The translations under genes were made by a program, and so were the position numbers. A stretch of DNA of 36,333 nt from NCBI GenBank assembly GCA_944384305.1, contig CALWSW010000005.1:1-36333 (forward strand). Direction: 5' to 3'. The notes below the pieces were generated by a model that worked only from the letters and a program-made list of their open reading frames with translations, did not search any database and had not been told where the DNA came from. Origin of the DNA: an uncultured Christensenellaceae bacterium (GTDB lineage Bacteria > Bacillota > Clostridia > Christensenellales > CALWSW01). Shown one piece after another: positions 1 to 36,333 of this stretch. Within the stretch, counting starts at the first letter, position 1, and every line of letters starts with the position of its first letter.

Positions 1-110
1 ACCAGGGCGATCTCACCGCTGGTGATGGCGATCCCCTGCGCGTCCAGCAGGGCCTGGAGGTTCGTGCCCCCGCCCGAGACCAGAACGGCAATACGGATCT
101 TCTTCAGCAT
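1..110 (-). CDS. purN: Phosphoribosylglycinamide formyltransferase, N-terminal fragment (cut by window edge)
   Basis: Only the first 36 or so codons are inside the window. The translation begins [20 protein letters not shown], which is the start of GAR transformylase, with the [11 protein letters not shown] phosphate-binding loop of the formyltransferase fold. The enzyme transfers a formyl group from 10-formyl-tetrahydrofolate to glycinamide ribonucleotide, the third step of purine synthesis. Its ATG overlaps the end of purM by 7 bases, a translational-coupling arrangement, and the order purE-C-F-M-N is the usual clostridial one. The rest of the gene lies beyond the left edge. Confidence 0.93.
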
Positions 111-1141
111 AGCGTCACGCCCTCGTCAGAAGCGACCACTTCGCCCATCACGTAGGCGTCTTCGCCCGCGGCGCGCAGGGTGGCGAGCGCCTTGTCGGCG
201 TCTTCCTTGGCCACGGTCACGCACATGCCCACGCCCATGTTGAAGGTGTTGAACATGTCGCGCTCGGGGATGCCGCCGGTCTTCTGCAGCAGGTCAAAAA
301 TGGGCAGCACTTTTACAGCGCTCTTTTCGATCTTGGCGGTCATGCCCGCGGGCAGGCTGCGGGGGATGTTTTCAAAGAACCCGCCGCCCGTAATGTGCGC
401 CACGCCCTTGACCCGCACCGCTTCAAACAGCTGCAGCATGGGCTTTACGTAGATCCTTGTGGGGGCGAGCAGCGCCTCGCCCAGGGTGCGCCCGCCCAGG
501 CAGTCGAGCGTTAAGTGCAGATCGGCCCGCTCCACGTCAAAGACCTTGCGCACGAGCGAAAAGCCGTTGGAATGGATGCCCGAAGAGGGCAGGGCCAACA
601 GCACGTCGCCGGGGCGGATGGAAGATTTATCCAAGATCTTTTCGCGGTCTACCACGCCCACCGAAAAACCGGCCAGGTCGTACTCGTCCGGCGGGTAAAA
701 GCCGGGCATTTCGGCCGTTTCGCCGCCGATGAGCGCGCAGCCGGCCTGCACACAGCCCTCGGCCACGCCCGAAACGATCTCGGCCACGCGCTCGGGCTGG
801 TTCTTGCCCACCGCTACATAGTCGAGGAAAAACAGTGGCTTTGCGCCGCAGCAAATGATGTCGTTCACGCACATCGCCACGCAGTCGATGCCCACGGTAT
901 CGTGCTTGTCCATCAAAAAGGCCAGTTTGAGCTTGGTGCCCACGCCGTCGGTGCCGCTCACCAGCACGGGGTGCTCCATGCCCTTGGTATCCAGCTCAAA
1001 GAGCCCGCCGAACCCGCCAATGGCGGTGTCTGCGCCGGGGATCATGGTGCGCGCCACGTGGCGCTTCATCAGCTCCACCGCGCGGTAGCCCGCGGTAATG
1101 TCTACCCCCGCGGCCTTGTAGCTTTCGCTGCTGCTTTTCAT
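104..1141 (-). CDS. purM: Phosphoribosylformylglycinamidine cyclo-ligase (AIR synthetase)
   Basis: PurM closes the imidazole ring of FGAM with ATP to give aminoimidazole ribonucleotide. The protein is 345 residues, normal for the family. It starts [18 protein letters not shown] and has the PurM landmarks: GFGGLFEL near residue 45, [13 protein letters not shown] (substrate and ATP loop), [15 protein letters not shown], and [11 protein letters not shown]. An in-frame ATG 27 bases further upstream exists, but the start at 1141 is preferred because GGAAGGA lies about 10 bases before it and because the family begins here. The gene follows purF after 23 bases and overlaps purN at its end, so it is an internal gene of the purine operon. 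Confidence 0.97.
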
Positions 1142-1164
1142 GGGTGCCGGTTCCTTCCTTGTCG

Positions 1165-2634
1165 TCAAGTGGTTTCCTTGGGTTCGCTCCCGCCCTTGGC
1201 CTTTTCGCTCTCGCTGATCTTGCGCTCAAAGCGGTTCTTGTTGGTGGCCGCCGGGATCTCGGTGGGGTATTCGCCGTCAAAACAGGCCGAGCAGTAGCCC
1301 CCCAGCCCCTTTTCGCCCCGGGCGATGAGGTGCACATTGGTCAGGCTCAAGTACCCCAGGCTGTCCACGCCGATGATCTTTTCGATCTCGGGGATGGTGT
1401 GCTTGCAGGCAATCAGCCATTCGCGCGAGTCGATGTCGGTGCCGTAGTAGCAGGGGTTCAAGAAGGGCGGAGCCGAAACGCGCATATGCACTTCCTTTGC
1501 GCCGGCGTCGCGCAGCAGGCGCACGATGCGCGCGCTGGTGGTGCCGCGCACGATGGAGTCGTCGATGAGCACCACGCGCTTGCCCTTGACCACCTCGGAA
1601 ATGGGGTTCAATTTGATCTTCACCTTGTCTTCCCGCGACTTCTGGCCGGGGGAGATGAAGGTGCGGCCGATGTACTTGTTTTTGATGAAGCCGATGCCGT
1701 AGGGAATACCCGACTGGCGGGAATAGCCGATGGCGGCGTCGATGCCCGAGTCCGGCACGCCGATGACGATATCGGCCTGTACGGGGTGCTCCAGCGCCAA
1801 AAACGCGCCAGCGCGCACGCGGGCCTCGTGCACCGAGCAGCCGTCGATCACCGAGTCCGGCCGCGCGAAGTAGATGTACTCGAACACGCACATCTTGGGC
1901 TCGGCCTTATTGCAGTGGTCGGTGATGGAGCGCACGCCATCCTTGTCGAACACCAAAATCTCGCCGGGCAGAAGGTCGCGCACCATCGTGGCGCCCACGG
2001 CGTCGAGCGCGCAGCTTTCCGACGCGACGATGTAGGTGCCGTCTTCCCGCACGCCGTAGCACAGCGGGCGGAACCCGTGCTCGTCGCGCGCGGCGATGAG
2101 CTTGGAGGGCGACATCACCACCAGCGAATACGCGCCCTTGATGGAGTCCATGGCCTTGTTCAGGGCGTCTTCGATCGACGGGCTCTTGATACGCTCGCGC
2201 GTGATGATGTAGGAAATGACCTCGGTGTCGCTGGTGGTGTGGAAAATAGAACCTTCCAGCTCGAGCATTTCCCGCAGTTCCGCTGAGTTGACCAGATTGC
2301 CGTTGTGTGCCAGCGCCATGCGGCCCTTGATGTGGTTGACCACAATGGGCTGGGAGTTCAGGCGGTCGCTGTTGCCGGTGGTGCCGTAGCGCACATGGCC
2401 CACGGCCATGTTGCCCGGGCCCAGGCGGTGCAGCACATCCTTGGTGAACACATCGTTCACCAGGCCGACGTCCTTATACGAATTGAACAGGCCGTCGTCG
2501 TTCACCACAATGCCGCAGCTCTCCTGGCCGCGGTGCTGCAGGGCGAACAGGCCGTAGTACACGGTTTCGGCGACGTCCTGCGTGTTGGGGGCGAACACCC
2601 CGAACACGCCGCATTCCTCTCTTAACTGACCCAT
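1165..2634 (-). CDS. purF: Amidophosphoribosyltransferase, Fe-S type
   Basis: PurF makes phosphoribosylamine from PRPP and glutamine, the committed step of purine synthesis. The N-terminal Ntn-hydrolase domain has the catalytic cysteine in EECGVFGVF; it is preceded by a short propeptide that is removed in this subfamily. The PRPP-binding motif [14 protein letters not shown] sits in the C-terminal half. Cysteines in [14 protein letters not shown] and [14 protein letters not shown] match the positions that hold the [4Fe-4S] cluster in Bacillus PurF, so this is an oxygen-sensitive type. About 489 residues. The ATG at 2634 has GGTGA 5 bases upstream and overlaps no coding sequence; a GTG three codons earlier (2643), overlapping purC by 8 bases, is the alternative. 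Confidence 0.96.
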
Positions 2635-2635
2635 G

Positions 2636-3352
2636 TTATTCACCGAGCAGACGCTTCATGACCTCGTGATACGCATCTTCCACACCGCCCAGGTCGCGGC
2701 GGAAACGATCCTTGTCGAGCTTTTCGTGGCTGACCGAATCCCAGAAGCGGCAGGTGTCGGGCGAGATCTCGTCGGCGAGCACGATGGTGCCGTCGGTGGT
2801 CTTGCCGAACTCCAGCTTGAAGTCGATGAGCTCGATGTTGACTTCCTTCAGGTAGTCGCTCATGATCTCGTTGATCTTCAGCGCGTACTTCGAAATGAGC
2901 GCCAGCTCTTCTTCGGTGGCGTAACCCATGGCCAGGATGTGGTAGTCGTTCACCATGGGGTCGCCCAGGGCGTCGTCTTTATAGCAGTATTCGAGCACGG
3001 GGCGGCGGAGCTTCAGGCCCTCCTCCAGGCCCAGGCGCTTGGCCAAAGAACCCGCTGCAATGTTCCTGACGATGACTTCCAAAGGCACGATGCTGACCTT
3101 TTTTACCACGGTCTCGCGGTCGTTCAGCTCCTCCACGTAGTGGGTGGGGATACCGTGCTGCTCGAGCATGCGCATCATGTGGTTGGTCACGCGGTTGTTG
3201 ATGGCGCCCTTGCCCACAATGGTGCCCTTCTTGAGGCCGTTAAAAGCGGTGGCGTCGTCTTTATAGGAAACGATGTAAAGCTCGGGGTCGTTGGTGGCGT
3301 ATACCTTTTTGGCCTTGCCTTCGTACAGCTGCTCGGTCTTTTCGATGTTCAT
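2636..3352 (-). CDS. purC: SAICAR synthetase
   Basis: PurC joins aspartate to CAIR with ATP, the step after PurE. The 238-residue protein is full length for the bacterial family and begins [20 protein letters not shown], followed by [11 protein letters not shown]. Further family motifs are [17 protein letters not shown] and [14 protein letters not shown]. The start has AAAGGAG about 10 bases upstream. It lies 70 bases after purE in the same direction, with no terminator seen in the gap, and its stop abuts purF, so it is operonic. Confidence 0.97.
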
Positions 3353-3422
3353 GGGTGGGGTCTCCTTTCAAGCGTTTGAACGGTGTAAAAACTATAGCAT
3401 CCAGCCGAAGCCCGCCAAAGCC

Positions 3423-3905
3423 TCAAAGCTCCAGCGCGGCGTCGGAAGCAAGCACTTTTTGGTAGTCGGCCGCCCGCCGTGCAGCCAGCTTTTCTTCCAG
3501 CTCTTTGTCGGTCACGGCCAAGATCTCCAGCGCGAGCAGCGCGGCGTTTGCCCCGCCGTCTGCCGCAACGGTGGCAACGGGAATGCCGGTGGGCATCTGC
3601 ACGGTGGAAAGCAGCGCGTCCATGCCGCCGAAGGCCGCCGACTTCACCGGCACGCCGATGACCGGCAGCGTGGTGTTGGCCGCGATGGCCCCCGCCAGGT
3701 GCGCCGCCATGCCGGCGATGGCGATGATGGCGCCAAAGCCCGCCTCGCGCGCGTTCACAGAAAAATCGCGCGCTTCTACGGGCGTGCGGTGGGCGGAATA
3801 CACGTGGACCTCATAAGGCGCCTCAAAGGCTTTGAGCACGTCCACGGCCTTCTGGGCGATGGCGCTGTCCGAAGCGCTGCCCATGATCACTGCAACCTTT
3901 TTCAT
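3423..3905 (-). CDS. purE: N5-carboxyaminoimidazole ribonucleotide mutase
   Basis: PurE converts N5-CAIR to CAIR. The protein, 160 residues, starts [20 protein letters not shown], with the GSxSD loop, [12 protein letters not shown] and GIPVATVA of class I PurE. A longer reading frame begins 40 codons upstream, but its extra residues look like untranslated leader; the ATG at 3905 has AAAGGA at good spacing. It is the first gene of the operon purE-C-F-M-N. No separate purK is visible here. Confidence 0.97.
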
Positions 3906-4021
3906 GGAACATCCTTTCTTGCTGTCAAACTCAGTCTGCCATCCCTGTGCGAGCCGGGGCTCCCCTTGTTCTGCAGGATGAGCGCGTGTGGTTTTATTGT
4001 AATCGGGATTTTGCCCGCCGG

Positions 4022-4087
4022 TCAAGCCATATTACGAAAAAATATAGTAATTTGAAATCAATCGTTCGGATATTGTAAAACGTTCGG
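4022..4087 (-). promoter_or_regulatory. Candidate promoter and PurBox-like operator of the purine operon
   Basis: On the minus strand a TAATAT -10 (4029-4034) lies 16 bases after a weak TTCAAA -35 (4051-4056). Just upstream are two direct copies of CGTTCGG (4063-4069 and 4081-4087; CCGAACG on the minus strand), 18 bases apart. CCGAAC is the core of the Gram-positive PurR PurBox. In Bacillus the two boxes are inverted, so the direct arrangement is unusual. The rest of the 370-base gap between purE and the GNAT gene (3906-4275) is the purE leader, about 115 bases, and an AT-rich stretch; no purine-riboswitch sequence was seen. Confidence 0.5.
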
Positions 4088-4275
4088 TTTTATTGGGAAC
4101 ATTACAACAAAATTTTATCTTTTTTATTCTGGCGCCAGTCTGTAGTCCCTTGCTTTTTTCCGGCCATTTGCCGCGTTTTTTCCCCTGCGGTCTTCCGGAT
4201 GGTTTCGCTTTTTGCCGGGGTGTGTTACACTGTCAGCAGAGTTTTTTCTCCGCTTCCAACCTGTTAAAACACACC

Positions 4276-4758
4276 ATGCAGCTATCTTTTTACCCCCTTG
4301 GCGCGCTTTGCGCCGACGATCTTCTTCCCCTGTGGGGGGATGCGGCCGTGGTGCGCACCACCGGCATCGGCACGCCGCTGACGCTTGAGGAGTGCGCAGA
4401 GCGTCTGACCGCTCTGCGTGCCGCTGACGACGGCGCGGTCTTTGCCGTCTTCCAAAACGGCGTCTTCTGCGGGCTGGCCGGCTGCCTGCCCGCCAGCCAA
4501 GAACCGCCCACTTACGGGCTGTTTTACCAGCTCGTTCCCAGCGCATGGGGCAAGGGCATTGGCACCGCCGCTGCCAAGCAGGCGCTCAGCCACGTGCAGC
4601 GGCACCGGCCGGGCGCGCGCATCCTGGCCGACGTTTTGGCCGAAAACCCCGCCAGCGAGCGCATCCTGCTTCGCCTAGGGTTTTCCCTTCTTTCCCAAAG
4701 CACCGAGCTGCATCTGGGCCGCCCGGCCGCGGTGCGGCATTACGCCCTGATGCTTTGA
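4276..4758 (+). CDS. GNAT-family N-acetyltransferase
   Basis: A 160-residue acyl-CoA-dependent acetyltransferase of the RimJ/RimL-like type. The acetyl-CoA loop is visible as AWGKGIGTAAAKQAL (motif A), followed by ILADVLAENPASERILLRLGF, cut here to its signature NPASERILLRLGF, in which a small residue after NP and a conserved LGF are typical of GNATs that modify protein termini or amino acids. The frame is open upstream for 60 more codons, but the domain starts at the ATG at 4276. No good ribosome binding site precedes this ATG, so it may be read from a near-leaderless transcript or begin elsewhere. The substrate is not predictable. Confidence 0.85.
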   Translation: MQLSFYPLGALCADDLLPLWGDAAVVRTTGIGTPLTLEECAERLTALRAADDGAVFAVFQNGVFCGLAGCLPASQEPPTYGLFYQLVPSAWGKGIGTAAAKQALSHVQRHRPGARILADVLAENPASERILLRLGFSLLSQSTELHLGRPAAVRHYALML

Positions 4759-4808
4759 CCGCCCTTTCTCATTCTCCTTCCACTTATTTTGATCAGAAAG
4801 GCCTTGCC

Positions 4809-5324
4809 ATGACCCTTCGCCACTTCGCCCGTTGGGCGTGCGCGCCGTTTTTCGCTCTTGCTCACCCCGGCGGCATGGACAGCCAGGGCGGGCACGATTC
4901 GCCGGATGGCTACCACTTTCACCACGGGTTCCCGGCGCACCAGCACGAGGACGGCATCTGCCCCTACTGGGGCGGGCCGTATACGCCCGGTGTGGAAAAC
5001 CCCGATTACGCTTTGGAGCCGGTGGATACCCCCGGCGCTGCAAGCACCGCAGACCCCTCGGGGCAGGGCGTTTCCGCCCCTTCGGCCGCACCGGCCGGAG
5101 CGGAAGGCACAGAAGTGAGCAGCGAAGAGCCCGAGCTCTTTGTGCCGGTCTACGAAAGCGCTCCCTCTTCCCTTCTCCCCATTCTGGGCGGTTTTGGCGC
5201 GGGGCTGTTGGTGGGCGGCGGTATTGCGGCGGCCGTGGGGCTCCGGCGCGAGCGCCGCATCCGCCAAGAGGCCGAAGCCCAGCTCGCCGCCGAAGTGCAG
5301 CGCCTGCGCAGCCAGCGCAAATGA
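4809..5324 (+). CDS. YHYH-domain secreted/membrane protein
   Basis: A 171-residue protein with an N-terminal hydrophobic segment (FARWACAPFFALA), then a histidine-rich module: GGHDSPDGYHFHHGFPAHQH and GICPYWGG. This is the YHYH domain found in many Firmicutes exported proteins; its biochemical role is not established, and metal binding through the histidines is an inference. A Pro/Ala/Glu-rich linker (about residues 55-110) leads to one transmembrane helix (LLPILGGFGAGLLVGGGIAA) and a short charged C-terminal tail with coiled-coil character. AGAAAGG lies before the start. It follows the GNAT gene by 50 bases, so the two may be co-transcribed. Confidence 0.8.
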   Translation: MTLRHFARWACAPFFALAHPGGMDSQGGHDSPDGYHFHHGFPAHQHEDGICPYWGGPYTPGVENPDYALEPVDTPGAASTADPSGQGVSAPSAAPAGAEGTEVSSEEPELFVPVYESAPSSLLPILGGFGAGLLVGGGIAAAVGLRRERRIRQEAEAQLAAEVQRLRSQRK

Positions 5325-5391
5325 GCCGCGCCGCTGCCCCGCCTTCGCCGCAGCTCCTGTTTCCCCTGCCTTGGGCCCACCAAGCGCAAAA

Positions 5392-5427
5392 AAAGATCCT
5401 CCGGCAAAAACCGCGAGGATCTTTCTT
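5392..5427. terminator. Two-way terminator between YHYH gene and clpX
   Basis: AAAGATCCTC (5392-5401) pairs with GAGGATCTTT (5415-5424), with an inner CGG/CCG, and has A and T runs on the two sides. It can end transcription of the rightward YHYH gene and of the leftward clpX. Confidence 0.8.
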
Positions 5428-5447
5428 TTGTGTTCTGTTCCGCTCTT

Positions 5448-6731
5448 TTAGGCCGGGGTGGCGCCGTCTGTTACGGTCAGCTCGCCGGCGTTGAGCTTGG
5501 GGCGCTTGGCGCACACCAGAATGGGGTCGCAGCGCTTTTGGATGACGTCTTCGGTGATGACGCACTTGCTCACGTCCTCCCTGGAAGGCAGGTCGAACAT
5601 GACGCCCTGCATGGTCTCTTCCAGAATGGAGCGCAGGCCGCGCGCGCCAGTCTTGCGGTCGATGGCCTTCTTGGCCACCGCGCGCAGCGCATCTTCCGAA
5701 AACTCCAGCTCTACGCCGTCCATTTCCAGGAGTTTGGCGTACTGCTTCACCAGGGCGTTCTTGGGCTCGGTGAGGATGCGCACCAGGGCGTCCTCGTCCA
5801 GCTGGTCCAGCGTTACCACCACCGGCACGCGGCCGACAAATTCCGGAATGAGGCCGAACTTCAGCAGGTCTTCGGGCAAAATCTGCTGCAAGATCTCGCC
5901 AATGGCCTTTTCTTCCTGCTTTTTGATATCGGCGCCAAAGCCCATGGTCTTTTTGCCCACGCGGCGCTCGATGATCTTTTCCAAACCGTTAAAAGCGCCG
6001 CCCACAATGAACAGGATGTTGGTGGTGTCGATCTGGATAAACTCCTGCTGGGGGTGCTTTCTGCCGCCCTGCGGGGGCACGCTGGCGACCGTCGATTCCA
6101 GGATCTTCAACAGCGCCTGCTGCACACCCTCGCCGGACACGTCCCGGGTGATGGAGGGGTTTTCGGACTTGCGGGCGATCTTGTCGATCTCGTCGATGTA
6201 GATGATGCCCCGCTGGGCGCGCTCCACATCGTAATCCGCCGCCTGAATGAGCTTCAGCAAGATGTTTTCCACGTCTTCGCCCACGTAGCCGGCCTCGGTG
6301 AGGCTGGTGGCGTCGGCCACGGCAAAGGGCACGTCCAGCACTTTGGCCAGGGTGGAGGCGAGCAGGGTCTTGCCGCTGCCCGTAGGGCCCAGCATGAGGA
6401 TGTTGGACTTCTGCAGCTCAACATCGTCTTCCCCCACGCTGGAGTAGATGCGCTTGTAGTGGTTGTAAACGGCGACCGACAGCGCCTTCTTTGCCCGGGT
6501 CTGGCCCACGACGTAATCGTCCAGGGCCTTCATGATCTCGGCGGGTTTGGGAAGGCTGCCCACCTCCACTTCGGGGGCGGGCGCAGGCGTGTCGTGCACG
6601 ATCTCCATGCACAGCTCGATGCACTCGTCGCAGATAAACACGCCCGGTCCGGCGACGATGCGCTTCACCTCGTTCTGCTTCTTGCCGCAGAAGGAGCAGC
6701 GTACCGTCATGTCGTTATCGTTTTTCGGCAT
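5448..6731 (-). CDS. clpX: ATP-dependent Clp protease ATP-binding subunit ClpX
   Basis: ClpX is the hexameric AAA+ unfoldase that feeds substrates to ClpP. The 427-residue protein has the N-terminal zinc-binding domain (Cys12, Cys15, Cys34, Cys37), Walker A GPTGSGKT (about residue 115), pore loop GYVG, Walker [12 protein letters not shown], and the C-terminal arginine-containing [10 protein letters not shown] region. The ClpP-docking loop reads MGFG where most ClpX have IGFG. It follows clpP after 24 bases and ends at a two-way terminator, so it closes the tig-clpP-clpX unit. Confidence 0.98.
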
Positions 6732-6755
6732 ATTTCACCTCATTGCGTTATTGGT

Positions 6756-7343
6756 TCAGCGCCGGGGCGGGATGACCTCGTCCACGATGCCGTATTCCTT
6801 TGCCTCGGCGGCGCTCATGTAGTAGTCGCGCTCCACATCGGCCCGGATGCGCTCCAGGCTCTGGCCGGTGCGCTCGGCAAGAATGTCGTTCATTTTCTTT
6901 TTGGTCTTTAAGATCTGCTCGGCCTGGATGCTGATATCCGTAGCCTGGCCGCGCGCGCCGCCGCTGGGCTGGTGGATCATCACCTCGGCGTTGGGCAGCG
7001 CCTTGCGCTTGCCCTTGGCGCCCGCCGCGAGCAAAAACGCGCCCATGGAAGCCGCCATGCCGATGCAGATGGTGGAAACGTCGCAGCGGATGTACTGCAT
7101 GGTGTCGTAAATGGCCATGCCGGCAGTAATGACGCCGCCCGGGCTGTTGATGTACAGGAAGATGTCCTTATCCGGGTCTTCCGCTTCCAAAAAGAGCATC
7201 TGGGCCACCACGAGGTTGGCCATTTCATCGTAGATCTCGCCGCTCAAAAAGATGATGCGGTCCTTCAGCAAGCGGGAGTAAATGTCGTAAGAACGCTCGC
7301 CGTGGGCGGTCTGCTCCACAACGATGGGAACGAGGGTACTCAT
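6756..7343 (-). CDS. clpP: ATP-dependent Clp protease proteolytic subunit
   Basis: ClpP is the serine protease core of the Clp machine. The chosen start ([20 protein letters not shown]) has AAAAGGAGG just upstream and gives 195 residues, the usual length; a longer in-frame extension is not family-like. The catalytic triad is visible as Ser99 (GMAASMGA), His124 (MIHQPSGG) and Asp173 (VERD). It sits 78 bases after tig and 24 before clpX; no separate promoter was clear in front of it. Confidence 0.98.
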
Positions 7344-7421
7344 GCTTTCCTCCTTTTGAGATAAAAGGGACTCCGCGCCGCGCACACAAGGGCAGGCGAA
7401 CGGAATCCCCAAGTCTCGGTC

Positions 7422-8801
7422 TTATTCTGCCGGGGTCTCGGCGGCGGGTTCGGCAGCCGCTTCCGGCTCTGCAGCCGCTTCAGCTTCCGCGGGCGCTTCG
7501 GCTTCGGCGGGCTTGTCGACCAGCTTTGCGTTGTCAAGGATCAGGTCGATGGCCTTGCGCATGGCGATGTCGAACTTGACGTCGTCCATGTTGACGTCCT
7601 TGAGCATTTCCTTGACCTCGTCGAGGTCGCGGCCAACAGACTTGGCGTAGTTTTCAAATTCCTGCTCGACGTCTTCGTCGGTGGCGGTGATGCCCTCGGC
7701 GTCCACAATGGCCTTGAGCACCAGATCGCCCCGCACCCTGAAGAGAGCAGGCGCTTCGTAGCTCTTGCGCAGGTCGGCGATCTTGGTGCCGCTCATCTGC
7801 AGGTACTGGTCGAGCGTCAGGCCGGAATAGCTCATCTGCTGCTGCAGCTCGCGCAGCATGTCGTCCACCCTGGTCTGCACCATGGCGTCGGGCACGTCGA
7901 ACTGCACGTTGTTGATAACGGCCGCCACGGCATTGTTTTCCATGACGTTGCGGGCGCGGTTGTTGGCGTCCTCTTCCATCTTCTTGCGCAAATCGGCCTT
8001 GTATTCTTCCAAAGTGTCGAACTCGCTGACGTCCTTGGCAAAGTCGTCGTCTGCCGCGGGCAGCTCTTTGGCCTTCACTTCGTGCACCTTGCAGTGGAAC
8101 ACCGCTTCCTTGCCAGCGAGCTCCTTGTGGCCGTAGTTTTCGGGGAAAGTGACGGTGATGTCCTTCTCTTCGCCCACGGCAGCGCCCACGAGCTGATCTT
8201 CAAACCCGGGGATGAACATACCGGAGCCAATGTCGAGCACCTGGTTCTCGGCCGTGCCGCCGTCAAAGGCCACGCCATCCACGGTGCCGACGTAGTCGAG
8301 TACGATCTTGTCGCCCTGTTCCACCGGGCGCTCCACCGCCACAAAGCGGGCGTTCTTTTCGCGCTCGCGGTCCACAGCGGCGTCCACCTGACTGTCAGAA
8401 ACAGTATACTCCTGCTTCACGACTTCTATACCCTTGTAGTCCTCGGGCTTGACGTGCACCTCGGGCATGACGGGGAAGGTGGCGGTAAACACCACGCCCT
8501 CTTCGGCCGAGATGGAATCGATCTCGATATCCGGCGCGCCCACAGGCTCAAGGCCCTCTTCCTGCACGGCCTTCACATAGGCCGGGAAATAGGCGGCGTC
8601 AAAAGCGCTTTCGTAGAACACGCCTTCTCCGTAAGTCTTTTCGATGATGCGGCGGGGCGCCTTGCCCTTGCGGAAGCCAGGCACCGCAAAGCGGCCGTGT
8701 TCCTTTATATAAGCCTGCTCGATAGCCTGCTGGAAGTCTTCGGCAGGAATGGTGACGGTAAGCTTGATGCGCTTGTCTTCGAGTTTCTCGTACTGAGCCA
8801 T
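7422..8801 (-). CDS. tig: Trigger factor (ribosome-associated chaperone and prolyl isomerase)
   Basis: Trigger factor binds the ribosome exit site and shields new chains. The start MAQYEKLEDKRIKLTVTIP at 8801 has GGAGGG 9 bases upstream and gives 459 residues. The ribosome-binding signature is GFRKGKAPRRIIEKTYGEGV (about residues 43-62). The FKBP-type isomerase domain follows (GDKIVLDYVGTVDGVAFDGG), then the helical C-terminal chaperone domain. The last 30 residues are a low-complexity Ala/Glu/Pro tail, common in this clade. The longer open frame upstream of the ATG reads through the promoter and is not coding. Confidence 0.97.
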   Translation of the reverse strand: MAQYEKLEDKRIKLTVTIPAEDFQQAIEQAYIKEHGRFAVPGFRKGKAPRRIIEKTYGEGVFYESAFDAAYFPAYVKAVQEEGLEPVGAPDIEIDSISAEEGVVFTATFPVMPEVHVKPEDYKGIEVVKQEYTVSDSQVDAAVDREREKNARFVAVERPVEQGDKIVLDYVGTVDGVAFDGGTAENQVLDIGSGMFIPGFEDQLVGAAVGEEKDITVTFPENYGHKELAGKEAVFHCKVHEVKAKELPAADDDFAKDVSEFDTLEEYKADLRKKMEEDANNRARNVMENNAVAAVINNVQFDVPDAMVQTRVDDMLRELQQQMSYSGLTLDQYLQMSGTKIADLRKSYEAPALFRVRGDLVLKAIVDAEGITATDEDVEQEFENYAKSVGRDLDEVKEMLKDVNMDDVKFDIAMRKAIDLILDNAKLVDKPAEAEAPAEAEAAAEPEAAAEPAAETPAE

Positions 8802-8849
8802 AACAACGGTCCCTCCGTGCGTAAAATAAATCTGTACAGCCGTTTTTAT

Positions 8850-8878
8850 ATTATAGCACCAGTGTTTCCTTCGCGCAA
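8850..8878 (-). promoter_or_regulatory. Promoter of tig-clpP-clpX
   Basis: On the minus strand TTGCGC (8873-8878) and a perfect TATAAT (8850-8855) are 17 bases apart, with TG one base before the -10 (extended -10). The predicted start leaves a leader of about 40 bases. No CtsR-type heptad repeat was seen next to it. Confidence 0.8.
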
Positions 8879-9016
8879 TGCGAAACGAGCGGCAAAAACG
8901 ACAGAATACACGGCTTTTTCCCGGATTCCGGCGGTTTTTGCAGCGCTCCTCCCTTGCCTTCGCCCTCAGCGCCGCGCAGCCGTACAAAAAAACACGCCGG
9001 ATTTTAAAAATAACGC

Positions 9017-9045
9017 TTGCTTTTTTTCCACCTTGCGCGTATAAT
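9017..9045 (+). promoter_or_regulatory. Promoter of tRNA-Pro
   Basis: TTGCTT (9017-9022), 17-base spacer, TATAAT (9040-9045). The predicted start is about 25 bases before the tRNA 5' end. Confidence 0.8.
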
Positions 9046-9076
9046 ATTCAGTGTTCGCAAAAGAGCGGGCAAACCT

Positions 9077-9153
9077 CTGGGTGTGGCGCAGTTTGGTAGC
9101 GTGCTTGAATGGGGTTCAAGAGGCCGGAAGTTCAAATCTTCTCACCCAGACCA
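9077..9153 (+). tRNA. tRNA-Pro (anticodon GGG)
   Basis: A full cloverleaf can be folded by hand: acceptor CTGGGTG/CACCCAG, D stem GCGC/GCGT with GG in the loop, anticodon stem CTTGA/TCAAG with loop ATGGGGT (anticodon GGG, reads CCC and CCU), T stem GGAAG/CTTCT with loop TTCAAAT, discriminator A and encoded CCA. A C1-G72 pair is the normal identity feature of proline tRNAs. A single gene with its own promoter and terminator. Confidence 0.96.
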
Positions 9154-9184
9154 AAGACCGAAACATTGTTTTCGGTCTTTTTGT
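9153..9184 (+). terminator. Terminator of tRNA-Pro
   Basis: AAAGACCGAAA pairs with TTTTCGGTCTTT and runs into T residues, directly after the encoded CCA. Confidence 0.85.
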
Positions 9185-9190
9185 TATGTA

Positions 9191-9220
9191 AAAGCGGCAA
9201 AACAGGCGTTTTGCCGCTTT
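9191..9220. terminator. Inverted repeat, probable terminator of the rhodanese/CoADR operon
   Basis: AAAGCGGCAAAAC (9191-9203) and GTTTTGCCGCTTT (9208-9220) form a perfect 13-bp stem with a 4-base loop. It is 65 bases past the stop of the leftward CoA-disulfide reductase gene. Confidence 0.65.
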
Positions 9221-9285
9221 CGCCGCGCGCCCTCAGAACGGGCGCGCAGCGCTTTGCCAATGCCCTTTTTTCAGGCAGCCGGCTT

Positions 9286-10986
9286 CTATCCTTTTTCCAC
9301 CCGCAGCCCGCAGGGCGGCAGCGCGTTCTCACCATAGCAGGCATCCTCTGCCACGCAGCTGACGAACTGAAATCCGCCCGCCAGGTTTTTGCAGGAGAAC
9401 CCGTGCTGCGAAAGGATGCGGCAGGCGAGATAACTGCGCAAGCCGCTATGGCAGTTTACCACAATCTCTTTTCCCCTGGCCGGTTCCAGCTCCTGCAGGC
9501 GGCCGCGCAGCTCATCCAAAGGAATGTTCACCGCGCCCTCCAGGCGGCCGCGGGCAAATTCCTCCGGGGTGCGCACATCCAGGAGCAGCGCGTCTTGCTG
9601 CGCTTCCAGCTCGTCCCACCACACCTGCCGCACCAAGCCGGCGCGCAGGTTTTCGATCACATAACCCGCCATGTTCACCGGGTCTTTGGCCGAAGAGTAA
9701 GGCGGCGCGTAGGCAAGGTCCAGTTCGGTCAGATCCTCTGCCGTCATGCCGGCGCGGATGGCCGTTGCCAGCACGTCGATGCGCTTGTCCACCCCTTCAA
9801 AACCGACGATCTGCGCGCCCAGGATCTTCCCCGTCGCCGGGTCGAACAGCGTTTTTACGGTCATGTTGCGCGCGCCGGGGTAATAGGAAGCGTGCGAGGC
9901 AGAATAGGTGAGCGCCCGGCCGTAGGGGATGCCCGCAGCCTTGGCGGCCTTTTCGTTCAGGCCGGTGGAAGCGGCGGTCATATCGAACAGCTTGATGACC
10001 GAGGATCCCTGCGCGCCCGTGTACACGCTGGGAATCCCGCAGATATTGTCCGCCGCGATGCGGCCCTGCTTGTTGGCCGGGCCGGCCAGGGCGATGTTGG
10101 CGTCCGCCCCTGTCACAAAGTTTTTGACCTGAACGGCGTCACCCACGGCGTAAATATCGGGGTCGGCGGTGCGCATGTGCTCGTCCGTCACAATGGCGCC
10201 CTTAACCCCCAAAGCCAGCCCGGCGTCTTTGGCGAGCTTGTTTTCGGGCACGACGCCAATGGCCAGCAGCACCAGGTCGCCTTCCACGGGCTCTCCTTCT
10301 TTTAAGAGCACGCGCACACCGGTTTGGGTCTCTTCGTACCCCTGCACATTCTGGCCAAAGCGCAGGTCCAGCCCGTGCCTGCGCAAGTACCCGTGCAAAA
10401 GCGCCGCCATGTCGCCGTCCAGCGGCGGCAGCACCTGTTTGCTGCGCTGCAAAAGCGTCGTGGCCACCCCGCGGTGCAGCAGGTTTTCGGCCGCTTCCAG
10501 GCCAATGAACCCGCCGCCCACCACCACGGCGCGCCGCACGTTCTGCTCGACCACCAGATCCCTTAAGCGCAGCGTGTCCTCCACCGTGCGCAGGGTCAGC
10601 ACGCGCGCGCCGTCTACGCCGGGCAGCGCGGGCTTCATGGCCGCCGCGCCGGGCGCGAGCAGCAGCTTGTCGTAGCTTTCCTCGTATTCCCGGCCGCTCA
10701 AAAGCTCCCGCACCCGAACAGTCTTTGCCGCGCGGTCGATGGAAAGCGCCTCGCTGTGCACCCGCACGTCGATATGGAAGCGCTCAAAAAAGCTCTGCGG
10801 GGTCTGCAGGGTCAGCTCCTCTTCGTCCTCGATCACCCCGCCCACGTAGTAGGGCAGGCCGCAGTTGGCGTAAGAAACAAAGCCGCTGCGCTCCAGCACC
10901 ACGATCTCTGCCTCTTCGTTGAGGCGACGCAGGCGGGCCGCTGCCGTAGCGCCCCCCGCCACGCCGCCGATGATGACGGCCTTCAT
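9286..10986 (-). CDS. CoA-disulfide reductase with C-terminal rhodanese domain
   Basis: A 566-residue pyridine nucleotide-disulfide oxidoreductase fused to a rhodanese. The FAD loop is IIGGVAGGATAAARLRR (residues 5-21). Cys42 in SYANCGLPYYVGG is the single active-site cysteine of the CoADR/Nox class, and VVVGGGFIGLEAAENL is the NAD(P)H loop. A dimerisation domain (AYAPPYSSAKDPVN) precedes the rhodanese, whose catalytic cysteine is in VNCHSGLRSY. In characterised relatives, the enzyme reduces CoA disulfide, CoA persulfide or polysulfide, and the rhodanese passes sulfane sulfur to it. Its ATG overlaps the stop of the small rhodanese gene by 4 bases, so the two are translationally coupled. The exact substrate is inferred. 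Confidence 0.92.
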   Translation of the reverse strand: MKAVIIGGVAGGATAAARLRRLNEEAEIVVLERSGFVSYANCGLPYYVGGVIEDEEELTLQTPQSFFERFHIDVRVHSEALSIDRAAKTVRVRELLSGREYEESYDKLLLAPGAAAMKPALPGVDGARVLTLRTVEDTLRLRDLVVEQNVRRAVVVGGGFIGLEAAENLLHRGVATTLLQRSKQVLPPLDGDMAALLHGYLRRHGLDLRFGQNVQGYEETQTGVRVLLKEGEPVEGDLVLLAIGVVPENKLAKDAGLALGVKGAIVTDEHMRTADPDIYAVGDAVQVKNFVTGADANIALAGPANKQGRIAADNICGIPSVYTGAQGSSVIKLFDMTAASTGLNEKAAKAAGIPYGRALTYSASHASYYPGARNMTVKTLFDPATGKILGAQIVGFEGVDKRIDVLATAIRAGMTAEDLTELDLAYAPPYSSAKDPVNMAGYVIENLRAGLVRQVWWDELEAQQDALLLDVRTPEEFARGRLEGAVNIPLDELRGRLQELEPARGKEIVVNCHSGLRSYLACRILSQHGFSCKNLAGGFQFVSCVAEDACYGENALPPCGLRVEKG

Positions 10987-11315
10987 GCTCCTTCTCCTTC
11001 CTCCAGCTCGCCGGCGTAGCCAAACAGCCCGCCGATGTTTCTGGCCTCGTACCCCCTGCTTTTGAGCAGCCGGCAGGCGGCGCCGCTGCGCGCGCCGCTC
11101 TGGCAGTACACGTAAAGCGTTTTGCCCTGCGGCAGTTTTGAGGCCGAAAGCTCATCGAGCGGCAGGTTCAAACTGCCCTTTAAATGCCCCTGCCGGTATT
11201 CTTCCCTGGTGCGCACATCCACAAGCAGGGCGTCCTGCGCAGCGCGGTATTCCCGCAGCCCCTCTTCCAAGCCGCTTTTGCCCATCAGGCGGTCAAACAA
11301 GCCCATGTCTTTCAT
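10983..11315 (-). CDS. Single-domain rhodanese (sulfurtransferase)
   Basis: A 110-residue rhodanese-like protein with LVDVRTREEYRQGHLKGSLN and the catalytic loop YCQSGARSG (Cys71). Such proteins carry sulfane sulfur as a persulfide on the cysteine. The first 20 residues (MKDMGLFDRLMGKSGLEEGL) are amphipathic and outside the domain. AAAGGA lies just before the ATG at 11315; an ATG three codons on is the alternative. It is the first gene of a two-gene operon with the CoADR-rhodanese fusion, downstream of a Crp/Fnr gene and a matching palindrome. Confidence 0.9.
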   Translation of the reverse strand: MKDMGLFDRLMGKSGLEEGLREYRAAQDALLVDVRTREEYRQGHLKGSLNLPLDELSASKLPQGKTLYVYCQSGARSGAACRLLKSRGYEARNIGGLFGYAGELEEGEGA

Positions 11316-11340
11316 GCTTCCTTTCTTTTGCGTTGCCTTC

Positions 11341-11381
11341 AGTATACCGGCACGCTGAAAGGCCCGCCGTGACATGGTCAC
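11341..11381 (-). promoter_or_regulatory. Promoter of the rhodanese operon with a Crp/Fnr-type operator
   Basis: On the minus strand a TATACT -10 (11341-11346) has no recognisable -35. Instead a perfect palindrome GTGAC-3-GTCAC (11369-11381) is centred at 11375, about 41 bases before the predicted start near 11334. That is the classical position for activation by a Crp/Fnr dimer touching RNA polymerase, and a Crp/Fnr gene ends 7 bases away. Sequence seen directly; the binding protein is inferred. Confidence 0.72.
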
Positions 11382-11388
11382 AAAAGGC

Positions 11389-12063
11389 TCAGCGCCGCGC
11401 CTCTGCTGCCAGGGCCTGCAGGCCCGCTTCGTTCGCCAATTCCACCCGGCCGCGGCTGAGCACAACCAGCCCTTCCTGCTGGAAGTGCCGCAGCATGCGG
11501 GTGATGACCTCGCGCTGGGTGCCCATGTGGTTGGCGATCTGCTCGTGGGTAATGGCAAGGCTCTTTGCCCCGCGCAGTTCGGCCTCTTCCAGCAAAAAGG
11601 CCGCCAAACGTTCGTCCAGGCGCTTGTTCATCACCTGGTCCATCAGCCACATCACTTCCGAAAAGCGCGCGGCCATGAGCTCGCTGGTGTAGTTGGCCGC
11701 CGCGGCCGAGCGCTGCATGACCGCCTTGTAGGTCTCGGCCGGCAGGTGCAGCACCGCGGTGTCCTCCTCAGCCGAAACCAATACGTCGAATTGGATGCTG
11801 TTCATGATACAGGAGGCTGAAAACAGGCAAATATCCCGCTCGAGCAGGCGGTAGAGCGTCAGTTCCCGCCCTTCGTCAGAAAGGGTGTATACCCGCAGCC
11901 GGCCTTTGGTAACGATCATCAGGCCCACGCAGTCCTCCGCCCCGCGGTGCAGCACCGTCCCGGCGGGAAACTCCCTTTCGTCGGCCGCGCCGGCAAGCGC
12001 CGCTTTATCGGCCGCGGTCAAACCGTCCCAGAACGGCAGGTAGTCCTTGAGCTCCTTGTGCAT
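11389..12063 (-). CDS. Crp/Fnr-family transcriptional regulator
   Basis: A 224-residue regulator: cyclic-nucleotide-binding fold (about residues 15-120, PAGTVLHRGAEDCVGLMIV and GRLRVYTLSDEGRELTLYRL), a dimer helix, and a winged helix with recognition region HEQIANHMGTQREVITRMLRHF cut here to its core MGTQREVITRML. It lacks the N-terminal cysteine cluster of FNR, so an Fe-S sensor is unlikely. Three cysteines (Cys45, Cys79, Cys85) lie in the sensor domain and could react with oxidants or sulfane sulfur (inference). The start has GGGAGGA 6 bases upstream. The next genes in the same direction are the rhodanese pair, with a palindromic operator between. Confidence 0.92.
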   Translation of the reverse strand: MHKELKDYLPFWDGLTAADKAALAGAADEREFPAGTVLHRGAEDCVGLMIVTKGRLRVYTLSDEGRELTLYRLLERDICLFSASCIMNSIQFDVLVSAEEDTAVLHLPAETYKAVMQRSAAAANYTSELMAARFSEVMWLMDQVMNKRLDERLAAFLLEEAELRGAKSLAITHEQIANHMGTQREVITRMLRHFQQEGLVVLSRGRVELANEAGLQALAAEARR

Positions 12064-12104
12064 CCTGTGTCCTCCCTCTTCCCCTGTGCGGGGCGCTTTC
12101 TTTT

Positions 12105-12133
12105 ATTATATCACCCAAACTGCCGCCGCAAAA
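12105..12133 (-). promoter_or_regulatory. Promoter of the Crp/Fnr gene
   Basis: On the minus strand a perfect TATAAT (12105-12110) follows TTTTGC (12128-12133) by 17 bases. The -35 is poor, the -10 is strong; leader about 35 bases. Confidence 0.5.
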
Positions 12134-12185
12134 GCCAGCGTTATAAAAGGCCGCCGGTTCCAGGCAGGCGGCAATCAGGGGGCCC

Positions 12186-12536
12186 CTAAGCCCCGCCGGC
12201 TTTCCGCCAGGCCGTCAGCTCCTCGTCAAAGGCTGCAAAAAAGCGCGCGGGGTCCTCAAGCGGTGCGTCGGTCTGCCACGCTGCGGGCGCTGCCGCCCAC
12301 AAAGCCTTCATGCGGGCCCCGGCCTTCTGCACCGCGGCCTGTGCGCCCCCGCCCAGCGCCTGCGCCGCTCCCCACACCATCTGCCGCGCGCTGTAAAACG
12401 CGCGCAGCGGCGCTCCGGGGGCGGCCGTGCGGGCGTTCAGGCTCACCAGGCCGCTGCGGGTCCTGCGCGCACACACCCCTTCTTCCACTGCCGCCACGCA
12501 GGCCAGCAGCCTTCCAAACAACTCGTCACGGGTCAT
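12186..12536 (-). CDS. Hypothetical protein, divergent from spoIVA
   Basis: I do not recognise this 116-residue protein. It begins MTRDELFGRLLACVAAVEEG, is rich in alanine, and is predicted to be mainly helical (RAFYSARQMVWGAAQAL). It has no signal peptide, membrane helix or known motif that I can see. An excellent AAGGAGG site 6 bases before the ATG supports translation. It lies between the Crp/Fnr gene and spoIVA, and is divergent from spoIVA with a 109-base gap; a link with sporulation is only positional. Confidence 0.65.
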   Translation of the reverse strand: MTRDELFGRLLACVAAVEEGVCARRTRSGLVSLNARTAAPGAPLRAFYSARQMVWGAAQALGGGAQAAVQKAGARMKALWAAAPAAWQTDAPLEDPARFFAAFDEELTAWRKAGGA

Positions 12537-12645
12537 GTTCTTCCTCCTTGCTTTTGCCTTGCGGTCAAGGCCGACCGCCCGATCCGGCATGAAGCGGGAT
12601 CGCCTGGCATATGCATTACAAAAACCAATTGCGCGGGAGGGCACA

Positions 12646-14127
12646 ATGGACAGAACGGATCTTTACAAAGACATCGCCCAGCGGACGAACGGCGAAGTTT
12701 ACATCGGCGTGGTCGGCCCCGTGCGGACCGGCAAATCCACCTTTATCAAGCGCTTTATGGACCTGATGGTGCTGCCGGATGTAGCGGATTCCAACGAACG
12801 GCGCCGCATGAACGACGAGCTGCCCCAAAGCGGCGCCGGCCGCACCATTATGACCACCCAGCCGCGGTTCGTGCCCAATGAGGCGGCAAAGCTGCAGGTT
12901 GGCGACGCCGGGGCCGAGGTTTCGGTGCGGCTGGTGGACTGCGTGGGCTACATGGTGGAAGGCGCGCTGGGTTTTGAAGAAAACGACGCCGCGCGCATGG
13001 TCATGACCCCCTGGAGCGACAAGGAGATGCCCTTTGTGCAGGCGGCCGAGCTGGGCACGCACAAGGTCATTTCCGAACACTCCACCATCGGCATCGTCAT
13101 GACCACCGACGCTTCCTTCACCGACCTGGAGCGTTCTGCCTACGCGCCCGCCGAGGCGCGGGTCATCGAGGAGCTGCAGAGCCTGGGCAAGCCCTTCGTC
13201 ATCGTCGTAAACACCAAAGACCCTTCTTCTGCCGCCGTTTCTGAGCTGTGCGATACGCTTTCCCAAAAATACGGCGTGGCGGCGCTGCCCATGGACGTTC
13301 TGCACATGACCGCCGACGAGGTGAACGACCTGCTGGAGCGCGCGCTGTTCGAGTTTCCGCTCACCCAGGCCGAATTTATCACCCCCGGGTGGATGAACGC
13401 CCTGGGGGGCGGCCATTGGCTCAACGCCGAGCTTTTGAGCGCGCTGCGCTCCCGCATGGAGGGAATGGCGCGGGTGAAGGACTACGCCTTGATGCTCGAC
13501 GCCTTTGACGAGTGCGAGCACCTGCTGCCCCCGCAGATCCACAGCATCGAGCTGGGCACGGGCATCGTGCGGTATTCCGTGCTGCCCAAGGAAGGCCTGT
13601 TTTACCAGGTGCTGAGCGAGGAATGCGGCTGTGCGGTGGAAAGCGACTTCCAGCTGATGTCCATGCTCAAGGAAATGACCGCCTCCAAGCAGGAATACGA
13701 CCGCGTAAAGGACGCGCTTTCCGAAGTGCGCGCCACGGGCTACGCCATGATCCCGCCCGAAATGGAGGAGCTGACGCTCGACGAGCCAGAGATGATCCAG
13801 CGCGGCTCGCAGTACGGCGTGCAGCTCAAGGCCAGCGGGCCTTCGCTCCACATCATCCGGGCGGACGTCACCTGCGAAGTTTCGCCCTTGGTCGGCACCG
13901 AGCAGCAGAGCGAAGAGCTGGTGAAATTCCTGCTGCGCGAGTTCGAGAACGACCCCGCGGCCATCTGGCAGACCAATCTGTTCGGCAAGCCGCTGTGCGA
14001 CCTGGTCTCGGAAGGGCTTTCGGGCAAGCTTTCGCGAATGCCGGACGACGTGCGCGACAAAATGCGCGAAACGCTGAGCCGCATCATCAACGAGGGCGGC
14101 GGGGGCGTGGTGTGTATTCTGCTGTAA
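12646..14127 (+). CDS. spoIVA: Stage IV sporulation protein A (spore coat ATPase)
   Basis: SpoIVA is the ATPase that polymerises on the forespore surface and forms the basement layer of the spore coat. The 493-residue protein starts MDRTDLYKDIAQRTNGEVYI; Walker A is GPVRTGKST (residues 24-32), with switch-like VRLVDCVGYMVEGA and the long C-terminal region ending GGGGVVCILL, a very typical SpoIVA end. GGGAGG lies 6 bases before the ATG; the longer upstream frame overlaps the promoter. A GGCAT..CATATGCA pair about 50 bases upstream is weakly like a sigma-E promoter. Its presence indicates a spore-forming lineage. It is preceded by a divergent unknown gene and followed by a strong terminator. 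Confidence 0.97.
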   Translation: MDRTDLYKDIAQRTNGEVYIGVVGPVRTGKSTFIKRFMDLMVLPDVADSNERRRMNDELPQSGAGRTIMTTQPRFVPNEAAKLQVGDAGAEVSVRLVDCVGYMVEGALGFEENDAARMVMTPWSDKEMPFVQAAELGTHKVISEHSTIGIVMTTDASFTDLERSAYAPAEARVIEELQSLGKPFVIVVNTKDPSSAAVSELCDTLSQKYGVAALPMDVLHMTADEVNDLLERALFEFPLTQAEFITPGWMNALGGGHWLNAELLSALRSRMEGMARVKDYALMLDAFDECEHLLPPQIHSIELGTGIVRYSVLPKEGLFYQVLSEECGCAVESDFQLMSMLKEMTASKQEYDRVKDALSEVRATGYAMIPPEMEELTLDEPEMIQRGSQYGVQLKASGPSLHIIRADVTCEVSPLVGTEQQSEELVKFLLREFENDPAAIWQTNLFGKPLCDLVSEGLSGKLSRMPDDVRDKMRETLSRIINEGGGGVVCILL

Positions 14128-14254
14128 TTCTGTAAACAAACGGCCTAGTCCTTCCGGGTTTTCTTTTTTCAAGCGGCCGGAAGGCTGCAGCGCTGCAACG
14201 CGGTCCCCGCCTTCCGTTTCCCATGTATTTTCCGCCTTTTCCTCTTTAAAATGC

Positions 14255-14292
14255 GCGAGCCTGGCTAGTGTGGCCAGGCTCGCTGTGTTTTT
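14255..14292 (+). terminator. Terminator after spoIVA
   Basis: GCGAGCCTGGC (14255-14265) pairs perfectly with GCCAGGCTCGC (14273-14283) and is followed by TGTGTTTTT. A weaker CCTTCCGG/CCGGAAGG pair lies at 14151-14183. The gap 14128-14322 holds nothing else that I can see. Confidence 0.8.
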
Positions 14293-14322
14293 CAGGCAGA
14301 GTTTTTCCGCTTCCCCCGCCCG

Positions 14323-15426
14323 TCATCTTTGTTCTTCTTGAATGGCCCTTTCTATCGCGGCCAGCTGCGCTTGTAGCTCTTTCCGCCTGCCGCCGCTGAA
14401 CCATCCGCGCAGTCCGGCGATCTCCTGCAAAAGCGCCTTCTTTTGCGAATACAAAAAGGCCATCCGTTCTTTCTTCTGCGCCGCTTTTTTCTGCTCCGCT
14501 TCCCTGTGCTGGATTTCGCGTTTTTGCCGGTAAACCCTGCGCTCTTCCTCCAGTGTCTCCAAGCTGTCAAACAGCTTCCACCGAAAAACGCCGCACTGGC
14601 CCCCGGCATCCGCCCCCACTGCCGTGACCCGGCCGTCTGAGCGCAACCCCACCGTATGATCTCCTCCTGCGGCGATGCCCACGATCTCCGACCAGGCAGA
14701 AACTTCGCACTGCCCGCGCTCGTTCGCGCCGCAGGCTACAACGCTGCCGTCAGCCTTGAGGCCCACGGTGTGCTCAAACCCGGCGGCAATGGCCACAAGA
14801 TCCCGCCAGGCGGCAACTTCGCACTGTCCGCGGTCGTTCGCACCGCAGGCAACGGCGCTGCCGTCGGCCTTCAGCCCCACCGTATGGAGGGAACCCGCGG
14901 CGACGGCCACAAGATCCGTCCAGCCGGAAACGCCGCACTGCCCGCGCTCGTTCGCGCCGCAGGCCACAGCGCTGCCGTCGGCCTTGAGGCCCACGGTGTG
15001 CTCAAACCCGGCAGCAATGGCCGCAAGATCCCGCCAGGCGGCAACTTCGCACTGCCCGCGCTCGCCCGCGCCGCAGGCAACGGCGCTGCCGCCGGCCTTC
15101 AGCCCCACCGTATGGAGGGAACCCGCGGCGACGGCCACAAGGCCTGTCCAGCTGCCGACCTCGCACTGGCCCCGGGTATTTTCACCCGCGGCCACGGCGC
15201 TGCCATCGGCTTTGAGGCCCACGGCGTGCATCCTTTTGTCGCTGAGCGCCACGATCTCTGCGCCGCCGGCGCAAAGCGTCTGGCCGTAATCCTTCCGGCC
15301 CGCCGTGATCACCCAACCGTTGGCCATCAGCCCAATGGTATGTTGCCACCCCGCAGCGATCAGGACCGAAGCCCGTTTGGAACGCTCGCGCTGCAAAAAA
15401 AGCCGGCCGCTCAGATTTTCTGCCAT
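14323..15426 (-). CDS. RCC1-repeat (beta-propeller) protein with C-terminal coiled coil
   Basis: A 367-residue protein with RCC1-like repeats of exactly 38 residues. The tryptophan that begins each repeat is at positions 93, 131, 169, 207 and 245; a typical unit contains AAGFEHTVGLKADGSAVACG and RGQCEV. Degenerate repeats precede residue 93 (IAAGWQHTIGLMANGWVITA, residues 23-42). The last 85 residues are charged and helical, a probable coiled coil (VYRQKREIQHREAEQKKAAQ). No signal peptide or membrane helix, so probably cytoplasmic. AAAGGAG lies 8 bases before the ATG. The closest functional idea is a protein-interaction scaffold; the partner is unknown. It stands alone between spoIVA and a flavoreductase. 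Confidence 0.85.
   Translation of the reverse strand: MAENLSGRLFLQRERSKRASVLIAAGWQHTIGLMANGWVITAGRKDYGQTLCAGGAEIVALSDKRMHAVGLKADGSAVAAGENTRGQCEVGSWTGLVAVAAGSLHTVGLKAGGSAVACGAGERGQCEVAAWRDLAAIAAGFEHTVGLKADGSAVACGANERGQCGVSGWTDLVAVAAGSLHTVGLKADGSAVACGANDRGQCEVAAWRDLVAIAAGFEHTVGLKADGSVVACGANERGQCEVSAWSEIVGIAAGGDHTVGLRSDGRVTAVGADAGGQCGVFRWKLFDSLETLEEERRVYRQKREIQHREAEQKKAAQKKERMAFLYSQKKALLQEIAGLRGWFSGGRRKELQAQLAAIERAIQEEQR
14695..15150 (-). repeat. Two tandem 228-bp repeats inside the RCC1 gene
   Basis: Residues 93-168 (14923-15150) and 169-244 (14695-14922) are two copies of a 76-residue, 228-bp block. Each block holds two different 38-residue RCC1 units. By eye the DNA copies are almost identical, including synonymous positions, while the two 114-bp units within a block differ more. 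This points to a recent block duplication or gene conversion. Confidence 0.85.
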
Positions 15427-15494
15427 CGCACCTTCTCCTTTCGGCCCTGCGCCCCATGAGAGGGCCTTGCCTTATTTTGCTTTCATCATACTTC

Positions 15495-15589
15495 TTCCTG
15501 CCGCTTTTTTCAATGCCGCAGGAACTGCCGCCTGCCGTCGCCCGGCACGCAAAAGGGAGCGCCGGCTGTCAAAAACAGTCGGCGCTCCC
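15495..15589. repeat. Hairpin-linker-hairpin intergenic element, copy 1
   Basis: Hairpin A is TTCCTGC/GCAGGAA (15495-15501, 15518-15524); then a 26-base block (15525-15550) that is identical at 25 of 26 positions to 19035-19060; then hairpin B, a 15-bp stem with one mismatch (15555-15569, 15575-15589). On the minus strand hairpin B is followed by TTTT and can terminate the flavoreductase transcript that ends at 15675. Confidence 0.65.
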
Positions 15590-15674
15590 ATCATGTTTCA
15601 CAACAAAGCCGAAAACCTTGGCCCGGCGCACCGCTGAGTGACGCGGCCGATCCGCCGGTTGCACAAGCCCGTCT

Positions 15675-17690
15675 TTACTCCGCCTGCGCCTGCTCCAGGC
15701 AAGCCAGCACAGCGTTGACCACGCGCATGGAGGTCAGCGTCGCGCCGCTGATGGCGTCAACTTCGGTGGAGTTCGATTCCACAATCATGCCGGGCAGCTC
15801 CTCAAGCGCACGGCCGCCGATGGTAGGGGTTTCGTGCTCCTCAACCACATTGACGGCTGCGATCGAGCCGCTTTCAATCACAACTTCGAGGGTCAGCGGG
15901 CCTTCCTGCCCATCCACCGTGGCGGTATACGTGCCGTCGTTTACGTTTTCGAGTAAGCTGTCATCGCCCAGCGTGACGGCCTGTTTTTCCCACAGCGATT
16001 CGTCAAAGATGTTTGCCGCAGGTTCTGCCACATATCCTTCCGCCATGGGTCCGGCTTCCATGATGTACTGACCAGCCAGCCTGCCGAAGGTGATCGCACC
16101 ATTCACGCCGGTGCCGCCGCTGAGCCAACGCCCCCACACTGCCACGCACTCGCCGGCGGCGTACAGGCCAGGGATGACTGTACCGTCTTCTGTAAGCACC
16201 TGCAGCGACTCGTTGACAGTGATGCCGCCCAGAGTGTTGTTGTTCATGCACTTGGTCACCACCGCATAGAAGGGGCCATTTTCGTCAATGGTATCGATGA
16301 CCGCATTGTAAATGTTGTCGGTCGGTGTGTAAACCCGGCCGAATTCATCGGTGTCGCCGGCCGTTACGTGAGCGTTGTAAGCTTTGATGGTGGCGCGTAA
16401 GGTCTCTGCCGGCACACCAGTTAACTCTTCAAACTCCTCCAGGGTATTGGCTTTGATGATGTCTGCCTGGCCGGCTTCCGTCGCAAAGTACATGTTCCAC
16501 ATACCGTTGTGCTGATCGCAGCCCAGCAAGTTTTCCACTGTGTTTTCGGTAAAGAATTCGTATTGCTTGCCCTCGGTCTGCGCGGCCAGCGCGTTTTGCC
16601 TGGTCACAGGTTCCGAAGTTTCATCCACAAACCGCTCGCCTTCCTGGTTGATGAGGATGCCGCCGCAAAAATAGGTCTTGGTGGACATGATCCGCCCGGT
16701 ACCCGGCAGCGCCTTGTTCTCCAGGCCAAAGGGGTTAAAGGGGAAGTACATACGGTCGGTGTTCACGTAGCCGCCCACTTCCTGCATCATGCGCAGCCCC
16801 CAGCCATCGGTAGTGGAAAGGTTGCCGGTCACGCTGCCATTCAGGGGCGAATAGGCCGCCACCAGCGCCGCGTTGCCGGAAAAACCGCCCGTGGCCATCA
16901 AAATGCCCCGTTCGCTGGTATACAGCACACTGCTGCCATCGGGGCCAATCGCTTCTACGCCGGTCACCTGCCCTTTGTCGTTGAGCACCAAGCGGCGAGC
17001 CTCGGTGTTGAACACGATCTGAATGGCGTCCTGCCCTTCCATCATGCTGTCGAGCACCTCGTGGGCTGCCGACTTGTAGTTTGCGCTGTCCTTGGGTTTG
17101 GGCTTGTAGGAACGGGGGTAGGAATACAGGGTGTGCTCAGGCGCGAATACCGCCTTGTGTCCCTCTTCATCGGTCTGGAATTCGTAGGCCGACAGTCCGT
17201 TTTCCCACAGCCAGTCAATGGTATTGCCTGCTTCCTCCGAATACAGACGGATCAAATACTCGGTGGGAACGCCGCCGTCCTTGCTGCCTTCCTCCATCAG
17301 GTCTTCGTAGTAGGACTCGTAGGTATCTTCGGTAAGGCCGTCCAGCTCCTGAATAATGGTTTTGGCGCCCGACATGGTGCCGGAGGTGGTGTTCAATGCG
17401 CCGCCGGTGCTGTCGGTCTTTTCCAGGATGATCACGTTCTTCGCGCCGTGCTCTACAGCCGAAAGGGCTGCCGACATGCCGGCGCCGCCCGCCCCAACGA
17501 TGACCAGTTCGGCCGATTCCTCCCGATCGTACCCATCCGTTGCAGGAGTCTCGCCCTGGGTTTCTTCCTGCATTCCATCCGCTTTGTCAGGTTCTTCTGC
17601 CGGGGATTGTGTCTCGGCGCAGCCAAACAGCCCCACCGCCAACAGCAGTGCCAAAAGAAGCGCCAACCAACGTTTTGTCCTCTGTTTCAT
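15675..17690 (-). CDS. Lipoprotein FAD-dependent reductase with C-terminal FMN-binding domain
   Basis: A 671-residue exported flavoprotein of the fumarate reductase/urocanate reductase superfamily. The signal peptide ends in lipobox VGLFGC (Cys24 would carry lipid). The FAD loop is ELVIVGAGGAGMSAALSA (about residue 60), followed by the long FAD/substrate domain, and the C-terminal FMN_bind domain has DAISGATLTS, the threonine motif flavinylated by ApbE-type enzymes. Electrons probably enter through FMN and reduce an unknown acceptor outside the membrane. The loop that is HHTMGG in the second flavoreductase of this window reads NNNTLGG here, so a catalytic histidine of the fumarate reductases is missing. 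The start at 17690 has AAAGGAG; the gene is divergent from an AraC regulator. Confidence 0.92.
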   Translation of the reverse strand: MKQRTKRWLALLLALLLAVGLFGCAETQSPAEEPDKADGMQEETQGETPATDGYDREESAELVIVGAGGAGMSAALSAVEHGAKNVIILEKTDSTGGALNTTSGTMSGAKTIIQELDGLTEDTYESYYEDLMEEGSKDGGVPTEYLIRLYSEEAGNTIDWLWENGLSAYEFQTDEEGHKAVFAPEHTLYSYPRSYKPKPKDSANYKSAAHEVLDSMMEGQDAIQIVFNTEARRLVLNDKGQVTGVEAIGPDGSSVLYTSERGILMATGGFSGNAALVAAYSPLNGSVTGNLSTTDGWGLRMMQEVGGYVNTDRMYFPFNPFGLENKALPGTGRIMSTKTYFCGGILINQEGERFVDETSEPVTRQNALAAQTEGKQYEFFTENTVENLLGCDQHNGMWNMYFATEAGQADIIKANTLEEFEELTGVPAETLRATIKAYNAHVTAGDTDEFGRVYTPTDNIYNAVIDTIDENGPFYAVVTKCMNNNTLGGITVNESLQVLTEDGTVIPGLYAAGECVAVWGRWLSGGTGVNGAITFGRLAGQYIMEAGPMAEGYVAEPAANIFDESLWEKQAVTLGDDSLLENVNDGTYTATVDGQEGPLTLEVVIESGSIAAVNVVEEHETPTIGGRALEELPGMIVESNSTEVDAISGATLTSMRVVNAVLACLEQAQAE

Positions 17691-17789
17691 GTTTTTTCTC
17701 CTTTCCCGGCGGCCGCCCACTCCAGGAGTATTTTTCTTATGGGGTTTTGTCTGTTATGGATATTTCGCCGCCGGATGTGTATACTTTGC

Positions 17790-17837
17790 AGTATAGCGAG
17801 ATTTTTCTTTTCTCCAATACACAAATCATGATATAAT
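17790..17837. promoter_or_regulatory. Overlapping back-to-back promoters of the flavoreductase and AraC genes
   Basis: Leftward: TTGGAG (17812-17817), 16-base spacer, TATACT (17790-17795), giving a flavoreductase leader of about 90 bases. Rightward: TATAAT (17832-17837) with a weak TTTCTC-type -35 near 17809-17814, reading into the araC-type gene. The two -35 regions overlap, so one bound regulator could control both. Confidence 0.6.
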
Positions 17838-17904
17838 GTGCACAATTCGGTCCAAATGATATTCGTGTAACATTTAAACTTTTCCAACGCTTAGGAATCC
17901 TGCC

Positions 17905-18810
17905 ATGTGGAACAATATCAGTTGCTATGTCAAAAAGGTCAACGAAGACGCTCTGTCGGTGTATTTAGATCAGCTGACATTCTGCGTCAACGGCTACGGC
18001 CGCTTTTCCCAGCAGGGGATCTCCTCCTTCAATCAGTTTTTCAGCGACGACATCGAGCTCATCCTAGTTGCCCGGGGACACTCCGTCCTGCACACCAACG
18101 ATGGTGAATACCAGTTGGCGCCCGGTTCTTTGGCCGTGCTGCGTCCCTTTCAAATCTACACCGCCATCTGCCAGCCCGGCGAAAAACTCTACTACTATTA
18201 CATCCACTTTGGCGTCTCCCCTTCTCACCTGACAGACACTTACTTGAGCCACATCGCTGGGCAATGCGATGCCTTGGTCGTCCCTTCTGGCCAGCTGCCC
18301 GATTTTTTGCCAGCCTTCCGCTCCATGCTGGAGGATTGGCGACAGGATGCCCCGGGGCTGATGACCCTCATCCGCTCCCACCTTTCCCTGCTTTCCGTGC
18401 ACTTGGCCCGGCAGCTCGCTTCCGACCCCGCCGTAGCCGACAGCGAGCACGCCGATAGCAACCCCGACCTGCAGGTCGCCTCCCAGGCTCTCCATTACAT
18501 CGCCGGACATCTGAATGCCCCCATTCTTCAGGAGGATCTGTGCCGTGAACTGGGAATCAGCACAAGCGCCCTTTACAAGTTGTTTCGGCGCGTTTTCCAC
18601 GTCAGCCCCAGCGAATACATTGCAAAAACCAGACTGCGCCAGGCCGAGATCCTGCTGCGCAGCACGGGCTGTACCATTGCCGAAGCCGCCGAAGCCTGCG
18701 GCTTTTGCTCCGCCAGCCACTTGAGCCGCCAGTTCAAGGTCATCTATGGCCTTTCCCCTTCCGCTTACCTCAGACGAAATCCCGGGGAGAAGGAGATCCG
18801 GCCCGATTGA
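17905..18810 (+). CDS. AraC-family transcriptional regulator
   Basis: A 301-residue AraC/XylS regulator. The N-terminal half is a cupin-like sensing domain (ELILVARGHSVLHTNDGEYQ, about residues 51-70; PGSLAVLRPFQIYTA). The C-terminal 100 residues hold two helix-turn-helix motifs: LQEDLCRELGISTSALYKLF and IAEAAEACGFCSASHLSRQF, followed by the family ending YGLSPSAYLRR. AGGA lies 8 bases before the ATG. It is divergent from the lipoprotein flavoreductase with overlapping promoters, so it most likely controls that gene in response to the enzyme's substrate. It is followed by a weak hairpin with CTTTT at 18996-19022. Confidence 0.93.
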   Translation: MWNNISCYVKKVNEDALSVYLDQLTFCVNGYGRFSQQGISSFNQFFSDDIELILVARGHSVLHTNDGEYQLAPGSLAVLRPFQIYTAICQPGEKLYYYYIHFGVSPSHLTDTYLSHIAGQCDALVVPSGQLPDFLPAFRSMLEDWRQDAPGLMTLIRSHLSLLSVHLARQLASDPAVADSEHADSNPDLQVASQALHYIAGHLNAPILQEDLCRELGISTSALYKLFRRVFHVSPSEYIAKTRLRQAEILLRSTGCTIAEAAEACGFCSASHLSRQFKVIYGLSPSAYLRRNPGEKEIRPD

Positions 18811-19000
18811 CCCCCTGGGGGGCAGTTTTCCGCCTGTACTTTTTTGGAATAATTCTCCAACTTTTTTACTTCTCCTGACGCAGCGGTTCTTAACGCTATT
18901 CTCAGTGCCAGGCACATAAGAGTGCTCGTTTGCCTTATCGCCCGTCAAATGAAACAAAAGGCAAAAAATCCGCGCCATGTGTATATGCCCAAAAACAAAA
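18811..19000. other. Intergenic stretch after the AraC gene, no gene seen
   Basis: The 329-base gap between the AraC and DeoC-type genes (18811-19139) has no open frame with a credible start. Its right half holds copy 2 of the hairpin element; in the left half I see only a short CCCCCTGGGGGG palindrome (about 18810-18822). Confidence 0.6.
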
Positions 19001-19094
19001 GCAGAGAGCGGCTTTTGCTTTTAAAAAGCGCTCCCTGCCGCCTGCCGTCGCCCGGCGCGCCGAGGGCCGCTGCAGAAAAACCTGCAGCGGCCCT
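19001..19094. repeat. Hairpin-linker-hairpin intergenic element, copy 2
   Basis: Hairpin A is GCAGaGAGCG/CGCTCcCTGC (19001-19010, 19029-19038). The conserved 26-base block is 19035-19060. Hairpin B is a perfect 13-bp stem AGGGCCGCTGCAG/CTGCAGCGGCCCT (19063-19075, 19082-19094). As in copy 1 it lies just past the stop of a leftward gene, here the DeoC-type aldolase. Confidence 0.65.
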
Positions 19095-19139
19095 GTTGTG
19101 GAGGTAAATGGGGAGAGAGAAAGGTCCTGTCGGAGACCG

Positions 19140-19829
19140 TTAGATCTCCTTGAGGTAATCCGAGTATTCCTGCACGATCTTGCCGGCGCTGCGGGTGCCG
19201 ATGAGGCTGACGCCCATGTGATCGAACATGAACATGGCGGCGGGGAGGGTGAAGGTGCGCGGCACGCCCGAGACTTTGATCTTGGTGTCGCCCGAAAGGT
19301 TGGCCTTCATGATCTGCACCTGCTGCATGGTGGGGAACGCCTGGCTGCCGGTGGCGGTCTTTACGTAGGAAACGCCCTGCTCACAGCAGATCTTGGTGAG
19401 GGTGGCGATCTCGTCGTCGGTCAAGAATCCCACTTCAAAGATCAGCTTGGTGTCGCAGTTGGCGGGCTTGCAGATCTCTACGAACTTTTTGATCTCTTCG
19501 GTCACGAGGTCGTAGTTCTTGTCCTTCAGCGCGCCGATGTTCACCACCATATCGCAGGCGGTGCAGCCGAGGTTGACCATCTCCTCAAGCTCCAGGTACT
19601 TTACCTTGGAAATGCAGGCGCCATAGGGGAAGGCGATGACGGCGCTGGGGCCGACGCCCGTGCCTTCGAGTTCCTTCTTGGCGAGGGCCGCCCAGCAGGA
19701 GTTGACGTTGACGGAGTTGACCTTGTACTTGGCGGCGGTCTTGCAGGCGGCGACGATGTCGGCTGCCTGCGCGTTCTGTGCGAGCCACGCGAGGTCGAAG
19801 TGCTTTGCAAACTGGTCTACGGTCATCAT
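19140..19829 (-). CDS. DeoC-type (class I) aldolase, atypical
   Basis: A 229-residue TIM-barrel aldolase of the deoxyribose-phosphate aldolase family. Asp93 (CDMVVNIGALK), Schiff-base Lys157 (YVKTATGSQ) and Lys185 (KVSGVPRT) match the catalytic residues. The usual N-terminal DHTxLxP signature is absent; the equivalent stretch reads HFDLAWLAQNA. The phosphate end is IGTRSAGK rather than IGTSSG. The family splits 2-deoxyribose 5-phosphate into acetaldehyde and glyceraldehyde 3-phosphate, but these changes leave the true substrate open. CCGGAGGAT precedes the first ATG. It is the last gene of the kinase/dehydrogenase/aldolase cassette. Confidence 0.85.
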   Translation of the reverse strand: MMTVDQFAKHFDLAWLAQNAQAADIVAACKTAAKYKVNSVNVNSCWAALAKKELEGTGVGPSAVIAFPYGACISKVKYLELEEMVNLGCTACDMVVNIGALKDKNYDLVTEEIKKFVEICKPANCDTKLIFEVGFLTDDEIATLTKICCEQGVSYVKTATGSQAFPTMQQVQIMKANLSGDTKIKVSGVPRTFTLPAAMFMFDHMGVSLIGTRSAGKIVQEYSDYLKEI

Positions 19830-19877
19830 GGCGATTATCCTCCGGAATGTAGTTTGTGTTGCGGGGCCGGGCCCGGT

Positions 19878-21029
19878 TTAAACGATCTTGGAAAGGAACT
19901 CGGTGAGAGCTTCCACATCCATCTTCTTGGGATTGCTGGTCATGCTGGTGCCCAGGCTGCCCTGTGCAAGCGAGGGGATCTCTTCGCGCGGGACGTTGAG
20001 GAACTTGTAGTCCTTGGGGATGCCGATGGCTTCGTTGAGCTTGAAGAGGAAGTCGATGCAGGCCTTGGTGCCTTCGCCGGGCCTGTCAAAGCGCTTACCG
20101 GTCAAAGCTTCGCCCACCTTGTCGAGCTTTTCCCCCGCCACGTCGGCGTTCAATTCCACCACATAGGGCAGTGCGATGCCGCAGGCTTCGCCGTGGGGCA
20201 GATGGTACTTGATGCCCATGGCCATGCCCACGCCGTGCGCCGCGCCCAGGCCGGAGTTGGCGAACGCCATGCCGCCGATGAGCGCCGCAGCCGACATGCC
20301 CTCGCGGGCTTCGATGTCCGAACCGTCTTCCACCGCGCGCTGCAGGTATTTGCCCGCGAGCTCGATGCCCTTTAATGCCAGGCCGTCGCTGATGGGGGTG
20401 GCGCGGAAGGTGATGTAGGCTTCGATGAGGTGGGTCATGGCGTCGATGCCGGAATTGGCCGTCACCTTCTTGGGGCAGCCCAGCGTCAATTCGGGGTCGA
20501 CGATCGAAATGGTGGCCACCATTTTATCGCTGCGCATGGAGCGCTTGAAGCCCGCCGTCAACGACCCGATCACGGAGTTCTTGGTCACTTCGCTGCCCGT
20601 GCCGGCCGTGGTGGGAACGGCAATGAAGGGCACCGGGTCCTTTTCTACCTTTTTGCCCTTGCCCACCACTTCCAGGTAGTCGAGCGCCGACCCGCCATTG
20701 GTCAAAAGGGCCGCCACGGCCTTGCCGACGTCGATGTTGCTGCCGCCGCCAACTGAAATGACGGCGTCGCAGCCCTGCTTGGCGGCGAGCCCCGCCACTT
20801 CGTCCACCAGTTCTACCGTGGGTTCGCCCCGCACTTCCGAGAAGATCTCGCAGGCGGCGCCAATAGAGGCGATCTGTTCCACCACGGTGGCCTGCACCGG
20901 GGTGTTGACGAAGGCCGGGTCGATCAAAACCAGGAACTTTTTGCCAAGACCGCCGATGTTGGCCGCCAGTTCCTTAATGGCGCCCCGCTTAAAGACGATC
21001 TTGTTCGCGGTGTAGAAGGTAAATTCCAT
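19878..21029 (-). CDS. Iron-containing (group III) alcohol dehydrogenase
   Basis: A 383-residue NAD(P)-dependent alcohol dehydrogenase. Nucleotide site: VISVGGGSNIDVGKAVA and PTTAGTGSEVT. Metal ligands: Asp and His in GIDAMTHLIEAY, His in GLGAAHGVGMAMG and His in HLPHGEACG, as in FucO and 1,3-propanediol dehydrogenase. It probably reduces a short aldehyde released by the neighbouring aldolase, recycling NADH (inference). The start at 21029 (MEFTFYTANKIVFKRGAIKE) has GGAGAT 8 bases upstream; an ATG 14 codons further up has no site. It lies between the kinase (126-base gap with a GC-rich stem) and the aldolase (48-base gap). Confidence 0.93.
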   Translation of the reverse strand: MEFTFYTANKIVFKRGAIKELAANIGGLGKKFLVLIDPAFVNTPVQATVVEQIASIGAACEIFSEVRGEPTVELVDEVAGLAAKQGCDAVISVGGGSNIDVGKAVAALLTNGGSALDYLEVVGKGKKVEKDPVPFIAVPTTAGTGSEVTKNSVIGSLTAGFKRSMRSDKMVATISIVDPELTLGCPKKVTANSGIDAMTHLIEAYITFRATPISDGLALKGIELAGKYLQRAVEDGSDIEAREGMSAAALIGGMAFANSGLGAAHGVGMAMGIKYHLPHGEACGIALPYVVELNADVAGEKLDKVGEALTGKRFDRPGEGTKACIDFLFKLNEAIGIPKDYKFLNVPREEIPSLAQGSLGTSMTSNPKKMDVEALTEFLSKIV

Positions 21030-21090
21030 GTCGTCATCTCCAATCCATAAAGCAGATCGCAAAACCCCCATAAGCCGGCGCAGCGCCCGC

Positions 21091-21124
21091 CCGCCGCGCC
21101 GGTGGCGCGGCGGCGGCGTTTTTT
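21091..21124. repeat. GC-rich inverted repeat between the kinase and dehydrogenase genes
   Basis: CCGCCGCGCC (21091-21100) and GGCGCGGCGG (21104-21113) form a 10-bp stem with a 3-base loop. The T run is on the plus strand, where no gene is read, so it does not look like a terminator for the operon. It may be an intercistronic stem that stabilises mRNA ends. Confidence 0.6.
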
Positions 21125-21155
21125 GCCGGCTTGCGGGGCAGTTCTCAACAAAGCG

Positions 21156-22733
21156 TTATGCTTTGAAGTTCTTGTCCTGATACTCGCGGATGGCCGGGAA
21201 CACGCGCTTGGCCAGGTCGGTGTAGACGTTGCAGTAGATGTCGTACAGCGTGTTGTAGGTCTCGACGTTTTCGGGAATGGGGTCGAGCCGGTAGTCCACC
21301 TGCACCATGTTCGCAATGGCTTCGTGGATGTCCTTGTAAATGCCGGCGCCAATGGCGGCGAACATCGCAGCGCCCAGGGCCGTGGACTCTTCGCAGCACA
21401 GCGTCTCGATGGACTTGTTGTAAACGTCGGCCTGGATCTGGTTCCAGAGCTTGCTCTTTGCTCCGCCGCCGACCGAACGCAGCACCTCGGTCTTAAAGCC
21501 CAAAGTGGCGTCGGCTTCGTCGATCATGCTGCGCATTTCGTAGCACACGCCTTCGAGCACCGAGCGGGCGACGTCGGCCTTGGTGTGCGAGAAGGAAAGG
21601 CCGGTGAAGGTGGCGCGGCCGTTGCCGTCGAAGCGCGGGCAGTCGCAGCCGCCCAGCCACGGGCAGTAGATGACGCCGTTGGAGCCCACGGGCGACTTTG
21701 CCGCCAGGTCGGTCATGTAGCCGTACACGCTCTTGCCCATGTTCTTGGCCACGGCCATCTCTTCGGCGCAGAAGAGGTCCCTGAACCAGCGCCAGCTGGA
21801 AGCGCCGGAGTTGGAGGAGCCTTCCACCTGCCAATGGCGGGTGCCGGCGTGGCCCATGATGGAAATGGAAGCGCCGGGGTGGCGCACCGGCTTGGAGGAA
21901 TAGGCGTGAATGACGCCCGCCGTGCCCAGCACGCCCGAGATCATGCCGTCTTCGGCAACGCCCGCGCCCACAGCCGCGCAGCGCTGGTCGCCCGCGCCCA
22001 CGTACACCGGGGTGCCTTCCTTCAGGCCGGTCAGCTCGGCCACGCGGGCCGTCACAGTGCCGGCAAAGGCGCCGGGCTCCTTGCGGCCGGCGTATTTGTT
22101 GATGTCTACGCCGTAGAGCTTGGCGCGCTCGGGGTCGAGCTCAAAGGTGTTGCCGTTGGCGATCTTGGTGTAGATCACGCCGGGCTCATCGTCCCAATAC
22201 TCGTCGGTGTTGCCGGTGAAGGAGCTGATCATCAGCGCCTCGAGGCCGACGAACTTATAGGTCTTTTCGTAAATTTCCGGCATGTTCTTCTTGATCCACA
22301 AAAACTTCGGCGTGGTGGCCAGCGGGCCGAAGGGGTAGCCGGTGTAGTTGTAGTCCTCTTCGTCCGAAACGCCGATGCTGCGCAGTTTTTCGCGCATATA
22401 GGGGAACATTTCCTCGCCACGGAAGTCGTTCCACAAAATCATGTTGGTGAGGTAGTTGCCCTCGCGGTCGACGCAGAGGAAGGAGCAGCACATGTGCGAG
22501 AAGGAGATGCCCACGATGTCCGCCGGGTCGACGCCGGAATCATCGAGCGCCGCCTTGGTGGCGGTATACAAAAGTGAGACCACCTCGGTGGGGTTCTGCT
22601 CGACCCTGCCGGGAGCGGGGAAGTAGGTGGGGGTGTCGAACGTGCCAATGCCGACGATGCCGCCCTTGGTGTCGAACACGATCGCCTTGGTGCCGGTGGT
22701 GCCGATGTCGATTGCCATTACGTAAGAAGCCAT
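21156..22733 (-). CDS. FGGY-family carbohydrate kinase (xylulokinase-like)
   Basis: A 525-residue sugar kinase of the FGGY family. The N-terminal phosphate loop is MAIDIGTTGTKAIVFDTKGG; ILWNDFRGEEM is the substrate-side motif; the catalytic base is the Asp of YVGAGDQRCAAVGAG; adenosine is held by LRSVGGGAKSKLWNQIQADV. The usual xylulokinase MHG is replaced by FSHMCC, so the substrate is uncertain (ketose, alditol or deoxysugar). AGGAGG precedes the ATG at 22733. It is the first gene of the cassette and is divergent from a LysR regulator with a 629-base gap. No sugar transporter gene is next to it. Confidence 0.92.
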   Translation of the reverse strand: MASYVMAIDIGTTGTKAIVFDTKGGIVGIGTFDTPTYFPAPGRVEQNPTEVVSLLYTATKAALDDSGVDPADIVGISFSHMCCSFLCVDREGNYLTNMILWNDFRGEEMFPYMREKLRSIGVSDEEDYNYTGYPFGPLATTPKFLWIKKNMPEIYEKTYKFVGLEALMISSFTGNTDEYWDDEPGVIYTKIANGNTFELDPERAKLYGVDINKYAGRKEPGAFAGTVTARVAELTGLKEGTPVYVGAGDQRCAAVGAGVAEDGMISGVLGTAGVIHAYSSKPVRHPGASISIMGHAGTRHWQVEGSSNSGASSWRWFRDLFCAEEMAVAKNMGKSVYGYMTDLAAKSPVGSNGVIYCPWLGGCDCPRFDGNGRATFTGLSFSHTKADVARSVLEGVCYEMRSMIDEADATLGFKTEVLRSVGGGAKSKLWNQIQADVYNKSIETLCCEESTALGAAMFAAIGAGIYKDIHEAIANMVQVDYRLDPIPENVETYNTLYDIYCNVYTDLAKRVFPAIREYQDKNFKA

Positions 22734-22765
22734 TGGGGATCCTCCTCTGAAATGTGATTATCTTC

Positions 22766-22779
22766 TGAAAGCGCTGCAA
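22766..22779 (+). promoter_or_regulatory. Candidate catabolite-responsive element (cre)
   Basis: TGAAAGCGCTGCAA agrees with the CcpA consensus TGWAANCGNTNWCA at 12 of 14 positions. It lies 33 bases upstream of the kinase ATG, inside the predicted leader, where CcpA would block transcription. Weak because the site is short. Confidence 0.4.
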
Positions 22780-22984
22780 ATGCCGTGTGCTGCGCCCAAA
22801 GAGCAGAAAAAGCGATTGTTGTAAAAGGATCTTTCAGACTTTTTAAAAAGAAGCGGCGGCCGCGCCGCACGGAAGAAAGCTGTGTGCGCCTTGTAAAAAT
22901 TCCTTTTTTATCTTATCTGCAAGTTCTGCTGCGCGTCAAACAACAGAGCATTGTGGCGGCACAAGAAAACACCGTAATATAAAT

Positions 22985-23014
22985 TATTAACAAAATCAGC
23001 GCATAATTTGTCAA
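22985..23014 (-). promoter_or_regulatory. Promoter of the kinase/dehydrogenase/aldolase operon
   Basis: On the minus strand a perfect TTGACA (23009-23014) is followed after 18 bases by TTAATA (22985-22990). This leaves an unusually long leader of about 245 bases before the kinase ATG, containing the cre-like site. Confidence 0.5.
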
Positions 23015-23268
23015 ACCCTTCTCACAAAATACCCTCTTTTAAAATTCTCCTGGCTTTTCTACCCATTTTTTCCTTTTTTCCTTCTGCCTTTTTCTTTTTG
23101 TTTCAAAAAATTTTACATTTTGCCCCTAAAAACGGCAGTGTATTTTACTTTTTTCGCTTATTTATCCCTAAAAGCTCTTTTTCCTTATTCATTTCTGCAA
23201 AATTTGTTCTTTTCCGTCTTCCGAAAAATCTGTCCCATTCAAACTTTGTTCCCAAAGGCACATTTTCT

Positions 23269-23296
23269 TTTCGTTTTTTTCGGTTCGTGGTATAAT
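23269..23296 (+). promoter_or_regulatory. Promoter of the LysR gene
   Basis: A perfect TATAAT (23291-23296) with TG one base upstream (extended -10) and a poor -35 in the T-rich stretch. The leader is about 60 bases. Confidence 0.6.
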
Positions 23297-23362
23297 GCAT
23301 ATCACTTATAAGTTTTCTATCCTTCGGCATTTCTGAGCGCGATTCCTAAAGGAGGCTTACGC

Positions 23363-24232
23363 ATGGATACTTCCGAAATGAGGTGTTTCCTGATGCTCTG
23401 CACCTATAAAAACATCTCGCGCGCGGCGGAGCGGCTGTACATGTCGCAGCAGGGGGTCAGCAACATTTTGCAGCGGCTGGAAAAAGAGCTGGGGTGCGAG
23501 CTCTTCCGGCGCACCCGCAGCGGCCTGGAGCTGACGGCCTGCGGCGAGACCGCGCGGGAATACGTGGAAAACATGTTCAACGAGTATACCGCACTGGTCA
23601 ACAACCTCAGCCAAAAGCTCAACGAGAGCTCCCGCCTGTTCGTGGTGATGGATCTGGGCATTTTTGCCATTTTGACCACCCAGCCCTTTTTCGGCTTTAA
23701 GCAGAGCCACCCCGGGCTTTCTCTCGTCATACAGGAGCACACCCCGCTCACCAACAACCGCCTGCTCTCTGAAGAAACCGCCGACCTCTGCCTGGCGCTT
23801 GCGCCCTATTCCGACGACCAGTTCAACATCACGCCCATCTGCAATGTGGAAGGCGCCATTGAGCTCGCCAAGCGCAAGGCCCTGTATGTGGACGACCTGC
23901 GCGACCGGCCCATTCTGGCCTTTGGCTCGGCCACCTACTACCCCTACCTGCGCGCCTGCCGCCGGGCGGGCTTTGAGCCCAACATGGAGATCTCGGGCAT
24001 TGAGCTAAAGGACCCCCGCCCCTATGTGCGCGGTTCCGGCGGCCTTTGCCCCAGCTTTTTTGGCCTTTTGCCCAAGCTCGACCCCGACGACTCGCTGGTG
24101 ATCGTGCCCTTTCAAACCGATTTGCAATGGAGCATTTGCTGCATGACCAAAAAGGGCCGCAAACCCTCGAAGCTGTGCGACGAATTTATGGCCGCGCTGC
24201 GCGAGTTTGCCGCGCACAACAAGATTTTATAA
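23363..24232 (+). CDS. LysR-family transcriptional regulator
   Basis: A 289-residue LysR regulator. The winged helix-turn-helix is at the N terminus (FLMLCTYKNISRAAERLYMS, then QQGVSNILQRLEKELGCELF), followed by a linker helix and an effector-binding domain starting near residue 92. The effector domain has several aromatic and cysteine residues (YYPYLRACRRAGF) but nothing that names a ligand. AAAGGAGG precedes the ATG. It is divergent from the kinase/dehydrogenase/aldolase cassette, which it most likely activates. It ends at a terminator shared with the RNase P RNA gene. Confidence 0.93.
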   Translation: MDTSEMRCFLMLCTYKNISRAAERLYMSQQGVSNILQRLEKELGCELFRRTRSGLELTACGETAREYVENMFNEYTALVNNLSQKLNESSRLFVVMDLGIFAILTTQPFFGFKQSHPGLSLVIQEHTPLTNNRLLSEETADLCLALAPYSDDQFNITPICNVEGAIELAKRKALYVDDLRDRPILAFGSATYYPYLRACRRAGFEPNMEISGIELKDPRPYVRGSGGLCPSFFGLLPKLDPDDSLVIVPFQTDLQWSICCMTKKGRKPSKLCDEFMAALREFAAHNKIL

Positions 24233-24290
24233 ACCCCGTGACCAGCCGCACACCGCCCGGGCGGGCCGCATCATTTTGCTGCCCTGCAAT

Positions 24291-24335
24291 AAAAAAAGCG
24301 CTGCAGAAACCAAATCCTGCGGCGCCCTTTTTTTT
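24291..24335. terminator. Two-way terminator shared by the LysR gene and rnpB
   Basis: GCGCTGCAG (24298-24306) pairs with CTGCGGCGC (24317-24325). A7 lies on the left and T8 on the right, so each strand has a U tract after the stem. It serves the rightward LysR gene and the leftward RNase P RNA. Confidence 0.85.
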
Positions 24336-24341
24336 AAAAAA

Positions 24342-24692
24342 GATGCGAGCGCGGCCTGTAAGCCGAGTTCTGTCTGGGATGATCATCTATCTTGGCCTGC
24401 CGTTGCCGGCAGGCTCGCGCGATTACAGGAGAGCTTGACGGGCCGCCATTAAATGCTCCCTCTCTCAATCTTGCACCAGGTGGGGTTTACAGCGCGCATC
24501 CGTCGCCGGTGCGCGGGTGAGCTCTTACCTCGCCTTTCCACCCTTGCGCCGGGGCAAGCCCCAACGCGGTATCTCTCTGTTGCACTTTCCTTGGAGTCGC
24601 CTCCACAGGGTATTACCCTGCACCCTGCCCTGCGGTGCTCGGACTTTCCTCATTCGCAAAAAGCGAACGCGATCATCCAGCCGCCTCGCATC
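24342..24692 (-). ncRNA. rnpB: RNase P RNA, bacterial class A
   Basis: The catalytic RNA of RNase P, which cuts the 5' leader from tRNA precursors. On the minus strand the ends pair as GATGCGAG/CTCGCATC (helix P1). Conserved pieces follow in order: GAGGAAAGTCCGAGC (CR I), CAGGGTAATACCCTG, GGCGACTCCAAGGAAAGTGC, GGTAAGAGCTCACC, ACCCCACCTGG and, at the 3' end, ACAGAACTCGGCTTACAGG. Length about 351 bases, normal for class A. It begins 18 bases after the stop of the zinc-ribbon gene; no clear promoter was found, so it may be processed from a longer transcript. Confidence 0.95.
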
Positions 24693-24710
24693 ACAAACCG
24701 AAAAACACAC

Positions 24711-25418
24711 TTACTGCGGCAAATACAGCAGCCTGCCGCAATTGTCGCACTCCACCAATTCCTGCTCCTTGAGCTTGCGCATGGAGACCGCCGGCAGCTC
24801 CATGTTGCAGCCCGAGCACTTGCTGCCCTGCACTTCGGCCACGGGCATGGTGTGGTTGCGCTTGACGCGCCGGTATTCTTCCAAAAGGTTGGCGGGCACG
24901 GCGGCGGCCAGGCGGTCGGCCTCGGCCTTGGCGGCCTCCAGCTCTTCCTTGGCGGCGGCGCGCTCCTCTTCCACCTTCACCTTCAGCTCGTCGTATTCCT
25001 TGCGGGCCTTGGCGATTTTAATGCGCATATCGGCAAGCTGGCGCTCTTCCTTTTCCAGCACGTTCACAAACTGCGCAAACTCCCGGCGCTCCGAAGCGAT
25101 GCGCGCGGCCAGCTGGTCGAAGTAGCGGCTGTACTTGGCCACGGTCTCCAGATCCTCTTTGTTGGCGGTCTGGTATTTTTCCATGGTCTCCTGGTAGCGC
25201 TTTTCGTACAGATCGAACCGGTCGGAGGTGGCCTGAATGGCCTGTCTGCGCCCTTCGACGCTGGCGGTCATCTTCTGCAATACCCCCTTCTGCTCCTCCA
25301 AAAACTGGCGCACCTTGGCCAGGCGCTTGCTGTTCTGCGAAGCGCGCAGCGCGGCCTCCAGCTTGTCGAAGCGAACGTCCGCTTCCTGATAGCTCAGCAA
25401 TTCATTCATACCGCTCAA
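24711..25418 (-). CDS. Coiled-coil protein with C4 zinc ribbon (DUF164/CT398-like)
   Basis: A 235-residue protein: a long antiparallel coiled coil (about residues 5-180, for example QEADVRFDKLEAALRAS) and a C-terminal zinc ribbon with KCSGCNMELP and ECDNCGRLLYLP. Members of this family are widespread in bacteria, and nucleic-acid or protein binding has been proposed for them. A TTG at 25418 has GGGAG 8 bases upstream, while the ATG three codons later (25409) has no site at proper distance, so the TTG start is preferred. It follows the NIF3 gene by 13 bases. The usual link between this family and NIF3 genes is conserved here. Confidence 0.9.
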   Translation of the reverse strand: MSGMNELLSYQEADVRFDKLEAALRASQNSKRLAKVRQFLEEQKGVLQKMTASVEGRRQAIQATSDRFDLYEKRYQETMEKYQTANKEDLETVAKYSRYFDQLAARIASERREFAQFVNVLEKEERQLADMRIKIAKARKEYDELKVKVEEERAAAKEELEAAKAEADRLAAAVPANLLEEYRRVKRNHTMPVAEVQGSKCSGCNMELPAVSMRKLKEQELVECDNCGRLLYLPQ

Positions 25419-25431
25419 AACTCAATCTCCC

Positions 25432-26265
25432 TTATTCACGATCCGTCCACACCAGGGCAGACAACACCGGTTTTTCGACGCGCGAAAGGCAAAATTCCGT
25501 CGTCTGTTCTTTTTGCGCATTATATTTTAACTGATTATACCTCTGTTGTAAACCCGCAAACAGCCGTTTTACGGCCGGTTGTTCGGTTTCGAAGTGCCCG
25601 GCATCCACCACCCAAAGGCCCTGGCCCACGGCCTCGGCAGCCTGATGGTGCTTGACGTCCCCCGTGACGATGACCTCTGCACCCGCCCTGAGCGCTTCCT
25701 TTGCCATCAGCCCCGCGCCGGTGCACACCGCAACGCAGCGCACCACGCGCGCCGGGTCGCCGGCCGTGCGCACCCCTTCAGCCTTCAGCACGCGGGCCAC
25801 CTGCCGGGCAAATTCCTCAAAGCGCAGGGGCGCGGGGAGTTCCCCCACGCGGCCCATCCCCACCGCGCCGCCTTCCGCCGGCACCATGGGCCGCAGGTTC
25901 AAAAGCCCCAGCTCTTCCGCGAGCAGAGCGTTGGTGCCGGTGGCGCAGCAGTCAAAATTGGTGTGCACCGCAAACATCGAGACCCCGTTTTGAATGAGCC
26001 TCAGCACGGCCCGGCTCTCGGCCGTGGCTTGGTCCAGCCGCTTGACGCCAAAGAGCATGACGGGGTGGTGGGTGACCAGCAGGTCTGCCCCCAGCTCTTC
26101 GGCTTCTTTTGCGACCTCCTCGGTCAGTTCGAGCGCAAAGAGCGCCTTTTTGTAAAAACCCTGCCCGCAGTCGATCAACAGCCCCACGTTGTCCCAGCTT
26201 TCGGCAAGCGCGCGGGGCGCGATCTCTTCCATGGCTGCAAGCAGCGCTTCTTTGGTCAAATACAT
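25432..26265 (-). CDS. NIF3-like dinuclear metal-centre protein
   Basis: A 277-residue member of the NIF3/DUF34 family, toroidal hexamers with two metal ions. Metal ligands are visible in LLVTHHPVMLFG, HTNFDCC, GDVKHHQAAEA and DAGHFETEQ. Its exact reaction is not settled; a GTP cyclohydrolase I type 2 label in databases is doubtful. The ATG at 26265 has AAAGGAAGG upstream and overlaps the end of trmK by 10 bases, so the two are translated together, an arrangement common in Firmicutes. A much longer frame through trmK in another phase is a shadow. Confidence 0.93.
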   Translation of the reverse strand: MYLTKEALLAAMEEIAPRALAESWDNVGLLIDCGQGFYKKALFALELTEEVAKEAEELGADLLVTHHPVMLFGVKRLDQATAESRAVLRLIQNGVSMFAVHTNFDCCATGTNALLAEELGLLNLRPMVPAEGGAVGMGRVGELPAPLRFEEFARQVARVLKAEGVRTAGDPARVVRCVAVCTGAGLMAKEALRAGAEVIVTGDVKHHQAAEAVGQGLWVVDAGHFETEQPAVKRLFAGLQQRYNQLKYNAQKEQTTEFCLSRVEKPVLSALVWTDRE

Positions 26266-26996
26266 GGCCCTGCCTTCCTTTCCCCGCCGCTGCGCGGCAG
26301 CTGTTCGCCTTCGATCTTTTCGGCCGCCCACAAAAGCAGCGCGATCTGTTCTTCCAGCCTTTGCGCGGCCAGCCTGCCCCGTTCGCCCGCCCGGCGGGCT
26401 TCCTGGGCGCGCTTTTGCACCGCGCCGGCCTTTTTTCGCAGTCTTTGGGCCAGCAGCGGCTCCCGGCGCTCCCAAAGCAATGGGCCGACCTCGTCCCACA
26501 GCGGCTCCGGCAGATCGCCAGGCAGGCAGTAGGCGCCGCGTTCCACCCGCATCAGCTCGTGGATCCTGCGGTTTTCTTCCACCATGGCCTCGGCGGTCAC
26601 CGCGTAGCCGCCTGTTCGCAGCGCGCGGCGCAGCACATCGGCCTGCTGCATGGGCTGCAGCACCAATGTGCGCTCCCCGGCGCCCGGCAGCATCGCTGCG
26701 ATCAGCTCGCCCCCCAGCCCGGCCAGCACCGCCGCCTGCGCCTCGTCCGGCCGCAGGGCAGAAAACCCGTCGCCTAGCCGCACATCCAGCCGCGCAGTCA
26801 GCCCCAGCGCCGCGCCCAGCCGCTTGGTCTTTTCCACCGAATGGGGGCTGATGTCCACCGCAATGACCCGCTCGCACACCCCGCGCACCAGCAGCAAACA
26901 GGCGAGCTTGCCGTGGTCGCAGCCAATGTCTGCCACGGTTTTGCAGCGGGGCAGCAGCCCGGCAATGGCGCAAAGGCGCGGTGTCTCTAGGTTCAT
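26256..26996 (-). CDS. trmK: tRNA (adenine-N1-22)-methyltransferase
   Basis: TrmK methylates adenine 22 in the D arm of tRNA. The 246-residue protein has the SAM motif VADIGCDHGKLACLLL, acidic ribose-binding AVDISPHSVEKT, and the family motif LAGLGGELIAAML (usually AGMGG). The C-terminal helices form the coiled-coil extension typical of TrmK. AAAGGACAGG precedes the ATG. It sits 30 bases after a small broken membrane ORF and overlaps the NIF3 gene. Confidence 0.94.
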   Translation of the reverse strand: MNLETPRLCAIAGLLPRCKTVADIGCDHGKLACLLLVRGVCERVIAVDISPHSVEKTKRLGAALGLTARLDVRLGDGFSALRPDEAQAAVLAGLGGELIAAMLPGAGERTLVLQPMQQADVLRRALRTGGYAVTAEAMVEENRRIHELMRVERGAYCLPGDLPEPLWDEVGPLLWERREPLLAQRLRKKAGAVQKRAQEARRAGERGRLAAQRLEEQIALLLWAAEKIEGEQLPRSGGERKAGPCI

Positions 26997-27026
26997 CGGT
27001 CCTGTCCTTTCCCTGGGGCCGCCAGC

Positions 27027-27183
27027 TTACACGAGCATCGCCAGCGGGCTCAAAGCCAGCAGGAGCAAAAATCCCGCCGAAAGCCACTTACCCGCTTTAG
27101 CAAACCAATCGTTTTTGTATTTCAGGGCCAGCAGCACGAGCGCCAACGAGCAGCTGCCCCAGCCCAGTTTTTTCTTTAGTCAT
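27027..27183 (-). pseudogene. Small two-helix membrane protein with an apparent frameshift in a run of six A
   Basis: On the minus strand an ATG at 27183 begins MTKEK; the frame then breaks in a run of six A (27168-27173). Removing one A gives a 51-residue protein beginning MTKEKLGWGSCSLALVLLAL and ending LLLLALSPLAMLV, with two hydrophobic helices around a basic loop (KYKNDWFAKAGK). The unshifted frame stops after 28 codons. The hydrophobic pattern, the promoter upstream and the 30-base gap to trmK support a real gene. The ribosome binding site is poor. It may be a pseudogene, a sequencing error in the homopolymer, or a slippage site. Not in any family I know. Confidence 0.5.
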
Positions 27184-27231
27184 GTTTCTGCTCTTTTTGT
27201 GGCGCAGCCTTTGCGCTCAATTCTATGGTTT

Positions 27232-27260
27232 AGTATACCATTTGGCCTGTCGGGCGTCTA
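27232..27260 (-). promoter_or_regulatory. Promoter of the small ORF/trmK/NIF3/zinc-ribbon operon
   Basis: On the minus strand TAGACG (27255-27260), 17-base spacer, TATACT (27232-27237) with TG upstream. The start would be near 27225, about 40 bases before the small ORF. Confidence 0.6.
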
Positions 27261-27314
27261 CGCCGTTCCTCTTGCGCCGCAAAAGGGCGGCCAAGCGACC
27301 GGTGCAAAACTCTC

Positions 27315-27353
27315 AAAAGGGGCTGTCGCCTGTTTTGCGACAGCCCCTTTTTG
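27315..27353. terminator. Terminator of the membrane-fusion protein gene
   Basis: A perfect 15-bp stem, AAAAGGGGCTGTCGC (27315-27329) with its complement (27337-27351), with A and T runs, just past the stop at 27367. The rest of 27184-27366 holds only the promoter above. Confidence 0.85.
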
Positions 27354-27366
27354 CCCGCTCCCTATT

Positions 27367-28470
27367 TTATTGCTTGCTTTCCGCCCGCTGGCCGTCAGCA
27401 TAGCGCTCGGGGAAGTAGGCCGCCTGTTCGCCTACGCCCACGCCGGAAGTAACGGCAACGGTCGTGCCGTCGTCCATGCCGGTAGTGACCGCCCGGCGGC
27501 GCAGCACGCTCCCTTCCAGGATCATGGCGTATTCGCCCCCGTCATCCTCTGCAACGCACTCGATGGGCAGCAAACAGACCTCTTTGGCCTCCTCCTGCAC
27601 CACCACACCTTCGATATCGCCCGACTGCGGGAAGCCCGCCGGGGTCTTGGCGTATCCCACGCCGCCTTCCATGCGGTTTACCGACAGCTCCCAGGTTTTC
27701 CCGTTCACGGTGGCGCGCAAGGTCTGCCCCAGGCGAAGGCCCGTGCCCGTCAGGCGCAGTTCGCCGGCGCTTTCGGTCTCCACCGTGGCCAGCACCTCGC
27801 CTTCCAGCACGGTCTGCCCCTCTTCAAACCCCACAGAGACCACCTTGCCCGCCTCGGTGGAGTACACGGTGCGGTCGTTGAGCCTTGCCTTGAGCTCTTC
27901 TATTTGGGCGTTCAGGCGGCTGCGCTCTTCGGTGTCGTCGTATGGCGCAACTTCCCCGGCAAACACCGCTGAGGCGCGCGCAGCGTTGGCCGCTTCAATG
28001 GCCTGGTTGAGCGTTTCGTACTCGGCGGTATCGGAAAGCGCCAGTTCCTGCGCGCTTTCCGCCGCCGAAACCGCTTCAGAAAGCACGGCTTCGTACTCCT
28101 TTTGCGCGGCCTGCGCCGCCTCCTGCTCGCGCGCGGCCTGTTCTGCCCGCACATTCAGCGCCGAAAGCTCCTGTTCCACCTCTTTGAGCTGCGCTTCGAG
28201 CGAATCGCCCGAAAACACCGCCAAAGAATCCCCCACGCTCACCGCATTGCCCCGTTCTACGAGCAAGGTCTCGATCACGCCCGACTGCCCGGCGCGTATT
28301 TCCGCCGTTTGGGGGACTACCCGTTCCACGCGCACCGCCGCCGTGCGCTCCAATCCGCCCCGGCTCACCGCCGTGACCGCGATCTGTTCGGGGCGGTTGA
28401 GCACCACGCCAAGCGCACCCGCTCCCACCACCGCCAGTGTCAGCCCCGCTGCGATCCATGCTTTTTTCAT
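27367..28470 (-). CDS. Membrane-fusion (HlyD/RND adaptor-like) protein, orphan
   Basis: A 367-residue periplasmic-adaptor-type protein for a monoderm cell. It has an N-terminal membrane helix (WIAAGLTLAVVGAGALGVVL), a first half-lipoyl motif (GQSGVIETLLVERGNAVSVG), a long coiled-coil hairpin (about residues 85-205, Ala/Glu-rich), the second half-lipoyl (TEAGKVVSVGFEEGQTVLEG), and beta-barrel domains ending with VLRRRAVTTGMDDGTTVAVT. Such proteins usually work with a MacB-type ABC exporter, but none is adjacent. AAAGGAGG lies 11 bases before the ATG. A TTGTTT-17-TATTTT pair upstream may be its promoter. Divergent from the thiamine transporter. Confidence 0.82.
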   Translation of the reverse strand: MKKAWIAAGLTLAVVGAGALGVVLNRPEQIAVTAVSRGGLERTAAVRVERVVPQTAEIRAGQSGVIETLLVERGNAVSVGDSLAVFSGDSLEAQLKEVEQELSALNVRAEQAAREQEAAQAAQKEYEAVLSEAVSAAESAQELALSDTAEYETLNQAIEAANAARASAVFAGEVAPYDDTEERSRLNAQIEELKARLNDRTVYSTEAGKVVSVGFEEGQTVLEGEVLATVETESAGELRLTGTGLRLGQTLRATVNGKTWELSVNRMEGGVGYAKTPAGFPQSGDIEGVVVQEEAKEVCLLPIECVAEDDGGEYAMILEGSVLRRRAVTTGMDDGTTVAVTSGVGVGEQAAYFPERYADGQRAESKQ

Positions 28471-28533
28471 GCTGATTTCTTCCTCCTTTGTTCCCTAGTC
28501 TCGCCCGGTTTGGCAAAAAATATGCCCCGTGCG

Positions 28534-28562
28534 TTGACGAAACAAAAAAAGCGTGTTATGCT
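28534..28562 (+). promoter_or_regulatory. Promoter of the TPP riboswitch/thiT transcript
   Basis: TTGACG (28534-28539), 17-base spacer, TATGCT (28557-28562). The start would be about 25 bases before the riboswitch. Confidence 0.65.
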
Positions 28563-28592
28563 TGGCTTGCAAAATTGAATTTGGCAATCGGA

Positions 28593-28676
28593 CCGCTGGG
28601 GGAGCAAATTGCTGAGATCGCGCCGCAGGGCGCGGACCCTTTGAACCTGTTAGTTAGCACTATCGTAGGGAAGCGG
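28593..28676 (+). promoter_or_regulatory. TPP riboswitch (THI box)
   Basis: The thiamine pyrophosphate aptamer is visible: closing helix CCGCT/AGCGG, then GCTGAGA (the pyrimidine-sensing arm), ACCCTTTGAACCTG, the TAGTTAGCACTA stem and the closing CGTAGGGAAG. It is followed by a short hairpin (about 28674-28697) and a terminator at 28703-28734, so binding of TPP most likely stops transcription before thiT. Confidence 0.95.
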
Positions 28677-28702
28677 CGCGCACGAAAAAGCGCGTGTTGT
28701 TT

Positions 28703-28734
28703 CCCCGCAGAGCGAAGGCCTGCGGGGGTTTTGC
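28703..28734 (+). terminator. Riboswitch-controlled terminator
   Basis: CCCCGCAG (28703-28710) pairs with CTGCGGGG (28720-28727), followed by GTTTTGC. It is the expression platform between the TPP aptamer and thiT. Confidence 0.75.
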
Positions 28735-28781
28735 TAAGAACGGGATCCCTCGCCGGGCCGCGCTGCCATCAGGAGGGAATC

Positions 28782-29453
28782 ATGTCTTTTGAACTCTTCG
28801 AGTCCTTCAAAGAGATGTCTTTGAAGGAATGGATCCTGTGGGGCGTCATGCTCCTGCTGTTTGTGGCGCTGATCGTCTTTTTGGTGCGCCGCAGCAAAAA
28901 GAAACCCGCCGCCGCGCCCCAAAAGGGGTTCGACACCCGCGCGCTGGTGTACGGCGCGCTGTGCATGGCGCTTTCCTTCGTGCTGAGCTATCTGCGCATC
29001 GTCCGCATGCCGCAGGGCGGTTCCATCACCATCGCCTCCATGCTGCCCATCATCGTTTACGCCTACTGGTACGGTCCCGGCAAGGGCATGATCGTGGGCG
29101 TGGCCTACGCGCTGCTGCAGATGATCCAGGACGCTTATTTCGTCCATCCCATCCAGATCCTGTTCGACTACATCCTCGCCTTCGGCGCACTCGGCCTGGC
29201 CGGGTTCTTCAAAAAGAACCTGTACGTTGGCACCGTGGTGGCTGGGCTGGTGCGGTTCGTGATGCACTTCCTCAGCGGGGCCATCTTCTTTGGCGAATAC
29301 GCCCCCGCCGGGGTCAGCCCCTTTATTTACTCCCTGGGCTACCAGGCCGAATACCTCATTCCCGACATCGTCATCTGCATCGTGGCGGCGGTGCTCTTGA
29401 AGTCCACCATCGACCGGCTCAACCCCAACAAGCCGGCGGTCAAGGCGGCGTGA
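28782..29453 (+). CDS. thiT: ECF-type thiamine transporter substrate-binding protein ThiT
   Basis: ThiT is the membrane S component that binds thiamine and docks on the shared ECF energy module, which is encoded elsewhere. The 223-residue protein has the family motif RMPQGGSITIASMLPI, YWYGPGKGMIVGVAYALLQM and the C-terminal helices. It carries an extra N-terminal hydrophobic helix (WILWGVMLLLFVALIVFLV, about residues 17-35) and a basic linker RRSKKKP before the usual six helices. AGGAGGG lies 6 bases before the ATG. Regulation by TPP is shown by the riboswitch. Confidence 0.95.
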   Translation: MSFELFESFKEMSLKEWILWGVMLLLFVALIVFLVRRSKKKPAAAPQKGFDTRALVYGALCMALSFVLSYLRIVRMPQGGSITIASMLPIIVYAYWYGPGKGMIVGVAYALLQMIQDAYFVHPIQILFDYILAFGALGLAGFFKKNLYVGTVVAGLVRFVMHFLSGAIFFGEYAPAGVSPFIYSLGYQAEYLIPDIVICIVAAVLLKSTIDRLNPNKPAVKAA

Positions 29454-29475
29454 CCGCGCTTTTTCGCCAGAGCTG

Positions 29476-29512
29476 TCGCGAAATAGGCTGCTGCCTATTT
29501 CGCGATTTTTTT
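29476..29512 (+). terminator. Terminator after thiT
   Basis: TCGCGAAATAGGC pairs perfectly with GCCTATTTCGCGA (loop TGCT) and is followed by seven T. Confidence 0.92.
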
Positions 29513-29628
29513 GCCGTCCGCTTGGCCGCACCTTTGGGGCTTCCGGCCCGCGGATCCGTCAATGAAACCGCCAGATTTGAGCACACAAACTCTGAAGCTG
29601 CCGTCGTTTTTTAAGAACTGTGATCCCG

Positions 29629-29657
29629 AGCCGTCTGTTTTGCAGCGGCTTTTTTTG
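29629..29657 (+). terminator. Second, weaker terminator-like hairpin
   Basis: AGCCG/CGGCT with a 12-base loop followed by seven T. Together with the terminator above, it is all I can see in the 305-base gap 29454-29758, apart from a TATGTT element near 29718 that may be the -10 of the acyltransferase gene. Confidence 0.45.
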
Positions 29658-29758
29658 CGTTTTTTCGCTTTCACACTTCCTTAACATCTGCCCAACAATT
29701 CCCCTGCGAGCAGCTGCTATGTTAAAGGCACCAAAGCAAGCAAACAGGAGGAACTGAT

Positions 29759-31072
29759 ATGGAACAAGTCTTGACCCGCCCTTTAGCAGGCAGCCTTCAC
29801 GCCCCGTGTGGGCGCCCCTGGCGGCTGGCGCTGGACAACGCCGCCACCATTTTCCCCTCGACCCTCAGCAAAAACCAGCACCACCTCTTTCGCCTGAGCG
29901 CCCGGCTGAAGGAGCCGGTCGACCCGGCGGTGCTGCAAAGCGCGCTTGCGGCCTCAGCTCCGCGCTTTCCCTCCATGGCGGCAGGACTGCGCCGCAGCGC
30001 TTTGGGCTACTATTTAAAACCCGGCGCGCGCCCGATGCAAGTGCAGCCCGAAAGCGCGGGTATTTTGCGGCCTATGTCCTTTGGAGAACTCAAGCGCTGC
30101 TGCCTGCGCGTGCTCTATTGGGGCAGCACTGTGAGCGTGGAGTTTTTCCACGCCGTGTGTGATGGCGTGGCCGGCAGCGTCTTTTTAAAAGCCCTGCTCG
30201 CCGAATACCTGGAGCAAAAGCACCGCCTGCCCCTCCCCTGCCGCCAGGGCGTGCCAAGCCGCCGGGAACCCCCGCTTGCCGAAGAACTGGCCGATTGCTA
30301 CCCACGCTGCGCCGGCGAGACCAGCGCGCCGCGCTCCTCCCCCAAGGCTTTTCAGCTGCGCGGCAAAGCCCTGCGCCGCGGCAGGCTTTGCGCCCTCCAA
30401 GTCGAGCTGGACGAAGCAGAAGTGCGCGCCTGCGCCAGAACGCGCGGCCTGACGGTGACGGAACTGCTCGCTTCGGCCCTTGCCCTGAGCCTGTGGGAAG
30501 AGCAAAAAAACCAGCAGCCCGAACGCAGGCGCCGGCCGGTGCTGTTGGCCGTGCCCATCGACCTGCGGCGGGTATTCGGCTGGAACACCCTGCGCAACTT
30601 CTCGCTGAGCGCCACGGTCGGGCTGGACCTTTCGCAAAAGGACTGGACCTTTGAGCAAGCCTGCGCGCGCATCAAACAGCAGCTGCGCGCCCAGCGCACG
30701 CCGGCGCACCTGGCTTCCTGCGCCCGCGCCAACGTTCGCCTGGCCAATCTTTGGGCCTTCCGGCTGCTGCCCCGCTTTGTGAAAGACCTGCTGCTCAAGG
30801 CCGGTTACGCGCTGTTCGGCGCGCGGTGCTGCACCATGTCGCTCTCCAATTTGGGCAAGATCGACCTGCCCAAAGAACTCTCCTCCCAGGTCTGCAGCCT
30901 GAGCTTTGAGGGCGACGCCAACCCCCGCACGGTCAAAAGCTGCGGCGTGGCGACTTACGGCGGCAGGCTGCGCCTCACCTTCACACGCTGCGTAGAAGAA
31001 ACCAGGGTAGAACGGCGCTTTGCTGAAATTCTGCAAAACTGCGGGGTAACCGCCCGCGCTGCCGCGGCGTGA
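29759..31072 (+). CDS. Condensation-fold acyltransferase (alcohol acetyltransferase-like)
   Basis: A 437-residue protein of the CoA-dependent acyltransferase fold shared by chloramphenicol acetyltransferase, NRPS condensation domains and PapA-type enzymes. The catalytic motif HxxxDG is seen as FHAVCDG (His131, Asp135, Gly136). LAVPIDLRRVFGWNTLRNF is the DLR/TLRNF signature of the clostridial alcohol-acetyltransferase-like branch, and SLSNLGKI is the bridging region near the C terminus. AGGAGG lies 7 bases before the ATG. The branch probably esterifies an alcohol or lipid, but no substrate is known to me. No carrier protein or adenylation domain is nearby, so it is not part of a visible peptide synthetase. 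Confidence 0.78.
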   Translation: MEQVLTRPLAGSLHAPCGRPWRLALDNAATIFPSTLSKNQHHLFRLSARLKEPVDPAVLQSALAASAPRFPSMAAGLRRSALGYYLKPGARPMQVQPESAGILRPMSFGELKRCCLRVLYWGSTVSVEFFHAVCDGVAGSVFLKALLAEYLEQKHRLPLPCRQGVPSRREPPLAEELADCYPRCAGETSAPRSSPKAFQLRGKALRRGRLCALQVELDEAEVRACARTRGLTVTELLASALALSLWEEQKNQQPERRRRPVLLAVPIDLRRVFGWNTLRNFSLSATVGLDLSQKDWTFEQACARIKQQLRAQRTPAHLASCARANVRLANLWAFRLLPRFVKDLLLKAGYALFGARCCTMSLSNLGKIDLPKELSSQVCSLSFEGDANPRTVKSCGVATYGGRLRLTFTRCVEETRVERRFAEILQNCGVTARAAAA

Positions 31073-31258
31073 ACGCTTTCTTTATGATTTGATATACATT
31101 CCGTCCGGTCAAGCTGCGCCAGCCGCGCGCCCGCGGGCTTTGCCGCCTGCGTTTTTCCCCTGCAAAAAAGGAATCGCCCCCTTCGCAGAGAATAGTACCA
31201 GCAGAAAATATACGGCCGGCTTTCCATCTGCCGTACCAAAATGACGGAGGGGAGATCA

Positions 31259-32200
31259 TTGGAACTGAGCTTGCTGCTGCTCGAGCAGATCGCCGCCATG
31301 GTGGTGATGGCCTTTGCCGGCTTTGTGCTGGGCAAAACCAGGATCCTGACGGGGGAAAATTCCCGCGTGCTTTCTTTGGCCTGTATTTACCTGGTGATCC
31401 CCTGTTCGCTTTTCGACGCCTTTCAAACCGAGTTCGACACCGCAAAGCTCCTGGGCCTGGGGGTGGCCTTTGCGCTGGCGTTGGCCTACCACGCCGTGTT
31501 CTTTGGCGCGTCGGCGCTGCTTTCCCGCACGGCGCGCCCCCTTTCGGCGGGCGAACAGGCCTGCGCGGTGTACAACAACGCCGGCAACCTCATCATTGCC
31601 GTGGTGCAGGGCGCGCTGGGCAGCGACTACGTCATTTACACCGGCGCGTACCTGGTGGTGCAAAACCTGCTGGTGTGGACCCACGGCCAGCGCCTGATGG
31701 GCGGCACTGCCAAGCCCAGCCTAAAAAAAGTGCTGCTCAACCCCAACATTCTGGCGCTTTTGCTGGGGCTCCTCTTCTTCTTTGCCCGCCTGCGCCTGCC
31801 CGGCTTTGCCGGCACGGCGGTCTCCTCGCTGGGGCGGTGCGTGGGGCCGCTTTCCATGCTGGTCATTGGCGTGCTGCTTGCCGAGACCGACTTTAAGGCC
31901 ATCCTGCGCGAGCGCGCGGTGCTGCGCGCCACCTTTTTGCGGCTGGTCCTTTTCCCTTTGCTGGCCTTTGCGCTCACCTATGCGGCAAGCCTTTTGTGGC
32001 GCGCGCCCAATGCCACGCCGGTGCTGACGGTAGCGCTGCTGTGCGCCATTGGGCCTTCGGCCAGCGTGGTCACCCAGCTGGCGCAGCTTTACCGCAGCCC
32101 GGAAAACCGCCTGGTCTCTTCCATCAACGCCGCCACCACACTGTTTTGCGCCGTCACCATCCCGCTGTTTTGTACGGCCTTCCAGCTGCTGGCGGGGTGA
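31259..32200 (+). CDS. AEC-family transporter (auxin efflux carrier/malate permease type)
   Basis: A ten-helix carrier of the BART superfamily, about 313 residues. It has two halves of five helices, with GFVLGKTRILTGENSRVLS and YLVIPCSLFDAF early, VYNNAGNLIIAV in helix 4, a central charged loop (PSLKKVLLNPNILAL), and IGPSASVVTQLAQLY near the end. Characterised members move organic acids such as malate. The TTG at 31259 has GGAGGGGAG directly upstream, while an in-frame ATG six codons earlier (31241) has none, so TTG is preferred. The stop is separated by one base from the stop of the facing MerR gene, with no terminator between. Confidence 0.88.
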   Translation: MELSLLLLEQIAAMVVMAFAGFVLGKTRILTGENSRVLSLACIYLVIPCSLFDAFQTEFDTAKLLGLGVAFALALAYHAVFFGASALLSRTARPLSAGEQACAVYNNAGNLIIAVVQGALGSDYVIYTGAYLVVQNLLVWTHGQRLMGGTAKPSLKKVLLNPNILALLLGLLFFFARLRLPGFAGTAVSSLGRCVGPLSMLVIGVLLAETDFKAILRERAVLRATFLRLVLFPLLAFALTYAASLLWRAPNATPVLTVALLCAIGPSASVVTQLAQLYRSPENRLVSSINAATTLFCAVTIPLFCTAFQLLAG

Positions 32201-32201
32201 A

Positions 32202-33014
32202 CTACTCCACCGGGAACCACTGCTCGCAGTAGTGCACGTACTCGCCGTTCTTTTTTGAGGTGTGCAGTGTGCGGCCGCAGCTGTCGCCTGCGAGCTTGAG
32301 CCCCTGTTCCTTTAAAAAGGCCAGCGTGGGGGCAAAGGAGCGCGGCAGGTCGGATTCCACCGCCCGCTCGTGCGGGATCCTGCGCAGGCTGTACACCGAC
32401 TTTCGCGGCGGAAAGTACTCGACCCCCGCCTGCCGGTCCACGCCAAAGGCCTTGGCAAACTCCTCTTCCATGCACAGCCCCAAATAATAGCCCTTGCCGC
32501 CCGCTAAAATGGTCTCTTTTTTGTAGACCAGCAGCGCCTCGGCAAAGGGCTTTTTTTCGGCCCATTCCCGCACCTGCGCGCTCATGCCCTCCTTTTGCAT
32601 AAACTCGTACCCCCGCCGGTACAAAACGCCGTAGAGCGGAGGGCTGGTTTCCACCCGAAAGCGCTCCCCCAGCGCGCACACCCGCTCCAGGTGCTCCCGC
32701 CGCCGTTTGAGGCAGCGAAGCAGCAGCATCTGCTGGCGGATGCTCTCTTTTAAAGGCGCTTCCCTTTCCTTCAGCGCAGCGGTGAGGTCGGCAAGGTCGC
32801 CGTTTGCGATCAGTTCCGCCGCCTCGGCCAGCGTAAACCCAAACCGCGAGTACCCCCTTGCCCGCATGAGGATGTTGTGCTCCCCCACCTCATACAGCCG
32901 GTAGCCGCTCTCCTCGTCCCGCGTGGGGTGGATCAGCCCGATCTTTTCAAAATAGCGCACAGCTTCTGCGCTCACGCCCAGCATCTTGGCGATCTCGCCA
33001 ATGCGGTACTTCAT
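32202..33014 (-). CDS. MerR-family regulator with GyrI-like effector domain
   Basis: A 270-residue regulator. The N-terminal winged helix reads MKYRIGEIAKMLGVSAEAVR then YFEKIGLIHPTRDEESGYRL, followed by the dimer coiled coil (about residues 75-120). The C-terminal 140 residues look like a GyrI/BmrR effector-binding domain (YYLGLCMEEEFAKAFGV), which often binds small hydrophobic or cationic molecules. GGAGGAAGG precedes the ATG. It is divergent from a lipoprotein flavoreductase whose promoter holds a MerR-type dyad, so it probably senses that enzyme's substrate or product. Confidence 0.93.
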   Translation of the reverse strand: MKYRIGEIAKMLGVSAEAVRYFEKIGLIHPTRDEESGYRLYEVGEHNILMRARGYSRFGFTLAEAAELIANGDLADLTAALKEREAPLKESIRQQMLLLRCLKRRREHLERVCALGERFRVETSPPLYGVLYRRGYEFMQKEGMSAQVREWAEKKPFAEALLVYKKETILAGGKGYYLGLCMEEEFAKAFGVDRQAGVEYFPPRKSVYSLRRIPHERAVESDLPRSFAPTLAFLKEQGLKLAGDSCGRTLHTSKKNGEYVHYCEQWFPVE

Positions 33015-33144
33015 TTGCCCTTCCTCCTGCCCTTCGTAGACAAACCTGCTCTTTTTCGAACAGGATACCACAGCCGCTTTTAAAAACTCAATCCCTCGCT
33101 GTTGGCCGCTTTTTCCACTTCGTTCAAAAAAGCGCAAAAAGGGG

Positions 33145-33175
33145 TTGACCCTCAAACCGCTTCAGGGTATAAGCT
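33145..33175 (+). promoter_or_regulatory. MerR-type promoter/operator of the flavoreductase gene
   Basis: TTGACC (33145-33150) is followed after 19 bases by TAAGCT (33170-33175); a 17-base alternative is TATAAG (33168-33173). The spacer holds the inverted repeat ACCCT-11-AGGGT (33148-33168), extended by AA/TT. A dyad within an over-long spacer is the hallmark of promoters that MerR proteins activate by untwisting DNA. Confidence 0.75.
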
Positions 33176-33227
33176 GCAAAATACAGGCCTGTATCTGTTC
33201 CAATTTTAACAGAAGGAAGGAATTGCA

Positions 33228-35192
33228 ATGAAGACCCCCTTAAAACGCGCGCTTTCGCTGCTCTTGTGCCTCGCTTTGGCCTTGGGCTTTGCGGCCTGCG
33301 CGCCGCAGGAAACCGCCGTTTCGCCCACGCCCGATGCAGCGGAAGGCTCCGATGCTCCGGCGCTCTACACGCCCGGCACCTACACCGCTTCCGCCGCCGG
33401 CAACAACGGCACGGTCACTGTCGCTGTCACCTTTACCGAAACCGCTATTTCGGCGGTGGAAGTGACCGCCCACAGCGAGACCCCCGGCATTGGCGACGCC
33501 GCCATTGAGCAGATCCCCGGTGCGATCGTCGGCGGCCAGACGCTTGCCGTAGACGCCGTTTCGGGCGCGACCAACACCAGCAACGCCATTTTGGATGCCG
33601 TGGAGGACTGCGTGGAGCAGGCCGGCGGCGACGTTGCCGCCCTGAAGGCCGCAGCGGCCGAGGAGCCCGCAAGCAACGAGACCACCGAGCTTTCTGCCGG
33701 CGTCGTGGTGGTGGGCGGCGGCGGCGCCGGGCTGACGGCCGCTATCGCTGCCGCGCAGGAAGGCGCAGAGGTCATCCTCATAGAAAAAGCCGGTGTTTTG
33801 GGCGGCAACACCATCATGAGCGGCGGCGGGCTGAACACCGCCGACCCCGTTCGCCAGGGCAGCACCGAAATGAGCGAATCCATGCGCAACCAGCTCGCCG
33901 GTTACCTGGAATACGACCCCGCCGGGTTCGGCGATTTTGCCGCCGAGCTCGAAACGCTGAAGACCCAGATCCAGGAGTATTTGGACAGCGGCGAGACCTA
34001 CTTGTTCGACTCCCCCGAGCTGCACATGATCCAGAGCTACGAGGGCAGCAAGCGCACCGGCCTGGACGGCACGGTGGTGACCCCCGACCACGACCTGCTC
34101 GCCACCCTGTGCAACCAGACCCTGCCTACCTGCGAATGGCTGGAGACCCTGGGCGTGCAGTTTAAGGACACGCTCAGCACGGCCGTGGGCGCGCTGTGGC
34201 AGCGCACCCACGACGTGGAAGGCGGCGCTTCGGCCCTGATCGCCACACTGGAGGAAAGCGCCGAAGCACAGGGCGTCACCATCCTCACCCAGACCCGCGG
34301 CACCGAGATCCTCATGGAAGACGGCCGCGCCGTGGGTGTGCGCGCCGAAGACGCCAGCGGGAACGAAGTGCTGCTGCACGCCGGAAGCGGCGTAGTGCTG
34401 GCCACCGGCGGCTTTGCCTCCAATGCCGAAATGGTGATGGAATACAACAACTACTGGCCGGATCTTTCGGCCACCATGCCCTGCGACGGCGCGGCTGGCT
34501 GCACGGGCGACGGCATCGTCATGGCGCAGGCCGCCGGCGCCAACCTGGTGGGCATGGGCTTCATCCAGATCCTGCCCATCTGCACCGTGGACGGCCAGGC
34601 CATCCGCGGCACGCAGAACAAGATCTACGTCAACCAAGAGGGTGTGCGCTTTGTGAACGAAAACGACGAGCGCGACAAGCTGGTCACCGCCATTCTCGGC
34701 CAGACCGGCGGCCGCATGTACGCCATCGGCGACGCCACCCAGTACGAGCTGCAGGGCGAAGAAAAGCTCAACGCGCTCATCGAAAAGGGCTACGCCTGTG
34801 TGGCCGACACCATAGAGGACCTGGCCGCGCAGATGGAAAGCCTGTTCGGTGTGGACGCCGAAGCCTTCCTTAAAACCGTAGCCAACTACAACAGCTACGT
34901 CGACGCGCAGGAAGACCCCGAATTCGGCCGCTACAACTTCATCGGCAAGATCGAGGAAGCGCCCTTTGTGGCCATTATGGAAGCGCCGGCGCTGCACCAC
35001 ACCATGGGCGGCGTTCAGATCGATACCGAGACCCGCGTGCTGAACGCCGAGGGCGCGGCCATTCCCGGCCTGTACGCCGCCGGCGAGGTGACGGGCGGCA
35101 TCCACGCCGGCAACCGCCTGGGCGGCAACGCCGTGGCCGACGCCATGACCTTTGGCCGCATTGCCGGCCAGAGCGCCGCAAACGGCAAGTGA
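33228..35192 (+). CDS. Lipoprotein flavoreductase, FMN-binding domain first, FAD domain second
   Basis: A 654-residue exported flavoprotein. Lipobox GFAAC (Cys25). The FMN_bind domain comes first (about residues 50-130, flavinylation motif DAVSGATNTS), then the FAD domain with VVVVGGGGAGLTAAIAAAQE. The four active-site residues of soluble fumarate reductases can be matched: His in QRTHDVEGG, Arg in FVNENDERDK, His in HHTMGGVQ and Arg in AGNRLGGNA. It should therefore reduce an unsaturated carboxylate or similar acceptor by proton plus hydride transfer (inference). The domain order is that of Firmicutes extracellular reductases and opposite to the other flavoreductase in this window. AAGGAAGGA precedes the ATG; the promoter carries a MerR dyad. 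Confidence 0.94.
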   Translation: MKTPLKRALSLLLCLALALGFAACAPQETAVSPTPDAAEGSDAPALYTPGTYTASAAGNNGTVTVAVTFTETAISAVEVTAHSETPGIGDAAIEQIPGAIVGGQTLAVDAVSGATNTSNAILDAVEDCVEQAGGDVAALKAAAAEEPASNETTELSAGVVVVGGGGAGLTAAIAAAQEGAEVILIEKAGVLGGNTIMSGGGLNTADPVRQGSTEMSESMRNQLAGYLEYDPAGFGDFAAELETLKTQIQEYLDSGETYLFDSPELHMIQSYEGSKRTGLDGTVVTPDHDLLATLCNQTLPTCEWLETLGVQFKDTLSTAVGALWQRTHDVEGGASALIATLEESAEAQGVTILTQTRGTEILMEDGRAVGVRAEDASGNEVLLHAGSGVVLATGGFASNAEMVMEYNNYWPDLSATMPCDGAAGCTGDGIVMAQAAGANLVGMGFIQILPICTVDGQAIRGTQNKIYVNQEGVRFVNENDERDKLVTAILGQTGGRMYAIGDATQYELQGEEKLNALIEKGYACVADTIEDLAAQMESLFGVDAEAFLKTVANYNSYVDAQEDPEFGRYNFIGKIEEAPFVAIMEAPALHHTMGGVQIDTETRVLNAEGAAIPGLYAAGEVTGGIHAGNRLGGNAVADAMTFGRIAGQSAANGK

Positions 35193-35209
35193 CCCTAAAA
35201 TTACAAAAG

Positions 35210-35244
35210 CGGCCCGCGGGCATTTTGCCCGCGGGCCGTATTTT
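35210..35244. terminator. Two-way terminator between flavoreductase and permease genes
   Basis: CGGCCCGCGGGC (35210-35221) and GCCCGCGGGCCG (35227-35238) form a perfect 12-bp stem, followed by TATTTTC on the plus strand and CTTTTG on the minus strand. Confidence 0.85.
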
Positions 35245-35957
35245 CAATTCCTTTGCTTTTTCCTTGGCTTTGCCAGGAGCAGCGCCGCCCCCACAACCAG
35301 CAACGCGCACTGTACCACCACCGTTCCCGCCGGCAGCGAAAAGGCCGGGTCCAACACCCCAAGCGCCAGCGGGCGCTCCACAAACACGCTGCCGTTGAGC
35401 AGCCCCAAACATTCCGGCAGGGGCAGCGCCAAGAGCAGCACCGGCAGCAGCATCCACACAAACAGAAGCCAGGGCCGCAGCTGGCCCAAATAGTAGCCGC
35501 TGCCCAGGGCAAACACCAAGGGCGGCGCCAGCGTCAAAAGCGCCGGCAAAAGGAGCGTGCCCCAGTCGTACCACCCAAACATCCCGCCGTAAAACACCGC
35601 CGCAAGCAGCAGTACCATAAGCGCGAGCAGCGCCGTTCCCGCAAGGGCCGAAAACCCCCGCACCAGCCGGTACGCCGCGGGCGTTACCGGCGTTGCCAGG
35701 GTCAGGCTTTCCCGCCTTTTTTCTGCCTTAGAGGTAAAAAAGGTAAGGAAGAACAGCGCCCCCACCCACAAAAGCGGCAGCATGCGGCACAAGTAATCGC
35801 CAAAGCTCCAGGGCGAAAAGGGCGCGGTGTGCGACACCCCTAAAATCGTCGCCCGGTCCAGCACCTGCCAGCCGTAAAACAGGGTGACGAGCACCAGCCC
35901 GAAAAAGAACTTGTTGCAAAGCAGCCGCTTGCACTCGTAACCAAAGATCTTACGCAA
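35244..35957 (-). CDS. ABC-2-like membrane permease
   Basis: A 237-residue protein with about six hydrophobic helices (for example ALAGTALLALMVLLLAAVFY and LFVWMLLPVLLLALPL). It begins MRKIFGYECKRLLCNKFFFG, the usual cytoplasmic start of ABC-2 permeases, and has the charged loop FTSKAEKRRESLTLATP typical of that family. The start is TTG at 35957 with GAGGAGG 8 bases upstream, overlapping the end of the preceding gene by 8 bases. No ATPase gene is in view; it could lie beyond the right edge. Confidence 0.78.
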   Translation of the reverse strand: MRKIFGYECKRLLCNKFFFGLVLVTLFYGWQVLDRATILGVSHTAPFSPWSFGDYLCRMLPLLWVGALFFLTFFTSKAEKRRESLTLATPVTPAAYRLVRGFSALAGTALLALMVLLLAAVFYGGMFGWYDWGTLLLPALLTLAPPLVFALGSGYYLGQLRPWLLFVWMLLPVLLLALPLPECLGLLNGSVFVERPLALGVLDPAFSLPAGTVVVQCALLVVGAALLLAKPRKKQRN

Positions 35958-36333
35958 GGTCCAGGTCCTCCTCTGTTAAATTGCAGGCATCCAGAAACTC
36001 CTGGTAGGTCAAATAGGGGTTCATAGGGTCCAGTTCGCGCTGGAACAGCCCCCAAAGCACCTCGTCCATGGCCGCTTCGCCGCCCAGCAGAGCCTCGGCC
36101 TTCAGAATTTTCAGCGGCATTTCGCAGTATTGCCGCACATACGTCAAGTTCCCGGTGATCTCCAGCTGCTTCTCTTCGGGCAGCGCCGACAGCACCTCGG
36201 GGTTGCGCACGTAATAGTCCAAGTAATAGTCTTCCACCGCCTGCTGCCACTGCGCGACGTAGTGCTCTTTGGCGTAGGCTTCGCCGTAAAGCTCTTTGAC
36301 GATGCGGTAGGTGGTGTACACCGTCAGCCCTTC
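35950..36333 (-). CDS. C-terminal part of a larger protein, resembles the end of an M1 aminopeptidase
   Basis: The frame is open to the right edge, so the 5' end is missing; about 127 residues are visible. The pattern resembles the helical end of M1 metallopeptidases: YCEMPLKILKAEALLGGEAA, then DEVLWGLFQRELDPMNPYLT and YQEFLDACNL, like the family's YxKGxxxLxxLxxxxG...F..Y..........T..DF. The HExxH zinc site would lie outside the window, so this call is tentative. M1-like peptidase domains are known next to, or fused with, ABC-2 permeases in Firmicutes, which fits the 8-base overlap with the following permease gene. Confidence 0.45.
   Translation of the reverse strand, partial: EGLTVYTTYRIVKELYGEAYAKEHYVAQWQQAVEDYYLDYYVRNPEVLSALPEEKQLEITGNLTYVRQYCEMPLKILKAEALLGGEAAMDEVLWGLFQRELDPMNPYLTYQEFLDACNLTEEDLDLA

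Follow-up and report, generated by a model that had tools for sequence, protein, structure and literature searches.

The 36,333-nucleotide stretch analysed here (the window) comes from an uncultured Christensenellaceae bacterium and carries, on its minus strand, a gene for a Crp/Fnr-type regulator next to a rhodanese operon. The features of this locus are:

11389..12063 (-): Crp/Fnr-family regulator, 224 aa (Pfam HTH_Crp_2 2.4e-16, cNMP_binding 1.9e-10)
11369..11381 (-): predicted operator GTGACCATGTCAC (gene orientation), GTGA-N5-TCAC type, centre -41 (from sequence; motif and geometry kept in orthologs)
11341..11346 (-): -10 element TATACT (from sequence; 22-bp spacing shared by 48 of 76 related promoters)
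11317..11322 (-): Shine-Dalgarno AGGAAG of the rhodanese gene (from sequence)
10983..11315 (-): single-domain rhodanese, 110 aa, active-site loop CQSGAR (Cys71) (Pfam Rhodanese 1.9e-15)
9286..10986 (-): CoADR/persulfide-reductase-type flavoprotein with C-terminal rhodanese domain (TIGR03385 4e-147; Pfam Pyr_redox_2, Rhodanese)

Along the minus strand the order is thus the crp/fnr gene, the palindrome, 22 bp, TATACT, the Shine-Dalgarno sequence, rhodanese and the CoADR-rhodanese fusion. The palindrome, a perfect GTGAC-N3-GTCAC that reads GTGACATGGTCAC on the forward strand (11369-11381), starts just 7 bp past the crp stop codon. With TATACT, 22 bp further on, set at -12 to -7, its centre falls at -41; it occupies the place of the -35 box of the rhodanese/CoADR promoter, in which no TTGACA-like hexamer was found. 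A preliminary description of this DNA had reported the palindrome, its position about 41 bases before the predicted start without a -35 element, and the adjacent Crp/Fnr gene, and all three were recovered here. The predicted reductase appears to be of the CoADR-RHD/Npsr/CoAPR kind, i.e. a flavoprotein with a single active cysteine (Cys42 in SYANCGLPY) and a C-terminal rhodanese domain with its own active cysteine (Cys512 in CHSGLR). Its TIGR03385 score of 490.5 bits lies under the model cut-off of 578.8, and the fusion can therefore be named only as CoADR/persulfide-reductase type. Elsewhere in the window (14323-15426), near spoIVA, lies a gene for a 367-aa protein with six RCC1-type repeats (PF13540), uncommon for a bacterium.

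The perfect palindrome occurs four times in the 2.07-Mb genome of this organism, compared with once for the reversed control, and copies with one mismatch showed no excess (24 vs 32 in the control). By itself the window palindrome is weak evidence for an operator; conservation at orthologous loci lifts the predicted site far beyond chance. Three of the four perfect copies precede redox genes. At a desulfoferrodoxin/superoxide reductase gene 32 bp separate the site from TACAAT, which puts its centre at about -51. In a divergent region the site has its centre near -61 relative to either promoter; one of the two serves an encapsulin (PF04454) and a short ferritin-like cargo-type protein (G000:C28; L211 5024-6218). 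The fourth copy, at the 3' end of a PTS-EI-like gene (L004), was dismissed as chance. A one-mismatch operator, GTAACATTGTCAC, precedes trxA, with exactly 22 bp between it and the -10 box TATCCT; ccdA and a TlpA-like gene follow trxA (L225, G000:C130, 1668-3634).

For comparison, 119 loci carrying orthologous regulators were collected, 59 by similarity and 60 by profile from 391 evenly sampled Clostridia genomes. Around these regulators (∼119) GTGA-N5-TCAC was observed 115 times, against about 15 in shuffled sequence, and N5 was the sole enriched spacing in all three ortholog subsets (60 vs 6, 25 vs 6 and 30 vs 2). The canonical CRP/FNR spacing, N6, was at chance in the same loci (12 vs 16 shuffled), and other half-sites (TTGA, GTTA, GTAA and others) gave no comparable spacing peak there. 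The inner two bases are nearly always Y and R. These counts give the operator as GTGA-N5-TCAC, with half-sites one base pair closer together than in a CRP/FNR site; this non-canonical spacing had escaped the preliminary description.

Promoter geometry was also conserved. Among 76 distinct operator-bearing promoters, read in gene orientation, there are 48 in which exactly 22 bp separate the 13-mer from a TATAAT-like box downstream (at least 5 of 6 positions), where 1000 shuffles gave a mean of 1.6 and a maximum of 6; in a further 10 the box is at 21 bp. No -35 hexamer was found in these 76 promoters, and the window promoter matches the main 22-bp class exactly. There is also a small second -10 peak 33 bp past the site (promoters of L006-L064 and L100-L159); this distance, like the 32 bp at the superoxide reductase gene, is one helical turn beyond class II. 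The site is not universal: some close orthologs, those of the Lacrimispora group, lack an N5 site out to about 5 kb, and few N5 sites occur in a distant clade of the regulator (loci L190-L208, about 145 bits), which, judged from coordinates, tends to adjoin CoADR in several genomes. The operator of this clade may differ.

Occurrence of the site follows that of the regulator. In the 391-genome sample the extended motif GTGAYNNNRTCACRGAA was present in 36 of 67 genomes with a strong regulator match compared with 34 of 304 without one (odds ratio 9.2, p 3e-13), although in this strict form it reaches only those 36 of the regulator-positive genomes. The preliminary description had proposed a search for the palindrome before the rhodanese/CoADR operons of relatives; an N5 site was present in 37 of the 43 loci where CoADR adjoins the regulator. 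Considered by genome, the site stood upstream of CoADR genes in 5 of the 15 genomes with the regulator and in none of the 20 without it (one-sided p about 0.009), and in two of these five the regulator lies on a different contig.

Genes directly behind N5 sites were mostly those of thiol and oxidant metabolism. Thioredoxin occupied this position at 38 loci, often with rhodanese and CoADR next in line; then came the regulator itself (9 loci), rubredoxin/rubrerythrin-type proteins (7), 4Fe-4S ferredoxin (6), CcdA/DsbD (5), SDR (3), ferredoxin-thioredoxin reductase beta (3) and AhpC (2), with OsmC among the single cases. TrxB-like flavoproteins (trxB) were also among the targets. The proposal that the locus is a sulfane-sulfur or thiol-stress unit is essentially supported: the predicted targets are those of a thiol/oxidant-stress regulon, one that is broader than sulfane-sulfur handling. 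The known persulfide sensors CstR, SqrR, BigR and FisR govern rhodanese, CoADR/CoAPR-type and persulfide enzymes through cysteine chemistry, and are of CsoR, ArsR or NtrC type, with folds unrelated to Crp/Fnr. The present genome also encodes a CsoR/CstR-family protein (PF02583), which may be a persulfide or a copper sensor, at another location (G000:C28:6107-6346).

The regulator itself scored above cut-off for Pfam PF00027, PF13545 and PF00325, and the top hits of a fold search were all Crp/Fnr proteins, which places it in that superfamily. Its recognition helix has the form G-x-x-REVxTR with R184-E185 invariant in the family; R184, E185 and R189 match R180, E181 and R185, the residues with which CRP reads GTGA (PMC1274295). 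The sensor domain has departed from the CRP pattern. In place of the phosphate-binding cassette stands the segment CLFSASC, the cAMP-contact residues are gone (GE...RSA of Thermus CAP, 4ev0, aligns with SA...QFD of the regulator) and position 91 across the family is Q, T or P. CRP-type cAMP sensing was therefore rejected, as the Glu/Arg/Ser cassette that contacts cAMP is not conserved, and CRP identity was rejected on the operator as well, GTGA-N6-TCAC being at chance and N5 enriched. The regulator lacks an N-terminal FNR-type cysteine cluster and is not an FNR.

Cys45, Cys79 and Cys85, to which the preliminary description had drawn attention, are the only cysteines of the window regulator. 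None of the 56 close orthologs lacks any of them, and essentially every one of the ∼136 members has all three; this holds for the distant clade as well. The first ortholog set was partly fetched by peptide patterns containing Cys, but the profile-searched sets were not, and most members beyond the 56 came from this unbiased search. No fourth invariant Cys or His was found among the ∼136 members; loss of His39 from the distant clade speaks against a Cys3His metal site. In an AlphaFold model (pLDDT 84.9, pTM 0.61) Cys79 lies in a short strand and Cys85 in a short helix after that strand. Two family members (L056 and L059) are broken by frameshifts, which are possibly sequencing errors or decay. 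The fixed -41 geometry, the tracking of regulator by site and the three near-invariant cysteines together bear out the earlier suggestion that a Crp-type activator works from a class II site, as far as sequence comparison reaches.

The best fold match, and a clear ortholog (E 8.5e-76), is PDB 3dv8 (EUBREC_1222 of Eubacterium rectale, from structural genomics), whose CLLSASC segment and Cys45 equivalent match those of the window regulator. We found no functional study of it (targets, operator or signal) in the literature beyond its use as the template for PgRsp. Among characterised proteins, Cmr of Mycobacterium tuberculosis (Rv1675c) is controlled by thiol chemistry rather than cAMP, as proposed here, and adjoins thiol-redox genes, dsbF and rv1676; it differs in having two cysteines (36 and 131), a canonical TGTCA-N6-TGACA operator and DNA binding that is weakened by oxidation or nitrosation (PMC5499769), and its similarity to the window regulator is only about 27 bits. 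HcpR1 and HcpR2 are likewise Crp/Fnr stress activators of anaerobes without the FNR cysteine cluster, but recognise TGTGA-N6-TCACA or GTAACnnnnGTTAC, control hcp and frdX and respond to nitrosative stress (PMC1274295, PMC12915319). PgRsp of Porphyromonas gingivalis, an anaerobe's oxidative-stress Crp/Fnr regulator modelled on 3dv8, has 207 aa, binds heme and targets hmu and bcp, its motif not being defined (PMC6955866). The sites of CRP, Cmr and HcpR are all even-spaced, unlike the one described here (PMC5499769, PMC1274295). By these sequence characters the regulator is a Crp/Fnr protein, yet not CRP, FNR or HcpR. A published description of the N5 operator, of this regulon, or of a Crp/Fnr protein with persulfide/CoADR or thioredoxin/rubrerythrin genes was not found in a search of mainly open-access literature.

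We propose, with a probability of roughly 0.7, that a Crp/Fnr protein without cyclic-nucleotide sensing activates a thiol/oxidant regulon through GTGA-N5-TCAC, most likely switched by the chemistry of Cys45, Cys79 and Cys85. The regulator would belong to a Clostridia-wide subfamily that lost cyclic-nucleotide sensing, and its dimer would bind the operator and activate transcription, mostly from -41 (class II, substituting for the -35 element) and sometimes from one or two helical turns further upstream. The sequence comparison establishes the operator, the promoter geometry, the regulon, the GTGA-reading helix, the linkage of site to regulator and the constancy of the three cysteines; direct binding, activation rather than repression, and cysteine chemistry as the signal are what we infer. 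The activated genes would comprise thioredoxin, thioredoxin reductase, CcdA, ferredoxin-thioredoxin reductase, rhodanese, CoADR/persulfide reductase, rubrerythrin-type proteins and AhpC, joined in the present genome by superoxide reductase and the encapsulated ferritin-like protein. The signal would be cysteine-based, the switch most likely being disulfide or persulfide/polysulfide formation on the three sensor-domain cysteines, so that oxidised or sulfur-loaded thiols would induce the very enzymes that reduce them. Since the targets reduce disulfides, persulfides, peroxides and superoxide, a thiol sensor induced by its own oxidation or persulfidation is the simplest reading. There is precedent in Cmr, the Crp/Fnr neighbour of dsbF that is under thiol control (PMC5499769), and in an Acinetobacter Crp-like protein that is persulfidated (PMC7315123). 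Persulfide, disulfide, peroxide, heme or Fe-S chemistry are all candidate signals, and sulfane sulfur is one possibility of several. A more specific version, in which a distinct subfamily has turned its cNMP pocket into a three-cysteine persulfide/polysulfide sensor, with an odd-centred 13-bp operator, and serves as a main thiol/oxidant-defence activator of Clostridia that, like this one, yielded no PerR/Fur protein, is tentative and on balance doubtful.

Two alternatives keep the regulator and its targets and change the sensor. Heme, with a Cys-thiolate ligand, could sit in the former cNMP domain and respond to redox or to NO, CO or O2. CooA is among the nearest solved structures, with its heme-ligand segment aligned to CLFSASC, and heme is bound by PgRsp, the oxidative-stress Crp/Fnr regulator whose best template is 3dv8 (PMC6955866); HcpR, as cited there, also employs heme. 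We nevertheless regard this as unlikely: no His is conserved (His39 being absent from the distant clade), PgRsp heme binding survived single replacements of Cys76, Met78 and His85, no hcp or NO-detoxification gene is among the predicted targets of N5 sites, and the invariant cysteines number three rather than one. Alternatively, the cysteines could be ligands of an Fe-S cluster labile to oxygen or NO, with FNR-like logic but another ligand arrangement, so that activity would change once the cluster is damaged or lost; this would suit three invariant sensor-domain cysteines in a Crp/Fnr protein of anaerobes and targets that are oxidant-defence genes. FNR, however, has four cysteines in a different arrangement, the family shows no fourth invariant Cys or His, and 3dv8 was deposited as a plain Crp/Fnr regulator, which makes a cluster quite improbable.

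That we are dealing with a known nitrosative-stress activator of the HcpR type (HcpR2), for which the rhodanese operon is a side target, is very improbable. HcpR2 is widespread in Clostridia and of the same superfamily, but its sites are GTAACnnnnGTTAC, read with Pro at position 181 (PMC1274295). Membership, as marked by Pro/Ser/Gln at 181 and a GTAACnnnnGTTAC-type operator before hcp, was rejected, as the three-cysteine family keeps R184-E185 invariant, uses the GTGA half-sites of GTGA-N5-TCAC and has no hcp among its targets. A chance palindrome beside a regulator that acts elsewhere was a reasonable concern for the window by itself, given that a genome of such size should contain a perfect palindrome of 10 bases about once; the motif, its spacing, the -10 distance and the co-occurrence with the regulator across many families refute it, and its probability is negligible.

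Taken as a cysteine-switched activator, this type of regulator, common to many Clostridia, very probably induces thioredoxin, rhodanese and oxidant-defence genes through its three cysteines. The 5-bp half-site spacing is unlike that of every Crp/Fnr operator compared, and thus offers a structural test case for how a dimer re-registers on DNA. The analysis defines a family of regulators and supplies an operator with which any genome can be scanned, together with three residues for mutagenesis. It bears on PerR-independent control of thioredoxin, rhodanese/persulfide reductases, superoxide reductase and rubrerythrins in strict gut anaerobes. No Fur/PerR-family protein was found in the present genome (assembly about 81% complete), and the regulator may carry much of its oxidative-stress control.
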